A stretch of DNA of 64,000 nucleotides from Lentimicrobiaceae bacterium (GTDB lineage Bacteria > Bacteroidota > Bacteroidia > Bacteroidales > F082), in contig PANC01000015.1 in NCBI GenBank assembly GCA_002708315.1, forward strand, positions 81,671 to 145,670, in the 5' to 3' direction. Positions within the stretch are counted from its first letter, which is position 1, and the number at the start of each line of letters is the position of its first letter. The notes beneath the pieces were generated by a model. That model searched no databases. It worked only from the letters and a program-made list of their open reading frames with translations, and was not told the DNA's origin. The position numbers were made by a program, and so were the translations under genes. Positions 1 through 64,000 of this stretch are shown here, in pieces.

Positions 1-1205
1 GATGATCCAGACACCCATTCATCATAAACGATCAGCGCACTAGTACCACTAAAAATACTACCACCAACAACACCAGAAACATCGGAGCTCATGGCAATAA
101 ACTCAATGCCATCATTACCCCAAAGCAAAGCGCCCGTATCTGAAAATTTTTGTCCAGCAATTGCTGTTTGTGTTTGGCCACTATTTTTTTTACTCCAACT
201 AACAAGTGTTTCATTATTACCATTTACCCCAAGTAATTGAGGGTTTTGATTGCTATTTGATGTCGAAGTCATGCAGCTTGACCCATTTGATGGCCATGTG
301 ATACTTCCATCACTAAGCACCCTTTGTACGGAGGCATTTATATTATTATCTCCATTCCTATCATCCATCCAAGCAAGTATAATACCGTTTGAATTATCTG
401 AAGCAATCGTAAAGTTTGTAAATGCCGAGATACCGTTGGCGTTGCTTACTAATACATCTGATGTCCATATGGTATTCCCTGAGCCATTAAATTTTTGAAC
501 ATATATATGACGAGTTAAGGCAGGAAAATTACCCGTTTCCTTATAAAACCCCATTATGTAATTGTCGCCATCTACACCCAGAACTCTTGCTCCCGTGTAG
601 CTCTGTGAGCCACTTTGAAATGTAATACCAGCGCTACCCCAAGCCAAAGTACCAGAAGGAGTTATCTTTTGCATAACTATTTCACTCTCTGATGAAGTTG
701 GCCTTGACCAGGCAACAATTGCATTATTTGATGAGGTAACAGAAATGCTTGGTACATATTCATCTTGTGGGTCTGATGTTAACTGAATACCATCATCACC
801 CCATCTGAAGCTTCCCGATGGGGATATTGAATATGCGTATATATTTGCATTTCCATCCCTGACATCATTAAATGCAATGACACAATTACCATTATTATCA
901 ACACCAAGATCCCACTCTGTTATCCAGGTGTTTTGAGTCTTATCACTGATTAAAATTCCATTATTGGCCCATTGGGCAATACCACTAAAATTATAATACT
1001 GTAGCCTTATATCATAGTTACCAGCATCATTCGAATAGAATCCCACATAGAAATTACCATTATTGTCATAGGCAATATGTGGCACGGCCTGTTCGCCACC
1101 AAGATCACAAACAACACTATTTACAACAGGATCATCCACCCACTGTGCAAATGATGTAAAATTAGCGCTAATTGAAATTAGAACAATTAAAATGTATTTC
1201 TTCAT
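1..1205 (-). CDS. Secreted repeat protein, 3' end cut by window edge
   Basis: Open from an ATG at 1205 to base 1 without a stop, so at least 401 residues and C-terminally incomplete. The N-terminus is a clear signal peptide (MKKYILIVLISISANF..SFAQ, cleavage probably after Ala-20 or Gln-21). The mature part carries spaced repeats of the form W-x-x-x-G-I (QWANNGI, RWGDDGI, AWGSAGI, LWGNDGI), roughly every 50-60 residues, interleaved with DNNGN and DGDN turns, which suggests a beta-propeller-like exported protein. A T9SS sorting domain would be expected beyond the edge but cannot be seen. Function unknown. A -7 box at 1227-1234 supports this start. Confidence 0.8.
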   Translation of the reverse strand, partial: MKKYILIVLISISANFTSFAQWVDDPVVNSVVCDLGGEQAVPHIAYDNNGNFYVGFYSNDAGNYDIRLQYYNFSGIAQWANNGILISDKTQNTWITEWDLGVDNNGNCVIAFNDVRDGNANIYAYSISPSGSFRWGDDGIQLTSDPQDEYVPSISVTSSNNAIVAWSRPTSSESEIVMQKITPSGTLAWGSAGITFQSGSQSYTGARVLGVDGDNYIMGFYKETGNFPALTRHIYVQKFNGSGNTIWTSDVLVSNANGISAFTNFTIASDNSNGIILAWMDDRNGDNNINASVQRVLSDGSITWPSNGSSCMTSTSNSNQNPQLLGVNGNNETLVSWSKKNSGQTQTAIAGQKFSDTGALLWGNDGIEFIAMSSDVSGVVGGSIFSGTSALIVYDEWVSGS

Positions 1206-1226
1206 TGTGTTATGGATATTTATTTT

Positions 1227-1234
1227 CAAATATA
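1227..1234 (-). promoter_or_regulatory. -7 box (TAnnTTTG) for the secreted repeat protein
   Basis: Minus-strand TATATTTG, matching the Bacteroidota sigma-70 -7 consensus, ends 21 nt before the ATG at 1205. Confidence 0.5.
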
Positions 1235-1244
1235 GTGAGTTTAA

Positions 1245-1373
1245 TATTTTAACCTTAAAATATCGACAGGATTAATCATAGGAGCGATCAACAACAAACC
1301 TCAAGTAATGTCCATAATAGGTGGTGCTGGAAAATACTTAGCCACAAGAGCATCATCTACTATAATTAGTTAA
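1245..1373 (+). pseudogene. Possible 3' remnant of a lost gene
   Basis: A 42-codon frame with no plausible start ends in TAA at 1371-1373. It encodes TGLIIGAINNKP, then VMSIIGGAGKY, then LATRASS. The hydrophobic-Gly-Gly-x-Gly-Lys-Tyr pattern resembles the C-terminal strand of dirigent/allene-oxide-cyclase-type barrel proteins (I/V-G-G-T-G-K-Y). The resemblance is from memory and short. It lies between a divergent secreted-protein gene and tRNA-Cys, with nothing upstream in frame, so it is best read as the tail of a deleted gene. Confidence 0.3.
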
Positions 1374-1458
1374 TTAAACCAGCATAATAGAAAAGCTAGC
1401 CTAGTTGTATTTGCTCATTAAAATTTCTAAAAACCCCGAATAAGTATGGGAAAAATGC

Positions 1459-1466
1459 TATTTTTG
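1459..1466 (+). promoter_or_regulatory. -7 box of tRNA-Cys
   Basis: TATTTTTG, a match to TAnnTTTG, ends 17 nt before the tRNA 5' end at 1484. Confidence 0.5.
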
Positions 1467-1483
1467 CCATCCGATTTATTTAG

Positions 1484-1554
1484 GGTACCGTGGCCGAGTG
1501 GCTAGGCGCTGGTCTGCAAAACCATGTACAGCGGTTCGAATCCGCTCGGTACCT
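1484..1554 (+). tRNA. tRNA-Cys (GCA)
   Basis: A full cloverleaf folds by eye: the acceptor stem GGTACCG (1484-1490) pairs perfectly with CGGTACC (1547-1553), and the anticodon loop CTGCAAA carries GCA at 1516-1518. The T-loop is TTCGAAT with stem GCGG/CCGC. The discriminator base is T1554, as expected for cysteine tRNA. CCA is not encoded. A hairpin terminator follows at 1569-1607, so this is a single-gene transcript. Confidence 0.97.
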
Positions 1555-1568
1555 CGCATAAAATTTTA

Positions 1569-1607
1569 AACCCGATGTATATCAAGTAGATATGAATCGG
1601 GTTTTTT
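1569..1607 (+). terminator. Rho-independent terminator after tRNA-Cys
   Basis: Stem AACCCGAT (1569-1576) pairs with ATCGGGTT (1596-1603), followed by a T run to 1607. On the other strand the exit is also U-rich, so it may also end the lipoprotein gene that stops at 1624. Confidence 0.8.
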
Positions 1608-1623
1608 ATTAGTGGGTCATGAA

Positions 1624-2394
1624 TTAAGGCGTTGCCCAATGACTTTGATCAGTAATATTTTTGATTCCCTGTGGCTCATCACCAACACCAATGGGCTTTG
1701 TTTGGAAATAATATACATCATAACCATCAAGAGTGTTTGATGTTGAGGTGGTTGCCATATTCAATAAAGCGACCTTTTCATCTATAGGATCATCATTTCC
1801 AATTAATGCTTCCCACAAGTTAAGTACAGGTTCGCCTGCCTCATTAAGCTTTCGTTCCCAAACATGTATAAAAAGTGCATTTGAACCAAGTGTCATATCC
1901 CAAATAGCTCCAACCTCCCAGCCTTTGGAATAGTCTGTAGAGGTTTCATAAACTCCCCAGCCAATGCAGCACTCAACAGTTATCATTCCAGAATTGATAT
2001 TTGGAGCTTCATTTTCATTCCAATTAATCATTGTAGTGCCATTTGGCGTACCTATAATCTCATTAAGTGATCCCACCTTGCTTGTTTGTTGGCCATTTTC
2101 CCATTTGTAAAGATCACAACTACCAAAAGACCCATATAGCTGCGCTGGAAGAGGCACCCCTCCCACATAAGCACCCGGAGAAACATTCCAATTTAAATCT
2201 CCACACGGAGGGCAGTCAGCTATATTTACTGGCTCAACAATTGTAGGAGAATTTTCCCACGAATCTATTAAATCATTCAAGGACTTAATATCTAGGGTTT
2301 CAATTGGCGCAGGAAGGTTGTCAGATTTGCACCCCGACAATATTAATGTCGATATTATCATTATTGAAATAAGGTAAGCGCTTAATTGTCTCAT
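1624..2394 (-). CDS. Lipoprotein of unknown function
   Basis: 256 residues. The N-terminus has a hydrophobic stretch ending in a canonical lipobox, LSGC, with acidic residues just after (CKSDN), so a surface-anchored or periplasmic lipoprotein is likely. The mature part has a CPPCG motif near residue 60 and further cysteines (FGSCD, VECC), then Trp/Gly-rich strands (IGWGVYE, WDMTLG), suggesting a disulfide-bearing beta domain. No family recognised. It stands alone between the tRNA-Cys terminator and the aminotransferase; compact, with no sign of truncation. Confidence 0.75.
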   Translation of the reverse strand: MRQLSAYLISIMIISTLILSGCKSDNLPAPIETLDIKSLNDLIDSWENSPTIVEPVNIADCPPCGDLNWNVSPGAYVGGVPLPAQLYGSFGSCDLYKWENGQQTSKVGSLNEIIGTPNGTTMINWNENEAPNINSGMITVECCIGWGVYETSTDYSKGWEVGAIWDMTLGSNALFIHVWERKLNEAGEPVLNLWEALIGNDDPIDEKVALLNMATTSTSNTLDGYDVYYFQTKPIGVGDEPQGIKNITDQSHWATP

Positions 2395-2441
2395 GTTTTA
2401 AAAGGGTTTAAAATTTATAATAATGTTTTATGTATTTTTTG

Positions 2442-3563
2442 CTAAAAATAACGCTCTCTGATATAATGGCCAAAAACACTTAACATTTCTGGCATGTTTT
2501 TTCTGCCAAAACCTATTCTTGCATGACATTTTCCATATTCAAAGGTTTCAGATGGCAGCAGCATAATACCAGTGCTTTTGACAAGTTTTTCAGCAAAAAC
2601 AGATGCAGGCTCATTTATTTTTAGTCTTATGAAAGCTGTAGATCCAGATAGAGGTTCTTCGAAGTCAATCAACCCACTATTAATCTTATGAAATTCTGAA
2701 AATAGTGAAATATTAAACCTTATCTTATCCATATTTGGAATCACAAACTTATCCATATTATTTAAGGCAATTGTTCCTAAAACTTCACTTGGAGCGCTGT
2801 TACATATTGATAAATAGTCTTTGAATTTTTCTACCTTTTTAAGCAGGCCTTTGTTTTTAGAGGTTAACCAACCAAGCCTTAGGCCAGCTAGTCCAAATGT
2901 TTTTGCAGTACCCCAGAGGCTAATACTGTTTTCATATAAATCACACATGGATGGCAGGCCTGTTTCCTTATTATGGTTTAAATAACGATACATCTCATCT
3001 GAGAAAATGGTTATTCCACGCTCTCGCGCGAGCTCAATAATTTTATGGTACTCTTCAATGGTGGGACTAAAACCTGTTGGATTGTGTGGAAAATTAACAA
3101 CAATTAGTTTGGTTTTTGATGAGATTAGCTTTTTTAGATCGGTTATGTCATAATGCCAACCCCCAGTATTCTCATGAGGTTTCCAAAATGAAATGGAGCA
3201 CCCCAGGTCCTTAGAGACCTGATAAAGAGACTGATACATTGGTGACATACATATAACATTGTCCCCTTTATTTAATAATACATTCATTAATATGAAGTTA
3301 GCCTCGCCTGGAGATGAAACTACAATTTCATCCATCTGGATTGTTTTATAGTGGCCTTTTATTGCCTTACGTAGAAACTCACTACCAACAGTCTCGGTAT
3401 ATCCAAGTTTTAGGCTTTCCCATAAGTTCTTTTCATCAGCCGATGCCACACTTAAAACATAATCCATACTATAGCCATCGCAGTCAGAGCTAGAAAGCAT
3501 ATATTGTGCACTAAACTCATATTTGGCAAAATACCTTTCAACTGCAAAATCTTTAATCTTCAT
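2442..3563 (-). CDS. PLP-dependent aminotransferase, class I/II
   Basis: 373 residues from the ATG at 3563; an in-frame ATG 21 nt further upstream gives a poor extra MCILTII, so 3563 is preferred. The fold-type I signature is complete: NFPHNPTG at 157-164, SDEMYRYL with Asp189 (pyridine N contact) and Tyr192, and GTAKTFGLAGLRLGW with Schiff-base Lys221 and phosphate-binding Arg229. Length fits the family. Substrate cannot be told; the short N-terminal arm resembles the capreomycidine-synthase-like branch, though that is only an impression. It has no pathway partners beside it and precedes the DUF998 remnant in reading direction only. Confidence 0.9.
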   Translation of the reverse strand: MKIKDFAVERYFAKYEFSAQYMLSSSDCDGYSMDYVLSVASADEKNLWESLKLGYTETVGSEFLRKAIKGHYKTIQMDEIVVSSPGEANFILMNVLLNKGDNVICMSPMYQSLYQVSKDLGCSISFWKPHENTGGWHYDITDLKKLISSKTKLIVVNFPHNPTGFSPTIEEYHKIIELARERGITIFSDEMYRYLNHNKETGLPSMCDLYENSISLWGTAKTFGLAGLRLGWLTSKNKGLLKKVEKFKDYLSICNSAPSEVLGTIALNNMDKFVIPNMDKIRFNISLFSEFHKINSGLIDFEEPLSGSTAFIRLKINEPASVFAEKLVKSTGIMLLPSETFEYGKCHARIGFGRKNMPEMLSVFGHYIRERYF

Positions 3564-3604
3564 AATTATCGTTAAAATACACAAGTTTTATTTTCAATTC
3601 TTAT

Positions 3605-3871
3605 CTACTGGTTTTTTATTGCCATAGCACAAAAGATTATCCATATAGCAAATACTGATTCTACCATTCTTTGATATAGCCCAATGTATTCAGAAGCCGA
3701 GTTTGTAACTAATATAGATACAAGAAAAATACTGACCGCACCAAATACAATTGATTGCAAAGAAAACGGATTGTTATTGGGTGATCTTTTTAACCCCAAT
3801 CCAATTAATATCATAAAAACAGGAACAAATAAATAAGTTAGTAACCCCACAAAATTATGCGGTTCACGCAC
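3605..3871 (-). pseudogene. DUF998 membrane protein, C-terminal piece
   Basis: This 88-codon frame opens with GTG immediately after an in-frame TAA, so no real start is visible. It encodes three hydrophobic segments: LLTYLFVPVFMILIGLGL, IVFGAVSIFLVSILV and a last one after GLYQRMVES. The loop before the last helix (EYIGLYQRMVE) and the order of helices fit the C-terminal half of six-helix DUF998 proteins. The N-terminal piece of apparently the same gene lies at 4692-4784, beyond the fib_succ lipoprotein gene. The middle of about 100 residues is gone, so this is a broken gene. Confidence 0.6.
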
Positions 3872-3933
3872 TTACAAAGAGGGTGACAATTTTCTATAAA
3901 TAGAAAAAAAAATTATTATAATTGTCAAATAAA

Positions 3934-4584
3934 TTAATCTCGAAGGCAACGGACACTAAATCCATATTGCTTACTGTAGTAGTTCTCGTACACGAAGCCA
4001 TTGTCGTAACTTAGGCCGCGGAACCAGGCACTGGTCGCCGAACTCTCTGTAGAGGTCCACCAACTACCGTAGACACCAATGGAGTCGAAATGACCATCGA
4101 AGCTACGGTAGCCATCCGGAAGGCCTGAAAAACCACTTGAGTTAGTGGCATCTGTATTTGGACTATTCCACAAATTACTGATATCTTTCATCATGCCTCC
4201 AACTACACTTGCTCCTCCCAAATAAGTTGTTAAGATACTCCATTCAGCATCTGTTGGAACATGCCAGCCTGTGGGGCAGAGTCCGCGGGGGTCATCCACA
4301 GCATGCCAGTTATAAAGGGCTCCGTACTTTTCATTAGCAGTCTTATCATTATCATACCAGCAATAGGCACCTGTAGTAAGTTCAGACCATAGACCTTGAT
4401 CGGTTACATTATTTATTGGATCGCCATTCCTGTAATACGTTACCTCTAAATTTTCAACCATCCACTCCTGGGTCCCAATGGTAATACTACTACCATTATT
4501 TCCATCAATTAAATCATCATCACGCTTACAAGTAACTATTAATAATGTAAGGAATAACAGACTTAAAATTTTTAATGCTTTCAT
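3934..4584 (-). CDS. fib_succ_major-domain lipoprotein
   Basis: 216 residues. The signal segment MKALKILSLLFLTLLIVTCK ends in a somewhat atypical lipobox (Thr at -1), followed by an acidic RDDD tail. The rest fits the Fibrobacter succinogenes major paralogous domain (TIGR02145): IGTQEWMVENL, YGALYNWHAV, LCPTGWHVPTDAEW, GLPDGYRS, WWTSTES and the terminal GFSVRCLRD. These proteins are abundant exported or surface proteins of unknown role in Bacteroidota and Fibrobacteres. It is complete, on the same strand as the two DUF998 pieces that flank it, and its base use is more GC-rich at the 3' end than the surroundings, consistent with arrival by transfer. Confidence 0.88.
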   Translation of the reverse strand: MKALKILSLLFLTLLIVTCKRDDDLIDGNNGSSITIGTQEWMVENLEVTYYRNGDPINNVTDQGLWSELTTGAYCWYDNDKTANEKYGALYNWHAVDDPRGLCPTGWHVPTDAEWSILTTYLGGASVVGGMMKDISNLWNSPNTDATNSSGFSGLPDGYRSFDGHFDSIGVYGSWWTSTESSATSAWFRGLSYDNGFVYENYYSKQYGFSVRCLRD

Positions 4585-4691
4585 TTTTAATTTTTTTGTG
4601 AATATAATAAAAAAATTTTCTGTTTTTTTCCAATCGTTTTATTGATTCGTATAATTCTTAGCTGTCAGCACATGCAGCATATTCAATAGTC

Positions 4692-4784
4692 TTAATTTTC
4701 AATTAGAAGGCCACCTAAAATAGAAGAAACCACAAAAAGGCTAACCCCTAGTATTCCAATAAAAAAGGTAATTTTATTGTTCAT
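4692..4784 (-). pseudogene. DUF998 membrane protein, N-terminal piece
   Basis: From an ATG at 4784 the frame encodes 30 residues, one hydrophobic helix (FFIGILGVSLFVVSSILGG) ending LLIEN before TAA. In DUF998 proteins the first helix ends in a similar GG-x-x-IEN-Y-S sequence, so the break falls right after that point. The C-terminal half is at 3605-3871 on the same strand. The identification rests on remembered family sequence and the same-strand position. Confidence 0.5.
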
Positions 4785-4888
4785 TCGACATTATTTTAAA
4801 CCTCACTTTATGCAGTTTAGGCATTGATGTAGCAAGTTATTGACCTCAAAATTATTCTATTATAAAACTAGACAGGCCCTTATTTTCA

Positions 4889-4987
4889 TCAGAAATGATA
4901 CTTTATAAATCCATCTTCCGGTCCATTTAGACTTTGCCACTGACCGAAAACCGTTGCTGCTAAAAAAATAAAAAATAGCACAAACAT
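4889..4987 (-). pseudogene. Orphan start of a secreted protein gene
   Basis: An ATG at 4987 opens 32 codons: a signal peptide (MFVLFFIFLAATVFGQ) followed by WQSLNGPEDGFIK and then a stop. W-x-S-L-N-G-P-x-G-G is how many exported BNR/sortilin-type or T9SS proteins of Bacteroidota begin after the signal peptide. Only this 5' piece exists; downstream there is no continuing frame. It is therefore probably the truncated head of a lost exported-protein gene, lying 14 bases beyond the end of the intact sortilin/BNR gene. Confidence 0.4.
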
Positions 4988-5001
4988 TAATTTCTTACCA
5001 A

Positions 5002-8000
5002 TTAGAACTTCGGTACTCTTCCCGGAGTATGCGGGGCTTTCATTTTATCAAGCTCCTGCTCTGCAACCCCTAGTTTGTTGTGAATGGACTCCAGGTCTTC
5101 CAAAATAGCAGGAAGCTCTTCCATTAGGATATTATAATTAACCTTTTGACTTTCTGTGGGTGACGATGTGGAACTCCAGGATACCCATACTATTTCTCCT
5201 AACCTATTACTTAGTGGCATTATTTCTGGAGGAACCTCTTCCCAGCTAGCCTTAGCAGGCGTTCCTGAAAATAAAAAAGCAATACTATCTAACTCTAATG
5301 ATATTTCATACATCTCACCTTGCATCTCTACAGGAGGGTCGACCACATTTTGAATTGCCTGCTGGATATATGCTGTTTTTGTTGATAGTTCTTCGCGGTA
5401 TTTCATCGTTGCAGTCATAACCCTTCGTAATTCAGATACTCGCTTGTAGAACTCTTGAGATGCAATTGGATCTGGATCTGGAAGGGAAGTGTTTTCTAAC
5501 ACTACAGTATTGAACTCAACGGGCCCTGCTAATTCTTCTACCTGACCATTATGATACATTTCCATGCTCACAGTGTATTTGCCAGGCAATGCTCTCAAGC
5601 TTTTTGACCCCGTATTCATGGAGTCAAACTTATTATTCTTTAGCCTTACGGGGCTGACGGAGCGATATCTCATATCCCATGTAAACCTGCTTATTCCTTT
5701 GGAAGCTTTTTTGTGGATTTTCTTAATTATACCTCCATTATTGTCTCTAATGGTAAAAATCAAATATGGACCTTTTTCATTATTTTCAGCATCCATCATT
5801 TTCTTGGATGGCTGGGGTATAGGCTCCCCATCTTTAAAAAGCTTTTTTTCTTTTTTTAATCTTTGTGATTTTAATGACTTTGGTACATCCTTTAAGTAAT
5901 ATGTAAACACAGCTCCAAAATCAGGATTTTGAGCTTGGTAATATCCAGATCCTGTTCCATATCTGCCATTACCACTTTTAATGAACATTTTTGCATTCTT
6001 TATGGGAAATATTATTGCGTTTGAATTTTCAATAACCTCTTCCGTAACATCTCTCAAGGAAGAATAATCATCAAGTATATAAAAACCCCTGCCAAATGTG
6101 GCAATTACCAAGTCCTTCTCCCTCTCTTGAATGGCAATATCTCTTACTGCAATATCTGGCAACCCTGATCCTAGTTTTATCCACTGAACACCACCATTAA
6201 CTGTAAAATAAAATCCCATTTCTGTGCCAACAAACAAGAGGCTTTGTTCAACTGGATCTTGCGCTATAGTGTGAACAGCTTCATTCTTGGGTAAATCTGA
6301 AGCTATTGAAACCCATGTTTTACCCTGATCATCACTCCTTAAAACATAGGGGGTAAAATCATCACTTTTTATATTGTTAAAGGTCGCATACACAACATTT
6401 TCATCATACTGTGAAGGAAGTATGTCGCTAACATAAGTATACTCTGGCACTCCTGGGAACTCTGAGACTTTCACCCATGTTTCTCCATCGTCATTTGTAA
6501 TCTGAATCAACCCATCATCAGTACCAACATAAATAAGCCCTTTTTTAACCGGAGACTCTGCTAATGCCACTGCTGTTCCCCATTGTGAAGTAGAAACATC
6601 TTTTGCAACAGCACTTGATGGCCAATATTTACCCATAACAGGAAATTGATTTCTATCTTCTTTTCTCGTAATATCATCACTAATAACAGTCCAGCTATTG
6701 CCTCTATCTGTACTTTTAAAAACCTTATTTGAAGCAATATACAGCGTGGTACCAGAATATGAACTCAAAATAAAAGGCGTATCCCAATTCCACCTATATG
6801 TATCTTCACCTTTACCTGGAGTTGGTTTAATTTTAATTCTCTCGCCCGACTTCTTGTCAAACCTATATATGTTTCCATATTGATATGCAGAGTAAACAAT
6901 GTTTGGGTTGTCTGGTTCTATTGCCTGCCAAAAGCCATCTCCACCTAGGGTTACAACCCATTCGTCTGAAGCAACACCACCAGATTTAGTGTTTTGAGAT
7001 GGACCACCCATTGAGGCGTTGTCTTGAGTTCCACCATAAACCCAATAAAAAGGCTCCGTATTATCAACATTAACACGATAATATTGAGTTACAGGTAGTG
7101 TGGTTTTATGAATATATGTTTTACCATCATCCCAGGACTCATAAATACCACCATCTCCCCCTATCATAAAATGATCTGTGTTTAATGGATCAACCCATAA
7201 AGCATGGTCATCAACATGCCTGTTTTTTAAACCAATGTTTTTCCATGTTTTTCCTCCATCAGTACTTACCTTACTGCGTGTGTCCATGGAATATAGTTTT
7301 TGTGAATCCACGGGATCAACAATGAGCTCACTATAATATTGACCACTACTGTTGTAGCTATTTTGTTTTTTAAACGATGCACCTCTATCTGTAGAGCGGA
7401 AAATGCCCCCCTTTTGATTTGATGCTTCAAACATTACATAAACTATATTTGGATCATTTGCTGAAACCACGATTTCCATCCCTCCCTTGTCAACCTTTGG
7501 AATTCCCTTTTCAAGCTTATTCCATGTTTTGCCTGCATCTGTTGATTTATAAAATGCTGATTCGGGACCACCACCAATTTTACCAAACTGACGTCTTCTT
7601 CTTTGCTCTGCTCCAGCATATATAACATCTGGGTTAGAAGGATCGAAGCTTAGGTTAGCGACCCCTGTGTTTTCGCTAATAAATAGTACCTTATCCCAAG
7701 TTTTTCCACCATCACTAGTCTTAAAAACACCCCTCTCTTCGTTTGGGCCCCATGCAGAACCCTCAGCAGCAATATAAACAACATCTGAATCTCTTGGATC
7801 AATTAATATTTCTCCAACATGTCGAGACTCCTTTAGGCCCATATTTTTCCATGACTTTCCACCATCAATTGTTTTATATACGCCATTACCATATCCCAGA
7901 GCCCTTTGGTGGTTATTTTCACCTGTTCCAGCCCACACAACATTGCTATTGTTAGGGTCCATTGCTAATGACCCCATGGAATAAACACCATAATTATCAA

Positions 8001-8268
8001 ATACTGGGCTGAAAGTTATTCCGTTATTTGTTGTTTTCCAGATGTGTCCTGATGCGACAGCAACATAATAAACACTATGATTTTCAGGGGTTACTGCAAA
8101 GTCAGCAATTCTCCCAGAAACAAAAGCAGGCCCTATGCTTCGCCAGCTTAAGCCACTAAATAAAGATGATTTTAGAACTTGTTTTTTATCTTCTTCTTTT
8201 TCTTTTTTTGCCTCAGCAGGTAAAAACCCTATTGTTAGTATGATAAGTAAGATGGTTAGATTTTTCAT
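5002..8268 (-). CDS. Exported sortilin/VPS10-BNR repeat protein
   Basis: 1088 residues with an N-terminal signal peptide (about 20 residues ending AEA) and then WRSIGPAFVSGRI, the usual opening of the large Bacteroidota glycosyl-hydrolase-like proteins with VPS10/sortilin and BNR repeats. Asp-box repeats of the form S/T-x-D-x-G-x-T/S-W recur through residues 60-700 (TIDGGKSW, TSDGGKTW, STDAGKTW, STDRGNSW, NDDGETW, SDDQGKTW), giving a propeller. The last 350 residues are a beta domain plus a helical tail (LRRVMTATMKYRE.., LPAILEDLESIHNKL). No T9SS tail is present. Substrate unknown; enzymatic activity is not proven for this group. Monocistronic by spacing. Confidence 0.88.
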   Translation of the reverse strand: MKNLTILLIILTIGFLPAEAKKEKEEDKKQVLKSSLFSGLSWRSIGPAFVSGRIADFAVTPENHSVYYVAVASGHIWKTTNNGITFSPVFDNYGVYSMGSLAMDPNNSNVVWAGTGENNHQRALGYGNGVYKTIDGGKSWKNMGLKESRHVGEILIDPRDSDVVYIAAEGSAWGPNEERGVFKTSDGGKTWDKVLFISENTGVANLSFDPSNPDVIYAGAEQRRRRQFGKIGGGPESAFYKSTDAGKTWNKLEKGIPKVDKGGMEIVVSANDPNIVYVMFEASNQKGGIFRSTDRGASFKKQNSYNSSGQYYSELIVDPVDSQKLYSMDTRSKVSTDGGKTWKNIGLKNRHVDDHALWVDPLNTDHFMIGGDGGIYESWDDGKTYIHKTTLPVTQYYRVNVDNTEPFYWVYGGTQDNASMGGPSQNTKSGGVASDEWVVTLGGDGFWQAIEPDNPNIVYSAYQYGNIYRFDKKSGERIKIKPTPGKGEDTYRWNWDTPFILSSYSGTTLYIASNKVFKSTDRGNSWTVISDDITRKEDRNQFPVMGKYWPSSAVAKDVSTSQWGTAVALAESPVKKGLIYVGTDDGLIQITNDDGETWVKVSEFPGVPEYTYVSDILPSQYDENVVYATFNNIKSDDFTPYVLRSDDQGKTWVSIASDLPKNEAVHTIAQDPVEQSLLFVGTEMGFYFTVNGGVQWIKLGSGLPDIAVRDIAIQEREKDLVIATFGRGFYILDDYSSLRDVTEEVIENSNAIIFPIKNAKMFIKSGNGRYGTGSGYYQAQNPDFGAVFTYYLKDVPKSLKSQRLKKEKKLFKDGEPIPQPSKKMMDAENNEKGPYLIFTIRDNNGGIIKKIHKKASKGISRFTWDMRYRSVSPVRLKNNKFDSMNTGSKSLRALPGKYTVSMEMYHNGQVEELAGPVEFNTVVLENTSLPDPDPIASQEFYKRVSELRRVMTATMKYREELSTKTAYIQQAIQNVVDPPVEMQGEMYEISLELDSIAFLFSGTPAKASWEEVPPEIMPLSNRLGEIVWVSWSSTSSPTESQKVNYNILMEELPAILEDLESIHNKLGVAEQELDKMKAPHTPGRVPKF

Positions 8269-8305
8269 GTTTGTGTATTTAAGTTATTGCTAAAAGTAAT
8301 ACTCA

Positions 8306-8980
8306 TTAAACTTTATTGTGGTCTATTATTATTACTATCTCTCCTTTGGGAGGTTTATCAGTGTAGTAATTTAATACCTCCATTACAGATCCCCTTGTCG
8401 TTTCCTCATAAATCTTTGTGATTTCTCTAGAAACAGATATGCTTGTCTCGATACCAAAAAATTCTGAAATCTGTTTTAGTGTTTTTATCAATCTATGGGG
8501 AGATTCATAGAGAATAATTGTATGAGATAATTGTGCGAGATATTTTAATCTACCCTGCCGTCCTTTTTTTTGCGGTAAAAATCCTTCAAAGAAAAACCTA
8601 TCTGCAGGCAGGCCTGAATTAACCAATGCTGGAACAAATGCAGTTGCCCCCGGAAGACAGTCAACCTCAACCCTACGAGCAATGCACTCCCTTATTATCA
8701 GAAAACCAGGGTCTGAAATAGCAGGGGTGCCCGCATCAGTTATGAGCGCCATGTGTTCACCGTTTTCAATTCTTTCAGCAATGAATTCTAAAACTTTATG
8801 TTCATTATGCTGGTGATAGGGTGTCATTTTGGTTTCAATCCCAAAATGTTTTAATAGTTTGCCGCTTGTTCGGGTATCTTCAGCCAATATTAAATCTACA
8901 TCCTTTAGAGTTTTTATGGCTCGCAGGGTCATGTCCTCAAGATTCCCAATTGGTGTTGGAACGATGGTTAGCTTTGACAT
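8306..8980 (-). CDS. rsmI: 16S rRNA 2'-O-ribose C1402 methyltransferase RsmI
   Basis: 224 residues. The opening VPTPIGNLEDMTLRA and then LAEDTRTSGKLL, LITDAGTPAISDPGF, PGATAFVPALVNSGL and FEGFLP match the tetrapyrrole-methylase-type fold of RsmI, which methylates the ribose of C1402 in the ribosomal P site using SAM. The protein ends shortly after the catalytic domain (KGEIVIIIDH), lacking the C-terminal extension of the E. coli enzyme; this short form is usual in Bacteroidota. It follows the coiled-coil gene by 9 bases on the same strand and is probably co-transcribed. Confidence 0.95.
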   Translation of the reverse strand: MSKLTIVPTPIGNLEDMTLRAIKTLKDVDLILAEDTRTSGKLLKHFGIETKMTPYHQHNEHKVLEFIAERIENGEHMALITDAGTPAISDPGFLIIRECIARRVEVDCLPGATAFVPALVNSGLPADRFFFEGFLPQKKGRQGRLKYLAQLSHTIILYESPHRLIKTLKQISEFFGIETSISVSREITKIYEETTRGSVMEVLNYYTDKPPKGEIVIIIDHNKV

Positions 8981-8989
8981 TATATGGAA

Positions 8990-9769
8990 CTATTGGTTAA
9001 GTTTTCTTGCACAAAGCTCCTTAAGTTTATGGTACGCTTCATTATCATCACCCCACTGCGATTGAACTTTAAGTTCTAGTATATATGTTTCAACACCCTT
9101 ATTGGTAGTAAGTTCATTTATCTCATCCAGAATCTTATTATATCTTGTCATATCGCCATTGAAAAGTTCATTAATAAATAGGAATTTTTCATTTATACCT
9201 ATAGCTTCTCGAATGTTTTCAACTTGCGTTTTTTGCATTTTTTCTCCCACACTCTGTTCTTCACCTGAGGCAAATTGCTTGGAAACAGCATCTTCACTTG
9301 TTGTAGAAAAAAGATCATAAGCTGTCTGTGCTAATGGCTCTTCATTTTTTACCTCATCTTGGATAGGAGTATCATCGCTTAATAAATTATCAACCTTTGG
9401 CTCTTTTACTTTTTCCTCAACAACTGAATGCAACAACACTTCTTCTTGATTTGCCTCAGGATGATTACCCTTGATTACCTCCTGTTTATCCGTCACAATA
9501 TTCTCACTCCCGATATCATTAGTTTGATTATCAGTAATTACAGTATTAGTTATATCAATATCGTCTTCTTTCTTGATTTCATTTTTAACTCTGCTTTCTG
9601 AAATATCATTTAATTCAAATATCATTTCATACAACTCAAGGATGTTCTTGCGCATGATATCCATATCCATAGAGTGTATTTCATCGTCTTGTTTTTGTAA
9701 TCGCTTTATATGGGCTTTTAAGGTATTAACCTGAGCACTTAACCTGAGTAATATTTTTTCTTTATCCAT
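8990..9769 (-). CDS. Coiled-coil protein of unknown function
   Basis: 259 residues. The first 55 are predicted helical and coiled (KEKILLRLSAQVNTLKAHIK, LYEMIFELND). Residues 65-165 are acidic, low-complexity and probably disordered. A compact conserved-looking C-terminal domain begins at about 175: INEKFLFINELFNGDM, YNKILDEINEL, YILELKVQSQW. I recall this C-terminal block as a Bacteroidota-specific domain without known function. No signal peptide, so cytoplasmic. It is 9 bases upstream of rsmI and divergent from tdk. Confidence 0.75.
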   Translation of the reverse strand: MDKEKILLRLSAQVNTLKAHIKRLQKQDDEIHSMDMDIMRKNILELYEMIFELNDISESRVKNEIKKEDDIDITNTVITDNQTNDIGSENIVTDKQEVIKGNHPEANQEEVLLHSVVEEKVKEPKVDNLLSDDTPIQDEVKNEEPLAQTAYDLFSTTSEDAVSKQFASGEEQSVGEKMQKTQVENIREAIGINEKFLFINELFNGDMTRYNKILDEINELTTNKGVETYILELKVQSQWGDDNEAYHKLKELCARKLNQ

Positions 9770-9890
9770 TGATTAAAAAGTTCTTATTTTTGTAATCCCA
9801 AATTCAATAGCTGTATAGCGATAATTCCCTTTTCAGATTTTGTTTTGGTAAATCATTCAAAAATAAACAAAGAATACCATATAGTATCTG

Positions 9891-10472
9891 ATGTTTCTCG
9901 AAAAAGACCATATTAAATCAGTAAAATACGGATGGATTGAGGTTGTTTGTGGTTCCATGTTTTCTGGAAAAACGGAGGAACTAATAAGAAGACTTAACCG
10001 TGCCCGCATTGCAAAGCAAAAGGTAGAAATTTTTAAACCAGCCATAGATACAAGGTATGATGAAGATGATGTTGTTTCGCATGACTCCAACACTGTTTCA
10101 TCAACAGCCGTAGAAAATGCCTCACAGATACTTTTTTATGCTGATGAATTTGACGTAGTGGCAATTGATGAGGCCCAATTTTTTGGGAATGACCTGGTTG
10201 GTGTTTGTAATGAATTGGCTGCCAAAGGCAAAAGAGTTATCGTTGCTGGACTGGATATGGATTACCTAGGCAAGCCCTTTGGCCCTATTCCAGAGCTTAT
10301 GGCATCGGCGGAATATGTTACCAAAGTTCATGCAATATGCATGAAATGCGGAAGTCTTGCCAGTTATTCCCACCGAACAGTTAAAAATGATAATTTAGTT
10401 GTTTTAGGAGAAACCGATTCATACGAGCCACTTTGTAGAGCATGCTTCAAAACCTCTCTAAGCAAAGACTAG
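9891..10472 (+). CDS. tdk: Thymidine kinase
   Basis: 193 residues. Walker A GSMFSGKT at 21-28, the Walker B-like DEAQFF, and two cysteine pairs (CMKCG, CRAC) that bind the structural zinc place it as a type II thymidine kinase, which phosphorylates thymidine with ATP in the salvage pathway. The lasso region AICMKCGSLASYSHR is intact. It is transcribed away from the coiled-coil/rsmI pair. A short hairpin with a T run overlaps its stop codon. Confidence 0.96.
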   Translation: MFLEKDHIKSVKYGWIEVVCGSMFSGKTEELIRRLNRARIAKQKVEIFKPAIDTRYDEDDVVSHDSNTVSSTAVENASQILFYADEFDVVAIDEAQFFGNDLVGVCNELAAKGKRVIVAGLDMDYLGKPFGPIPELMASAEYVTKVHAICMKCGSLASYSHRTVKNDNLVVLGETDSYEPLCRACFKTSLSKD

Positions 10473-10484
10473 TTGTCTTTTTTT
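10463..10484 (+). terminator. Weak terminator at the tdk stop
   Basis: AAAGAC (10464-10469) pairs with GTCTTT (10475-10480) across a 5-base loop, followed by TTTT. The stem includes the TAG stop of tdk; only two G-C pairs, so strength is doubtful. Confidence 0.4.
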
Positions 10485-10525
10485 GTAATAGAATAAAAAC
10501 AAAAGAGTAATTACTTCATTTTTCT

Positions 10526-10533
10526 TAATTTTG
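10526..10533 (+). promoter_or_regulatory. -7 box for the cyclophilin gene
   Basis: TAATTTTG fits TAnnTTTG and ends 24 nt before the ATG at 10558. Confidence 0.5.
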
Positions 10534-10557
10534 CCTTTCATTTTTAAAATTTAATGG

Positions 10558-11196
10558 ATGAAAAACGTGCTACTTATTTTAGGATTATTTTTAAGCTTTC
10601 AGCTTATTTCTCAGACTGAAAAAACAGAAACTCTTGCTGTTATTAAAACATCATATGGAGATATTACAGTAAAACTATATAATGATACCCCTTTACACAG
10701 GGATAATTTTATTAAACTTGTTAATGAGGGTTGGTATGATGGGTCACCATTTCACAGAATTATTAATGGTTTCATGATTCAAGGAGGGCACTCAGGAAAA
10801 ACCGGTGACGGTCGCGTGGATCCAGGATACTTAATTGATGCTGAAATACTACCAAATCATTACCATAAAAAAGGTGTTCTTGCCGCAGCAAGAATGGGTG
10901 ATGCCGTTAATCCTGAGAAACAATCTTCAGGATCACAATTTTACATTGTTCAGGGTCAGGTTGTTCCACTAACATACCTTGAAAGAGCATCTTCTTCAAC
11001 CGGATTTAAGTATACGGAAGAAATGAAGAGAACATATGCTACCCTTGGAGGTACACCACATCTAGATGGTGGCTATACTGTTTTTGGAGAAGTGGTAATG
11101 GGATTGGATGTTGTGGACAAAATAGCCGCAGTTAAAACAGGGCGTGGAGATGTACCTGTGGAGGAGATTACCATGACAGTTGAATTGGTTGACTAA
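10558..11196 (+). CDS. Exported cyclophilin-type peptidyl-prolyl isomerase
   Basis: 212 residues with a signal peptide (MKNVLLILGLFLSFQLISQ), so periplasmic. The cyclophilin core follows: YGDITVKLYND, HRDNFIKLVNEGWYDGSPFHRIINGFMIQGG, and SSGSQFYIVQG, with the catalytic Arg in FHRII and the Gln/Phe pairs present. GGYTVFGEVVMGLDVVDKIA closes the barrel. It probably assists folding of exported proteins. A 4-base-earlier ATG is out of frame. pheS follows after 25 bases on the same strand, so the two may be co-transcribed. Confidence 0.93.
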   Translation: MKNVLLILGLFLSFQLISQTEKTETLAVIKTSYGDITVKLYNDTPLHRDNFIKLVNEGWYDGSPFHRIINGFMIQGGHSGKTGDGRVDPGYLIDAEILPNHYHKKGVLAAARMGDAVNPEKQSSGSQFYIVQGQVVPLTYLERASSSTGFKYTEEMKRTYATLGGTPHLDGGYTVFGEVVMGLDVVDKIAAVKTGRGDVPVEEITMTVELVD

Positions 11197-11221
11197 ATTT
11201 TCAGTTGAAAAGTAAAATAAC

Positions 11222-12238
11222 ATGAAAGATAAAATAGCCGGCATACTCGAAGACGTTAAGATGTTCAGTGCAGAAAATATTGATCAGCTTGAGGAATTCA
11301 GAATAAAGTACCTAAGTAAAAAAGGAATTGTAACCGGTCTATTTGCTGAATTTAAAAACGTTGCCCCAGATAGAAGAAAAGAAATGGGGCAATTAATGAA
11401 TGGGTTAAAGAATGCTGTTCAAGACAAAATATTATCGCTAAAGGAAGGGCTGGATAAAACCCAGGATATAATTAAGAAGCCCGACTTAACTCTTCCAGCC
11501 GAAGCTCCATTAGGAAGCAGGCACCCTCTTTCCATTGTAAGAAATGAAATAATTGATATTTTCTCAAGAATTGGATTTAATGTAAGTGAGGGGCCAGAAA
11601 TTGAAGATGACTTTCATAATTTTTCTGCTTTAAATTTTCCCGCAGACCACCCTGCAAGAGATATGCAGGATACGTTTTTCATAAATAAAAACCCTGACAT
11701 TGCTCTCAGAACACACACATCATCTGTTCAAGTGCGTGTTATGGAAAATTCACAGCCTCCAATTAGAACAATATCTCCAGGTAGAGTTTTTAGAAATGAG
11801 GCCATTTCTGCGCGTGCTCATTGCATATTTCATCAGGTAGAAGGCTTATATGTTGATACCAATGTAAGTTTTGCTGATCTTAAACAAACTCTTTTCTATT
11901 TTGCAAAAGAACTCTTCGGAGAAGATACAAATACTAGGTTTAGGCCATCATACTTTCCTTTTACAGAACCTTCTGCCGAAATGGATATATCATGTAATAT
12001 ATGTGGTGGTAATGGGTGTAATATCTGCAAGTATTCTGGGTGGGTAGAAATTTTAGGATGTGGCATGGTTGATCCAAATGTTTTGGACTTATGTGGAATT
12101 GACAGTGAAAAATATACAGGTTTTGCCTTTGGAATGGGAGTTGAAAGAATAACCATGCTCAAATATCAGATTAATGATTTGCGATTGTTTTTTGAAAATG
12201 ATGTGAGATTTATTAATCAGTTTAAATCCACAATTTAA
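11222..12238 (+). CDS. pheS: Phenylalanyl-tRNA synthetase alpha subunit
   Basis: 338 residues, normal PheS length. The N-terminal coiled coil (residues 1-90) contacts tRNA; the class II core follows with [11 protein letters not shown] (motif 1), [22 protein letters not shown] (motif 2 with the Phe-AMP contacts) and [14 protein letters not shown] (motif 3 with the terminal Arg). The [12 protein letters not shown] segment is typical. It pairs with PheT, which is not in this window, so the subunit genes are unlinked here, as is common in Bacteroidota. The gene converges on the DUF1232 gene with only nine bases between. Confidence 0.97.
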
Positions 12239-12247
12239 TCACCTCGT

Positions 12248-12631
12248 TTAATCATCTATTGTTTCAGCGTCATCATGCTCTATTTTTAACCACCGGTTCA
12301 TCTTACCTCTTGCCTCTTCTTTAACCTCTGGAGTAATATAATCATTGGCACTTGACATGACGTAGGTTAAAAACGCTATGTCGTCAGTGAAACCTATAAT
12401 AGGTAAAAAATCGCTAATCAGGTCTGCCGGAAGCAGAAGGTATCCAGCGGAGGCTGTTAACATAACCCTTAATTTTAAAGGCACCTTTGAATCACTAATT
12501 AATGTTAATATAATCAGCGCATATAATACGACAGTATTGCCTAATTTTTTTCCGTATGATCTGAGAAATGATTTAAGCTCTGATTCATCATAATGTTTTA
12601 TGTATTCATGCATGTTATCAAGTACTTTCAT
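12248..12631 (-). CDS. DUF1232 (YkvA-like) small membrane protein
   Basis: 127 residues. The DUF1232 core is clear: a hydrophobic stretch, then GYLLLPADLISDFLPIIGFTDDIAFLTY, the P-x-D-L-I-P/S-D-x-x-P motif that defines the family. One or two membrane segments lie at about 30-75. The role is unknown. Its ATG overlaps the TAA of the IPExxxVDY gene by one base (TAATG), which implies translational coupling. Confidence 0.88.
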   Translation of the reverse strand: MKVLDNMHEYIKHYDESELKSFLRSYGKKLGNTVVLYALIILTLISDSKVPLKLRVMLTASAGYLLLPADLISDFLPIIGFTDDIAFLTYVMSSANDYITPEVKEEARGKMNRWLKIEHDDAETIDD

Positions 12632-13089
12632 TACTTATGCTTTACAAATTTTAATTCATGCAATTCAATTGTTTCCATTAACAAGTCCATATCTTTAATT
12701 TTTCCCATATCGGCCTGAAATACTGCTGAAATATTTAATATTTTACGAATAGCAGAGGAGGTTTCGTCAGCATAATTATCGTCAATAGCATCCTTTATTA
12801 ATAATAAAAAGTCTACTGTTTTTTGAGATGGTAATAGTATGTTTCCCTCGGACTTATTACCTATTAAATAAAAATGTGTGTGAGTTTTATAATCCTTATA
12901 ATAATACCACGAAAACCCTTGATTAGGATCACCCGAAAGATCAAAAACCAAGTCCTCATAATTAACCAGGTCAAAGCCCAGTTTATTGTTAATATGAAAG
13001 CATAACGAATAATCTTTGAGGTGACTTACAATTGCATAAAGATGAAACCCATCAAAATAATTCGTTATTCTTGATAGCTTTTTCGACAT
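12631..13089 (-). CDS. IPExxxVDY family protein
   Basis: 152 residues, the usual length for this Bacteroidota-specific family of unknown function. The characteristic N-terminal strands are present (FDGFHLYAIVSHLKDYSLCFHINNKLG), as is the motif region, here degenerated to LPSQKTVDFLLLIKD instead of I-P-E-x-x-x-V-D-Y. No signal peptide or membrane segment, so cytoplasmic. A -7 box lies 16 nt upstream of the ATG. The gene is coupled to the DUF1232 gene downstream. Confidence 0.8.
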   Translation of the reverse strand: MSKKLSRITNYFDGFHLYAIVSHLKDYSLCFHINNKLGFDLVNYEDLVFDLSGDPNQGFSWYYYKDYKTHTHFYLIGNKSEGNILLPSQKTVDFLLLIKDAIDDNYADETSSAIRKILNISAVFQADMGKIKDMDLLMETIELHELKFVKHK

Positions 13090-13105
13090 ATAAGCATTTT
13101 AATAA

Positions 13106-13113
13106 CAAAGGTA
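13106..13113 (-). promoter_or_regulatory. -7 box for the IPExxxVDY/DUF1232 operon
   Basis: Minus-strand TACCTTTG ends 16 nt before the ATG at 13089; the transcript leader would be about 10 nt. Confidence 0.5.
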
Positions 13114-13246
13114 TGTAATTTGATTTTACCCCAATTAATTACTTTTTTCTTGGAGCACAGCATCTTTAAATGGCTTAGCAATATATGCTTTGACTAAGCC
13201 TTTTGCATTACTTTTGGAGAATTTGTTGATTTTTTTGTTCCCGGTT

Positions 13247-14512
13247 TTATGGTGACACAACTTCCATCAAAGTAGCGCAAAATATTGCTCCATAAGTTCC
13301 TAATGCATAACCCAATACAGCAAGAAGAACGCCAACCGGCGCTAAGCTAGGGTGAAAAGCTGATGCTACAACTGGCGCTGAAGCAGCGCCACCTACATTA
13401 GCCTTACTACCAACGGCTAAAAAGAAAAAAGGAGCCTTAATCAATTTGGCCACCAAAAACAATAACCCAACATGAAATGCCATCCAGATTAGTCCTATGA
13501 TAATAAAATCCCAGTATTCAACCAATTGCGAAAGATCAATTTTCATTCCTATTATTGCCACCAGTATGTAAATGAAAACGCTCCCCATTTTTGAAGCGCC
13601 AACACCCTCTAGCTTCCTCATTTTAGTAAATGAAAGTGTTAATCCAAATGTGGTTGCAATTACGACTATCCAGAAAAATTGACTGGCCAAAATAGTGTCA
13701 GTCATGGCTGTGCTTTCTGCCCAACCACCAAAAAGATTAGCCAACAAGTGGGCCAAGCCAACACCTCCAAAAGCAATGGCAAATATTTTCATTAAATCAG
13801 TAAGGGTGGAGTTTCGCTGCACACTAGCAGTATATTTTGCCATATTGGTTTTCAGCAATTCAATGGAAGAGACATCAGCCTTTAGCCACCGGTCTATTTT
13901 ATCAGATTTTCCCGCACCAAACAGGATAAAGGCCATCCATATATTAGCAACAACAACATCTACCGCAAGCATGGCTCCATACTTATCCACATTAAATTGA
14001 TACAATTCAAGCATGGCCGTTTGGTTGGCACCGCCACCTATCCAGCTACCCGCCAAGGTCGCCAATCCTCTCCATACTGCATCAGGTCCAGCCCCTCCCA
14101 ATGTGTCGGGAGAAATTACAGATGTAACCAAAATGGCAATAGGACCACCTAAAATGATACCTATCGTAGCAGTAAAAAACATAATCAATGCTTTTGGTCC
14201 TAATCGTATTATACCTTTTAAATCTGTGCTCAAGGTCATTAAAATGAGAGAAGCGGGCAAAAAATAATTTTTAGCGATTGGCCAAAGTTCTGAATATTTG
14301 GGTGATATAATATTAAAGGTGCTTAACAAGGCGGGGAGAAAATAGCACATTAGTAACGCGGGAATAATTTTGTAAAACCAAGCCAGGCTTTTCAATTGTG
14401 ATGTGTAAAATACTATACCTAGGCAACACATCAATAGCCCGAAGACTATTGCATCATCCATTATAAGTGGTTCTTTAATAATTGCTGTAATTGCTATAAG
14501 GCCTAATTTCAT
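13247..14512 (-). CDS. DUF819 family inner-membrane protein
   Basis: 421 residues with about ten to twelve hydrophobic helices. The family pattern includes GSWIGGGANQTAML and, near the end, KANVGGAASAPVVASAFHP, two glycine-rich repeats typical of DUF819 (YjcL-like) proteins. The two-fold repeat and glycine-rich breaks suggest a secondary transporter, but the substrate is unknown and no experimental role is assigned to the family as far as I know. It stands alone, with 268 bases of AT-rich sequence before the next, divergent gene. Confidence 0.88.
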   Translation of the reverse strand: MKLGLIAITAIIKEPLIMDDAIVFGLLMCCLGIVFYTSQLKSLAWFYKIIPALLMCYFLPALLSTFNIISPKYSELWPIAKNYFLPASLILMTLSTDLKGIIRLGPKALIMFFTATIGIILGGPIAILVTSVISPDTLGGAGPDAVWRGLATLAGSWIGGGANQTAMLELYQFNVDKYGAMLAVDVVVANIWMAFILFGAGKSDKIDRWLKADVSSIELLKTNMAKYTASVQRNSTLTDLMKIFAIAFGGVGLAHLLANLFGGWAESTAMTDTILASQFFWIVVIATTFGLTLSFTKMRKLEGVGASKMGSVFIYILVAIIGMKIDLSQLVEYWDFIIIGLIWMAFHVGLLFLVAKLIKAPFFFLAVGSKANVGGAASAPVVASAFHPSLAPVGVLLAVLGYALGTYGAIFCATLMEVVSP

Positions 14513-14780
14513 CGTTGTTTTTTTGTGTGAAAGTATATATTCTACGTTAATAAATGCATAGAGTGCTTTTTATTTTAATAAGTTTTTTCATTAATTTCAA
14601 TAATGCCGTTATTCAAAATTACAAAATCAACTTATTTTCCCCATTATTAACTGTCTCTTACTTGTTATTCACAATTTAAAAATAATTGGCAAAGATAAAA
14701 TTTGTTGGCTTTTCAGTATATATTAATTAGACCTCTGTAATTATTTTAACTTTACACAACTAATAATTAATTAATATGTT

Positions 14781-16412
14781 ATGAAAAAATTAACTTCTGT
14801 TTTGATGATGAATCTGCTATTTATCATGTTAACTTTCGGACAAGCTTTTGATTGGGCAAAAGCATCCGGAGGTAATGGGTCCGATAGGGCATATGCAATT
14901 TCTGCTGATAATAACGGCAATAGCTATGTTACTGGTTGGTTTGAACAAACAGCCAGCTTTGGTGATATGGTATTAACCAGTGAAGGTGGTAAAGATGTTT
15001 TTTTGGTAAAATATAATAACGACGGGGAAGTCGTTTGGGCAACAAGTGCTGGGGGAGAAGGAAACAACAGCGCTGCTGGCATTTGCATGGACTGGGATGA
15101 ATTTCCCATAATAACCGGATGGTTTAGTGGAACAATCCATTTTGGCGACATCGTTTTGGAAAGTGCTGGAAGTTATGATATGTTTGTTGCCAGATATAAT
15201 AATAATGGTGACGTAATTTGGGCACAAAGTGCAGGTGGTGAGGGAGACGATTACGGAAATAGGATAACAACAAACTTTGAGTATGATGTGCTTGTTTCTG
15301 GTAGTTTCAGATACACCGCTCAATTTGGAGGAGAAACCTCTATAACAAGCGAAGGTAACCGAGATATTTTTGTGGCAAACTATTCCAATACCGGAAACTT
15401 TCATTGGGTTAAAAATGCTGGGGGAGAAGGAGAAGACCGTGCTTATGATATTGTAAGCGCAGCAAACGGGGATACATATTTTACCGGCATGTACAATGGG
15501 AAAGCTTTTTTTGGTGAACACGATATTTTTTCAAATTCCATTGTTAGTTCCTACATAGCAAAAATGGATGCTGGTGGTAATTTTATATGGGTAAAAAATG
15601 GAACGGGAGGCGCCAATGATTATTCAAGAGGATTTGGATTGAGCCTAGATAGTGAAGGCTATATATGCGGGAACGGATTCTTTTCTGGAAGTTTTTCATT
15701 CGGAGAAAATACTGTTACCGCAACGGGAGGACCATATGACTTTGACGCATACATAGTACGATTTGATTCAGAGGGTCAATTGAAGTGGCTAAATAAAGCC
15801 GGGGGTTATGGAAATGATCAAGGGTTTGATTTATTTACAGACAACGATGGAAACTCATATACAACAGGTTTTTTTAGCTCGGTTGCTGTATTTGGAGATC
15901 ATGTTATAGAAAGTCAAGGAGAATCAGATATTTTTATTGCAAAATATAATTGGGCAGGTGAAGTTGAGTGGGCAAAACGAGCGGGTGGTATTTATCAAGA
16001 TTATGGATATGGTATTACCGCCGGTAATCCTGAGGTTGGCGCTCTTTATTTATGTGGAGACTTTGAAGATGTTGCTAGCTTTGACGATATTGAATTAACA
16101 GGATGGGGTTCGGGGTTATTTGATATGTTCACAGCCAAACTGTTGTATGAAAATGATTTTATTGGTGAGACGGGTAATGGTTTATTTAAAATAACCCCAA
16201 ACCCATCTTCTGGAGTGTTTGATTTGGAATTTTCCGATTTGAAAAAAGATGTGTGGCTTCACATACTAGATTCCAAAGGAAAATTAATAACCAAGAAGAT
16301 GTTATTGGCGAATCAGAATAAAATAATTATTGAAACCACAATATCATCGGGCATTTACACATTATTCATACCTGAACTAAGGGTGTCAGAGAAGGTCGTA
16401 ATACTCAGATAA
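14781..16412 (+). CDS. T9SS-exported beta-propeller repeat protein
   Basis: 543 residues. A signal peptide (about 20 residues ending FGQ) is followed by about eight repeats of roughly 48-52 residues, each ending W-x-x-x-A-G-G-x-G-x-D, with internal G-N-S-Y-V/T-T-G and I/F-V-A-K/R-Y-N motifs. These are SBBP-type propeller repeats. The last 80 residues are a type A sorting domain (ITPNPSSGVFDLEF, LHILDSKGKLI, SSGIYTLFI, KVVILR), so the protein should cross the outer membrane through T9SS and be anchored or released. Function unknown; possibly an adhesin-like surface protein. Confidence 0.9.
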   Translation: MKKLTSVLMMNLLFIMLTFGQAFDWAKASGGNGSDRAYAISADNNGNSYVTGWFEQTASFGDMVLTSEGGKDVFLVKYNNDGEVVWATSAGGEGNNSAAGICMDWDEFPIITGWFSGTIHFGDIVLESAGSYDMFVARYNNNGDVIWAQSAGGEGDDYGNRITTNFEYDVLVSGSFRYTAQFGGETSITSEGNRDIFVANYSNTGNFHWVKNAGGEGEDRAYDIVSAANGDTYFTGMYNGKAFFGEHDIFSNSIVSSYIAKMDAGGNFIWVKNGTGGANDYSRGFGLSLDSEGYICGNGFFSGSFSFGENTVTATGGPYDFDAYIVRFDSEGQLKWLNKAGGYGNDQGFDLFTDNDGNSYTTGFFSSVAVFGDHVIESQGESDIFIAKYNWAGEVEWAKRAGGIYQDYGYGITAGNPEVGALYLCGDFEDVASFDDIELTGWGSGLFDMFTAKLLYENDFIGETGNGLFKITPNPSSGVFDLEFSDLKKDVWLHILDSKGKLITKKMLLANQNKIIIETTISSGIYTLFIPELRVSEKVVILR

Positions 16413-16421
16413 ACCTGTGTG

Positions 16422-16850
16422 CTATGCAATTACTGCATCCCATGGAATCATTGAAAGCATAACAGCAAGGGCCACTAAAAAATATAGAAATATGGTTAGG
16501 TTTTTCTTTACCTCTGTACTTTTTTTCCTGGCTCTGTATAAACCTATGGATACGATTGCAACAGCTATCAACATCATCAAAGGGTGTTCCAGACCATAAA
16601 ATCTTAAGGCCTCATTTTTCATCATTCCCTTACTATAATTTACCATGGGGCTTATGAAAAGTAGAACTATACCTATCAATAATTGTAAGTACATTAGGTG
16701 CTTGGTATATTTATAAAACTTATACCATCCTGGTGAATCTGTTTCTTCTTTTTTAACATATTTCAATAAAGTAACAATAATCCCCAAGGATAGCATTGCT
16801 AATACCAGCCACATAATGCCTGAATGTGCGTGTTTTAATATTTCATACAT
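16422..16850 (-). CDS. Four-helix membrane protein (cytochrome b-like annotation group)
   Basis: 142 residues with four hydrophobic segments. The pattern HAHSGIMWLVLAML at the N-terminus, HLMYLQLLIGIVL in the second helix and LEHPLMMLIAV in the third gives conserved histidines in three helices; related small Bacteroidota proteins are often annotated as cytochrome b family. Whether haem is bound is unknown. It converges on the propeller protein gene with nine bases between. No partner oxidoreductase gene is adjacent. Confidence 0.7.
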   Translation of the reverse strand: MYEILKHAHSGIMWLVLAMLSLGIIVTLLKYVKKEETDSPGWYKFYKYTKHLMYLQLLIGIVLLFISPMVNYSKGMMKNEALRFYGLEHPLMMLIAVAIVSIGLYRARKKSTEVKKNLTIFLYFLVALAVMLSMIPWDAVIA

Positions 16851-17029
16851 AATTTTTCGTGTTTTTTATAATTGTTATAAAATCGCTCTTTATAATTTCG
16901 TTAAACCACAAAAGTCAAATTAACTAAATTTGTGATTGCCTTATAATTGAATTGGTTTTAATTATTGCAATTTTTTGTCTTTGGGGCAAATATAATATTT
17001 AAAAGAAGAAAAATAATTATAATGTTATT

Positions 17030-17857
17030 ATGAAAAGACTTGTCTTTTGCCTGTTGGTTTTAATGATTTGTCAGCAAACATCTGCTCAGGATTTATCGGC
17101 CATGTCATTTAATATTAGATTCGACAACCCCAATGACAATCTAAATCAATGGTGTGATAGAAAAGCCGACGTTGTATCAGTTTTAAAAAACTATAAACCA
17201 AGTTTTATTGGAATACAAGAGGGATTAGTCCATCAGCTAGAGTATATTGATGAAAATATGCACGATTACAAATACATAGGTGTTGGTAGAGGCGATGGAA
17301 GGCAGAAGGGTGAATACACGGCTATATTTTTTGATTCAATTAGATTTTCCCTTGTGAACGAAATCACATTTTGGCTTTCAAAAACACCAAGCAAGATATC
17401 AATAGGGTGGGACGCTCAAATGCTAAGGGTATGCACATACGGACATTTTATCGATAATAATACAGGCAAAAATATATATGTGTTTAACACTCATTATGAT
17501 CATATTGGTGTAAAATCGCGCAAAAATTCATCTAAACTTATACTAAATACATTTGAAAACCTCGGAATATCGGATTCATGCCTGATTATAATGGGAGACT
17601 TTAATTCGTTGCCTGAGGAAAAGCCAATTAAAATATTGGAGAGTAATTTGGACCTTCCAATAAGATCAAAAAATGAATCAATACATGGGCCTAAGGGCAC
17701 TTTCAACGGCTTTGATCCAACAGCTATTCCAGTCAAGCGTTTAGATTATATTTTTTCAAAAAACCTTAACATTAAACTGTATTTGCACATAAATGCCAAA
17801 AGAAATAATGGACTATGCGTTTCTGATCACCTTCCGGTATTAATAGAGTATAACTAA
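17030..17857 (+). CDS. Exported endonuclease/exonuclease/phosphatase family protein
   Basis: 275 residues with a signal peptide (MKRLVFCLLVLMICQQTSAQ). The EEP fold signatures are in order: MSFNIRFDN (Asn metal ligand region), FIGIQEGLVHQL (catalytic Glu), VFNTHYDH (His/Asn), IIMGDFNSLP (Asp/Asn), and SDHLPVLIEY (terminal catalytic Asp-His). Such exported proteins usually act as phosphodiesterases or nucleases in the periplasm; substrate cannot be told. Single gene between convergent and co-directional neighbours. Confidence 0.9.
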   Translation: MKRLVFCLLVLMICQQTSAQDLSAMSFNIRFDNPNDNLNQWCDRKADVVSVLKNYKPSFIGIQEGLVHQLEYIDENMHDYKYIGVGRGDGRQKGEYTAIFFDSIRFSLVNEITFWLSKTPSKISIGWDAQMLRVCTYGHFIDNNTGKNIYVFNTHYDHIGVKSRKNSSKLILNTFENLGISDSCLIIMGDFNSLPEEKPIKILESNLDLPIRSKNESIHGPKGTFNGFDPTAIPVKRLDYIFSKNLNIKLYLHINAKRNNGLCVSDHLPVLIEYN

Positions 17858-17862
17858 TGGTA

Positions 17863-17916
17863 ATATTAATTAATATCAATGTGTTTTTAAGCGTTACTTG
17901 TGATATTTCAAATATC
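17863..17916. promoter_or_regulatory. Two palindromes upstream of gadC
   Basis: A perfect 14-base palindrome ATATTAATTAATAT is at 17863-17876, just after the preceding stop codon, and GATATTT-C-AAATATC is at 17902-17916. They lie in the 213-base gap before gadC and could be operator sites or part of a 3' end. The AT-rich composition makes chance palindromes likely. Confidence 0.3.
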
Positions 17917-18070
17917 CCTATTTTATTGATTATGTATTAGTTATAAAGTGTTGTTTTTTAACTACTTTTAGCTTTAATTAACTGTAGCCGGCTTATTTAT
18001 AAATAATAAACCTGCCAACGGGGTTTTGAAATGTTTATAAATATCTGAATTATTAATAAAGTCAAAAAAT

Positions 18071-19492
18071 ATGAAAGGTAAAATTAACAAACAGCATTTT
18101 ATTGGTGTATTTGGTCTGGCTATGCTAAATGTAGCGGCAGTTATGAGCTTAAGGGGATTGCCCATGATGGCAAAAGAAGGTCTTTCTATGATCTTTTACA
18201 TATTATTTTCTTCTGTTTTGTTTTTACTACCAGTTTCTCTTGTGTCAGCTGAATTAGCTACTGGATGGCCAAAATCAGGTGGTGTTTATAGGTGGGTAAA
18301 AGAAGCCCTAGGAACGAGAGCCGGATTTGTAGCCATATGGCTACAATGGTTGCAAAACGTGATTTGGTATCCAACTGTACTTTCATTTGCTGCTGGCGCC
18401 TTATCATATCTTTTTCTTGATGAGGAATTGGCAACCAATAAGTATTTTAACTTTTTTGTAATCCTTGTGGTATACTGGGGAGCGACTCTGGCAAGTTTTA
18501 AGGGTCTTAAAATTGCAGGGAAAATAGCGACTTATGGTGTTATATTCGGCACCCTCCTGCCGGGGCTTTTAATTATAATATTGGGAATCCTATGGGTTTC
18601 AACGGGGAACGGGGTTGAGTTTTTGCAGCCTGGACAATCAATAAATATTTTGCCTGATTTTTCAAACTTTGATAGTCTTGCTTTTCTTGCAGGTATCGTA
18701 TTATTATTTGCAGGGATGGAGGTTGGGGCTGTACATGTGACAGAACTAAAAAAACCATCAAGGGAGTTTCCTTCAGCAATTTTTACAGCAATGTTTATTA
18801 TCATAATTATATTCTCATTGGGCTCTTTGTCAATTGCCTCTGTGATTCCAGCAGAAAAAATAAACCTAAACGAAGGAATAATGCAAGGCCTTGGATATTT
18901 ATTGAGTAAGTTTAGTGTTGGTTGGTTATTACCTGTTATGGGTTTATTAATAGCCTTTGGATCAGTAGGCGGAGTGCTTGCCTGGATTGTTGGGCCAAGT
19001 AAGGGCTTATTAGCAACTGCTAATGATGGCGATCTTCCACCTTTAATGGCTAAAATTAATAAAAATGGTGTTCAGCAAAACATACTTATCATACAAGGAT
19101 TGATAGTAACTATGGCTTCATTTATATTTTTAATTATGCCATCGGTAAGTAGTGCCTTTTTCATTTTATCAATTCTTACTGTTGCTCCATATCTTATTAT
19201 GTATTTTCTCCTTTTTATTTCAGCAATTAAGCTTCGTTATTCACATCCCGATGTGCCAAGAGCATTTAAGCTACCCTGGGGAAATTTTGGAATGTGGCTA
19301 GTTTCAGGAATAGGTCTTATGGCAGTTATTTTTGCTTTTTTTATCGGGTTTTTTCCACCCGAAGAACTAGCCGTTGGAAGCCCGGTATTTTATGTTACAT
19401 TTTTGATTTGTGGGGTGATTGTATTTGTGGTAACTCCGATTATAATAAACATGATGAAAAAACCAGGATGGAAGAAAGAAATTGACAATTAA
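18071..19492 (+). CDS. gadC: APC-family amino acid antiporter, GadC-like
   Basis: 473 residues with about twelve membrane helices. The start LAMLNVAAVMSLRGLPMMAK and then SAELATGWPKSGGVYRWVKEALG match the glutamate:GABA antiporter branch of the APC superfamily (helix 1 unwound segment and the GG-x-Y-x-W motif). The next gene is glutamate decarboxylase, 84 bases downstream, so the pair should import glutamate and export GABA, consuming one cytoplasmic proton per cycle. The cytoplasmic C-terminal plug of E. coli GadC is much shorter or absent here (ends MMKKPGWKKEIDN), so pH gating may differ. Confidence 0.88.
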   Translation: MKGKINKQHFIGVFGLAMLNVAAVMSLRGLPMMAKEGLSMIFYILFSSVLFLLPVSLVSAELATGWPKSGGVYRWVKEALGTRAGFVAIWLQWLQNVIWYPTVLSFAAGALSYLFLDEELATNKYFNFFVILVVYWGATLASFKGLKIAGKIATYGVIFGTLLPGLLIIILGILWVSTGNGVEFLQPGQSINILPDFSNFDSLAFLAGIVLLFAGMEVGAVHVTELKKPSREFPSAIFTAMFIIIIIFSLGSLSIASVIPAEKINLNEGIMQGLGYLLSKFSVGWLLPVMGLLIAFGSVGGVLAWIVGPSKGLLATANDGDLPPLMAKINKNGVQQNILIIQGLIVTMASFIFLIMPSVSSAFFILSILTVAPYLIMYFLLFISAIKLRYSHPDVPRAFKLPWGNFGMWLVSGIGLMAVIFAFFIGFFPPEELAVGSPVFYVTFLICGVIVFVVTPIIINMMKKPGWKKEIDN

Positions 19493-19576
19493 TTAATAAT
19501 AATTGACGTTATGGTGATCTGTTGTAAAAACACCATGATGAATCAGAATAATATTTAAACCAATAAAAAAATTATT

Positions 19577-20956
19577 ATGCCATTACACGAAAAAGATGAT
19601 TTATTAGATGATGTTTATGCGTCGGGTGACCTTAGTAAAAGGGTATCAAAAACTAAATTTCCTCAAGCTGAAAAAGAAGCTACAGGTGCCTACCAATTAG
19701 TACATGATGAAATAATGCTGGATGGAAATGCACGTCAAAACCTTGCAACATTTTGTTCAACTTGGCTTGATGAGGAAATTCATAAATTAATGGATGAGTC
19801 TATTGATAAAAACATGATAGACAAGGATGAATATCCTCAAACAGCAGCAATAGAAGAAAGGTGTGTTCATATGATGGCAGATTTATGGAACTCGCCAGAT
19901 GCAGAAAACACAATTGGATGCTCCACAACTGGTTCTAGCGAAGCAGCAATGCTATGTGGAATGGCTATGAAATGGAAATGGCGTGAAAAAATGAAAAGCC
20001 AAGGTAAACCCTACGATAAACCAAATTTGATTTGTGGTCCTGTGCAAATATGTTGGCATAAATTTGTTCGTTATTGGGATATTGAGCTTAGAGAAGTTCC
20101 CATGGAAAAAGACAGGCTTATTTTAAATGCAGAAGAGGTTATCAACAGGTGTGATGAAAATACTATTGGCGTTGTACCAACACTTGGTGTTACCTTCACA
20201 GGACAGTACGAGCCAGTTAAAGAAATATCAGACGCCCTAGACAAACTACAAAAAGATACAGGTCTTGATATACCAATACATGTTGATGGAGCTAGTGGAG
20301 GATTCTTAGCCCCATTTACTGATCCCGAATTGGAATGGGATTTTAGGCTTCCGAGGGTAAAGTCAATAAATGCATCTGGGCATAAGTTTGGGCTATCACC
20401 TCTTGGTGTGGGCTGGGCAATTTGGAGGGATAGAAAAGACCTTCCCGAAGATTTGATTTTTTCAGTAAACTATTTAGGTGGTAAAATGGAGGTGTTTGCT
20501 CTTAATTTTTCAAGACCTGCTGGTCAAATAATTGCCCAATACTATAATTTCCTTAGGCTTGGCAAAGAGGGATATAAGAAGATACATGATGCCTGTTATG
20601 ATACAGCCGTATACATAGGGGATCAAATTCAAAAGCTGGGACCTTTCGAACTAATTTACAATGGTAAAGGTGGTATTCCCACCATAGTTTGGCAAATGAA
20701 AAAAGGACACGATAAACAGTTTAACCTTTTTGATCTTTCTGATAGGCTTAGAATCAGGGGTTGGCAAGCACCAGCATATACATTACCCTCAAACCTTAAA
20801 GATGTGGTAGTAATGAGGGTCTTGGTTAGGCATGGAATTAGCCGTGACCTAGGAGACCTTTTTGTTGAGGATGTGAAAAGAAGCCTTGAATATTTCAAAA
20901 AGCATGAAGTAAATGTATCCCTTAATGAGGATGAAGGTGGGGGATTTAGCCATTAG
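19577..20956 (+). CDS. gadB: Glutamate decarboxylase
   Basis: 459 residues, normal for GadB. The PLP site is [13 protein letters not shown] (Asp that pairs with the pyridine nitrogen) and [18 protein letters not shown], with the Schiff-base lysine in [21 protein letters not shown] binds the cofactor phosphate. The N-terminus (residues 1-35) is shorter and less helical than in the E. coli acid-induced form. The C-terminal tail still carries a histidine (GGGFSH), which in E. coli GadB blocks the active site at neutral pH. With gadC it forms a glutamate-dependent acid-resistance or GABA system. Confidence 0.95.
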
Positions 20957-20963
20957 TGTTTAT

Positions 20964-20984
20964 GCTCAATTTGTGAGCCTTTTG
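20964..20984 (+). terminator. Possible terminator after gadB
   Basis: GCTCA (20964-20968) pairs with TGAGC (20974-20978), followed by CTTTTG. Short stem; it also faces the convergent gene that ends at 20990. Confidence 0.4.
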
Positions 20985-20989
20985 TATGT

Positions 20990-21502
20990 TTAGAATGGAG
21001 TACCTGTTAGGTGCCAATAACCGATAACAAACAAAGAACCCTCTATGATAATAGCTAATATCATCAATGGAACTGCTTCGGGACGGTGGTTATAATATCT
21101 CCTCAGTAAAAAAGCTCCTAAAATTAGTGAGACAAGAACTGGGGTCAGTATGATTAGCGTTATCATCCCGTAATTATTCCCAAACTTAACTATCATTCTA
21201 CTTCTACGAGTAAATAATTTCTTATTTTGACGTTTAATTTTCCTTCGAGCATTATACTTGTGATAATATTTTATAACTCCTTTTGGTAAAATCTTTTTTA
21301 GTTTTGGATTTATATGCTTTGTGGAAAGAATTATGATTTTACTAAAATGATAGTAAATAAGAAAACCCATTATTCCGCCACTTATCATGGTGATAAGGGT
21401 CCCCCAAAAATCAAGACCTATCATATGTGCATAAATGGGTGTATAAAAGTACTTTATGGTGGATAAAAAAAGTACGTTTATTATCTTTAAAAAGTAGGTC
21501 AT
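20990..21502 (-). CDS. Membrane protein of unknown function
   Basis: 170 residues from the ATG at 21502. An apparent earlier TTG start at 21517 lies inside a promoter box (21515-21522) and is rejected. The protein has an N-terminal hydrophobic pair of helices, then a strongly basic loop (KLKKILPKGVIKYYHKYNARRKIKRQNKK), then two to three C-terminal helices (MITLIILTPVLVSLILGAFL, AVPLMILAIIIEGSLFVIGYW). The basic loop should be cytoplasmic. I recall similar conserved proteins in Bacteroidota but no function. It converges on gadB. Confidence 0.65.
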   Translation of the reverse strand: MTYFLKIINVLFLSTIKYFYTPIYAHMIGLDFWGTLITMISGGIMGFLIYYHFSKIIILSTKHINPKLKKILPKGVIKYYHKYNARRKIKRQNKKLFTRRSRMIVKFGNNYGMITLIILTPVLVSLILGAFLLRRYYNHRPEAVPLMILAIIIEGSLFVIGYWHLTGTPF

Positions 21503-21514
21503 ATTATGAAAAGG

Positions 21515-21522
21515 CAAAAATA
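21515..21522 (-). promoter_or_regulatory. -7 box abutting the membrane protein gene
   Basis: Minus-strand TATTTTTG ends 12 nt before the ATG at 21502, leaving a leader of only about 5-8 nt. Confidence 0.5.
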
Positions 21523-21589
21523 GGATATTATTTATATCTTCATTAGACAGTGGGAATCGATTATTTTAATGACATAAATAAATGGAATT

Positions 21590-21597
21590 TATTTTTG
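21590..21597 (+). promoter_or_regulatory. -7 box for the PBP1A-type gene
   Basis: TATTTTTG fits TAnnTTTG and lies 55 nt upstream of the ATG at 21653. Confidence 0.4.
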
Positions 21598-21652
21598 CCC
21601 ATGATAATTATACTAATAGATATTAGGAGTTCGTTTTATTAAAAACCTTGAT

Positions 21653-23896
21653 ATGAAAAGGGTATTTAAGTTTTTGTTCAGAGCATCAGTCACCTTATTG
21701 TTAATTGGGGCCATATTATTTGGTGTTTTGTTTGGGGCTGTTTATTTTGGTGTTTTTGGCACCCTACCAAGTACCGAAGAATTATCCACAATTGATAATG
21801 AAGAAGCATCTTTGGTGCTGGCATCCGATGGAACGATAATTGGGAAATATTTTGCAGAAAATCGCACTAATGTAAGCTGGGATGATATTCCAGAACAGCT
21901 TATTAATGCTCTTGTAGCTACTGAAGACAAAAGGTTTTACCTGCATGAAGGCTATGATGGGATAAGTTATTTGAGAGTTTTTTTAAAAACGATTCTACTT
22001 GGTGATAAGAATTCGGGTGGAGGGAGCACTTTAACACAACAGTTGATAAAAAACTTATATGGCAGAAATAATCATAGTTACTTATCGATGCCTGTAAACA
22101 AAATCAAAGAAGCTATTATTGCCAGTAGAATGGAAGGCGTACTTACAAAGCAACAGATTCTTTTATTATATCTAAATTCTGTTCCTTTTGGTGAAAATGT
22201 ATATGGCGTAGAGGCAGCATCACTTAGGTTTTACGGTAAACACTGCAAGCAATTGAGCACCCAAGAGGCTGCCGTATTGGTCGGGTTACTTAAGGCAAAT
22301 ACTTATTATAATCCACGACTATACCCTAAAAACGCACTAAAGAGAAGAAACCAGGTGCTTGTTTTAATGCATAAGGAAGGATACCTTAGGGAAAGTGAAC
22401 TTACACGACTGAAAAACATGCCCCTAAACATAAGTTACTTTAATTATCAAAAAGATCCACCAGCAGGATACTTTGTTTATCAGCTTAAAAATCGTGTAAA
22501 GAAAATACTGGATGGATTATTCCTTGAAAGTTATTCAGAATATGATATTGAAAAGGATGGTTTAAAAATATACACAACTCTTGATATGAAATTGCAAAAA
22601 TCTGCTCAGAAAGCAACTAAAAAACAGCTTTCCAAAATGCAAATAAAACTTGATAATGAATTAAGAAACAGTCCATTAAAAAAAGCCTATTACAAGGAAG
22701 AAGCATCCAAAAACACGTTATCCAATGAGAAAATAGGTAGAGATGTTTTTAGTTGGAGTAATAAACCTCAAAATATTACCATCACTGATAGTCTTTGGCA
22801 TTATTACAGCATGCTAAATGCTGCAGTATTAGCTACTGAGCCGGAATCAGGGAAGGTTTTAGCATGGGTAGGAGGGAACAACTACAGATATTTACCTTTA
22901 GATTTGGTTCTTACAAAAAGACAAATAGCCTCTACAATAAAACCATTGATTTATGCGGCTGCTTTGAATCATAATATGACGCCTTGTGATTATTTGGGAA
23001 ATGAACTTGTGGAATATAAAGAATACGGTGGATGGACTCCTCAAAATTATGATAATAGTAGTAGCAATGATACTCTCATTTCCCTGTGGTATTCTTTGGC
23101 AAACTCATTGAACCTTCCAACAATGGATCTCTATTTTAAAACCGGTTACGAAGAAATAAGTGATATGCTGAAGCGGTTTGAGATTAATACACCACATACA
23201 GAAACACCATCAGTTGCTCTGGGATCAATTGACGTGTCATTATATGACATAGTGAAAGCATATGGCGTATTTGCAAACAACGGTAATTTGACCAGCGACT
23301 TAACTATGGTTGAAAAAATAACAGACTCCAAAGGGAATCTTATTTATAAAAATATGAATCATACCAATGAAAAAATTATTAATGAAAGCATTAGCGACCA
23401 AATAACACACATTTTAAAGCAAGCCGTTAATGAAGGAACAGGAAAGCCGTTAAGAACAAGGTTTGGAATTGATGCTGAGCTTGCGGGTAAAACGGGAACC
23501 GCTCAAAATTATAGCAATGCATGGTTTGTATCATATACTCCAGAAATTGTTTTGGGCGTATGGGTGGGAGCAATGACAACAGACATTCATTTTAAAGGAG
23601 GCTTAGGGAGTGGATCATCATTGGCCTTGCCGATTGCTGGCTATATTTTTTCAGACATACAGAATAATGTAGACATGTCAAGAATGTATTTTGAGGCATT
23701 TGATCATATTTATACCAAGGAAGAAATAATTAGTTGTGATCCGTTTTTTGAAAAAGGTTTATCAGGGGTTATTAATCGCATTACTAATAATTTAAAGGAG
23801 TCAAATAAATCAATAGACAAGGATGAAAAAAATGACAAAAACAAAGGTAGGGTAAGGAGATTTTTTGATAATCTTTTTAAAGATAATGATAAATAA
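21653..23896 (+). CDS. Bifunctional penicillin-binding protein, PBP1A family
   Basis: 747 residues. One N-terminal membrane helix (residues 8-33), then a GT51 transglycosylase domain with VATEDKRFYLHEG (catalytic Glu) and GGSTLTQQLIKNLYG, then a transpeptidase domain with the serine motif STIKP near residue 427, SLANSLN near 481, and KTGT near 612. It polymerises and cross-links peptidoglycan on the outer face of the inner membrane. The C-terminus is a charged, lysine-rich tail after residue 700. Length and motif spacing are normal. Not obviously in an operon. Confidence 0.95.
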   Translation: MKRVFKFLFRASVTLLLIGAILFGVLFGAVYFGVFGTLPSTEELSTIDNEEASLVLASDGTIIGKYFAENRTNVSWDDIPEQLINALVATEDKRFYLHEGYDGISYLRVFLKTILLGDKNSGGGSTLTQQLIKNLYGRNNHSYLSMPVNKIKEAIIASRMEGVLTKQQILLLYLNSVPFGENVYGVEAASLRFYGKHCKQLSTQEAAVLVGLLKANTYYNPRLYPKNALKRRNQVLVLMHKEGYLRESELTRLKNMPLNISYFNYQKDPPAGYFVYQLKNRVKKILDGLFLESYSEYDIEKDGLKIYTTLDMKLQKSAQKATKKQLSKMQIKLDNELRNSPLKKAYYKEEASKNTLSNEKIGRDVFSWSNKPQNITITDSLWHYYSMLNAAVLATEPESGKVLAWVGGNNYRYLPLDLVLTKRQIASTIKPLIYAAALNHNMTPCDYLGNELVEYKEYGGWTPQNYDNSSSNDTLISLWYSLANSLNLPTMDLYFKTGYEEISDMLKRFEINTPHTETPSVALGSIDVSLYDIVKAYGVFANNGNLTSDLTMVEKITDSKGNLIYKNMNHTNEKIINESISDQITHILKQAVNEGTGKPLRTRFGIDAELAGKTGTAQNYSNAWFVSYTPEIVLGVWVGAMTTDIHFKGGLGSGSSLALPIAGYIFSDIQNNVDMSRMYFEAFDHIYTKEEIISCDPFFEKGLSGVINRITNNLKESNKSIDKDEKNDKNKGRVRRFFDNLFKDNDK

Positions 23897-23897
23897 A

Positions 23898-24368
23898 TTA
23901 CCAATTTTTATATGGGTATTTCAACAGCTTTGAGTTATAATATCTCGTATCTCCGGTCACTTCTTTACCCACCCAATTAGGCGCATTGAACTCATGATCT
24001 TCAGATGGGAGTTCAATTTCAGCAATCACTAGGCCCTCGTTATCACCATAAAATTCATCTACTTCAAACTCTAGCCCCGACATTTCTGGAATTATAAATC
24101 GTGTTTTATCTATTAACCCTGGCTCACATATTTTGAGCAGTTCCCTTGCCTCTTCTTCAGTAATTTCTTTTTCCCACTCAAAACGGGTTGTTCCTGAACG
24201 ATTCCCGATACCCTTAATTGTTAAAAAACCAGTATTATCTTTTATTCTTACCCGCACGGTTCGTTCTGGTGATGATGATAAATAACCTTGAGTTATTCTA
24301 AAATGTTTTGTAACACTAGGTTTATAATCACCCGTAACTAAAAATTTTTTCTCTATTTCTTGTGCCAT
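23898..24368 (-). CDS. CYTH domain triphosphate tunnel protein
   Basis: 156 residues. The defining E-x-E-x-K motif is at the start (QEIEKKFLV), followed by alternating basic/acidic strands (RTVRVRIKD, GFLTIKG, RFEWEKEI, FEVDEFYG, IAEIELPSED), as in the triphosphate tunnel metalloenzymes. Close relatives are short bacterial inorganic triphosphatases rather than adenylate cyclases. Which substrate is used is unknown. Its stop is one base from the PBP stop on the other strand, so the two converge tightly. Confidence 0.92.
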   Translation of the reverse strand: MAQEIEKKFLVTGDYKPSVTKHFRITQGYLSSSPERTVRVRIKDNTGFLTIKGIGNRSGTTRFEWEKEITEEEARELLKICEPGLIDKTRFIIPEMSGLEFEVDEFYGDNEGLVIAEIELPSEDHEFNAPNWVGKEVTGDTRYYNSKLLKYPYKNW

Positions 24369-24519
24369 TTATTATTTAGTAAACAGTTTAAACTAAACTC
24401 AAATTAGTAGGGCAGCTTTTTTGATAATTATTATCCATAACCCCTTGGGACTAATATTAGCAATCAATACTGTGATAAATATCTAAAGCTGGAAAGTACT
24501 CTATTAGAGTTTATAATGT

Positions 24520-24527
24520 TATCTTTG
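24520..24527 (+). promoter_or_regulatory. -7 box for the lamin-tail gene
   Basis: TATCTTTG fits TAnnTTTG and ends 32 nt before the ATG at 24560. Confidence 0.5.
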
Positions 24528-24559
24528 AAACTCCAGGTAAAACTATAACTTAATTTGAT

Positions 24560-25357
24560 ATGAAAAAAAACTACTCATTGGCTTTCACATTGACTATGCT
24601 CCTGTCTTTGTTATCAAGCAATACAATAATTGGTCAGCTATACCTTAATGAGTTTATGGCTAAGAATGATACAGCTTTACCAGGTCCTGAAGGAGATTAT
24701 CCAGACTGGATAGAAATTTTTAATGCAGGTTCAGAAGATGTTATGCTTGGCGGTTATTTTCTAACAGATGAACCACTAGGAGGTGATATGCATCAGATAT
24801 CCTCAGCATATCCTGATTCGGTGACAGTTTCTGCTGGAGGGTATATATTATTTTATGCAAATAATGGAGAGGAGACAAGTGTTTTAAATTTAAATTTCAA
24901 ACTCAGCAGTGATGGAGAGGATTTAATTTTAATAGCTTCTGATACGTCCTTTGTTGATGGCCTAATTTTTGGACCTCAAGAAGCAGATGTTTCTCAAGGA
25001 AGATATCCAGACGGAACTGGGGAATGGTTATTTATGAATGATTACACACCAGGATCACCTAACTCAAACCCTCTTAAAGTAATTGAAAGCCAAATGACCG
25101 CAAATGTTTCTCAAAATTTTCCTAACCCCTTTACCATAAGTACGCACATTGAATTCTCATTAACCAGAAAGGATCACATTATAATTAGTATTTATGATAT
25201 GAAAGGAAAACAGGTTTCTGTGATTGCTGATGGAAACTTTTATGATGGTACACATACAATTGAATGGAATGCATCTGATTTTGAAGCCGGTTGTTATTTT
25301 TATACTCTACAAACCAGCTATGGTATAATTTCCCGTAAAGCACTTTTAATAAAGTAG
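24560..25357 (+). CDS. T9SS-exported lamin tail domain protein
   Basis: 265 residues: a signal peptide (about 25 residues, ending IIGQ), a lamin-tail (LTD) domain at about 28-165 (LYLNEFMAKND, DYPDWIEIFNAG, GGYFLTDEP, GGYILFYANN, DGLIFGPQ, TPGSPN), and a type A T9SS sorting domain from about 180 (VSQNFPNPFTIST, ISIYDMKGKQV, GCYFYTLQT, KALLIK). LTD domains in Bacteroidota are found on exported hydrolases and adhesive proteins; here LTD is the only folded domain, so a binding role is likelier than catalysis. Single gene. Confidence 0.92.
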   Translation: MKKNYSLAFTLTMLLSLLSSNTIIGQLYLNEFMAKNDTALPGPEGDYPDWIEIFNAGSEDVMLGGYFLTDEPLGGDMHQISSAYPDSVTVSAGGYILFYANNGEETSVLNLNFKLSSDGEDLILIASDTSFVDGLIFGPQEADVSQGRYPDGTGEWLFMNDYTPGSPNSNPLKVIESQMTANVSQNFPNPFTISTHIEFSLTRKDHIIISIYDMKGKQVSVIADGNFYDGTHTIEWNASDFEAGCYFYTLQTSYGIISRKALLIK

Positions 25358-25563
25358 CTACAAAAGCTCTCAGCGGCCTAAAATCAAGAATATTATTGGT
25401 ATTATTTCCCTTCTAATTTTGGATAATCTCATTAGCAGGGTATCACATAACCTTAGCTGTTATATAGATTTTATATTACCAATATTAATCACCTGAAATG
25501 TTCATATTACCCCATTTTATTTTTTATGATTATCTAGAATAACATGATTACGTGATTTTTAAT

Positions 25564-25571
25564 TAGATTTG
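25564..25571 (+). promoter_or_regulatory. -7 box for the FIST signalling genes
   Basis: TAGATTTG fits TAnnTTTG. It covers a TTG at 25569 that could otherwise be taken as a start; the ATG at 25617 is then the first usable start. Confidence 0.45.
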
Positions 25572-25616
25572 TTAACGCTAGAGTTTAAAATATTATCCAA
25601 AAAACGATTTAACATC

Positions 25617-26735
25617 ATGGTCTTGCCAGAGGAAAAAAAGAATCCTAAAGACATGGTCAATTTTTTGAAATCAAAGTCTAAGGTAGCCAACGATCTTTTT
25701 TTCATCATGTTAGGTGAGGAGCTAGATTGGGACATTGATTTATTCATTGACCTATGTAATAAGGAAGAAATAACTATAATTGGAGGAATATTTCCTGCCG
25801 TAATAAAGGGGAATAATTTATCCAAAGATGATATTATTGTTAAAAAAATGTCGGCTACTTCATCAACCACTTTGGTGAAAAACATAAGCTATTCACCCGA
25901 GGTATTTTATCCTATTATTGATAAGGTTGATATGGACAATAAGCAAACCGCCATAGTTTTAATTGATGGCTTAGCTAAAGGAGTTGATAATTACCTAAGT
26001 GATTTATATAAACAAGTTGGAGATACAGTAAATTATATTGGAGGAGGGGCTGGCACAATGAACTTAAAGCAAAATCCCTGTGTGTTTTGTAACGAAGGGC
26101 TATTCATGGATGCAGCAATTGTATGTTTTGTTGATAGTAAAGTTAAACTCGGAGTTAAGCATGGTTGGAGAAACCTTATGGGCCCATTAATTGCTACAAA
26201 AACAAACTTTAACACGCTAGAAGAATTAAACTGGTCATCTCCCTTTGATTTATATGCCACAATAATAAGGGAGGATAGTGGACAGGATATTAATAGAGAC
26301 AATTTTCTGGAAATATCTAAAGTTTATCCATTTGGTATAGCAAAAGAAAATGATGAATATGTAGTAAGAGACCCAATAAACTTAAATGAAAAGGGCGAGA
26401 TAACTTTCTTTGGTGAAGTTCATGAGAATGTTATTTTAGATGTGTTAAAAGGAAGCAAAGAAGATATAATTGAAGCAGCACAAGAGGCCGCAAAAGAAGC
26501 TTGTAACAATATTGACGATGTAAATGACAATCTTATGTTTGATTGTATCTCCCGACCATTATTTCTCAAGGATGACTATTCTAAAACACTTGATTTAATT
26601 ATCGATACCCTTAAAAATGGAGGTAACAAAAAAAACCTTGAAGGAGCATTATCATTGGGTGAAATATCTTCTCATAGACAGTCATATCTAGAGTTTTTTA
26701 ATAGAACTATTTTACTTGGTGTTTTTTATGACTAA
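25617..26735 (+). CDS. FIST domain sensory protein
   Basis: 372 residues from ATG 25617 (a TTG 48 nt upstream sits in a promoter box). FIST_N spans about 1-190 (DLFFIMLGEELDW, IIGGIFPAVI, YIGGGAGTM) and FIST_C about 200-365 (GRDNFLEIS.. type region, ending GALSLGEISSH and LEFFNRTILLGVF). FIST domains bind small ligands, probably amino acids, and usually sit beside or in signal transduction proteins. There is no signal peptide, so it is cytoplasmic. Its stop overlaps the start of the downstream histidine kinase by eight bases (ATGACTAA), which implies translational coupling and a joint signalling role. Confidence 0.9.
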   Translation: MVLPEEKKNPKDMVNFLKSKSKVANDLFFIMLGEELDWDIDLFIDLCNKEEITIIGGIFPAVIKGNNLSKDDIIVKKMSATSSTTLVKNISYSPEVFYPIIDKVDMDNKQTAIVLIDGLAKGVDNYLSDLYKQVGDTVNYIGGGAGTMNLKQNPCVFCNEGLFMDAAIVCFVDSKVKLGVKHGWRNLMGPLIATKTNFNTLEELNWSSPFDLYATIIREDSGQDINRDNFLEISKVYPFGIAKENDEYVVRDPINLNEKGEITFFGEVHENVILDVLKGSKEDIIEAAQEAAKEACNNIDDVNDNLMFDCISRPLFLKDDYSKTLDLIIDTLKNGGNKKNLEGALSLGEISSHRQSYLEFFNRTILLGVFYD

Positions 26736-29136
26736 GAAACCCACAAATAATATAATACGTGATATTTTATTTCTTTATGAAATATCATTGTCAATTGGAG
26801 GAAGCTTAGACCTTGTGAATACCATGTCAGATTTTGTTAGTATTCTGATGCCGCGTAAGAGATTTAATTATATATCCATTTGGCTTGATAAATCAGAAGC
26901 ATTTGTAAGTTCAGTATCAAAAAAAAGCTATAAACTTCATTACTCAAACCCAATCAGCTATGATAACTTAAAGGAAGTTGGCCATGATCACATAATAATA
27001 AAGTCGCTCATAAAACATAGATCACTTCAGGTATCATCTAAGAATAAAAAATTTAAGAAATTTATTTGCGAAAAACACATTAAAGGTGGTTGTTATGTCA
27101 TATATAAACTTGGAAATTTTGGGTTTGTAAAATTATATGACTCTAAGGTAGAGTCTTATGATGAAACAGAAATAGCCAAACTAAGTGGCATAATGGAGAA
27201 GTTCGCAAATGCTATATTGGCATGTCTATATCATGAAAGAGCTCTTGACTTGTCCAATGAGCGAAAGAAACTTTTATCAAATATTCAAACGAGAGAAGAT
27301 TATCTTCTGTCAATGGTTAGAAATTACCCAGGTCTATTTTGGCTGAAAGACAGCAATGGAGTATACAAGTATCTAAATACGCAAAACACGAAAATTATTT
27401 ATGATTTTTTCCAATCAAATGGTAGGAATGTTTTAGGCAAAAAAGATTTTCAGATTTTTGATAATGACATTGCACAGCATATAATCGAAGAAGATGGGCA
27501 CATTAAAAGAACAAAAAAAACAATTCATACCACTAAAATAATAGAAAGCGATGAAACAAAAGTTTGGTATGAAAGCACAAAATTTCCAATACTTCAAAAC
27601 GAGACAGTTATAGGGGTTGCAGGATATGCTCATGATATAACCGAGCGAAAGAACAATGAGCTTACAATGAATTTACAGAGTGTTGCAATGAATGCCGTAT
27701 CTCACGCAATACTTATAACCAATAAAGATGGGGTTATTAAATATATAAACCCTGCTTTTACCGATTTAACGGGATACCTTCCTAATCAAATCATAGGGAA
27801 AACTCCATCAATTATGAAATTAGGATTACAAGATGAGTTTTTCTATAAGAATTTATGGGCAAACATATTACGAGGAGAGAAATTCAATGATAAAATGATG
27901 GAAGTAAATTTTAAGGGAGAAAAATTTTATGTAGAACAATCAATCACACCCGTTACTAATAAAGAAGACGAGATAACACATTTTATTTCTGTGATAAAAA
28001 ATATAACCGAAGAGAAGGCAATAAAAGAAGCGTTATTACTCAGTGAGCAAAGATGGCAGTTTGCTTTGGATGGTTCTGGTGAAGGGGTTTGGGATTGGAA
28101 CCCCATAACAGATGAAGTATACTACTCCATGCAATGGAAGAAGATGTTGGGACATCAGGAAAATGAAATTGGGACCACTCTTGATGAATGGAAGAAAAGA
28201 GTTCATCCTGATGATATTGAAGAATGTTACAAGAATTTGAATAAGCATCTAAAAGGAGATACAGAGCTATATTTTAATGAGCATAGAATGTTGCATAAAA
28301 ATGGACATTATATATGGATACTAGATCGGGGGAAGGCCATTACAAGAGATAAAAATGGGAAACCAACTAGGGTAATAGGAACCCATACCGATATAACCAA
28401 GTTAAAGGAAACAGAGGAAAGGCTCAGAATAGGGATTGATAAAGAAAAGGAATTAAGAATTTTGAAATCAAAATTTATTTCTGTTGCTTCTCACGAATTT
28501 AGAACACCTCTTGCAACAATGATGGTTGCTGCCGAGGCTCTTAGTGATTATAGAGACAGGATGACGCCAAAACAACTTGATGATAGGCTTGCTAAAATTA
28601 AACGACAAATAGGTTACTTGAATAATATTGTTGACGATGTGCTACAATTGGAAAAATTTAGAATGGATAATGAATTATTATCATTTGCAGAGGGCGATAT
28701 AATAGAATACATGAGGAGCATAATTGATGAAATTGATGCAAGCCCAGTATCGAGTCGTATAAAGAAACGATATGCCATAAAAAGCCTAGAGATGGTTTTT
28801 GATAAAAAACTTATTTACCAGATAATTACAAATCTCATCAGCAATTCAATTAAATTTTCCAACAAATCTGAAGATATTATTTTTGAAGTTGAGACATCAA
28901 ATAAACATCTAATTATTAGCATTTCCGATAAAGGAATGGGAATAAGTGAATTAGACCAAAATAATATTTTTGACCCATTTTATCGAAGTGACAATACTAG
29001 CTCAATAACTGGCTCTGGCCTTGGCCTCAGTATAGTAAAAGAAGCGGTTGAAAAACTAAAAGGAGAAATAAAACTAAAATCAAAACTAAATGAAGGAACA
29101 ACATTTACAGTAGCGCTACCTATCAAAAAAAAGTAA
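26728..29136 (+). CDS. PAS-repeat sensor histidine kinase
   Basis: 802 residues from ATG 26728; a TTG at 26716 is also in frame but less likely. Residues 1-185 look like a degenerate GAF-type domain. Three PAS domains follow at about 190-300, 305-425 and 430-560, with PAC endings (GYAHDITERK, SVIKNITEEK, GTHTDITKLKE). HisKA has SHEFRTPLATMM with the phospho-His near 589; the ATPase domain has NLISNSIKFSN near 701, ISDKGMGIS, and GSGLGLSIVKEA near 761. No membrane helix is seen, so a soluble kinase, presumably reading the overlapping FIST protein and signalling to the regulator 26 bases downstream. Confidence 0.94.
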   Translation: MTKKPTNNIIRDILFLYEISLSIGGSLDLVNTMSDFVSILMPRKRFNYISIWLDKSEAFVSSVSKKSYKLHYSNPISYDNLKEVGHDHIIIKSLIKHRSLQVSSKNKKFKKFICEKHIKGGCYVIYKLGNFGFVKLYDSKVESYDETEIAKLSGIMEKFANAILACLYHERALDLSNERKKLLSNIQTREDYLLSMVRNYPGLFWLKDSNGVYKYLNTQNTKIIYDFFQSNGRNVLGKKDFQIFDNDIAQHIIEEDGHIKRTKKTIHTTKIIESDETKVWYESTKFPILQNETVIGVAGYAHDITERKNNELTMNLQSVAMNAVSHAILITNKDGVIKYINPAFTDLTGYLPNQIIGKTPSIMKLGLQDEFFYKNLWANILRGEKFNDKMMEVNFKGEKFYVEQSITPVTNKEDEITHFISVIKNITEEKAIKEALLLSEQRWQFALDGSGEGVWDWNPITDEVYYSMQWKKMLGHQENEIGTTLDEWKKRVHPDDIEECYKNLNKHLKGDTELYFNEHRMLHKNGHYIWILDRGKAITRDKNGKPTRVIGTHTDITKLKETEERLRIGIDKEKELRILKSKFISVASHEFRTPLATMMVAAEALSDYRDRMTPKQLDDRLAKIKRQIGYLNNIVDDVLQLEKFRMDNELLSFAEGDIIEYMRSIIDEIDASPVSSRIKKRYAIKSLEMVFDKKLIYQIITNLISNSIKFSNKSEDIIFEVETSNKHLIISISDKGMGISELDQNNIFDPFYRSDNTSSITGSGLGLSIVKEAVEKLKGEIKLKSKLNEGTTFTVALPIKKK

Positions 29137-29153
29137 CCTAAAATAACCTAAAA
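29134..29153 (+). repeat. Tandem duplication of a 10-base unit
   Basis: TAACCTAAAA occurs twice in direct succession; the first copy contains the TAA stop of the PAS kinase. It fills the short gap before the response regulator start. Confidence 0.8.
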
Positions 29154-29162
29154 TATCAATAA

Positions 29163-30116
29163 ATGTCAATAAAATCTATCCTGCTAATAGAAGACGAGGA
29201 CGACCTACGAGTCGAGGTAACAGAAGTGTTAACCATTGAAGGCTATAACATGATCGGTGCCAAAGATGGTAATGAAGGGGTTAAATTAGCCCGTAAATAC
29301 CTACCAGATATAATAATTTGTGATATAATGTTGCCTAAAAAAAATGGCTTAGATGTATTAAGAAGATTATCTAAATATCCTGAAACGTCTAGTACCCCTT
29401 TTATTTTTATTACGGCTCTTTCTGAAAGAGAAAATGTTAGAAAGGGCATGACTCAAGGAGCTGATGACTACATAATAAAACCATTTACAATAGGCGAATT
29501 ATTAGATTCTATAAAGGCAAGAGAGAAAAAAACATTTCAGGTAGAGAATAAAATTGCCAGCGCCTTGAAGTCTTTGGAGAATGAAACAGAAAATAGAATT
29601 CGTGAATTTAAAGACGCGCTAGATGCAAAGTCAGAAGACTCAACATTTTCATTAGAAAATACTTATAAAGACACCAATTATAGTGCAAAGCATGAAATAA
29701 ACGCTGAAATATTGCGATTAATAGATGTGAGCAATACGCTAGAAAATCTTCAGCATACGGTAAGCAAGATGCTTAAGGCGGGTAATTTATCATCAAAGGA
29801 GGAAGAAACCTTCATTAAGCTCTTAAATAAAATAAGAGAACCTAAAATTATTTCGGATACTAAAAGTTTATTTCTTATGAAGTTTAATAGATCTAAACCA
29901 GAATTTTTTGGTAGGCTTTTAAAGAAACATTCAAACCTATCTCAACAAGATCTTTTGTTGTGCAGCACAATGATACTTAATTTAAGCGGGAGACAAATTT
30001 CTGGTATTTTAGGAATAGAACTAGAAAGTGTTTACAAAAAAAAATATAGACTTAAGAAAAAACTAGGCCTAGTTCAAAAAGATAATGTTATGATCTACCT
30101 TCGTGAATTCGAATGA
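29163..30116 (+). CDS. Response regulator with C-terminal LuxR-like HTH
   Basis: 317 residues. The receiver domain (1-120) has the acidic pocket EDEDD at 10-14, phospho-acceptor Asp54 in CDIMLPKKNG, Thr/Ser switch ITALS and Lys in IIKPF. A helical, charged linker spans about 125-250. The last 65 residues (LSQQDLLLCSTMILNLSGRQISGILGIELESVYKKKYRLKKKL) form a helix-turn-helix of the type found at the end of Bacteroidota tetratricopeptide regulators, so a DNA-binding output is expected. It follows the kinase by 26 bases and is its probable partner. Confidence 0.92.
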   Translation: MSIKSILLIEDEDDLRVEVTEVLTIEGYNMIGAKDGNEGVKLARKYLPDIIICDIMLPKKNGLDVLRRLSKYPETSSTPFIFITALSERENVRKGMTQGADDYIIKPFTIGELLDSIKAREKKTFQVENKIASALKSLENETENRIREFKDALDAKSEDSTFSLENTYKDTNYSAKHEINAEILRLIDVSNTLENLQHTVSKMLKAGNLSSKEEETFIKLLNKIREPKIISDTKSLFLMKFNRSKPEFFGRLLKKHSNLSQQDLLLCSTMILNLSGRQISGILGIELESVYKKKYRLKKKLGLVQKDNVMIYLREFE

Positions 30117-30204
30117 TGTTTCATGTGCCGATGTACTGCCTGAGAGCATTTGTAATCTCTTGTTGGCAATAGGCACATATTTAATTACAATTGTGTAATT
30201 AACC

Positions 30205-30318
30205 TTAGTGGGCAGTTTCATCCCATCTGTCATCAATAATAGGAGCATCTTTAATCATTTTTATTAACCATACAATACCCACAACTAAAACGCCTGCAAT
30301 TCCAAAATACAATATCAT
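30205..30318 (-). CDS. Small membrane peptide, 37 residues
   Basis: ATG at 30318 to TAA at 30205. The product has one membrane helix (MILYFGIAGVLVVGIVWLI) and a short charged tail (KMIKDAPIIDDRWDETAH). A purine-rich AAGGGGGG ends six bases before the ATG, a strong Shine-Dalgarno by the standard of this genome. It sits in the 438-base gap between the response regulator and crcB and is antisense to neither. I do not recognise it. The rest of the gap is AT-rich without further signals I can support. Confidence 0.5.
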   Translation of the reverse strand: MILYFGIAGVLVVGIVWLIKMIKDAPIIDDRWDETAH

Positions 30319-30554
30319 AATATTCCCCCCTTTTTATTATTAATAATAACAATAAATTTTCATCAACAAAGGATTAAAAAAAAAATGAATTACCGAATGA
30401 AATTGTATGGACATTAATTAGACATAATGTCAAATGTTAATTTTATCATTGTGAAAAAGGAAAAGTTAATCAAGGTAATTTTACTAGTAATGACAATTAA
30501 TTATGTTATATTTTGAACGCAGAACACAAAAAAGATGGTGATAAAGCTTTGTTT

Positions 30555-30932
30555 TTAGGCATGGTTTTTTGCTATAAAGAAGATCAGTGAAATCCCCACA
30601 ATTACACTTATTACCACATTCATAATCGCCACAGTATAATGCCCATGTTTTATTAACTCGAATGTTTCTAAACTAAAAGTTGAAAATGTACTAAAGCCGC
30701 CACAGAATCCTGTTATAATAAATAGTTTAAGCATCATACTTTCAGACATTTTTCCAGTAAAATATACAACAGCTAAGGCTATAACTATGCAACTCAACAT
30801 GTTAGAGATAAAGGTTCCCAAGACCAATGGAAAATCTGTTGCGGATAGTTTAATCATAAGTTTTGATATTCCAAACCTACATAGGCTTCCTAGCCCTCCC
30901 CCAATAAAAATTGCTAAAATATTCAAAGTCAT
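30555..30932 (-). CDS. crcB: Fluoride channel CrcB/Fluc
   Basis: 125 residues with four membrane helices, normal for a single-domain Fluc that works as an antiparallel dimer exporting fluoride. Family motifs are present: IGGGLGSLCRFGIS at the start, GTFISNMLSC in helix 2 and GFCGGFSTFSTFSLE in helix 3, the last with the phenylalanines that line the pore. I looked for a crcB-type fluoride riboswitch upstream and did not find its consensus. A -7 box lies about 100 bases upstream, so the leader is about 95 nt and contains an inverted repeat. Confidence 0.95.
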   Translation of the reverse strand: MTLNILAIFIGGGLGSLCRFGISKLMIKLSATDFPLVLGTFISNMLSCIVIALAVVYFTGKMSESMMLKLFIITGFCGGFSTFSTFSLETFELIKHGHYTVAIMNVVISVIVGISLIFFIAKNHA

Positions 30933-30977
30933 AATCCGTTATATTAGTTATGTAGTAGTTTAATTTTTTGTAAAAAC

Positions 30978-30999
30978 ATCAATAATGTTAATTATTGAT
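30978..30999. promoter_or_regulatory. Inverted repeat in the crcB leader
   Basis: ATCAATAA (30978-30985) and TTATTGAT (30992-30999) form a perfect 8-base inverted repeat around TGTTAA. It lies between the crcB -7 box and its start codon, within the 309-base gap before the REC-kinase gene. It could be a regulator site or an RNA hairpin. Confidence 0.4.
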
Positions 31000-31031
31000 A
31001 CCACCAATTAGAACTTGCCATATGGCCTTAG

Positions 31032-31039
31032 CAAAGGTA
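31032..31039 (-). promoter_or_regulatory. -7 box for crcB
   Basis: Minus-strand TACCTTTG fits TAnnTTTG, 99 nt upstream of the crcB ATG. Confidence 0.4.
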
Positions 31040-31226
31040 CTTTTTTAAATAAAAAATACTCAATGACTCTATAATTGCTGTTTAGCTTTAGTTAAATTAT
31101 GTTTCAAAACAATTTTAATGTTGTCCATAATTTGTCCCATTATAATTTCAAAATAGTTAAAACTATATCTTATTTTTACACTCAATATAATAAAATAACA
31201 TTAGTATTTTATTACAAATTTTTTAT

Positions 31227-31234
31227 TATCTTTG
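31227..31234 (+). promoter_or_regulatory. -7 box abutting the REC-kinase start
   Basis: TATCTTTG ends seven bases before the ATG at 31242, so transcription should begin at or within a base or two of the start codon: a probable leaderless mRNA. Confidence 0.5.
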
Positions 31235-31241
31235 CCAAATA

Positions 31242-32318
31242 ATGAATAACAACATACTTATTATAGAAGATGATGACGACCTAAGAGAGGAGGTTGTTGG
31301 AATGCTAAGTTTTGAAAACTATAATGTTTTAGAAGCGCGTGATGGCATTAGCGCAATAGAATTAGCAAAAATAAATAAACCAGATCTAATCTTGTGCGAT
31401 ATAATGATGCAAGGCATAGATGGTTATGATACAATTGATAAAATCCGCGAAAGTTTAAATTCGGTTACAACTCCTGTTGTATTCATATCTGCATTATCAT
31501 CACGGGATGATGTGCGTAAGGGGATGAGCCATGGTGCAAATGATTATTTAACAAAACCATTTGCAAGGCGTGAATTATTGGGAGTGGTTGAAAACCAGTT
31601 AGCCAAACAAAAAAACATTAACAATTATACGGAGGAAAAGAATGATGATTTAAGAAAGAATCTTCTTTTGAACTTGCCGCATGAATTCCGCACGCCCCTT
31701 AATTCAATTGTGGGCTATGGCTCTATTTTAAAAATGAATGATGCTCAAATGGGTATTTCAGAGCTAAAGGAGATAGGTGATAATCTTGTTGAAAGTGGTA
31801 ACAGACTTACACAGGTTGTTGATCAATACTTGCAGTACACAGAGCTTTTGGTTAAATCTCAAAGCGCATTAGATTCAGAAATAATAAAGGATGCACATGT
31901 TATTCTTGCGGATTGTGCGACAATTGTTGCTTCGAAGTTTGATAGGAAAAATGACCTCATACTTGGGCTAGAACCCATTGATTTAAATATTTCAGATTAT
32001 TATTTCAAAATGTTAATTACTAACATCGTTGACAACAGTTTCAAATTTTCACATCCAGAAAGCAAGGTTGACATTAAAGCCGAGGAAATTGATGGTTTTT
32101 ATACTATAATAGTAAAAGATAATGGAATAGGATTTCCTGATAATAAAGTTGATAATATTGGAGCCTTTGTACAGTTTGATAGAGACAAAAATGAACAACA
32201 GGGCATAGGACTAGGTTTAGCGATTGCTAAAATGATCGCGAAAGTTTATGGTGGAAAAATAGTTATTGGTTCAACAAAAGAAGGGACCAGTGTAAGTTTG
32301 AAAATTAAAGTAGGTTAG
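31242..32318 (+). CDS. Receiver-histidine kinase hybrid
   Basis: 358 residues with the receiver first: acidic pocket EDDDD at 9-13, Asp53 in CDIMMQGIDG, ISALS and LTKPF. A short linker leads to HisKA (LPHEFRTPLNSIVGYGS, His near 147) and an ATPase domain (ITNIVDNSFKFSHPE, VKDNGIGFPD, GIGLGLAIAKMIAK). Receiver-first kinases usually take a signal by phosphotransfer from another kinase and pass it on. The receiver resembles that of the regulator at 29163 in sequence (DVRKGMSHGANDY against NVRKGMTQGADDY), suggesting duplication and a shared pathway. No membrane segment. Confidence 0.93.
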   Translation: MNNNILIIEDDDDLREEVVGMLSFENYNVLEARDGISAIELAKINKPDLILCDIMMQGIDGYDTIDKIRESLNSVTTPVVFISALSSRDDVRKGMSHGANDYLTKPFARRELLGVVENQLAKQKNINNYTEEKNDDLRKNLLLNLPHEFRTPLNSIVGYGSILKMNDAQMGISELKEIGDNLVESGNRLTQVVDQYLQYTELLVKSQSALDSEIIKDAHVILADCATIVASKFDRKNDLILGLEPIDLNISDYYFKMLITNIVDNSFKFSHPESKVDIKAEEIDGFYTIIVKDNGIGFPDNKVDNIGAFVQFDRDKNEQQGIGLGLAIAKMIAKVYGGKIVIGSTKEGTSVSLKIKVG

Positions 32319-32328
32319 TAGTGGTTGT

Positions 32329-32363
32329 GCACCTCTGTCACGAAAGTGCAGAGGTGCTTTTTT
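32329..32363 (+). terminator. Strong terminator after the REC-kinase gene
   Basis: GCACCTCTG (32329-32337) pairs with CAGAGGTGC (32349-32357); inside, CAC/GTG close a GAAA tetraloop. Six T follow. Confidence 0.93.
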
Positions 32364-32408
32364 ACGCTAGGTAAAATATGCTTCACAGTCACGATCAATT
32401 ATAAACAA

Positions 32409-32439
32409 AATATCCCGGCCTATTGCCGGGATATTTTTA
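32409..32439. terminator. Second hairpin terminator, possibly bidirectional
   Basis: AATATCCCGGC (32409-32419) pairs with GCCGGGATATT (32425-32435), followed by TTTAT; A-rich sequence on the left makes it usable in both directions. It lies 46 bases after the first terminator and insulates glnS. Confidence 0.85.
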
Positions 32440-32560
32440 TTTAATCACAGTTATAACAGTCCAATAATTAACACTATTTATTTTCCCTGCCATATCTTTT
32501 CAAATTTTAAAATTAATTAAGATTAGCTAAATACTTAGTACGACAGAATGTATTTCTAAG

Positions 32561-32568
32561 TATTTTTG
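32561..32568 (+). promoter_or_regulatory. -7 box for glnS
   Basis: TATTTTTG fits TAnnTTTG and ends 26 nt before the glnS ATG. Confidence 0.5.
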
Positions 32569-32594
32569 TAGTTTGATAAATAATTAATACACAT

Positions 32595-34277
32595 ATGGAT
32601 TTTCCTGAAAATGAAAAGAGATCTCTTAACTTTATAGAATGCATAATAGAAGAAGACATAAAGGAAAATAAAAATCAAGGTAGAGTTCATCTACGATTTC
32701 CTCCTGAACCTAACGGGTATCTTCATATTGGACACGCAAAATCCATTTGTTTAAACTTTGGATTAGCAAGTGAATACAATGGACTTTGCAATTTGAGGTT
32801 TGATGATACTAATCCCGAGAAGGAAGATATTGAGTATGTTGAGTCCATAATGGAAGACATAAAGTGGCTTGGATTCAATTGGGATGGCGAGCCCAAATTT
32901 GCATCAGATTATTTTCAACAACTTTATGACTGGGCAGTATTTCTAATTAAAAAAGGTAAGGCATATGTTGATGAACAGCCTCAGGAACTCATAAGTTCTC
33001 AAAGAGGTGTTCCTACTCGTCCAGGTGTAGAAAGTCCATATCGTGACAGGCCTATTGAAGAAAGCCTAGATTTGTTTGAGCGAATGAAAAATGGAGAATT
33101 TGAATCGGGAAAGATGATATTGAGAGCAAAAATAGATATGAATTCTCCCAATATGCACATGCGAGATCCTATTATGTATCGCATACTTAATCAAGAACAT
33201 CACCGTACAGGAAACCAATGGTGTATATATCCAATGTATGACTGGGCACATGGTCAGTCAGATTTTATTGAAGGCATTACACACTCAATATGTACTTTGG
33301 AATTTGAAATACACAGACCTCTTTATGATTGGTCATTGGATCAAATTGTTGAAGGGAGTTATCGTCCTCAACAAATAGAATTTGCGAGACTCAACCTGAG
33401 CTATACAATTATGAGTAAGCGCAAGTTGCTAGAATTGGTAACAGACGATTATGTTAATGGATGGGATGACCCTCGAATGCCTACAATTTCTGGGTTTAGA
33501 AGACGTGGGTACACTCCGGAATCAATAAGAAAATTTGCTGACAGAATAGGTGTTGCAAAGCGTGATAATATAATAGATGTAAGCTTACTTGAATTTAGTG
33601 TTCGTGAACATCTCAACCAGATTGCGCCTCGCAGGCTGGGGGTTATCGATCCAGTTAAAGTTATAATTACAAATTATCCTGAAAATAAACTTGAACAATT
33701 AAATCTTATAAATAATCCAAACGATGAAAATAGCGGGCATAGAGATGTACCATTTACTCGTGAAATTTTCATAGAACGAGATGATTTTATGGAAGATCCA
33801 CCAAAGAAATTTTTTAGACTTGGGCCTGATAGAGAGGTCAGGCTTATTGGTGCCTATATAATTAAGTGCGAGGGTTTCAAGAAAGATGACGATGGCAGAA
33901 TCGAAGAGGTTTACTGTTCCTATGATCCTGAAACGAAAAGTGGTGAATCGGGCGCTAAACGTAAAGTTAAGGGAACTCTACATTGGGTCAGCGCGGAAAA
34001 GGCAGTAAATGCTGAGGTAAGATTATATGATAGATTATTTTTAGATGAGGATCCAGGTGGGCACAAGGAAACGGACTTTAAACAATTTTTGAACCCTGAT
34101 TCACTCAAAGTTATTACTAATGCAAAGCTGGAGCCATCATTATCAAACATAGATATTGGTGATAAGATGCAACTTCAGCGTCTTGGCTATTTTTGTGTGG
34201 ATGTTGAGAGTTCCAGTAAAAAAATTGTCCTTAACCGCACAGTTCCATTGCGAGATGGGTGGGCCAAAAAAAGATAA
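32595..34277 (+). CDS. glnS: Glutaminyl-tRNA synthetase
   Basis: 560 residues, the usual bacterial GlnRS length. Class I signatures: RFPPEPNGYLHIGHAKS (HIGH near 42-45) and IMSKRKLLELV (KMSKS equivalent near 272). FDDTNPEKE and the acceptor-end binding region are followed by the C-terminal beta-barrel anticodon domain (RRLGVIDPVKV, FFRLGPDREVRL, ending VPLRDGWAKK). It charges tRNA-Gln directly, so the organism does not depend only on the GatCAB amidotransferase route. A tRNA-Gln(CTG) gene follows on the same strand after 58 bases without an evident promoter or terminator between, so enzyme and substrate RNA may share a transcript. Confidence 0.97.
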   Translation: MDFPENEKRSLNFIECIIEEDIKENKNQGRVHLRFPPEPNGYLHIGHAKSICLNFGLASEYNGLCNLRFDDTNPEKEDIEYVESIMEDIKWLGFNWDGEPKFASDYFQQLYDWAVFLIKKGKAYVDEQPQELISSQRGVPTRPGVESPYRDRPIEESLDLFERMKNGEFESGKMILRAKIDMNSPNMHMRDPIMYRILNQEHHRTGNQWCIYPMYDWAHGQSDFIEGITHSICTLEFEIHRPLYDWSLDQIVEGSYRPQQIEFARLNLSYTIMSKRKLLELVTDDYVNGWDDPRMPTISGFRRRGYTPESIRKFADRIGVAKRDNIIDVSLLEFSVREHLNQIAPRRLGVIDPVKVIITNYPENKLEQLNLINNPNDENSGHRDVPFTREIFIERDDFMEDPPKKFFRLGPDREVRLIGAYIIKCEGFKKDDDGRIEEVYCSYDPETKSGESGAKRKVKGTLHWVSAEKAVNAEVRLYDRLFLDEDPGGHKETDFKQFLNPDSLKVITNAKLEPSLSNIDIGDKMQLQRLGYFCVDVESSSKKIVLNRTVPLRDGWAKKR

Positions 34278-34335
34278 AAAACAAGATGCTGGCAGAATAT
34301 TGTTTAGTTAGAAAAATATAACCTTGAAAACTATT

Positions 34336-34411
34336 TGCCCGATGGTGTAATTGGCAACACGTCTGATTCTGAATCAGAAGAGTCTATGTTCGAACCCTGG
34401 TCGGGGAACCA
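34336..34411 (+). tRNA. tRNA-Gln (CTG), two stem mismatches
   Basis: Anticodon CTG at 34369-34371 in loop TTCTGAA, with a perfect anticodon stem TCTGA/TCAGA and D-stem GTGT/ACAC. The acceptor stem pairs TGCCCGA with TCGGGGA, giving a G-G clash at positions 2-71; the T-stem CTATG/CCTGG has a T-C clash at 52-62. T1-A72, discriminator A34408 and an encoded CCA (34409-34411) are present. It reads CAG codons. The two mismatches make it weaker than usual but not obviously dead. Confidence 0.9.
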
Positions 34412-34430
34412 TACACCCATATACATCTGA

Positions 34431-36509
34431 TTATCTTACTACTTCAAACCTTGTCGTAAAAGCTTTGTGCTTGTTATTTGTGATACTTAGGAAGTAAACT
34501 CCTGCAGAAAAACCAGAAACGTCCATATAATATAATCCAGATTCTCCAACTTTAATTCTATCTGAGTAAATAACATGACCAATTTGATTACGTATGGTTA
34601 AGTCATAATTTATTACTGTCTTGTGATCTATAAATATTGTAAGATGATTATTTGAGGGATTTGGATATACGCTCAACTTAGGATGTAACATATCCATAAC
34701 ATCAGTACATTCATCAATTATAACTTCAAAAATATCAGATATAGCACCATTTCCACAATCATTAACCCCATATACTGATAGTGATGCGATTCCATAAAAA
34801 TCCATGGACCACTCCACTTGAATATTTTCCCCACTACCCAAAAAAGTTCCAGCTTCCACAGGATCTATGGTCCATATTAATGAGTCTGCTCCAGGAATTG
34901 GATTAGTTTGATAATCTTCAGTTTCACCAGCACAAACTTCACTGTTGCCAGATGGTTGAGAGCCAGCACCTGGCAAATAATCAATGGAAATATATGCTTC
35001 ACCAAACATAAGTGTTGAGCAACTACCACCATCTCCCCATACAGTATATAAACCGCCAATTGAATGGTAACCGAAACTTAATGCGCTTCCTGTACCAGCA
35101 ATAACTAGGCCAGTTGTATTACCATCTAGAAATAACTCATAATTAACATCAAACTCTGATCCATCAAGAGATAACTCAAGGCCTCCACTGCCTTCACAAA
35201 AAGAACCTCCACCGTTTAAGAAAAATGTTGTGGGCGTAAAGTTTAATTCACAGGTTAATTCTTGTGACCAGATACTTATTCCACATTCATTGGTGGCACT
35301 TACTTTTATTGTGTAAGATCCAGACCAATCGCCCGCCGAATTGAATACGCCCGAGGTGCTGTTGCCCGAAATTATTCCAGCATCAGCAGGCGTAACCTCC
35401 CAAAGATAAGTATTGGCTCCAATAACAGGGTTGGTAGTATATGTGTATTCTTCGTTTCCACAAGTATTTATTTCGCCAGTGGGAGTATCGGGCTGACTTG
35501 GTGTATCGGTAACCGTTATATATTCTGTAACACTTTTTAAATCCGTTGAAGTTCCATTGGACACCTCTAAGCTTACATCAAACGCTCCAATGGAAGTATA
35601 TGTTACCGTTGGGTTTTGGTCCGTTGAGGTTGCAGGTGTGCCTCCTTCAAAAGTCCATAGCCATGAAGTAGCAGAAGTGGACAGGTCTGTATAATTTACA
35701 GTCTCATTAATGCATATATCTGTAACATCAGAAGTAAAGTCTGCACTGAGTGGAAGGCTTCCTGGAATCGCAAATGCGCTAGTCCATACTCCAAGTAACC
35801 CACCAACCTGTGTTGTATTGCCTGTGGTAAGATTTACAATTCTTAGAGTGTTTGCAAATGTCATGGAGTTGTATGTGGTCATGTACATTGTTTGATCAGC
35901 ATTACAAAAGTCCATTCCGTGGCCCATTCCGGCAGCTCCCTGACCCGTATTACCAAGCAGGGTTACTGCATTATTAGTTTTATCAATCAAATAAATTTTT
36001 GCAGATGCCTGAAGGTTCATGCCGTACATTTGTCCATTCCCATCAATTGCTATGCAGCCTATTGCAGTAGCCGTGCTTTGAGTTCCTACTAAAGTTAAAG
36101 AAGCATCGCTTACATCAATTATATGCAAAGAGCACTCACCAGCAGCAATACCATATGAACTATAACCATACATAATTCCAGTTCCTTCATCATAAGCCAT
36201 ACCCGTCCATAAATGATTTGCAGGAGGTATAATTGACCCTATTAGCGTTGTTGTTCCATCTATTGTGTCAATTTCATAAAATTGATTTGTACCGGAATTA
36301 ATACCATATAATACATCATTTGCTCCAAAATCTGCTGCACCAAAGCTGCTCATGGTGTTGCCAACAAAAGTTTTATTTGCATTAGATAAGTCGATGGTAT
36401 GCATAGGCCCACCTCCAATATATTCAATTCCAAATCCGTGCTGTGCAGAAGATGCAAGTGTAATTAAAAGGAAGCCTAATAGTAGGGGAATAATTTTTTT
36501 TACTGACAT
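34431..36509 (-). CDS. T9SS-exported protein with PKD-like domains
   Basis: 692 residues from ATG 36509; an upstream in-frame ATG would add eight polar residues before the signal peptide (MSVKKIIPLLLGFLLITLASSAQ). Residues 25-265 look like a propeller (repeats of L-Y-G-I/M-N.., T-L-I/V-G, N-T-T-Q-V-G). A PKD domain lies at about 270-350 (ADFTSDVTDICINETVNYTD, SWLWTFEGGTP, YTSIGAFDVSLEV), followed by PKD-like Ig domains with paired cysteines, and a type A sorting domain at the end (LSVYPNPSNNHLTIF, GVYFLSI, FEVVR). A cell-surface protein; ligand unknown. Ends toward the tRNA-Gln. Confidence 0.88.
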   Translation of the reverse strand: MSVKKIIPLLLGFLLITLASSAQHGFGIEYIGGGPMHTIDLSNANKTFVGNTMSSFGAADFGANDVLYGINSGTNQFYEIDTIDGTTTLIGSIIPPANHLWTGMAYDEGTGIMYGYSSYGIAAGECSLHIIDVSDASLTLVGTQSTATAIGCIAIDGNGQMYGMNLQASAKIYLIDKTNNAVTLLGNTGQGAAGMGHGMDFCNADQTMYMTTYNSMTFANTLRIVNLTTGNTTQVGGLLGVWTSAFAIPGSLPLSADFTSDVTDICINETVNYTDLSTSATSWLWTFEGGTPATSTDQNPTVTYTSIGAFDVSLEVSNGTSTDLKSVTEYITVTDTPSQPDTPTGEINTCGNEEYTYTTNPVIGANTYLWEVTPADAGIISGNSTSGVFNSAGDWSGSYTIKVSATNECGISIWSQELTCELNFTPTTFFLNGGGSFCEGSGGLELSLDGSEFDVNYELFLDGNTTGLVIAGTGSALSFGYHSIGGLYTVWGDGGSCSTLMFGEAYISIDYLPGAGSQPSGNSEVCAGETEDYQTNPIPGADSLIWTIDPVEAGTFLGSGENIQVEWSMDFYGIASLSVYGVNDCGNGAISDIFEVIIDECTDVMDMLHPKLSVYPNPSNNHLTIFIDHKTVINYDLTIRNQIGHVIYSDRIKVGESGLYYMDVSGFSAGVYFLSITNNKHKAFTTRFEVVR

Positions 36510-36691
36510 ATTGGGGGTTCTATTTATTGCCAAAACAATAATTTACATCATAATATAAATACAATTAACTAATTAAAAATAGGCTCCTCTACAAGAGAAC
36601 CAAATAAAAAATATATGAATCAATACGTATGAAGACATTCGGATTTAAGTAATTTGACCAAATCTCCTCATACGTGTAGATTTTATAATTC

Positions 36692-37210
36692 TTATTCAGT
36701 ACTATCGGACTCTCCTTTTACAATTGTTGGAGGGGGTGCAACTGCCATCATTAGCCCTGTTGCATCTCCAAAATCTCCAGATCGAATGATTTTTCCTTCA
36801 TCATTAAAAACCATGTAATGATACATAAGAATCTCAAAGTCTTTACCGGAAGCAGTATTGGTTCCTGTCCAAACACCATAAGTTCTAACACTACCATCAA
36901 GCTGACCTGTTTCAGGGTCAACTCCAGGAAGATAGTTTCTTGGTGTGTATGTAATGTTTTCCATAGCATCATGCCAACCTTTCATATAATCCATAGCTTG
37001 AGCTTTATCCATTAGAGGACCTCCATAAAAACAGCTTTGCCATTCGACATCATCTGCCATTAATGCAGATACTCCTTCATAATCTTCAGATGTAAATGTT
37101 GCAAACCAGTTTTTAGCTAATTCAACATTTCCTTCATAATTGGGGTTTTTTTGTGTTTGACCGCATGACATTAGAATGCTAATGAAGGCAATCATCATAA
37201 TTTTTCTCAT
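36692..37210 (-). CDS. SnoaL-like (NTF2 fold) lipoprotein
   Basis: 172 residues from ATG 37210, which places the lipobox LMSC directly after a hydrophobic segment; an ATG 57 nt earlier gives a longer, less regular N-terminus. After the lipidation site the sequence follows the NTF2/SnoaL-like fold: NVELAKNWFATFTSEDYEGVSALMADDVEW, then MKGWHDAMENI and strand-rich C-terminus (MYHYMVFNDEGKIIRSGDFGD). No catalytic set is evident. Such envelope SnoaL-like proteins have no assigned role. Alone on its strand; divergent from the J-domain gene. Confidence 0.82.
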   Translation of the reverse strand: MRKIMMIAFISILMSCGQTQKNPNYEGNVELAKNWFATFTSEDYEGVSALMADDVEWQSCFYGGPLMDKAQAMDYMKGWHDAMENITYTPRNYLPGVDPETGQLDGSVRTYGVWTGTNTASGKDFEILMYHYMVFNDEGKIIRSGDFGDATGLMMAVAPPPTIVKGESDSTE

Positions 37211-37387
37211 GTTGTTGTGATTTTGGTTATAAATATGTAAATATAACAAAAACACAAAAACGAGCATTCCTTTTTAAACCCGTAAAATTTTAAATTTAGG
37301 TAATTTTAAGTTGTTGCTAGTTTAATTGAGATGGCACTTTTTATTTATTGCTATTTTCGTATTTTTAAACCCATACACCATTAGCTG

Positions 37388-38296
37388 ATGGAATACAAAG
37401 ATTATTATGCTATTCTAGGGGTTAGCAAAACGGCAACTAAAGACGAAATAAAAAAAGCCTACCGTAACCTCGCAAAAAAATATCATCCTGATAAAACCAA
37501 GGGTGATAAATCTCTTGAAGAGAAGTTTAAGGGAGTAGCGGAAGCATATGAGGTGCTTGGTAATGAGAAAAACAGAAAAAAATATGATCAGCTTGGGGCT
37601 AATTGGAAAAACCAACAACAGCAACAATCTGGAGGGTTTGATCATTCTCAATATTATTCAAACACGGCCAATAATGGCAGGCATCAATCATTTGAGGGTG
37701 ATCCTGAAATGTTTTCAGATTTTTTCAATAATATTTTTGGCGGAGGGTTTTCAAACAGTCGTTCTGGGCGAAGGCAATCATCAATGAAAGGGCAAGATTA
37801 TTTGGCTGAAATGGATATAACACTTGAAGAAGCATTCCATGGAGGAACAAGAATAATAGGTGTTAATGGCAAAAAACTTCGTATAAAAACAAAACCTGGT
37901 ACTCAAGATAAGCAAAAAATTAAGCTTGCGGGTAAGGGAAGCCCTGGTTTAAATGGGGGTTCAAATGGTGATTTATTGATAACCATAAATATAACTCCCA
38001 ATGCTACTTTTAAGTTAAAAGGAAATAACCTTTATGCAAATGTTAAGGTTGGCCTATATCAGGCCGTTCTTGGAGGTAAAATTACAATTCCAACATTAAA
38101 CGGAGATGTTTATATGACTTTACCAAAAGGTACCCAAGGTGATAGTACTTTAAGATTAAAAGGAAAGGGGATGCCTATTTATGGAAGCACAACTAAATTT
38201 GGCGACTTGTTTATTAAAGCCAACATTGAAATACCAACAAAATTATCCAGCAAGGAGGAAGAATTGTTCAATGAACTTAAAAATTTAAAATCATGA
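37388..38296 (+). CDS. J-domain co-chaperone, CbpA/DnaJ type
   Basis: 302 residues. The J domain is residues 1-68 with His33-Pro34-Asp35, which activates DnaK ATP hydrolysis. A Gly/Phe/Asn-rich linker follows (about 75-130, with [10 protein letters not shown]), then two C-terminal substrate-binding barrels ([63 protein letters not shown]). There is no zinc-finger domain, so it is the CbpA-like class II form. The next gene overlaps by four bases (ATGA), suggesting a partner protein, the position where cbpM lies in enterobacteria. Confidence 0.94.
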
Positions 38297-38658
38297 GCGC
38301 ACTTATTCACTACGAACATATGGCAAATCACCAGCCCATAATAAATTTTGTAAACGCTGTTATTGACAATCAGCTAAAGCACTATGCTTCAGACTTATTT
38401 CCTGAACTGCAGTTAAAAGATGAAGAGACATTTAATATTTCGCTTATGCGCGCACAACAGGTTTGCGCTACATTGGATTTGCCCATTGAACATCACTTCA
38501 AAAAAATATATAGAACAGACGGAAACCGAATCTATTGTGATTATAGGTTGTCACATGCGGCTTATGTATTAATTGGAATAAACGGAGATGTAAACCACAT
38601 CAAAGTGGCAAACATTCAAATGGAGCTTGTGAATTTGTTGGTGAAAGACAATAGATAA
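38293..38658 (+). CDS. Unknown small protein coupled to the J-domain gene
   Basis: 121 residues. It starts inside the stop of the J-domain gene (ATGA overlap), so the two are translated together. In position it mirrors the CbpM modulator, but the sequence lacks the MerR-like helix-turn-helix of CbpM. Residues 70-115 ([43 protein letters not shown]) have a faint likeness to the start of DinD/BRO-type damage-inducible proteins (YACYLIAQNGD pattern); I do not trust this beyond a hint. No membrane segment. A histidine-rich N-terminal half is otherwise unremarkable. Confidence 0.7.
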
Positions 38659-38683
38659 GACCCACCGGTTAACAGTATAATTT

Positions 38684-39178
38684 TTAGCTATATTTAATCT
38701 TTTTTTCAATCAATGTTGTGGAGTATCCCTCAAGAAAATCGATTGTCTTAATTGACCCTCCTTTTTGCATAACAATATCATAACCAACTATATTTTCTGG
38801 CATATAATCACTACCCTTAACCAGAATATCTGGCTGAACCAATTTAATAAGATTATATGGAGTATCTTCACTGAAAAGAATTACCGCATCAACAAATTGT
38901 AATGCAGCAATGATTGTTGACCTTGAAATTTCATTATTAATTGGGCGTGAGCTTCCCTTTCCTAGTTTGCGAGCTGAATCATCAGAATTCACGCCAACCA
39001 GAAGAATATCTCCTTCATCTTTTGCTTTGCTCAAATAATCAATATGGCCCAGGTGAACGATATCAAAAACTCCATTTGTGAATACAATTGATTTGTTAAG
39101 CTCGGTCCACTCATATATTTTACTCCTTAATTGTGAGTTAGAGAGAACTTTATCTCGTATTTCATCAAGTTTATTCAT
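38684..39178 (-). CDS. rfaE2: Heptose 1-phosphate adenylyltransferase RfaE2
   Basis: 164 residues. The nucleotidyltransferase motif HLGH is in VFTNGVFDIVHLGHIDYLSKAK, and SRPINNEISRSTIIAAL and VKGSDYMPENIVGYD follow, as in the separate ADP-heptose synthase domain that transfers AMP to D-glycero-beta-D-manno-heptose 1-phosphate. It serves lipopolysaccharide core synthesis. The kinase half (RfaE1) is not in this gene. Its start overlaps the end of the flippase-like gene by eight bases, placing it last in the panC-panD-flippase-rfaE2 run. Confidence 0.93.
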   Translation of the reverse strand: MNKLDEIRDKVLSNSQLRSKIYEWTELNKSIVFTNGVFDIVHLGHIDYLSKAKDEGDILLVGVNSDDSARKLGKGSSRPINNEISRSTIIAALQFVDAVILFSEDTPYNLIKLVQPDILVKGSDYMPENIVGYDIVMQKGGSIKTIDFLEGYSTTLIEKKIKYS

Positions 39179-40199
39179 TCAACGATTTTTCTCTGCTTGT
39201 GAGATATCCAATGTAAAAGTAAGATAAACTACCAACAATTATGTTTAAGATAGTTTGTCCAGCATGAGTAATCGCAGCAAAGGAGCCAGCTGCCGTACCC
39301 TCTATACCGTATATTTCAACCAATATAGCCTTAACTATAAAATGATAAGCGCCAATACCCCCTGGAACAGGGGCAACAATTCCGAGGCTTCCGATTGCCA
39401 ATATTGTGAGGGCATCAATAAATGTTAAGGTACTTGTTTCTGGAATCATAAACACTGGAAAGTATATCATTAATGCGTACAATAGCCAGATAAGAAATGT
39501 GTAAAACATAAACAGCCATTTATGCTTTAATTTGCCAATGGTTTTAATTCCGTCTAACAAACCCTCAATGAATGCCATTACTTTAAAGTATAGTGGATGA
39601 CTCTTAATTTTGTTTTTGAGTAATTTCAGGGTTACAATAATTGCAATTGCACATAATAATATGATCACAAAAAATGTTATCATTCCCTGTAGATTAGAAA
39701 ATATATTGTCAATTAATGGAGCAAAATTTGTTTCTAAAAACCCCCCAAGAGATTGAAGTTGAAATACAATCACAAGAAATATAATGAAGAAAAGTGTTAT
39801 CAAATCAAAAATTCTCTCCGAAATAACAGTTCCAAAAAGGGCATTAAAAGGGATTTTCTCCTTTTTTGAAAGGACGCCACAACGGGCAAATTCACCAGCT
39901 CTAGGAACAGCAGTGTTAGCCATGTATCCTACCATTACAGCGTAAAAAGTGGTGGACAGCTTGGTTTTATAATTAAGGGAGTTGATAAGCAAATTCCACC
40001 TCATAGCTCTAAAAATATGGGCGAAAATGGCAAATACAAGCGAGAGGAGCATCCAATAATAATTGGCGCCCATAATATCATCCCAAACCTCTTTCATATT
40101 TAGCTTGCGAAAGCTTAGCCAAAGTAAAAGAACTCCTATACCAAGAAAGAATAGATATTGGATTACAGTAAAAATTTTTCTTTTTCCAACAGTTGTCAA
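39171..40199 (-). CDS. Flippase-like (LPG synthase TM) membrane protein
   Basis: 342 residues with seven to eight membrane helices, of the UPF0104/lysylphosphatidylglycerol-synthase transmembrane family. Key family stretches are MVGYMANTAVPRAGEFARCGVLSKKEKIPFN and the late PVPGGIGAYHFIVKAIL. The start is a TTG at 40199, only four bases after the panD stop; no ATG is available before the first helix. Members without the catalytic domain are thought to act as lipid or lipid-linked sugar flippases. Position between panD and rfaE2 hints at envelope glycolipid work, but substrate is unknown. Confidence 0.85.
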   Translation of the reverse strand: MTTVGKRKIFTVIQYLFFLGIGVLLLWLSFRKLNMKEVWDDIMGANYYWMLLSLVFAIFAHIFRAMRWNLLINSLNYKTKLSTTFYAVMVGYMANTAVPRAGEFARCGVLSKKEKIPFNALFGTVISERIFDLITLFFIIFLVIVFQLQSLGGFLETNFAPLIDNIFSNLQGMITFFVIILLCAIAIIVTLKLLKNKIKSHPLYFKVMAFIEGLLDGIKTIGKLKHKWLFMFYTFLIWLLYALMIYFPVFMIPETSTLTFIDALTILAIGSLGIVAPVPGGIGAYHFIVKAILVEIYGIEGTAAGSFAAITHAGQTILNIIVGSLSYFYIGYLTSREKSLNE

Positions 40200-40203
40200 T
40201 GTG

Positions 40204-40551
40204 TTATTTTAAACGGTTTTTGTCATCTGGAAATAAAATAGATGGCTTAAATGTCTTGGCTTTTTCAAAATCCATACTAGCATATGAAACTATTATAACA
40301 AGATCACTAACAGATACTTTTTTGGCAGCAGCACCATTCAATGAAATGATTCCAGATTTACGCTCTCCCCTAATAACGTATGTGGAAAAACGCTCTCCGT
40401 TGGTTATATTATAAATACTAACTTTTTCATTTTCAATCATATTAGCAGCATCCATTAAATCTTCATCAATGGCGATACTACCAATGTAGTTCAAGTCAGC
40501 TTCAGTTACAGTAGCCCGGTGTATTTTTGATTTTAGTACTTGAATGTTCAT
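40204..40551 (-). CDS. panD: Aspartate 1-decarboxylase
   Basis: 115 residues, the usual proenzyme size. The self-cleavage site Gly24-Ser25 is in [10 protein letters not shown] and yields the pyruvoyl group; Lys9, His11 and Arg12 (SKIHRATVT), Tyr22, and LNGAAAKKV around residue 72 are in place. It makes beta-alanine from aspartate for pantothenate. It follows panC on the same strand with 39 bases between, where a -7 box (40583-40590) could give panD its own promoter. Confidence 0.96.
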
Positions 40552-40582
40552 TATATGTATTGTAAATAGTAGCTTTTGCGTG

Positions 40583-40590
40583 CAAAATTA
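40583..40590 (-). promoter_or_regulatory. Internal -7 box ahead of panD
   Basis: Minus-strand TAATTTTG between panC stop (40591) and panD ATG (40551). Confidence 0.45.
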
Positions 40591-41436
40591 TTAAATAATT
40601 CGAATATTATCGATTAATCTTACTTTACCCAGATTAACAGCAATAAACCCCAATGTACCAACATCTTTATCCCATTGTTTTATTGGTTGTAGATCTGTTT
40701 CATTGGCAATTTCAAAATACTCTAAATCAAACTCGGGCTTACCTTTAAATTTATCTAACACAAACTGTTTCATTTTCACTGGGGAAAAAACACCTTGGGA
40801 ATCTTTTGCCATTTTAAGAGTTTGGTAGATAAATGGAGCCACCTCTCTTTCATGGTCTATTAAGTGAATATTTCTTGAGCTCATGGCCAGTCCATCAGCT
40901 TCTCTTACTATTGCACATGGAATAATATTTACGGGAGTATTTTCAATATCTACAAGTTTTTTAATTATTGCTAATTGTTGAAAATCTTTTTCTCCAAAAT
41001 AAGCATTGTGTGGGATACATATCTCAAAAAGCCTGCTAACAACAACACCAACTCCGTTGAAATGCCCAGGTCGAGATGAGCCCTCCATTATATGCTCTAT
41101 GTTACCAAAATCATATGATTTAATAATTTGGCCTTCTGGGTACATATCATTATTATCAGGAGCAAATAATACATCGCAATCAACACTTTTTAACAACTCC
41201 GCATCCCGATTTAAATTGCGTGGATACTTCTTCAAATCTTCTTTATTGTTGAATTGAATTGGATTCACAAAAATGCTGACAACCAAAATATCATTTTCCT
41301 GTTTAGCTCTGCGCATTAATTCTAGATGCCCTTCATGCAAAGCTCCCATGGTAGGCACAAAACCTATTTTTAAACCATTTGTTTTTTGCTGATAAAGAAA
41401 TGTTTGTGTATCTGCTATCTTTGAAAATGTGATCAT
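40591..41436 (-). CDS. panC: Pantothenate synthetase
   Basis: 281 residues. Class I-like nucleotide motifs: PTMGALHEGHLELMRRAK (HxGH) and LAMSSRNIHL (KMSKS analogue). VSIFVNPIQFNNKEDLKKYPR, MEGSSRPGHFNGVGVVV and FGEKDFQQLAIIK give the pantoate and ATP sites. It condenses pantoate with beta-alanine, the product of PanD encoded next. The gene lies 24 bases after the thioredoxin-like gene and probably shares its transcript. Confidence 0.97.
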   Translation of the reverse strand: MITFSKIADTQTFLYQQKTNGLKIGFVPTMGALHEGHLELMRRAKQENDILVVSIFVNPIQFNNKEDLKKYPRNLNRDAELLKSVDCDVLFAPDNNDMYPEGQIIKSYDFGNIEHIMEGSSRPGHFNGVGVVVSRLFEICIPHNAYFGEKDFQQLAIIKKLVDIENTPVNIIPCAIVREADGLAMSSRNIHLIDHEREVAPFIYQTLKMAKDSQGVFSPVKMKQFVLDKFKGKPEFDLEYFEIANETDLQPIKQWDKDVGTLGFIAVNLGKVRLIDNIRII

Positions 41437-41460
41437 TACTCGTGTCTTATTGATACCAGA

Positions 41461-41967
41461 TTACCTAATGATTTTCCAGAGGTCTTGCTCATGTGATTTT
41501 TTTGGTGATTCGATGATTCTTCCCACCTCCTTATTATCTTTGTAAACAATCATTGTAGGAACCCTTTCAATGTTTAAATCATCTATATCAACCAAAATAG
41601 CTTCCTTCTTTTTGTTCACGGCTATAACTTTTACTCTTTTATCATTATACCCCGCCTCATTAATAACTTTGTAAAAATGAGGGACCTCTCTTTTGCTATC
41701 AATACACCAAGTACCCATAACAATGGTTATTTCGTATTCATCTATTTTATCTGATATTTTGGAAACATATGCACTGGTAGGCTTATAAATATCGTACTGA
41801 CTTTCAAAGTATGCACCATATACACCCTTTTCCAGTCCCTTTTTATCACAATACCCCATTAACATCTTTTCTTTGGTGTTAATGTCAACTACAGTACTAT
41901 TAATCTGCCCTATCGCTTCATAACCCAGCAAAATAGCTATTATGATTAATAAATTTTTTACTTTCAT
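41461..41967 (-). CDS. Exported thioredoxin-like protein with a CxxS site
   Basis: 168 residues with a signal peptide (about 20 residues ending AIGQ). The thioredoxin fold is recognisable: IVMGTWCIDSKREVPHFYKV at the active site and RVPTMIVYKDNKEVGRIIE with the cis-proline. The site is Cys-Ile-Asp-Ser, so the resolving cysteine is replaced by serine; dithiol reduction in the normal way is unlikely, and mixed-disulfide binding or another role is possible. Similar WCxDS proteins occur in Bacteroidota. It is first in the run with panC, panD, flippase and rfaE2. Confidence 0.85.
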   Translation of the reverse strand: MKVKNLLIIIAILLGYEAIGQINSTVVDINTKEKMLMGYCDKKGLEKGVYGAYFESQYDIYKPTSAYVSKISDKIDEYEITIVMGTWCIDSKREVPHFYKVINEAGYNDKRVKVIAVNKKKEAILVDIDDLNIERVPTMIVYKDNKEVGRIIESPKKSHEQDLWKIIR

Positions 41968-41986
41968 ATATTACATATTAAAAATG

Positions 41987-41994
41987 CAAAATTA
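41987..41994 (-). promoter_or_regulatory. -7 box for the thioredoxin-like/pan operon
   Basis: Minus-strand TAATTTTG ends 19 nt before the ATG at 41967. Confidence 0.5.
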
Positions 41995-42025
41995 GAGCAA
42001 AATATCACAACTGAAAATTTAATTC

Positions 42026-42103
42026 ATGATTATAATCCCAAATAGTATCTTTTCCATACATACTCTATGATTACAATCATAAAATTCAATAATCTATGAT
42101 TAT
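42026..42103. promoter_or_regulatory. ATGATTA repeats and palindrome, candidate metal-regulator site
   Basis: ATGATTA occurs at 42026, 42067 and 42096; the middle one is part of a perfect palindrome ATGATT-AC-AATCAT (42067-42080). The palindrome centre lies about 50 bases before the expected start of the transcript that includes the ZIP transporter gene. The core resembles Fur-family boxes (ATGATnATCAT type), which would fit metal control, but this is inference. Confidence 0.4.
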
Positions 42104-42111
42104 TTATTGTT

Positions 42112-42119
42112 TACATTTG
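42112..42119 (+). promoter_or_regulatory. -7 box for the small protein/zupT operon
   Basis: TACATTTG fits TAnnTTTG and ends 19 nt before the TTG start at 42139. Confidence 0.5.
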
Positions 42120-42138
42120 CATCCAATTAATAATTGAT

Positions 42139-42456
42139 TTGACCGATAGCTTACATATATATAACGAACCCCTTAAAAGTGATTATGAAAACCTGAGTAG
42201 AAATGACCTTGAGGTCATGCTACACGCTTTCATTTCTAACCTACTTGAAAATGATTTTGAGAAACTCTGCAATGTGATATATAGACATGATGTGGATGAA
42301 ATAAAGTTTAATTGTGCTCTAGAATTGAAAAATGTAGATGAGCGAGCATGGAGCATTACTCACCTGGTAATTGATCGAGAGATGGAAAAAATCAAGATTA
42401 GAGAAAAATACAGAAGCTATAAAGAAGGTAAGAACGATAAATCACTTTACAATTAA
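42139..42456 (+). CDS. Small conserved-looking cytoplasmic protein
   Basis: 105 residues starting at TTG 42139 (no ATG before the conserved part; the -7 box 19 nt upstream fixes the 5' limit of the transcript). It is mostly helical and charged: LSRNDLEVMLHAFISNLLENDFEKL, then NVIYRHDVDEIKFNCAL and a last helix VIDREMEKIKIREKYRSY. The VIYR-x-D-V-D-E segment I recall from small Bacteroidota proteins of unknown function. It precedes the ZIP transporter gene by seven bases, so it is co-transcribed with it. Confidence 0.7.
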   Translation: MTDSLHIYNEPLKSDYENLSRNDLEVMLHAFISNLLENDFEKLCNVIYRHDVDEIKFNCALELKNVDERAWSITHLVIDREMEKIKIREKYRSYKEGKNDKSLYN

Positions 42457-42463
42457 TTAAACT

Positions 42464-43279
42464 ATGGAGTACTCATATAGCACCATTGCATTTGCTTTAG
42501 GATTAACAATTTTTGCCGGATTATCTACAGGCGTTGGCAGCGCACTTGCCTTTTTTGTGAAGAAAACAAACACTACTTTTTTATCAATTGCACTTGGCTT
42601 TTCCGCTGGCGTTATGATATACGTTTCGTTTGTTGAGATCTTTGTAGAAGCAAAAATTCAACTTGTTTCGGAGTTAGGAGAGGCACAGGGGTATTGGGTT
42701 ACTACTGCGGCTTTTTTTGGCGGGATCTTATTAATAGCGATCATTGATAAGCTTATTCCTGATGTGGAAAATCCACATGAAATAAAGAAGATAGAGGACA
42801 TGTCTGGTGTCCATACAAAAGACAAGTCAAAGTTGATGAGAATGGGTCTTTTTACAGCTCTTGCCATAGCTATACATAACTTTCCGGAAGGGCTTGCGAC
42901 TTTCACAGCAGCGTTAACCGATCCAACACTTGGCATTGCCATAGCTGTTGCCATAGCTATTCATAATATTCCCGAAGGAATTGCTGTTTCAATACCAATT
43001 TATTATGCAACTGGTAGTAGAAAAAAGGCGTTTTGGCTTTCATTTATTTCGGGATTGGCTGAACCCGTTGGGGCTATTGTTGGTTTCCTAATTTTAATGC
43101 CATTTTTAAACCCAATAGTGTTCGGTATTTTATTTGCTGGTGTTGCAGGTATTATGGTGTTTATATCATTGGATGAACTATTACCTGCGGCTGAAGAGTA
43201 TGGTAAACATCACCTTTCAATATATGGGTTGATTTTTGGAATGGCAGTAATGGCAGTTAGTCTATTACTATTTGCATAA
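42464..43279 (+). CDS. zupT: ZIP family zinc/divalent metal transporter ZupT
   Basis: 271 residues with eight membrane helices. The two metal-binding helices carry HNFPEG (about residue 138) and HNIPEG (about 167), the paired signature of the ZupT branch, and the family start [13 protein letters not shown] is present. [16 protein letters not shown] follows near the end. It imports zinc and possibly iron, manganese or cobalt. It is the second gene of an operon whose upstream region holds a palindrome of Fur-like form. A hairpin immediately follows its stop. Confidence 0.95.
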
Positions 43280-43303
43280 AAAAACCCGACCGTAGGTCGG
43301 GTT
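43277..43303 (-). terminator. Terminator of hsp20
   Basis: Read on the minus strand, AACCCGAC (43303-43296) and GTCGGGTT (43290-43283) form an 8-pair stem followed by seven U. It abuts the zupT stop codon, so the hairpin may also stabilise the zupT 3' end. Confidence 0.85.
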
Positions 43304-43339
43304 AGCAATAGTTAATCATATTATTTTGCGTATTATTAA

Positions 43340-43756
43340 TTACTTCACAGATATTTCACGGCTCAGTTTTGCTTCCTCTTCTTTGGGAAGTGTAATCATT
43401 AATATACCTTCATTATAATCAGCACTTATATCATCAAATTTTACAGTCTTTGGTAAAGTAAACGATCTGCTGAAACTGTTAAAAACAAATTCTCTACGTG
43501 AGTAAGTGTCTTTTTTTTCTTCCTTTTCTTGTTCTAGATCTCGTGAGATGGTTAATGTATTATTTTCAAGATTAATGTTAAACTCATCTTTTTTTACGCC
43601 CGGCGCCGCAACTTCTATAACAAAGTCCTTATCATTATCCTGAATGTTAACGGATGGAACGTTTGTTCTAGAATTGTTAAACATGTTATTATTCCCTTTT
43701 TCAAATGCATCAAAAAAGTGCGATAGTCCTGGATTATTAAATTTTACTAAGTTCAT
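43340..43756 (-). CDS. Small heat shock protein, Hsp20/alpha-crystallin
   Basis: 138 residues. The alpha-crystallin domain spans about 33-130: VNIQDNDKDFVIEVAAPGVKKDEFNINLENNTLTIS, then the A-x-x-x-G-I/V-L motif as YNEGILMITLPK, and a C-terminal basic tail (REISVK). It holds unfolding proteins as an ATP-independent chaperone. Unusual for this genome, a full Shine-Dalgarno AGGAGA (43765-43770) is placed eight bases before the ATG. The 5' region up to the flippase gene holds inverted and direct repeats. Confidence 0.95.
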   Translation of the reverse strand: MNLVKFNNPGLSHFFDAFEKGNNNMFNNSRTNVPSVNIQDNDKDFVIEVAAPGVKKDEFNINLENNTLTISRDLEQEKEEKKDTYSRREFVFNSFSRSFTLPKTVKFDDISADYNEGILMITLPKEEEAKLSREISVK

Positions 43757-43842
43757 TTTTATTATCTCCTATTTTTAATAGTTGTTATTTTTATTATCAA
43801 TTTATCAGATTATGGTCAATTTCCATTCCAATGAACTTTTTA

Positions 43843-43947
43843 TGTAAAAAACACCAACCCAAGCGTCAAAATGGCATATAAAGCTCATTATGAGTGACAA
43901 AAGGGCATGATAATTTCCATATAACGAAAAATAAAAGGTGTTTTACA
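43843..43947. repeat. Repeat-rich gap between hsp20 and the flippase gene
   Basis: The 362-base gap holds an inverted pair TGTAAAAAACACC (43843-43855) and GGTGTTTTACA (43937-43947), differing by two A. Between them are an exact small palindrome CTCATtATGAG (43884-43894) and two similar copies of CAAAA-x-GGCAT/GGGCAT. This could be an operator array or a structured RNA for hsp20; no gene is seen. Confidence 0.4.
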
Positions 43948-44092
43948 ACAATGATTTCAATATTTCAGGCTGCATTTAAATGAATAAACGCGATTAGTAT
44001 TTCGTTTTAAAAATTATGCAGATTTACTTAATCCTTTAATTAACTACTCCAATTTCTTCATTAAAATTTATTGGACTGCATCATTTAAGGGG

Positions 44093-44100
44093 TATCTTTG
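44093..44100 (+). promoter_or_regulatory. -7 box for the second flippase-like gene
   Basis: TATCTTTG fits TAnnTTTG. Its last bases form a TTG at 44098 that is in frame with the gene but would lie outside the transcript. Confidence 0.5.
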
Positions 44101-44118
44101 CATCATAACCTTCTTATC

Positions 44119-45162
44119 GTGGATAAAATAGTTAATAGTCTTAAGCCAACTAGAATAATATGGCCAATATTAATTGGTTTGGGTGTTAGTGCATGGCTTA
44201 TGTTTAGGGGCTTTAACTCAGAGACCTTCTCCTTTTTAACTTTTACTTGGAACACCATATTTTACATTTTTATGGCTTTTGTGATGATGGCTGTTAGAGA
44301 TTTAGCGTATATGTACCGTATTATTGTTTTAACGGACGGAAGGTTAACATGGAAACAAGCATTCAATGTTATTATGCTATGGGAATTTAGTTCTGCAATC
44401 TCACCCTCTGTTGTTGGTGGAACTGGACCGGCTATATTTTTCCTTTACAAAGAGGGCTTAAGCGGTGGAAGAAGTACGGCTGTTGTTCTAACTGCAATAT
44501 TCTTGGATGAAGTATTTTTTGTTTTAACAGTGCCAATTGTATATTTTGTTTTTGGGACTAACATATTTCCTCCTGACTCCATATCCATAGATCAAATTTT
44601 ATATGCATTTTATGGAGGCTATATAATCATATTTATTTACACTTTGTTCCTAGCATATGCGCTGTTTATTAATCCGCATATGTTTAAATCATTTATATCT
44701 TGGGTATTTCTTTTTCCCATATTAATAAGATGGCGCACAAGGGCTAGAAAATCCGCAAACCAGCTAATACAAACATCAAAAGCCATAAAAAGCAAACCTA
44801 TAATATATTGGGTGAAGAGTTTTATTGCGACTATATTTTCATGGCTTGCAAGATATTGGGTTGTTAACTTTATGCTGGTTGCTTTTTTTGCAGGCAGGTA
44901 TAATATTTTAGATCATTTTCTGATACTAGGCCGACAACTTAGTATGTGGATAATATTATTAGTAAGCCCAACACCAGGTGGAAGTGGTATTGCGGAATTC
45001 GTATTTTCCGATTTTCTTGGAGATTTTATACCTAACTCAGCATGGTATGCGCCACTGGCAGTATTTTGGAGGATTATATCCTACTATCCTTATTTATTTA
45101 TAGGTGTTATAGTTTTACCAATTTGGTTAAGGCGAGTTTTTTCAAAGAACCACAAAGCTTAA
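44119..45162 (+). CDS. Flippase-like (LPG synthase TM) membrane protein
   Basis: 347 residues from GTG 44119; the in-frame TTG at 44098 is inside a -7 box. Seven to eight membrane helices. Family features: VRDLAYMYRIIVLTDGRLTWKQAF, the long EFSSAISPSVVGGTGPAIFFLYKEGLSGGRS segment, and SPTPGGSGIAEFVFSDF near the end, the equivalent of the P-x-P-G-G-x-G motif. It is a distant paralogue of the protein encoded at 39171-40199. Role probably in lipid handling in the inner membrane; substrate unknown. It converges on the M28 gene with 14 bases between. Confidence 0.85.
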   Translation: MDKIVNSLKPTRIIWPILIGLGVSAWLMFRGFNSETFSFLTFTWNTIFYIFMAFVMMAVRDLAYMYRIIVLTDGRLTWKQAFNVIMLWEFSSAISPSVVGGTGPAIFFLYKEGLSGGRSTAVVLTAIFLDEVFFVLTVPIVYFVFGTNIFPPDSISIDQILYAFYGGYIIIFIYTLFLAYALFINPHMFKSFISWVFLFPILIRWRTRARKSANQLIQTSKAIKSKPIIYWVKSFIATIFSWLARYWVVNFMLVAFFAGRYNILDHFLILGRQLSMWIILLVSPTPGGSGIAEFVFSDFLGDFIPNSAWYAPLAVFWRIISYYPYLFIGVIVLPIWLRRVFSKNHKA

Positions 45163-45176
45163 CTTTCCAGCATAAC

Positions 45177-46181
45177 TTATTCATTGTAGATAACCATTAA
45201 TAGGACTTCCCCAACAACCTGAAGGCTTTCTTTGTCTATAAATTCCATTTTATCATCCACCGTATGCCACTGATCAAAAAAGCTTCTGTTTTTACTTGCA
45301 GGATCAAGATGAATTATGTCTATTGATGGTATACGAGCATATTTATTCACAAAATAATGATCATCTGTAATTTGACCACCTGGCTCATCAATAAAGATAT
45401 TACTGTAACCCATATCTGATGCAGTATTCCATACAAGATCAACAATAAAACCGGCTTCTCTGTCGGAATGATATTCCCTACGAAATTCAATGTTTCCTGC
45501 ACCTACCATATCCAAAAGAATACCAAAAGCTGCTGTATATCCATGCTTGTGAGGGTTTTGAGACCAATATTGTGACCCCAGCCCCCAATATTCTTCATCA
45601 TACGTAATTTGCATTTCTGAGGGTGGCCCCCAATCTTCAAGGTCAAAAAGCACAATATCAACCCCAATTTTAGGAGTTTTCAAACTCATCTGTCTCGCAA
45701 TTTCAAGTAATACTCCAACACCGCTTCCTCCATCATTAGCCCCATCTATTGGGGTATTATGGTTTTCAGAATCATCATCATGATCGGCAAATGGCCTAGT
45801 ATCCCAGTGTGCCATTAATAAAACCCTCTTAATTGCATTTGGGTTGAAACTAGCAATTATATTCTTGCCGTTTCTTGCTATTCTGTCGTATGTTCTGGTT
45901 TTAAAAATTTGAACTTCTACAATGGCGCCGTAATCCTTAAGTTTATCTGCAAGCCATAAAGCACAATAATCATGTGGTTTAGTACCAGCCACACGCGGAC
46001 CAAAAGAAACTTGCTTCTCAATAAAATAATAAGCTGAGTCTGAATTGAAAATAGGAGGTTTTACCAGTTCTTTTTTTTGCTTTTTTCTTTCTGCCTGTCT
46101 CTTTTTTTGTCCCATTTGACAGGAGTTAATAGAGAGTAGTATTGTAAAAGCTAAAAAGTAAACAATTCTTTCGTTTTTCAT
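45177..46181 (-). CDS. M28-family lipoprotein, glutaminyl cyclase-like
   Basis: 334 residues from ATG 46181; an in-frame upstream ATG gives a longer, hydrophobic but irregular start. The N-terminus is a lipoprotein signal (LLSINSC). Zinc-site motifs are those of bacterial glutaminyl cyclases: LLMAHWDTRPFADHD, GANDGGSGVGVLLEIA, LFDLEDWG, and ITDDHYFV plus QWHTVDDK. These enzymes convert N-terminal glutamine to pyroglutamate on exported proteins, which in Bacteroidota are exposed after signal peptide cleavage. Ordinary M28 peptidase activity remains possible. Confidence 0.88.
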   Translation of the reverse strand: MKNERIVYFLAFTILLSINSCQMGQKKRQAERKKQKKELVKPPIFNSDSAYYFIEKQVSFGPRVAGTKPHDYCALWLADKLKDYGAIVEVQIFKTRTYDRIARNGKNIIASFNPNAIKRVLLMAHWDTRPFADHDDDSENHNTPIDGANDGGSGVGVLLEIARQMSLKTPKIGVDIVLFDLEDWGPPSEMQITYDEEYWGLGSQYWSQNPHKHGYTAAFGILLDMVGAGNIEFRREYHSDREAGFIVDLVWNTASDMGYSNIFIDEPGGQITDDHYFVNKYARIPSIDIIHLDPASKNRSFFDQWHTVDDKMEFIDKESLQVVGEVLLMVIYNE

Positions 46182-46243
46182 GAGTGCTAGCATCTGTCTT
46201 AATAGAAGATTTAAAATTAAATAATAATGTAACAACTCTATAA

Positions 46244-46825
46244 TCAGTCGTTGAATTTGCCTCTTATAACAATTGTATCGAAATTCTTACGCTCTCTAGG
46301 CTTTAATTCTAGTTGTGCAAAATCTTCAGTAAGTATATCTTTATGACCCTGATAACCAAAAGCTGTTACTGACACAGCATGATACCCTTGAGATATGTTC
46401 AATGATTTTTCAGCCATATTAGAATCAAAGCCACTCATTTGATGACTTACCACACCCTGATTCATGGCTTCGATAATCATAAATGCAACTGCTTGTCCAA
46501 GGTCATATTTATAGGTATCATTTGGTGTATTATCATGAGTAAATAACTGCTTTGCAATGTTAAGCACAAGCACTGGTGCATTAACTGCCCAGAGCTGATT
46601 CCATTCAACCAAAGATTTCAAAATGTGGTCATAGACTTCAGTTCCTTTCTCCCCTACAATAAATCTCCAAGGTTGCTCATTAAATGCTGAAGGAGCCCAT
46701 CTTGCAGCCTCCATAATGCTATTAAGCTTTGTCAATTCAATGGGTTTATCGCTGAATGAGCGAGTACTCCACCTGGATCTTATTAATTCGTGTAAAGAGT
46801 GTATATTTTTAGTTTTCTTTTCCAT
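46244..46825 (-). CDS. Nitroreductase family oxidoreductase
   Basis: 193 residues. The FMN site RSRWSTRSFSDKPIE, EAARWAPSAFNEQPWRFIVG and the AVAFMIIEAMNQGVVSHQMSGFD and GYQGHKD region fit the NADH/NADPH-dependent nitroreductase fold. It would reduce nitro, quinone or similar compounds in the cytoplasm. No signal peptide. It lies 62 bases upstream of the M28 gene on the same strand, so the two may share a transcript. Confidence 0.92.
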   Translation of the reverse strand: MEKKTKNIHSLHELIRSRWSTRSFSDKPIELTKLNSIMEAARWAPSAFNEQPWRFIVGEKGTEVYDHILKSLVEWNQLWAVNAPVLVLNIAKQLFTHDNTPNDTYKYDLGQAVAFMIIEAMNQGVVSHQMSGFDSNMAEKSLNISQGYHAVSVTAFGYQGHKDILTEDFAQLELKPRERKNFDTIVIRGKFND

Positions 46826-47020
46826 GTTAGCTCTTGAATACTCATTAATACAAAGTGCTAAAATATGTAAATATTAAAGTATATATTAACTATAACATAC
46901 AATTGATTTAATTTATATTTTTTACCACAGTTTTATTCCATGCCTGCCAACAATCAAAATTTATTTTTATATTAGTCAATATTTATATTCAACCATACCA
47001 AACAAAACAATAGAAAAATT

Positions 47021-48364
47021 ATGAAATTCTCAGCAAAGCTATTTTTAATTACTCTTGTGATACCAGCATTACTTACAATTGGCTGTAAAAAAAATGATGA
47101 TGGAGACAATGAAGATCCTAATAACGATCAGTTACCTGCACTATATCGTGCAATAATGACTGATAAGCTTGTGGATGCAGATTATTGGCAAGAGGAGCCT
47201 GCCATACTTGCTGCGGGATTAGGGTTTACTGATATTAATGGAATTCCTGATTTGGGTGCATCAGGTCAGACCCTGGAGCAAACAAAGGCTTTGGTCAGAT
47301 TACATGGCGGTGGTTGGCACAATATAATTAGTAGCGCTCCCGAAGATGAAATCCCATTACGTGCTAGAACTTCAGGTGCTTCAGTTTTTCAGATTAAAGA
47401 AAGTTTTGGTTACTCATCTCCATTGGGTGATGGATTACCAATGGAACTTTCTCATCCTGTGCTTGCCTCCACCGTTGAGCGTGAAGACATACTTATATAT
47501 TTAAATACTGGAGAAACAGTTGTACCTTCTAATATTTCTGTGATGCCCAATATGGAATTTAATGAGCGTAGCACATTAGTTATGAATGGTAACTTTGGTA
47601 ACCGCATTAACCCAGATGAAGATGGTGCTATATATCCTGTGAAGTTTGAAATAGTTGGAAACTTATTACTGGTAACCCCTTCTGGGCTGATTGATGCTGC
47701 AGGACTAACCTATGGGGATGGCACAGCTCCTCTTACCGCCTATAGAACTGGTGCCGGTCCTAGATTATGCGCTGCTAAGCTAACCCATGCTCAGGCAGGA
47801 TTAGCTGGAGAAGGAGCGCCTTCGACAATTCAGGATGATTCTTTTCCCAACGATCTAGTCTCTTTGTATGGAGATAATGCTCAATATCGTCTACGTGTGT
47901 TGACCACTGGAGGTTTTTCGCCCGATGGCGTTCGTTCCATGTATCCCTCTGAATTTGAGCGTTATTTTAGGGTTGGAGTAGCTCCAGAGGGAGTTGCAGC
48001 CGATGATTATGAAAACCTTTTATGGCTAATAAAAACAGATACGGAGTATGTTTTGCAAGGCTATGGAAAACTTATTGTTCATGGACTAGCAGAACTAGGT
48101 CAGTTAAAGGATGATTATGATGATAGTTATCTTGAGGATCATGACAATCAAATAGATATAGTGTTATCAGGTGATGAGGAGGCAGCAGCGCGCATCGTTG
48201 TGGTATATATTCCAGCAGAACATCCATACTCACCATTTTACAACCCAGGAGGACCAGGAAGCATACCAGACCCAAACACAACTTATTCAGAACCTGGGCC
48301 AACTTACTATCAGCCTGTTACTGTAGCCTTGGATGACCCCATGCAAGTATCATTTGAGCTTTAG
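47021..48364 (+). CDS. Lipoprotein of unknown function
   Basis: 447 residues. The signal ends in the lipobox LTIGC, followed by an acidic low-complexity linker (KKNDDGDNEDPNNDQ), typical of surface lipoproteins in Bacteroidota, where acidic residues just after the cysteine can act as export signals. The rest is soluble, with glycine-rich segments (LGASGQTLEQTKALVRLHGGGWHN) and proline-rich C-terminus (NPGGPGSIPDPN). No domain recognised. Two blocks, 50-290 and 300-447, may be separate domains. Alone between nitroreductase and the LytTR regulator. Confidence 0.75.
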   Translation: MKFSAKLFLITLVIPALLTIGCKKNDDGDNEDPNNDQLPALYRAIMTDKLVDADYWQEEPAILAAGLGFTDINGIPDLGASGQTLEQTKALVRLHGGGWHNIISSAPEDEIPLRARTSGASVFQIKESFGYSSPLGDGLPMELSHPVLASTVEREDILIYLNTGETVVPSNISVMPNMEFNERSTLVMNGNFGNRINPDEDGAIYPVKFEIVGNLLLVTPSGLIDAAGLTYGDGTAPLTAYRTGAGPRLCAAKLTHAQAGLAGEGAPSTIQDDSFPNDLVSLYGDNAQYRLRVLTTGGFSPDGVRSMYPSEFERYFRVGVAPEGVAADDYENLLWLIKTDTEYVLQGYGKLIVHGLAELGQLKDDYDDSYLEDHDNQIDIVLSGDEEAAARIVVVYIPAEHPYSPFYNPGGPGSIPDPNTTYSEPGPTYYQPVTVALDDPMQVSFEL

Positions 48365-48423
48365 TAAAGTAAAGAACCAGGGCTATCTAATTTTAAAATA
48401 CACCAGTAATTAAATTGTTATTA

Positions 48424-49197
48424 TTAAATACCCAACTGTAATTTTAGTTTTTTGATTCGGGATTTACTTACATTTACCTTGCTGCCGTCTTTTAATATAA
48501 CAATGTGGCTTTCTTTGCCGTATTTTTCAATTTTTTGAATATGGCTTATGTTTATTATGTGAGATCTATGAACACGTGAAAATACTTGTTTAGATAGAAC
48601 TCTTTCAAGATAATTCATTGTATCATTTTTTAGATACTTTTTGTCGGCAGTATGGATTTCAACATAGTCGTCTTGAGCCTCTATTTTTATTATTGTATCC
48701 ACAGGAACCACATCTATTTTAGTTCCTGTTTTTACAAATAAACGCTCAATTTGATCAACATCTTGTTTTTTGTTGTTGGTAAAATCCTCAATGTTTTTAT
48801 TAGGGATTCGTTTTTTTATTAGGGATTCGCTTCTTGATTTTAAACGAGATATGACCTTTTCAATTGCTTCATTGAAACGTTCTCGTGAAAAAGGTTTCAT
48901 AAGATAATCTACAGCGGTCAGGTCAAAAGCCTTAATTGCATATTGATCATATGCCGTTGTAAATATTATCTCCGGCACTTCATCCAATAATTCTATCATT
49001 TCGAAACCTGTAAGCTTTGGCATTTGAATATCAAGAAATACTAAATCAGGCTTAGTTTCATTTATTTTTTTTACACCGGAAAAACCATCGCTACATTCGC
49101 CAATAAGGTCAATGTTTTTATTGCTTTTTATATAGGCTTTTACCAAGTCTCTGGCAGGTGCTTCGTCTTCAATAATAACTGTTCTTAATTTGATCAT
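48424..49197 (-). CDS. LytTR-type response regulator
   Basis: 257 residues. The receiver (1-120) has acidic residues EDE at 10-12, phospho-Asp56 in LVFLDIQMPK and Lys in LMKPF. The DNA-binding LytTR domain covers about 150-255 (RLFVKTGTKIDVVPVDTIIKIEAQDDYVEIH, SHIINISHIQKIEKYG). In the linker, residues 123-135, a 17-base sequence occurs twice 19 bases apart, read in different frames. It is two bases from the LytS-like kinase gene and is its partner. Confidence 0.95.
   Translation of the reverse strand: MIKLRTVIIEDEAPARDLVKAYIKSNKNIDLIGECSDGFSGVKKINETKPDLVFLDIQMPKLTGFEMIELLDEVPEIIFTTAYDQYAIKAFDLTAVDYLMKPFSRERFNEAIEKVISRLKSRSESLIKKRIPNKNIEDFTNNKKQDVDQIERLFVKTGTKIDVVPVDTIIKIEAQDDYVEIHTADKKYLKNDTMNYLERVLSKQVFSRVHRSHIINISHIQKIEKYGKESHIVILKDGSKVNVSKSRIKKLKLQLGI
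48794..48829. repeat. 19-base-spaced duplication inside the LytTR regulator
   Basis: TTTTTATTAGGGATTCG is at 48794-48810 and again at 48813-48829. On the coding strand the copies are read as S-L-I-K-K and R-I-P-N-K, i.e. in two frames, within the receiver-LytTR linker. Confidence 0.9.
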
Positions 49198-49199
49198 AA

Positions 49200-50252
49200 T
49201 TATGGGCTAATAGGTAGTTTTAATGCGGCTTTGAATACCATGTTATCTACTGAGGTAGAGAACAGATCTTGCCTTCCGTAAATAATTTGTAATCTTTTTT
49301 GTATATTTTTTAGGCCAATTCCGTTTCCTTTTTTATTAATGGAATCAGGATCATACTCATTTAGAATCTCTATGGTAATGTACTCTTCATCATTGTCACA
49401 TTTCAATTCAACTAAAACTTCTTCTGTGCTATCATATACACCATGTTTAATTGCATTTTCAATTAGAGGTTGTAGTATCATATTTGGAATTTGAAAACTA
49501 GTACATTTTTCGGAAATGTGTGAAATGAAATTTAACCTGTTTCCAAACCTGATTTTCTCTATATCTAAATATCGTTGAAGGTTATTTAACTCCTCTTGAA
49601 AACTAGCCTTTTCATCCTTATCATGACGAAGTGTATATCTTAAAAAATCACTGAGCTTAATAACCATCTCTTGAGCTTTATCAGGGTTACTTATTGTTAG
49701 TGAACTAATGGAGTTTAGGCTATTAAACAAAAAATGCGGATTAATTTGTGATTTAAGGGCTAATAACTCAGCTTCATTTACTAAGCCTTGTAATTGTGCC
49801 TCTATCCTTAACTTATCTTGGAGGTCTTCGTAGTAGATCATCACGTTGTAATACATAACAAATAATAGATAGTAAAAAACACCCGTAATTACCCTCCATG
49901 GGATACTCTCATTTAAAAACTCCCGGTAGGATGTTGAGTCTGGAAATATATATATTAAAGTAAAATACGATATGGTTATCCATGCCGATATGGAAATTGT
50001 GGCAACCATAAAATGATTTAAAAGTAAATCAAATATGTTTTTTCTCTCCTTGAGATTAAATCTAATAATATACCATAAATTGAATCCCAGAACAGCATAC
50101 AATAGATTAAAAATAGCAGAATCATATATGCTTATATTACCATCAACACCATAAAAGAAATTAATAACTAAGCTTTGAATGGGGATAATAATAGCCCATA
50201 TTACAACATAAGCTAGTATGATATTTCTGTTTTTTATTATGGGGTTTATCAT
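49200..50252 (-). CDS. LytS-like sensor histidine kinase
   Basis: 350 residues. Four membrane helices occupy about 1-150 (LAYVVIWAIIIPIQSLV, FNLLYAVLGFNLWYI, ISAWITISYFTLIYI, VITGVFYYLLFVMYY). A short coiled coil leads to the His_kinase domain LKSQINPHFLFNSLNSISSL with the phospho-His near 173, then the ATPase domain (NMILQPLIENAIKHGV, GNGIGLKNIQKRLQIIYG). It senses an unknown envelope cue and phosphorylates the adjacent LytTR regulator. The LiaF-like gene 56 bases upstream probably belongs to the same envelope-stress unit. Confidence 0.94.
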   Translation of the reverse strand: MINPIIKNRNIILAYVVIWAIIIPIQSLVINFFYGVDGNISIYDSAIFNLLYAVLGFNLWYIIRFNLKERKNIFDLLLNHFMVATISISAWITISYFTLIYIFPDSTSYREFLNESIPWRVITGVFYYLLFVMYYNVMIYYEDLQDKLRIEAQLQGLVNEAELLALKSQINPHFLFNSLNSISSLTISNPDKAQEMVIKLSDFLRYTLRHDKDEKASFQEELNNLQRYLDIEKIRFGNRLNFISHISEKCTSFQIPNMILQPLIENAIKHGVYDSTEEVLVELKCDNDEEYITIEILNEYDPDSINKKGNGIGLKNIQKRLQIIYGRQDLFSTSVDNMVFKAALKLPISP

Positions 50253-50308
50253 ATTTAATAATCAATGAAATAAATAAATCATAGGATTTATAATGGTTAA
50301 GTTAATTA

Positions 50309-51031
50309 TTAATAGCTTTTAATTTCTATTCCTCCAAATATAACAGCACCCTTCAGGTAAAGAATATTATTATGATCTGCTTTCTCGGGTTTAATTGTTC
50401 TTTTGTCATTGAAACCTCCAAAAATGGAGAACATGTCAGATTTTACAACCCAGTTATCTGGAATAATAAGCTTTGAACCACCAAACATAGTAAATACATC
50501 AATTACACTTCCTTCCTCTGAAAGTTCAGCATCTTTTAAACTAAAATCAGACCCTCCGAAAATAGCCGTTATGTTTCCTCCTTTAAAATTTTTTGATTGA
50601 ACAACTTTTGTTCCTCCACCTAAAATACTGATGTCGTTAAGGTAATCATTATTGGGGCTATTGCTATAAGGCTCTCCTTCTTTAGTATGGTAAGTATTAC
50701 GCTTCATTTTCTCCCCTCTCTTAGTAATAATAATAACTCCAACAGCTATTAATAATGCGGGTAAAAATACCTGACTAAGAGAGATGCTATAATTTATAAA
50801 ACTGGGCAGCCAAAAAATTATTCCTAAACCAATTAGCACATATCCGGAGGTTGCACGATCTTTTGTTGCAATTATTACGACTCCAATTCCGATTAATAAA
50901 GTTTTCCAATTAAATATATAGTTGCGGATGGGATAACTAGTAATATCAAATGTTTCCAATAATAGAAGTGAGCCTGCCAACATAAGGATGATGCCAATTA
51001 TTAGTTTCTTATCAGTTGATTTATTTTCCAT
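50309..51031 (-). CDS. LiaF-like membrane protein
   Basis: 240 residues. Four hydrophobic helices at about 10-105, the DUF5668-type region, with short loops (LIIGIILMLAGSLLLLETF, LLIGIGVVIIATKD, LIGLGIIFWLPSF, LPALLIAVGVIIIT), then a soluble C-terminal domain of LiaF type (ISILGGGTKVVQSKNFKGGNITAIFGGSDFSLKDA, FTMFGGSKLIIPDNW, IFGGFNDKR), with repeated FGG beta-helix turns. LiaF proteins modulate cell-envelope stress kinases in Firmicutes; here the kinase is the LytS-like one encoded downstream. A -7 box lies 28 nt before its ATG. Confidence 0.88.
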   Translation of the reverse strand: MENKSTDKKLIIGIILMLAGSLLLLETFDITSYPIRNYIFNWKTLLIGIGVVIIATKDRATSGYVLIGLGIIFWLPSFINYSISLSQVFLPALLIAVGVIIITKRGEKMKRNTYHTKEGEPYSNSPNNDYLNDISILGGGTKVVQSKNFKGGNITAIFGGSDFSLKDAELSEEGSVIDVFTMFGGSKLIIPDNWVVKSDMFSIFGGFNDKRTIKPEKADHNNILYLKGAVIFGGIEIKSY

Positions 51032-51059
51032 TTTGGTATTCTTTTTAAGTTTAATATGA

Positions 51060-51067
51060 CAAAAGTA
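51060..51067 (-). promoter_or_regulatory. -7 box for the LiaF/LytS/LytTR genes
   Basis: Minus-strand TACTTTTG ends 28 nt before the ATG at 51031. Confidence 0.5.
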
Positions 51068-51139
51068 TTCTGTATTGGCTCTAATGTAAACAAAAAATCG
51101 GTAAAATGCAGTTATTTATCGGTGACTGTCGTTCCCTTA

Positions 51140-52165
51140 TTACACCAACTTTAATTGATTTTCATCCATAGATGCGTATATGTGTTTTGGAAATAATTCT
51201 TCGTCTGATCCTAACCACAAATATTCTGATAAAACTTCTGAAACGGCTGTTTCATACTCATCAAATGTTTTTGTTTTTTTTATTCTGCTGAACACCTTGT
51301 GAGGATTTGAAAATGAGTAACACATGAAACTCCACAGTTCTTTCATAACGCTAATGGATTGGAGCCTATCATTTGTTTTTTTTCTATAGGCTAGATATAA
51401 ATCGGTTACGAACTTGCTTACAATGTGTTTTTGCTCATCTAAATCTGGAATATTTTCCTTGGATATTTTTATGGGAAGAAATGGATCAACCAATAAGCCC
51501 CTGCCAATCATCCACCTATCTATTGAATTTAATTTTTGTGACATGGTTTCAAACTCTTTAACCGAAAAAACATCACCATTATATACTACTGGGATTTTTG
51601 CAGTTTTAAGAGCATTAGCAAACGCATTAAACCATATACCTCCTTTGTATAATTGAACACCTATTCTAGCATGAATTGTAAGTTCAGGTACTTGAAATTC
51701 ATTGAAAACATTCATAAGAGTTAATATCTCTTTTTCTGAATGGTAGCCAAGCCTACATTTTATGCTCAAATCAATATTAATTTCCTGCTTGACAGTGGTA
51801 AGTATCTCTCTTATTAATTCAGGATATGGTAATATACCGGAGCCTCTTTTTTTATTGGCAACCCTGGGATATGGACAGCCAAGATTCCAGTTTACTTCTT
51901 TGAAACCCTTTGTATCGCAATAATTAACAAACCGGATGATCTCCTCCGAATCCTTTGATAATATCTGAGGAATAAGCTGAACATTATTATGATGGGTTAT
52001 ATTTAACTCTGAGGCTCTTTTTTCGAGCGTTTTAGTTTTTTGAATACCTGAAAAAAAGGGGGTATATAACTTGTTAACACCCCTAAAGTATTTTGTGTAA
52101 ACATTTCTATATGGAAATGTTGTTATGCCTTGAAATGGGGCAAGAGATATCTTGGTCTCTGACAT
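51140..52165 (-). CDS. tRNA-dihydrouridine synthase
   Basis: 341 residues. FMN-binding TIM barrel motifs: LAPFQGITTFPYRNVY, NWNLGCPYPRVANKKRGSGIL with the catalytic Cys in GCP, LSIKCRLG, TIHAR, VVYNGDVFS and WMIGRGLLVDP. It reduces uridines of tRNA D-loops. Which paralogue (DusB or DusC type) it equals is not clear. The C-terminal helical domain (from about 240) is present. It lies 24 bases after aspS on the same strand, so the two translation genes are likely co-transcribed. Confidence 0.93.
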   Translation of the reverse strand: MSETKISLAPFQGITTFPYRNVYTKYFRGVNKLYTPFFSGIQKTKTLEKRASELNITHHNNVQLIPQILSKDSEEIIRFVNYCDTKGFKEVNWNLGCPYPRVANKKRGSGILPYPELIREILTTVKQEINIDLSIKCRLGYHSEKEILTLMNVFNEFQVPELTIHARIGVQLYKGGIWFNAFANALKTAKIPVVYNGDVFSVKEFETMSQKLNSIDRWMIGRGLLVDPFLPIKISKENIPDLDEQKHIVSKFVTDLYLAYRKKTNDRLQSISVMKELWSFMCYSFSNPHKVFSRIKKTKTFDEYETAVSEVLSEYLWLGSDEELFPKHIYASMDENQLKLV

Positions 52166-52189
52166 TAATTATCATTAAATATAAAATGA

Positions 52190-53944
52190 TTAATCCTTGG
52201 GAATAAGCCCTAAACCCAATTCATCAAGCTGGTCTTCTGCAATTGATGAGGGTGAATCAATCATCACATCTCTACCTGCATTGTTTTTTGGGAATGCTAT
52301 GAAATCTCTTATGGAGTCCTGTCCGCCAAATAAGGCGGCTAGGCGATCAAAACCAAGAGCGATTCCACCATGAGGGGGTGCTCCATATTCGAAGGCATTC
52401 ATTAGAAAACCAAATTGTTCCTGAGCTTCCTCGTCTGAAAAGCCAAGGTGTTTAAACATTAGCTTTTGTAAATCACGGTCATGTATTCTTATTGATCCAC
52501 CTCCAATTTCAGATCCATTTATTACCAAATCGTAAGCGTTAGCTCTAACATCACCAGGTTTTGAATCCAACAGATTAATATCTTCAGGTTTTGGAGATGT
52601 AAATGGATGATGCATTGCATGAAACCTTTCTGAATCTTCATCCCATTCCAATAATGGGAAGTCAACCACCCAAAGTGGGGAAAAATCATTGGCGTTTCGC
52701 AAATTAAGCCTTGCCCCCATCTCTAACCTTAGTTCATTAAGTTGTTTCCTCACCTTATCTTTTTCACCTGAAAGAACCAAAATAAGATCACCTTTTTCTG
52801 CATTGGTTTTTGTTGCCCAGTTACTCAACGAATCATGATCAAAAAATTTGTCTACAGATGACTTATATGTTCCATCTTCATTACACTTAACATAAACAAG
52901 CCCCTTGGCTCCAATTTGCGGCCTTCTTACAAAATCAGTTAGCTTATCAATTTGTTTTCGGGTATAATCGGCACATTCTTTGGCGACGATAGCAACAACT
53001 AATTCTGCATCATCAAATACTTTAAATCCTTTGTTTTGGGCAACATCATTTAATTCCACAAACTTCATATCAAATCTAATATCGGGTTTATCGCTACCAT
53101 ATAGTCTCATGGCATCTGAGTAATCCATTCTAGGGAAATCGCCTATTTCAACACCCTTAACTGTTTTGAAAAGATGTTTTACCATGCCTTCAAAGGTTGT
53201 AAGTACATCATCCTGATCCACGAACGCCATTTCGCAGTCTATCTGAGTAAATTCGGGTTGGCGATCTGCTCTCAGGTCTTCATCCCGGAAACATTTAACC
53301 AGCTGATAATATCTGTCGTAACCGGCCACCATTAGTAATTGCTTAAAGGTTTGCGGAGATTGAGGAAGAGCATAAAACTGTCCTTCATTCATCCTTGAGG
53401 GTACGACAAAATCTCTTGCACCTTCTGGTGTTGATTTTATTAGATAGGGGGTTTCAATTTCAAAGAAATTTTGCGAATCCAAGTATTTTCGCGTTTCAAT
53501 TGATAATCTGTGTCGTAATTCAAGGTTTGATCTCAATGGTCTGCGTCTGAGATCCAAATACCGGTATTTCATTCTTAGCTCTTCACCACCGTCTGTATCA
53601 TCTTCTATTGTAAATGGAGGAGTAAGTGAGGCGTTTAATATTTCAATTTCTGATAAATCAATCTCAATATTACCCGTAGGGATATTTGGATTCTTTGATA
53701 GACGCTCTATTACAGTACCTTTTGCCTGAATAACATACTCTCTCCCTAATTTTCTAACTGCATCTATAACAGTTGAATTTGAACGACCATTTTCTATCAA
53801 TAATTGTGTAATGCCGTAACGATCCCTAAGGTCTATCCAAATTAAACTTCCCTTATCTCTGATTTTTTGAACCCACCCGGAAAGGATTACTTTCTTGTTT
53901 TTGTCTTCTAGTCTTAATTCCCCGCAAGTATGTGTACGAAACAT
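52190..53944 (-). CDS. aspS: Aspartyl-tRNA synthetase
   Basis: 584 residues, the bacterial type with the GAD insertion domain. The OB-fold anticodon domain is 1-105 ([34 protein letters not shown]). Class II motifs: [44 protein letters not shown] (motif 2), and [19 protein letters not shown] (motif 3). GAD domain about 290-430. It charges tRNA-Asp. Like most bacterial forms it may be non-discriminating if the organism lacks AsnRS, which cannot be seen here. Confidence 0.97.
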
Positions 53945-54162
53945 ATTCTTATGTTTATTTATTATTGTTACTTATCACCTAAAACAGCTAATGTTTATTA
54001 GCCAATATATGATATTATTTTGTAACCATTTATTAGTTGTTATTGCAACTAATATAGGCGGCGAAGATAGTAAAAAGTAAGGAGTTAGATGCTGAAGAGG
54101 GTATCAAAACCAACTGATAAATTAATCAATGTTTTTGCAAAATTTTCCAATCTCTTTTCAAG

Positions 54163-54735
54163 TTATTCTAGTTCCATAACTAATATTGGTATTTTGGGAG
54201 TAAGATATTGATTATGTTCCGGTTGCTTATGAATAGTATTTACTACATTCATGCCATATATTACTTTACCAAATGCAGCAAATCCCTCACCATCAGGATT
54301 GCGTTTTCCACAATAATCAAGGTCAGGCTGATCGCCAATGCATATAAAAAACTCAAAAGTTGCCGTACCTGGTTCATATCTTGCCATTGAGATAACCCCA
54401 TTTAGATGCTTGATGTTAGTTTGAGCCGTATTCTCATGAATAATTGGTGGTAGAAGTGAAGGGTGATTTTCTTCATAAAGACCACCTTGGATTACAGCTA
54501 TTTTTATACTGTCTTCCAATTGATTATTATTGGTAACCGTGCGATAAAATGAAGCACCCTTAAATCTATTTTCTTTTAGATATTTTATAAAATTACCACA
54601 AGTAATTGGAGCATTTTCCTCATATAGTTCAACTCCAATTAATCCAAAGTCCGTTTCAATAATAACTACCGAGTTGTTTTGTTTACATGAGGCGATTAAC
54701 AGTAAGCAACAAATAATAATAAATATCATTTTCAT
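54163..54735 (-). CDS. Cyclophilin-type peptidyl-prolyl isomerase lipoprotein
   Basis: 190 residues from ATG 54735; a TTG at 54744 lies in the -7 box 54742-54749 and cannot be the start, and a second ATG at 54729 is equally possible. Lipobox LLIASC then KQNNSVV. The cyclophilin core is partly degenerate: GLIGVELYEENAPITCGNFIKYL, GASFYRTVTN (the catalytic Arg of FHR is retained as FYR), ISMARYEPGTATFEFFICIGD, GFAAFGKVIYGMNVV. Envelope-located isomerase; Gly/Gln contacts look altered, so activity may be low. Confidence 0.88.
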   Translation of the reverse strand: MKMIFIIICCLLLIASCKQNNSVVIIETDFGLIGVELYEENAPITCGNFIKYLKENRFKGASFYRTVTNNNQLEDSIKIAVIQGGLYEENHPSLLPPIIHENTAQTNIKHLNGVISMARYEPGTATFEFFICIGDQPDLDYCGKRNPDGEGFAAFGKVIYGMNVVNTIHKQPEHNQYLTPKIPILVMELE

Positions 54736-54741
54736 ATCACT

Positions 54742-54749
54742 CAAACATA
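54742..54749 (-). promoter_or_regulatory. -7 box abutting the cyclophilin lipoprotein
   Basis: Minus-strand TATGTTTG ends six bases before the ATG at 54735. Confidence 0.45.
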
Positions 54750-54892
54750 CAATATTTTCCGTAGGATAAATAATGAAGTATGAAATGGGGGTTATATGGT
54801 AATCAATAGATTTGTCGGCAATTTTTTTGATAATAAATATATGGAAAGGACGATTAATATTTTTCTTAGTATGAATTACTTATAAATTTAAA

Positions 54893-54900
54893 TATTTTTG
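54893..54900 (+). promoter_or_regulatory. -7 box for the sigma-factor operon
   Basis: TATTTTTG fits TAnnTTTG and gives a leader of about 150 nt before the sigma gene. Confidence 0.4.
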
Positions 54901-54972
54901 TGCAACTACTAATCGTGATATCAACAATGATGAAAAATACATAGTTCCATGTATTTGTCTGTGTTGTGCAAC
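54898..54972. promoter_or_regulatory. Repeats in the leader of the sigma operon
   Basis: TTGTGCAAC occurs at 54898-54906 and again at 54964-54972. Between them AAATACAT (54935-54942) and ATGTATTT (54949-54956) form a perfect inverted repeat. They lie in the 319-base gap upstream of the sigma gene, and could be an autoregulatory site or an RNA hairpin; the rest of the gap shows nothing else. Confidence 0.4.
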
Positions 54973-55054
54973 CATTATACCTGCTCAAATGTCAAAAGTA
55001 TTGGTTGAAGGTACTTTTTGGCTTCCAGGGTATTCGTAATGTCACTTAAAGGTA

Positions 55055-55621
55055 GTGGACATCCGTATGGAACTTGATAGTGCCTTCATAAATAAACTTA
55101 AAGAAAACGATGCAAAATCGCAACGTTTATTTTACCAGTATCTAGCACCTAAGATGTATGGTATTTGTTTGCGTTTTGCTTTAGTAAATGAAGATGCTGA
55201 TGACATATTACAGGATGGTTTTATCAGGGTATTTAGGCATATAAAAGATTTTAGGGGTGAAGGATCCTTTGAAGGCTGGGTGAGAAGAACCATAGTAAAT
55301 ACTGCAATAAATTACTATAAAAAGAAGATTAAGCAGGGAATAACTACTGATCTTGAATATGTAAAAGGAAAATTAAAAGAAAGAAATGATATTTTAGAAA
55401 AGATGACATGTGACGAGCTTCGTATTATTATAAACGAGCTTCCGCCTGGCTACCGAATGGTATTTAACCTAAGTGCAATAGAGGGGTACACTCACAAGGA
55501 AATAGGAGAAATGTTAGAAATTAGTGAGAATACATCTAAATCGCAGCTTTCAAGAGCCAGAGCATCATTGCAAAAAAGCATTGCTAAAATTCAACAAAGG
55601 GAAAACGGTGGAAAAGGATAA
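55055..55621 (+). CDS. ECF RNA polymerase sigma factor
   Basis: 188 residues from GTG 55055, with an equally possible ATG at 55067. Region 2 spans about 25-90 (FYQYLAPKMYGICLRFALVNEDADDILQDGFIRVFRHI, GWVRRTIVNTAINYYK) and region 4 about 125-180 (LPPGYRMVFNLSAIEGYTHKEIGEMLEISENTSKSQLSRARASL). This fits the ECF sigma family of Bacteroidota that pairs with a downstream membrane anti-sigma. The next gene overlaps by 14 bases (GTG at 55608) and is its probable anti-sigma. Confidence 0.94.
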   Translation: MDIRMELDSAFINKLKENDAKSQRLFYQYLAPKMYGICLRFALVNEDADDILQDGFIRVFRHIKDFRGEGSFEGWVRRTIVNTAINYYKKKIKQGITTDLEYVKGKLKERNDILEKMTCDELRIIINELPPGYRMVFNLSAIEGYTHKEIGEMLEISENTSKSQLSRARASLQKSIAKIQQRENGGKG

Positions 55622-56912
55622 TAAAAATATTGATATACTCTTAAGAGATAAGTTTGAAACTTATGCTCCTGTGCCTCCCCAGCATATCTGGTCTGGTGTT
55701 GAAAAGGGCATTAATAAAAACTCTAGTTTCATTACATCAAACAAATATCTGATAGCCGCATCCATTCTTGTTATGTTGTCAATTTCTTTTGTTTTATTTT
55801 ACCCATTCTCATCTAATCAAGACGATATTTCTATTATTGTTGAGAATGTCAATAAGCCAACTAACAGTATAAAAGAAGAAACAATCATTAAATCAGAAAC
55901 TGAAATATTTGTTTTAGAAGAAAACACAAAGAGTCCAAAACCAAGAACCCTAAAAGAAACCAAAAAAACCAAAGAAATTGATGATCAACCAGACATTAAA
56001 GAGCTTAAAGAGCAATCCTTTGAGGTGGTGGAATATAAGTCTCACTTTGGCTCCGGAGTCATGGGGTCACTTGATATGAAGCATGACGATTTTACAATTA
56101 ATGTTGAAGATGATTCGATAGAGCCAATGAATAGGATGGGGGCCTCCGAGGCAGATAAATCAGAAGATAATTCTAAAGATATTATGCCCAATGATAAAAG
56201 ATCAAGTGGGTCACATTGGCAGATTGGCATTAATATATGGCCTGAGTTAACTGTTTCTAATATTGATTCCGTGGAAATATTAAATACATATAGCTTAAAT
56301 ATTGAACCTACACTATACATAAATGATAATTGGTTCATAAGAACAGGGATTGGGCTATCTTATGTTCAAGATAGAGGATTTGCTCAGATAAATTATAATA
56401 CAAATGAATTAATGGGCTCATATGAAGACGTATATGATATAACATTTGATTCGGTAGATGGAGTTGTCACACCTACTTATCATACTAAAGCAGTTGAGGT
56501 TTATGATTCGGTAAAACATTTTACGATTTCCAACATTACAAATAAATACTTGTATTTGCAGATACCACTTTCAATAGGGTATTCCTCCAAGATAAATAAC
56601 TCCTCATTTAATTGGTATGTATATGGGGGATCGTCCATGTTTATTCGCACAAATACTTGGCTTGATAAACCAACATTAAATCAGACAGATGTTGATATTA
56701 TTGATCTCAATAATGACTTACCCGAAAGAGTAGACGCTTACTTTCAATTATTTATAGGAGCGGGAATTGGGTATGATTTAAGTGATAATTTTAACCTTAC
56801 GCTTGAGCCAACATATAACAACTACCTTACCAACGTCTATGATAATTCTAATAATAAAGGACCAACATCAGGCTTTGCTCTTAGATTGGGCCTTGTTTAC
56901 AAACTGAAATGA
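55608..56912 (+). CDS. Single-TM anti-sigma-like protein fused to a beta-barrel
   Basis: 434 residues from GTG 55608. The N-terminus (residues 1-40, LLRDKFETYAPVPPQHIWSGVEKGI) is the pattern of Bacteroidota proteins that follow ECF sigma genes and likely hold the sigma; one membrane helix follows (YLIAASILVMLSISFVLFY, about 45-63). A charged, low-complexity periplasmic linker (70-195) leads to an outer-membrane-type beta-barrel at about 205-434 (WQIGINIWPEL, NWFIRTGIGLSYVQD, YLYLQIPLSIGYSS, FQLFIGAGIGYDL, GFALRLGLVYKLK). The protein would bridge both membranes. It overlaps the sigma gene and, by four bases, the PKD gene. Confidence 0.85.
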   Translation: MEKDNKNIDILLRDKFETYAPVPPQHIWSGVEKGINKNSSFITSNKYLIAASILVMLSISFVLFYPFSSNQDDISIIVENVNKPTNSIKEETIIKSETEIFVLEENTKSPKPRTLKETKKTKEIDDQPDIKELKEQSFEVVEYKSHFGSGVMGSLDMKHDDFTINVEDDSIEPMNRMGASEADKSEDNSKDIMPNDKRSSGSHWQIGINIWPELTVSNIDSVEILNTYSLNIEPTLYINDNWFIRTGIGLSYVQDRGFAQINYNTNELMGSYEDVYDITFDSVDGVVTPTYHTKAVEVYDSVKHFTISNITNKYLYLQIPLSIGYSSKINNSSFNWYVYGGSSMFIRTNTWLDKPTLNQTDVDIIDLNNDLPERVDAYFQLFIGAGIGYDLSDNFNLTLEPTYNNYLTNVYDNSNNKGPTSGFALRLGLVYKLK

Positions 56913-58480
56913 TGAAAAACATAACTTTAAATATATATATTAAAGGTTTACTCTTATTTGGTATAATATTTTTGTCTCAACAGAGTATCATAGCTGATAA
57001 TTCTGCCAATCAAATAATTGTGTCAGGCCAGGTGACCAATTTCGAGTACGGTAATGTAATACATAACCATCCCGTTTACATTACAAGTGATGTAACCCTA
57101 CATAAATTGCGTAGCTATTCAAAAGTTGTTTATACTGATGAGCAAGGCTATTATCATGATACTATTTCAACCATAGATACAAAGGGATCACTATTGATAT
57201 ATACCACTGATCATGAAGGTAGAATATTAGATACAACAGTTCATTTTAGATTTCTCAACAGAAATACTGATTTTATAATAGCAGATTTTAGTATTTATCT
57301 TCCATTTAAACCTCTTGATTTGCAGGCAAGGTTCAAATATGTTAGAAAAATCAATGGAGATAAGCATAAATTTAGTTTTTTGGATCAAACAGATTCCCAA
57401 CACATTATTTCCTGGTTTTGGGAATTTGGAGATGGTGAAACATCAAATCGTCAAAACCCTACCCATAGATACGCTGATGTAGGATTATATAAAGTACGCT
57501 TAACCGTTACAGCCATACTCAAAGGAATAGTTCAAACCAGTTCAATTACCAAACAAATACACCTGCAAAGAGAAGAATACTTTCACATGGGAGGTCATGT
57601 GTTTTCTGATTACTTCCCCATAGATAAGGGGTATGCATATTTATACTTAATTGATTCATTGCAGAATTATATTGCAATTGATACCATGCCTTTTGATACG
57701 ATGGGGTATTATTATTTTTATCATGTGCCGGAAGGTAAATATTTGGTAAAAGCAGAACCGATGAAAGAATCTGAGTATTATGATCAATTTTTACCAACCT
57801 ATTATGGAGATTTTCTTTATTGGCAAAATGCTAGTGAAATCAGTCTACATTCAACATCATGGGAGTATGATATTAAGTTGGTTAAATCACCAGATATCTC
57901 TGCTTTTGGTGGCTCTGGATCAATTAGCGGAAATGTTGAATTTTCATTTGAGGATAAATCAACTTCAGGTATAGTTGCCGATGGTGTACATATATACTTG
58001 AAAAATGATCAGGATGATATATTAACCTGTCATTATTCAGATGAATTAGGTGAATTTATCTTTGATTTAATAAGCTTGAATACATATTGGATATACCCTG
58101 AGGTTACAGGAATTACAACAGAACCATTTAAAGTTGAACTCAATGCCATCACTCCAACTGTGGATGACATTACAATAAATATAAATTTTGGATCCATTAG
58201 TTATGTAATGCCTGCAGATAATGAAATAAATAATGTTGTAGGACTTCCATTTCCAAATCCTGTTATGGAAAATCTTACCATTCTTATTAATACACCTAAC
58301 CAAAATATTATTTATGAGGTTTACGACAATTGTGGCAGGCTTATTGAAAATGGTATGATTGATTCATCGAGGGATAACGAAATTAGATTAAATACTCATT
58401 TTTATAAAAGAGGTATATATACACTTAAAGCCACGTCTAGCAATAAATCTGCCATAAGAAAATTTGTGGTGGTAAAATAA
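56909..58480 (+). CDS. T9SS-exported PKD domain protein
   Basis: 523 residues, starting inside the stop of the barrel gene (ATGATGA). Signal peptide about 1-30 (LLLFGIIFLSQQSIIA). A carboxypeptidase-regulatory-like strand domain comes first (ANQIIVSGQVTNFEYG), then a PKD domain at about 140-225 (FSFLDQTDSQHIISWFWEFGDGETSN), further Cna/CarbR-like strands (YYFYHVPEGKYLVKAEP), and a type A sorting domain from about 445 (FPNPVMENLTILI, RLIENGMI, RGIYTLKA, KFVVVK). It is the likely surface output or sensed partner of the sigma/anti-sigma pair. Confidence 0.9.
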   Translation: MMKNITLNIYIKGLLLFGIIFLSQQSIIADNSANQIIVSGQVTNFEYGNVIHNHPVYITSDVTLHKLRSYSKVVYTDEQGYYHDTISTIDTKGSLLIYTTDHEGRILDTTVHFRFLNRNTDFIIADFSIYLPFKPLDLQARFKYVRKINGDKHKFSFLDQTDSQHIISWFWEFGDGETSNRQNPTHRYADVGLYKVRLTVTAILKGIVQTSSITKQIHLQREEYFHMGGHVFSDYFPIDKGYAYLYLIDSLQNYIAIDTMPFDTMGYYYFYHVPEGKYLVKAEPMKESEYYDQFLPTYYGDFLYWQNASEISLHSTSWEYDIKLVKSPDISAFGGSGSISGNVEFSFEDKSTSGIVADGVHIYLKNDQDDILTCHYSDELGEFIFDLISLNTYWIYPEVTGITTEPFKVELNAITPTVDDITININFGSISYVMPADNEINNVVGLPFPNPVMENLTILINTPNQNIIYEVYDNCGRLIENGMIDSSRDNEIRLNTHFYKRGIYTLKATSSNKSAIRKFVVVK

Positions 58481-58486
58481 TAAGAT

Positions 58487-58522
58487 AGCCTACCACTGTG
58501 GAATAAGTGTGTTATTTAGGCT
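58487..58522. terminator. Possible shared hairpin between convergent genes
   Basis: AGCCTA (58487-58492) pairs with TAGGCT (58517-58522) with a long loop; no clear T run. It lies between two convergent genes. Confidence 0.25.
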
Positions 58523-58525
58523 GAT

Positions 58526-59116
58526 CTATTCTATGATAAACTTTTTCTCTACACTTCCATCATCATATATTTCAATGAATGGAATGTTTGGAATTGGAGA
58601 TATTTCTCTACCTCGGAAGTCAATTGTTTTAATTAACTTTTTATTTCTTTCAATACTTATTTCTGTTAAATTTACTGTACCATTATGAAGTATAATGGTT
58701 ACGGGATTAATACAGGTTGAATTTAAATCTGATAAAATTAAATTTCCATTAACTACTGTATTATTAGAAAAATTATTAGAATTAAATGTTACTTCGAAAT
58801 CAAAATCTATAGTATCTCTAGTTGAATTTTGTGTTAGATGAGTAAAAATATGACAGTTAAATCCCGTATTAAAGAACCCCGTAAAATAACTTACACTTAT
58901 TAACGAAGTATCATCTAAAACTAAACAATGACTTGGGTATATCATACTATTAGAATCATTATAAAAAATAGTATTTGATATCATATTATCATTTAAGGAA
59001 ACGTGGAACGTATCCTCCATATAAGTCACATTTTCACAATCAATAGTGTTTGATTGTGAAAACATATTTATATTAAAAACACCTAACAAAAAAAATATTA
59101 GTAAGAGTTTTTTCAT
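58526..59116 (-). CDS. Exported protein of unknown function
   Basis: 196 residues from ATG 59116 with a signal peptide (MKKLLLIFFLLGVFNINMFSQ); an ATG 27 nt upstream is in frame but would precede the promoter box at 59121-59128. The mature part is Asn/Ser/Thr-rich beta sequence (FNSNNFSNNTVVNGNLILSD), with an end that resembles a T9SS tail only weakly (KLIKTIDFRGREI, IYDDGSVEKKFIIE). That tail (NKKLIKTIDFRGRE) is like the last two strands of a type A domain. No other homology recognised. Its 5' end lies over the truncated hemolysin III gene. Confidence 0.7.
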   Translation of the reverse strand: MKKLLLIFFLLGVFNINMFSQSNTIDCENVTYMEDTFHVSLNDNMISNTIFYNDSNSMIYPSHCLVLDDTSLISVSYFTGFFNTGFNCHIFTHLTQNSTRDTIDFDFEVTFNSNNFSNNTVVNGNLILSDLNSTCINPVTIILHNGTVNLTEISIERNKKLIKTIDFRGREISPIPNIPFIEIYDDGSVEKKFIIE

Positions 59117-59120
59117 TTTC

Positions 59121-59128
59121 CAAATATA
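59121..59128 (-). promoter_or_regulatory. -7 box abutting the unknown exported protein
   Basis: Minus-strand TATATTTG ends four bases before the ATG at 59116; a leaderless message is expected. Confidence 0.5.
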
Positions 59129-59149
59129 AAAAAATGTAAACATTAATTA

Positions 59150-59312
59150 AATAAATTTGATCCGAAGTTGTTCCTTTTTGAATTAATAAATGACTTATAA
59201 ATTCTAAAACAAGAATAACTAATGCTGCAATACTAAGAAGGAGCCCTAACCCATGTGTAAGAACATTTAACTGTTCTTCAAGTTTAGGATATTGCTTGGC
59301 ATCTTGATGCAT
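59150..59312 (-). pseudogene. Hemolysin III (PAQR family) 5' fragment
   Basis: From ATG 59312 about 50 codons fit the start of bacterial hemolysin III/YqfA proteins: a short polar head, then EEQLNVLTHGLGLLLSIAAL, with the E-x-x-N-x-x-T-H-G-x-G motif and first membrane helix. The likeness ends near KGTTSDQI, just where the promoter and start of the unknown exported gene begin; the frame then runs out in unrelated sequence and stops at 59073. About 160 residues (six helices) are missing, so it is a truncated gene. Confidence 0.7.
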
Positions 59313-59436
59313 GATTTTTTATTTAATCTTTGAAAAAAACATACGAAAAACATGAATACTTATTATAATTACTTATGATTATATGTATTGGTAATTATTA
59401 GATAAAAGATAAGTATCAGATTTTGTTCAAATTCAG

Positions 59437-59444
59437 TACTTTTG
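59437..59444 (+). promoter_or_regulatory. -7 box abutting rbfA
   Basis: TACTTTTG ends four bases before the rbfA ATG at 59449; a leaderless or near-leaderless message is expected. Confidence 0.5.
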
Positions 59445-59448
59445 CCGC

Positions 59449-59787
59449 ATGGAATCAATACGTCAGGAAAAAATAAATAATCTTTTACAAAAGGATCTGG
59501 GAGAAATATTTCAACTTGAAATGAAACATGTTTCAAAAACGGCCATGGTTACTGTGACTAAGGTTACAGTAACTCCTGAGTTATCACTTGCTAAAGTTTA
59601 TATTAGCTTGTTTGCAACAAATGATAAGCAAGCTTTAATAAGTGAAATTAGAAAACATACCAAAGAAATAAGAGGGAAATTAGGTAAAAGAATAAGACAT
59701 CAGCTTAAATCAGTACCAGAGCTTAATTTTTATTTGGATGATTCATTGGACTACATTGAAAATATTGATAATTTATTGGATAAGTAG
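59449..59787 (+). CDS. rbfA: Ribosome-binding factor A
   Basis: 112 residues, normal for RbfA. The KH-like fold is recognisable: SIRQEKINNLLQKDLGEIFQLE, VTVTKVTVTPELSLAKVYISLF, and the C-terminal RIRHQLKSVPELNFYLDDSLDYIENIDNLL. It binds the 30S subunit during maturation of the 16S rRNA 5' end. The -7 box sits four bases before the ATG. It is first in a same-strand run with the methyltransferase, sulfatase and permease genes. Confidence 0.97.
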   Translation: MESIRQEKINNLLQKDLGEIFQLEMKHVSKTAMVTVTKVTVTPELSLAKVYISLFATNDKQALISEIRKHTKEIRGKLGKRIRHQLKSVPELNFYLDDSLDYIENIDNLLDK

Positions 59788-59835
59788 ATTTAAGGCCTTG
59801 AAATGGACACAATTATTTTAAAACAAAGAAAATAG

Positions 59836-60666
59836 ATGAAATATGATCCTATAAAACGTAAGCTCGGAGTTGTATTTAATAGCTCTCCAGGTCTTCGTAA
59901 ATTATTTTATAACCTTCTGGATATATTATTATTACGATCTTGGCATATTAGAAAAGAGCTTAAAATATGGGAGTCGACCATAAGTGGCAAACAATCCATA
60001 CTTGATGCAGGTTCAGGATTCGGACAATATGATTATTACATTGCAAAACGACATCGAGATTGGAAAATTACCGGAATAGATGTAAAAAAGGAGCAAATTG
60101 AAGATTGCAACAATTTTTTTTCAAAGATTGGATTTAATAATACATCTTTTAAACTTGGCGATCTGACCAAGCTGGAATATAATGAAGAGTTTAATATGAT
60201 ACTGTGTGTTGATGTAATGGAGCATATTGAAGAAGATGAGCTTGTGCTTAAAAATTTTCACAAGGCATTGAAGAAAGGAGGGATGCTCATGGTAAGTACA
60301 CCATCTGATCAGGGTGGTTCTGATGTTCATCATCATGATCATGACGATTATATAAATGATGGTGAACATTCATTTATTGATGAGCATGTTCGTGACGGAT
60401 ATGGAATTACTGATATCACTGATAAGATGAAGCGAGCTGGGTTTACAAAGACAAAGGTTTATTACCAATACGGTAAACCTGGTAAATTAGCTTGGAAACT
60501 AAGTATGAAATATCCCATTGTAATGCTCAATAAAACGTATTTGTTTTTCCTAATCTTGCCATTGTATTATTTGGTAACATTTCCATTTGTCCTTTTATTA
60601 AACAATCTTGATGTAATTAGAGATCATAAATCAGGCACAGGGTTAGTTGCTCTTGCATGGAAATAA
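59836..60666 (+). CDS. SAM-dependent methyltransferase
   Basis: 276 residues. Class I motif I is SILDAGSGFGQYDYYIAKR (about 54-72), the acidic residue of motif II is in ITGIDVKKEQIEDC, and motif IV is MILCVDVMEHIEEDELVLKNF. A His/Asp-rich loop (VHHHDHDDYINDGEHSFIDEH, about 163-183) precedes the substrate region. A C-terminal hydrophobic stretch (YLFFLILPLYYLVTFPFVLLL) suggests membrane attachment. Substrate unknown; proximity to an LTA-synthase-type gene three bases on suggests lipid or envelope glycan. I expect it shares a transcript with the next gene. Confidence 0.88.
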   Translation: MKYDPIKRKLGVVFNSSPGLRKLFYNLLDILLLRSWHIRKELKIWESTISGKQSILDAGSGFGQYDYYIAKRHRDWKITGIDVKKEQIEDCNNFFSKIGFNNTSFKLGDLTKLEYNEEFNMILCVDVMEHIEEDELVLKNFHKALKKGGMLMVSTPSDQGGSDVHHHDHDDYINDGEHSFIDEHVRDGYGITDITDKMKRAGFTKTKVYYQYGKPGKLAWKLSMKYPIVMLNKTYLFFLILPLYYLVTFPFVLLLNNLDVIRDHKSGTGLVALAWK

Positions 60667-60669
60667 ACC

Positions 60670-62649
60670 ATGAGATTGTATAACTACAATATCGTATTAC
60701 TACTTAAAAGGCTGTCATTATCCATATTTCTTTTTTTCATAAGTCGATTATTTTTTTACATTTTCAACTACAACCTTTATACTGAAATAGGTTTATTTGA
60801 GTTAACAAAACTCTTTTTTTACGGACTAAGGTTCGATCTTTCCGTAATAAGTTATTTCAATATCTTGTTCATTATTTTCCATATTATTCCTTGGAACAAA
60901 CTGTATGCAAAAAAGTCATTTCAACTAATACTAAAGGGATACTTTTTAATTACAAATTTACTTCTTACCATTGGTAATATGGCAGATTCAATATACTTTC
61001 ACTTTGTTCAAAAAAGATCAACAGCGGACGTTTTCAAGCTCATTTTTACAGGAGATGATTTTTTTATTTTGCTTCCAAAATTTCTAAGCGATTATTGGTA
61101 TTTATTGGTCTTAGCGGTTGTGTTTTTTATTGTTATGTGGGGCATTTATCCAAAATATAATCCTTCTGTTAATTTAAATATTGGCAATAAAAAAATAGGG
61201 GGATTAAAATCAGCATATGAACTTACAATAATGCTTGTTTTTCTTGGGTTGTCTGTTCTTGGTGCTCGAGGTGGTTTGCAATTAAAGCCACTTACAATTA
61301 TTGATGCCTCCAAAAATGTTAAAGCAGCGCACATGCCACTTGTTCTAAATTCAATTTTTACCTGCATGACAACCTATAATCACAAATATCTGGAGGAAAG
61401 AAATTATTTTAGTAATGAAGAAGCTACGGATTATTATTCATTGATTAAAGATCATTCTAGTGATTCTCTAAGGTTTAGTAATAAAAATGTTGTTGTAATA
61501 TTACTCGAAAGTTTTTCAAGAGAATACGTGGGTGTATTAAATAATTATTCCGGATATACTCCTTTTATTGATTCGTTATCCCGTCATTCGCTTGTGTTTG
61601 AAAATGCTTACTCCAACGGATTAAGATCAATAGATGCAATTCCTGCAATTATTGCAGGGCTGCCCACTTTGATGGATGATCCATTCATAACATCCAGCTA
61701 TAGTACTAATAACACTAAAGGTCTTGTTGAAATATTGAATGAACAAAATTATCATACTGCATTTTTTCATGGAGGAAATAAAGGAACAATGAATTTCGAT
61801 GGTTTTGCAAGTTATGCAGGATTTAATGAATACTATGGCAGAGATGAATATGATAATAATAAAGATTATGATGGACATTGGGGTATATACGATGAGCCAT
61901 TTCTGCAGTATTTTGCAAAAAAGTTAAATTCTTTTACTCAACCATTTTTTGCCTTTGAATTTACCCTAAGCTCTCACTATCCTTATCATTTACCCGCGCA
62001 TCATCAGGATAAATTTCCCGAAGGTCCTTTAAAAATTCATAGGGTTGTCAGATATACTGATTATTCGCTCAAGAAATTTTTTGAAACTGCAAGCAAGATG
62101 GGATGGTACAACAACACTATTTTTGTCATTGCTGCTGATCATCCAGCACAATCTGTTATTCCAAATACAACCATTGATTATGAGAATAATGATATTTCGG
62201 TGGTTGATAAACAAAAGATGCGGTATTATAAAAACACTTCTGGTAGATATTCCATTCCTCTGATGATATTTGTTCCAAACGACACCCTAATGGTTGGTAC
62301 TTCATCTAAGACAGTACAGCAAACGGATTTGTTTCCTACAATTTTAGACTATTTAAATTATAATGAACCCGTTTATGCATTTGGATCGAGTATGATAAGT
62401 GATAGTTGTGAAGGCATTGCTGTGCATTACGTAAATGGGTTATATCAGATAACTTCTGGTGATTACTGCCTCTTAATGGATGGGAAAAATAGTATTTATT
62501 TGTATGATAATAGTAAGGATCCGGGGCATAATAATAACCTGTTAAACTCAAATAGTAAGCTATCAACAAAGCTTGATAAAATTATAAAGTCAATAGTTCA
62601 GCAGTACACATCAGGAATGATAAGAAACAAATTAGTGGTAGAGAAATAG
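60670..62649 (+). CDS. LTA synthase family sulfatase
   Basis: 659 residues. Five N-terminal membrane helices (1-205) precede an extracytoplasmic alkaline-phosphatase/sulfatase domain. Motifs: VVVILLESFSREYVGV (metal-binding Glu/Ser), NGLRSIDAIPAIIAGLP with the probable nucleophile Ser/Thr position, FFAFEFTLSSHYPYHLP and IFVIAADHPAQS with the Asp-His metal site. The Gram-positive enzyme transfers glycerol phosphate; in Gram-negatives, relatives modify glucans or LPS with phosphoglycerol or phosphoethanolamine. It follows the methyltransferase by three bases. Which envelope glycan is modified is unknown. Confidence 0.92.
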   Translation: MRLYNYNIVLLLKRLSLSIFLFFISRLFFYIFNYNLYTEIGLFELTKLFFYGLRFDLSVISYFNILFIIFHIIPWNKLYAKKSFQLILKGYFLITNLLLTIGNMADSIYFHFVQKRSTADVFKLIFTGDDFFILLPKFLSDYWYLLVLAVVFFIVMWGIYPKYNPSVNLNIGNKKIGGLKSAYELTIMLVFLGLSVLGARGGLQLKPLTIIDASKNVKAAHMPLVLNSIFTCMTTYNHKYLEERNYFSNEEATDYYSLIKDHSSDSLRFSNKNVVVILLESFSREYVGVLNNYSGYTPFIDSLSRHSLVFENAYSNGLRSIDAIPAIIAGLPTLMDDPFITSSYSTNNTKGLVEILNEQNYHTAFFHGGNKGTMNFDGFASYAGFNEYYGRDEYDNNKDYDGHWGIYDEPFLQYFAKKLNSFTQPFFAFEFTLSSHYPYHLPAHHQDKFPEGPLKIHRVVRYTDYSLKKFFETASKMGWYNNTIFVIAADHPAQSVIPNTTIDYENNDISVVDKQKMRYYKNTSGRYSIPLMIFVPNDTLMVGTSSKTVQQTDLFPTILDYLNYNEPVYAFGSSMISDSCEGIAVHYVNGLYQITSGDYCLLMDGKNSIYLYDNSKDPGHNNNLLNSNSKLSTKLDKIIKSIVQQYTSGMIRNKLVVEK

Positions 62650-62693
62650 TATTATTTTTGGTTCAATATCATCTATCCAAAATCTAAGCACCA

Positions 62694-63929
62694 ATGCGGT
62701 TAAATTTTTTCATAGCTAAAAGGTATCTGATTTCAAAGAAATCTCACAACTTGATAAATGTGATATCAATTATATCGGTTGTTGGGCTTTCAGTTGGAAC
62801 AATGGCTTTAATAGTTGTACTTTCTGTTTTCAATGGTTTTGAAGAGGTTATTAAATCACTTTACACAAGTTTTAATGCTGACATAAGCGTAACAGCAGTT
62901 AATGGTAAAACCATAAACTATTCAAATTTTCCAGATGAAAAAATATTGAATATTTCGGGTGTTAAAAATTTAACGCAGGTTGTTGAAGAAGATGCTCTAT
63001 TCAAATATCGAAACAAACAGCATATCGCCAAAATTAAAGGAGTTTCAGATGGCTTTATTGAAAATTCACAAATAGATACTATGACTGTTAATGGTAATTT
63101 TGTTCTTCAGGAGGGAAATGTCAACTTTGCAGTTGTGGGGGCTGGTATCGCATGGTACCTTGATATATATCCAGAGAACGTGTCAGATTTACTCTCAGTT
63201 TATGTTCCCAAACGAGGAAATCAATCTTCCTTTAATTTTGAAAACGCATTTAACTCCTCTGCATTACATCCCACAGGGGTATTTTCAGTTCAGCAAGAAT
63301 TTGATGAAAAGTATGTATTTGTTCCACTTCGGTTTGCAAAAAAAATGATGGATTATGGTGATGAAGTAACCAGCGTTGAGATAAGGCTAATAACAGAATA
63401 CGATACACAATCTATTCAGGAATCCATAGAGAAAATATTAGGTAATGAATTTGATGTAAAGAACAGATATCAGCAGAATGAAACCCTATTTAAACTATTG
63501 AAATCAGAGAAGACCGCAATATTTCTCATTCTTGTATTTATTCTACTATTATCATCCTTTAATATGATAGGATCAATATCCATATTAATTGCTGAAAAAA
63601 AGAAAGATATTGGAATACTTTCAGTAATGGGAGCAGACTTAAAGTTGATCAAATCCATATTTTTTACAGAAGGAATGTTGATTAGTCTTATTGGCAGCCT
63701 TACAGGGCTTGTCCTAGGGTTTGTAATTTTATACTTACAACAATATTATGGATTACTACAATTGGGCAATGCAGACGGGGACTTTATAATATCTACATAT
63801 CCTGTGTACATGAAAATAACCGATTTTATTTATGTGTTTTTAACCGTTTTGGCAATAGGATTATTTGCAACAACTTACCCTGTATCATATCTTACAAAAC
63901 AACTGTTTAGGGCAAAAGGTAATGGATAA
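62694..63929 (+). CDS. FtsX/LolC/E-like ABC transporter permease
   Basis: 411 residues. One N-terminal helix (about 20-45, VISIISVVGLSVGTMALIVVLSVFNGFEEVI), a large periplasmic domain, and three C-terminal helices with the FtsX region (TAIFLILVFILLLSSFNMIGSISILIAEKKKDIGILSVMGADLKLIKSIFFTEG), the motif of LolC/LolE/MacB-type permeases. It probably works with an ATPase encoded elsewhere in moving lipoproteins or other envelope cargo. In Bacteroidota this permease typically lies close to rbfA; here two genes separate them. Complete, ending 71 bases before the window edge; the rest of the window shows nothing. Confidence 0.93.
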   Translation: MRLNFFIAKRYLISKKSHNLINVISIISVVGLSVGTMALIVVLSVFNGFEEVIKSLYTSFNADISVTAVNGKTINYSNFPDEKILNISGVKNLTQVVEEDALFKYRNKQHIAKIKGVSDGFIENSQIDTMTVNGNFVLQEGNVNFAVVGAGIAWYLDIYPENVSDLLSVYVPKRGNQSSFNFENAFNSSALHPTGVFSVQQEFDEKYVFVPLRFAKKMMDYGDEVTSVEIRLITEYDTQSIQESIEKILGNEFDVKNRYQQNETLFKLLKSEKTAIFLILVFILLLSSFNMIGSISILIAEKKKDIGILSVMGADLKLIKSIFFTEGMLISLIGSLTGLVLGFVILYLQQYYGLLQLGNADGDFIISTYPVYMKITDFIYVFLTVLAIGLFATTYPVSYLTKQLFRAKGNG

Positions 63930-64000
63930 TAATACTTAGGAAATAACAAAAAAAGTAATTATTGAAAATTAGTAATGACCACAATAAATTTTCAGTAATA

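Follow-up and report, generated by a model that had tools for sequence, protein, structure and literature searches.

Dual membrane-spanning anti-sigma factors (Dma) are described for B. thetaiotaomicron, namely Dma1, Dma2 and Dma3 (PMC13088901). The Dma2 phenotype requires das2, the dma2 operon order includes DUF4943 and DUF4858, and the identity of the Dma signal is deferred by that study to later work (PMC13088901). A similar arrangement, in which a sigma factor gene is followed by a gene for a barrel anti-sigma factor predicted to span the periplasm, is reported from Bacteroides and Phocaeicola (EcfO-Reo and M0N98_03760-61), where activation leads to NigD genes and a longer O-antigen; the accessible portion of that report makes no mention of a T9SS partner (PMC9308784). 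In FecI-FecR-FecA, an ECF sigma factor is driven from an outer-membrane barrel, and in PorA-PorXY-SigP of Porphyromonas gingivalis, a surface protein with a T9SS sorting tail acts upstream of an ECF sigma factor by way of a two-component system (PMC7712824).

The window analysed here, a stretch of 64,000 nucleotides, comes from an uncultured, T9SS-bearing member of the Bacteroidota with a genome of 2.0 Mb. At 55067-58480 it carries three overlapping genes encoding an ECF sigma factor, a 434-residue fusion protein and a PKD/T9SS protein, so that the single overlapping operon proposed in an earlier, sequence-only reading was confirmed for all three genes. That reading had started the sigma gene at 55055, which is an upstream GTG; we take the gene as 55067..55621 (+ strand) from an ATG, encoding 184 aa with Pfam PF04542 (Sigma70_r2) and PF08281 (r4_2) above cut-off. 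The sigma and fusion reading frames overlap by 14 nt, and the fusion/cargo junction is an ATGA overlap at 56909, as had been noted. Because both flanking genes (54163-54744 and 58526-59143) run on the opposite strand, the locus looks like an isolated three-gene operon. An Rfam scan of 54700-58700 gave zero matches, and a generic sigma-70 promoter and terminator scan gave no more matches than shuffles.

The fusion gene (55608..56912, + strand, GTG start) encodes a Dma-type anti-sigma/outer-membrane barrel protein according to its AlphaFold2 model and Dma homology. The model places helices at residues 4-17, 25-36 and 43-64, is of low confidence for the greater part of residues 66-196, and supports the earlier domain reading of N-terminal helices, one membrane helix, a linker and a barrel in one chain. 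Residues 1-40 (55608..55727, + strand) form a putative anti-sigma domain with a PP...W motif, assigned from W28 and the N-terminal profile, and are followed by a predicted inner-membrane helix at residues 43-64 (55734..55799, + strand; hydropathy 2.27), a disordered tether at residues ~66-200 (55803..56207, + strand; pLDDT mostly <50), and a predicted 8-strand outer-membrane barrel at residues 203-432 (56214..56903, + strand; pLDDT mostly >90). The barrel matches NspA, OprF, OmpW and OmpA at structural Z 16-17, while Pfam OMP_b-brl falls slightly under cut-off (25.6 vs 28.7 bits). A periplasmic barrel, the alternative named in the earlier reading, was checked by structure prediction, which instead gave the fold typical of small outer-membrane barrels. 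For the fusion, PHROGs and the sequence search among solved structures returned chance-level rows alone. The acidic linker of about 125 residues described previously is a disordered linker and is mildly acidic in the window protein (31 D/E vs 19 K/R), but its length is ~135-138 residues, and an acidic tether was ruled out as a family trait because the tethers of other members are neutral or basic. In all 111 members measured and kept, out of 118, the tether has at least 111 residues. A worm-like-chain estimate that treats the tether as a spring, made as an illustration only, gives 8-12 pN at 20-25 nm.

This architecture is not new, since the published Dma class already has it. The fusion shares with Dma the anti-sigma domain (putative here), the single membrane helix, the disordered tether and the C-terminal barrel; an ECF gene adjoins in both cases, and dma2 also belongs to a three-gene operon. 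The Dma class is further marked by a sigma factor of group ECF21 and by a deletion phenotype, in vesiculation or in the regulon, that reflects release of the sigma factor. The earlier idea of a direct two-membrane anti-sigma factor without a TonB-type relay holds as a predicted architecture and loses its novelty, given Dma1, Dma2 and Dma3 (PMC13088901) and the P. vulgatus pair (PMC9308784). The family profile matched the Dma2-position protein of locus L182, whose operon is ordered like dma2 and includes DUF4943 and DUF4858, at E 5.8e-23, and the NigD-linked anti-sigma factors of L117 and L118 at 2.6e-29 and 7e-24; the N-terminal profile alone gave 2.1e-9 for L182 and 5.1e-9 and 4.8e-10 for L117 and L118. 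Profile-profile comparison returned a probability of 97.7, covering part of the barrel. The close-orthologue profile (A1) matched Dma N-termini weakly (6e-4 to 6e-6), missed L183 and did not match the Dma barrels. As to group ECF21, the sigma profile matched the Das2-position sigma factor at E 1.1e-56, in a comparison where any ECF factor could score. Four of the six fetched DUF4943 loci lacked an adjoining sigma or fusion gene. Two differences separate these systems from the cassette: the third gene of dma2 is DUF4943, whereas here it is a T9SS cargo, and the hairpin called L2 below measures 8 residues in L182 and 17 in L117 and L118.

A search for the same three-gene order, one of the checks suggested beforehand, found the ECF gene directly upstream of the fusion in 53 of 56 loci of relatives, the other three being cut by contig starts, and a T9SS-sorted protein next after the fusion in 44 of the 52 scorable loci. 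Of 60 loci chosen across the phylum, 59 likewise had the ECF gene directly upstream (112/116 combined). It is very improbable that the N-terminal helices lack sigma binding and serve the barrel as an export signal or anchor, with the pair linked by co-transcription alone. Such a reading is consistent with an N-terminal domain of merely ~40 residues; against it stand the constant position of the sigma gene, the conservation of W28 (W in 103/115 family members and common to the Dma2-position protein of L182), and the dependence of the Dma2 phenotype on das2 (PMC13088901). Among the 2215 ORFs in the fetched loci, the N-terminal profile matches 116, and all but two of these (114) are family members. 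The fusion, predicted to sit in both membranes, probably restrains the ECF sigma factor, whose clearest modelled target is its own operon.

The promoter-motif search for the sigma regulon, also proposed with the earlier reading, found a conserved ECF-type motif in front of this operon. The predicted promoter, TGCAACCATT-N13-TGTCA, is situated at 54967..54994 (+ strand), with its end 72 nt upstream of the sigma ATG. The strict pattern was present in 16/18 orthologous upstream regions, and the loose form GCAAC[CT]-N13-18-GTC in 17/18, vs 0.07 in shuffles. Among the matches listed, the exact sequence occurs as a single copy per genome in five genomes, including the window genome. A wider sigma regulon may exist, since sites with at most two mismatches outnumbered those of the backward control by a factor of 2.4 to 4.5.

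The third gene (56909..58480, + strand) encodes a 523-aa cargo composed of a PKD domain (PKD_4, PF18911, above cut-off), a partner domain and a type A sorting tail (PF18962, Por_Secre_tail, 41.8 vs 27 bits; TIGR04183, 35.6 vs 23 bits), with a signal peptide assigned by eye. With the sorting domain over its curated cut-off, the product is predicted to be an exported surface protein, as first suggested; as background for this adjacency, the whole 2.0 Mb genome has 80 sorting-tail matches. The partner domain (122 aa, PTYYG motif, 57578..57943, + strand) had 57 matches in 22 genomes and was present in 30/32 fusion-positive vs 3/27 fusion-negative genomes; 51 of the 53 scorable matches sit in Dma-type or split barrel operons. 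The split version, composed of ECF, FecR, an STN-type barrel and the same cargo, was found in ten genomes including the window genome, with FecR in 10/10 and the STN domain in 7/10. In the copy of the window genome (G000:C10), FecR is present and STN is sub-threshold (19.2 vs 28.4 bits); for the split barrel, neither PHROGs nor a search by sequence among solved structures returned a row. Like FecI-FecR-FecA, the split cassette uses FecR and STN, whereas the window operon has no FecR, STN or large TonB-dependent receptor.

In the phylum-wide set, a sorting-tail gene adjoins the fusion in 5/60 loci, and the cargo is therefore a lineage feature, most such operons elsewhere being without it. The 55 loci lacking such a gene favour an envelope-stress sensor in which the folding or insertion state of the barrel, under poor BAM or LPS function, is the signal and the T9SS protein a mere product. 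This is quite possible: the toxin BcpT induces the comparable P. vulgatus system, for which envelope stress is considered the likely signal by those who described it (PMC9308784). A pure stress sensor, however, should by inference need neither a highly conserved external hairpin nor a cargo family, and the cargo stays with the barrel even in the split cassette.

That hairpin, L2 (residues 253-311; 56364..56540, + strand), is assumed extracellular from strand order. Of the twelve regions compared across the orthologue group it is on average the most conserved (0.69; runner-up 0.68), and its length is 59-63 residues across 42 cassette members. Together with the near-confinement of the partner domain to barrel operons and its company with the barrel when the anti-sigma factor is a separate FecR, this conservation points to a cargo-gated loop, in which the T9SS protein, or a form of it left unprocessed at the surface, would bind L2 and set sigma activity, so that the circuit would monitor the secretion or loading of its own product. 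PorA offers a precedent as a sorting-tail protein upstream of PorXY-SigP (PMC7712824), the likeness drawn here being one of role. We hold this reading tentatively, as hairpins of 59-61 residues also exist where the adjoining gene has no sorting tail, and in these sequences ancestry is a confounder of hairpin length and cargo presence. Their association is strong, yet it lies almost wholly inside one part of the tree and was not significant in an independent-pairs test (3 starred pairs, p 1; locus L045 was coded 'no cargo', though a cargo frame is present), so it is unusable as proof. Of the earlier proposal that the third gene is sensed or controlled, control is supported by the conserved gene order and the single conserved promoter; sensing by the barrel we advance as a hypothesis.

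Overall, the locus is likely an autoregulated Dma-type sigma/anti-sigma circuit with the T9SS cargo as output and perhaps sensed partner. In the circuit that we infer, from sigma binding, promoter use and topology in cells to signal, release step and barrel-cargo contact, the N-terminal helices would keep the ECF sigma factor at the inner membrane, the flexible chain would span the periplasm, and the C-terminal barrel would lie in the outer membrane with the conserved hairpin outside. A surface or outer-membrane event would alter the barrel or tether and release sigma, which would recognise GCAACC-N16-TGTC in front of its own gene and have the whole operon transcribed. This would yield extra sigma, extra anti-sigma serving as an inbuilt off switch, and the PKD protein that the T9SS exports. 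That protein is the clearest output and may in addition act as a barrel ligand or modulator, closing a surface loop.

What seems new here is the lasting pairing of a Dma-type anti-sigma factor with a dedicated T9SS partner; a literature search, with most subscription papers beyond its reach, found no T9SS link to such anti-sigma factors. A more speculative proposal, which we consider rather unlikely, is a barrel and cargo module in which the T9SS protein is a dedicated ligand for the conserved external hairpin of a small outer-membrane barrel, wired to RNA polymerase either through a Dma tether or through a FecR/STN relay that dispenses with a TonB-dependent receptor. If so, the cell would transcribe a surface protein according to whether it has reached the surface. 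As both a fused and a FecR/STN version occur in nature, tether and relay could be compared around a related sensor. With its Dma-type protein, one conserved surface protein, conserved hairpin and near-exclusive promoter, the cassette is a small testable system for the passage of a signal across both membranes in a single chain.

The window operon (55,067-58,480) encodes an ECF sigma factor, an anti-sigma/outer-membrane barrel fusion and a T9SS-sorted cargo protein, and a direct check confirmed the boundaries of its three frames, start and stop codons included, as well as the two overlaps between them (14 nt and ATGA). The same three genes with identical overlaps were found in L001, a locus from another Lentimicrobiaceae MAG. 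Genes on both sides of the operon have the opposite orientation, and it therefore seems to stand alone. The window occupies positions 81,671-145,670 of contig C14 in the source assembly G000 (31 contigs, 2.0 Mb, 78% complete). Among the 61 nearest genomes, 32 gave a fusion match, and an ECF sigma gene lay directly 5′ of the fusion in 53 of 56 loci (the window among them, as well as L001, which belongs to G006), the remaining three being cut by a contig start. Across the phylum, the window-family profile matched 137 of 247 genomes, barrel-only or N-terminus-only matches included. We chose 60 phylum loci, most of them from this search; two come from the own genome, and three were picked for DUF- or order-level interest. 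With over-long overlapping frames allowed, the sigma gene was directly upstream in 59, while in the last, L116, a FecR gene intervenes between the sigma and barrel genes. Additionally, a third family member in the own genome (L115:4116-6183, contig C8 of G000) has, by eye, two apparent tandem anti-sigma motifs before its membrane helix; its neighbours are a short sigma ORF of 149 aa and a possible lipoprotein of 288 aa. At L065:6476-7599, a second sigma gene precedes one for a 199-aa protein, perhaps a barrel-less relative, which matches the N-terminal anti-sigma profile but gives no barrel match.

The AlphaFold2 model of the fusion, built on a 54-sequence alignment (mean pLDDT 74.6, pTM 0.55), comprises short helices at residues 4-17 and 25-36, a membrane helix at 43-64, about 135 low-confidence residues, and an eight-strand barrel at 203-432 that is mostly above pLDDT 90 and groups with NspA, OprF, OmpW and the OmpA membrane domain (Foldseek, VIA-align). 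Judging from the strand order, residues 253-311, the long hairpin that joins strands 3 and 4, would face outward and both barrel ends would be periplasmic. In the orthologue alignment this hairpin had the highest conservation of twelve fusion regions (0.69), followed by the last strand (0.68), and the disordered tether after the membrane helix (residues ~66-200) the lowest (0.26). The N-terminal motif tryptophan was present in 103 of 115 members. Tether length, measured in 111 of 118 family members, ranged from 111 to 361 residues (median 154), which is consistent with a need to span the periplasm; five members were unmeasurable, and two without a helix were dropped, namely L038 (contig-start cut) and L119 (269-aa frame). 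The tethers of L143, L147 and L149, at 335-361 residues, are well above the median.

By homology, the window fusion is a Dma, a member of the family described as an anti-sigma domain, a helix, a disordered tether and a barrel beside an ECF21 sigma gene (PMC13088901). As a test of homology, DUF4943, the published dma2 neighbour, was sought in 198 genomes of the order and was present in seven. A sigma gene and a fusion lay just upstream of it in two of six fetched loci, L182 (G298) and L183 (G290), and both were absent beside it in the other four. L182 carries sigma, fusion, DUF4943, DUF4858 and then another same-strand gene at the position of the paper's BT_1555, the order described for the B. 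thetaiotaomicron dma2 operon (PMC13088901). The window-family profile matched the fusions of L182 (5.8e-23) and L183 (1.4e-13), as well as L117 (2.6e-29) and L118 (7e-24), each of which has a divergently oriented NigD gene nearby. Its N-terminal and barrel profiles each matched Dma-like fusions on their own, and a profile-profile match spanned 103 barrel columns (probability 97.7). As evidence to the contrary, a profile built solely from close orthologues reached Dma-like N-termini at no better than 6e-4 to 6e-6, missing L183, and did not recover Dma-like barrels. Neighbouring genes, rather than named sequences, underlie the assignment of L182 as dma2 and of L117 and L118 as counterparts of Dma1 or EcfO-Reo. 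Publication of the fusion architecture dates to 2024 or before, with an account of a similar anti-sigma in 2022. A previously described anti-sigma of P. vulgatus that carries an outer-membrane barrel fits the same class (PMC9308784). Class I anti-sigma domains adjoin only 6% of Bacteroidetes ECFs in one survey (PMC7406223), and other anti-sigma types are therefore expected in this phylum.

In the literature searched, we found no description of a T9SS cargo in such operons, nor of the split cassette considered below; the original Dma1 paper may mention neighbours. A T9SS-sorted protein came next after the fusion in 44 of 52 scorable loci; contig ends cut four of the 56 (L005, L046, L050, L078), of which L005 and L046 retain frames recognisable as relatives of the window cargo, and L049, also cut, was scored positive via a home-made profile. 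Pfam assigned a type A sorting tail to 41 of the 52 downstream frames and type B to one (L076), the home-made profile found a tail in 42 of the 52 collected frames, and the L045 cargo is also sorting-tailed (Pfam, 43.3 bits). Eight loci lacked such a protein. In L075, L077 and L079 a 296-298-aa protein follows the fusion (RskA_C in three set members) and the hairpin has 70 residues in each; L081 and L082 also lack it (LVIVD in two set members); and L080, L083 and L084 have no co-directional gene next door. At a threshold of E 0.001, sorting-tail matches in the whole genome number 80, or about 4-5% of genes assuming one gene per 1.1 kb. Beyond the close relatives, few loci show the sorting-tail link (5 of 60, including the own genome's split cassette).

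Most cargo proteins are related to one another and share a domain of 122 residues, which in most cases follows at least one PKD domain. This domain had 57 matches in 22 genomes, 19 of which had been picked as fusion-positive. Of these matches, 42 were directly behind a barrel gene, eight came after a further sorting-tail gene within their cassette, one followed an interrupted frame at a distance of 709 nt, four were at contig ends and two elsewhere, which links the domain to barrel operons in 51 of 53 scorable matches; the scoring as a whole covered these 57, with 21 further matches lying outside it. The domain occurred in 30 of 32 fusion-positive genomes versus 3 of 27 negative ones, two of the 61 nearest genomes being outside the domain search and fusion-negative genomes possibly still holding a split barrel. 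A second cargo copy behind the first makes four-gene cassettes of L051, L054, L055, L059, L064, L066, L067 and L069.

Upstream of the operon, TGCAACC[A/T]TT-N13-TGTCA was found in 16 of 18 close-orthologue regions (missing in L040 and L041). A loose form occurred in 17 of the 18 close orthologues (0.07 in shuffles), in 10 of 34 other relatives (0.09) and in 1 of 59 phylum loci (0.16). In the five fully listed genus genomes (G000, the source genome, G002, G003, G004 and G006), exactly one exact site was present per genome, the operon's own, with 0, 1, 0, 2 and 1 one-mismatch sites, respectively; the operons of G001, G005 and G007, outside this count, also carry the site. From this pattern we infer that the operon is autoregulated and is the main target of its sigma factor. 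All eight genomes had an excess of sites with up to two mismatches, at 2.4-4.5 times the backward control (23 versus 6 in G000), and thus weaker targets may exist.

The sigma factor would be released through a change in the barrel, or because the tether is pulled or cut. The input may be envelope stress, the signal put forward for the P. vulgatus system (PMC9308784), or the T9SS cargo itself, for which P. gingivalis PorA, a protein with a sorting tail that acts upstream of an ECF sigma, provides a precedent (PMC7712824). Hairpin length is suggestively patterned, at 59-63 residues in 42 cassette members versus 8-101 in others, although the tree yields just three independent supported contrasts and the hairpin-cargo pattern is not significant. 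A role for the cargo in sensing is also suggested by a split cassette in ten genomes, the own genome and nine relatives with the same gene order, in which an ECF sigma, a FecR, a barrel protein and a T9SS cargo of about 1000 residues are separate genes. The own genome's copy (L116:1297-7533, contig C10 of G000) encodes an STN-type eight-strand barrel protein and a 1022-aa cargo; L226 has an interrupted cargo frame. All ten second genes had FecR and FecR_C above cut-off. In the barrel protein, which has an apparent signal peptide by eye, an STN domain replaces the anti-sigma domain (E 0.05 or better in seven of ten, best 2.7e-7, sub-threshold in L116). Its lower-confidence model (mean pLDDT 66) shows residues 51-123 as a twofold beta-alpha-beta unit and 208-433 as an eight-strand barrel, and the barrel is related to that of the window (profile-profile probability 97.1). 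That related barrels and cargo accompany anti-sigmas of two different kinds is an argument for the barrel and its cargo together forming the sensing unit.
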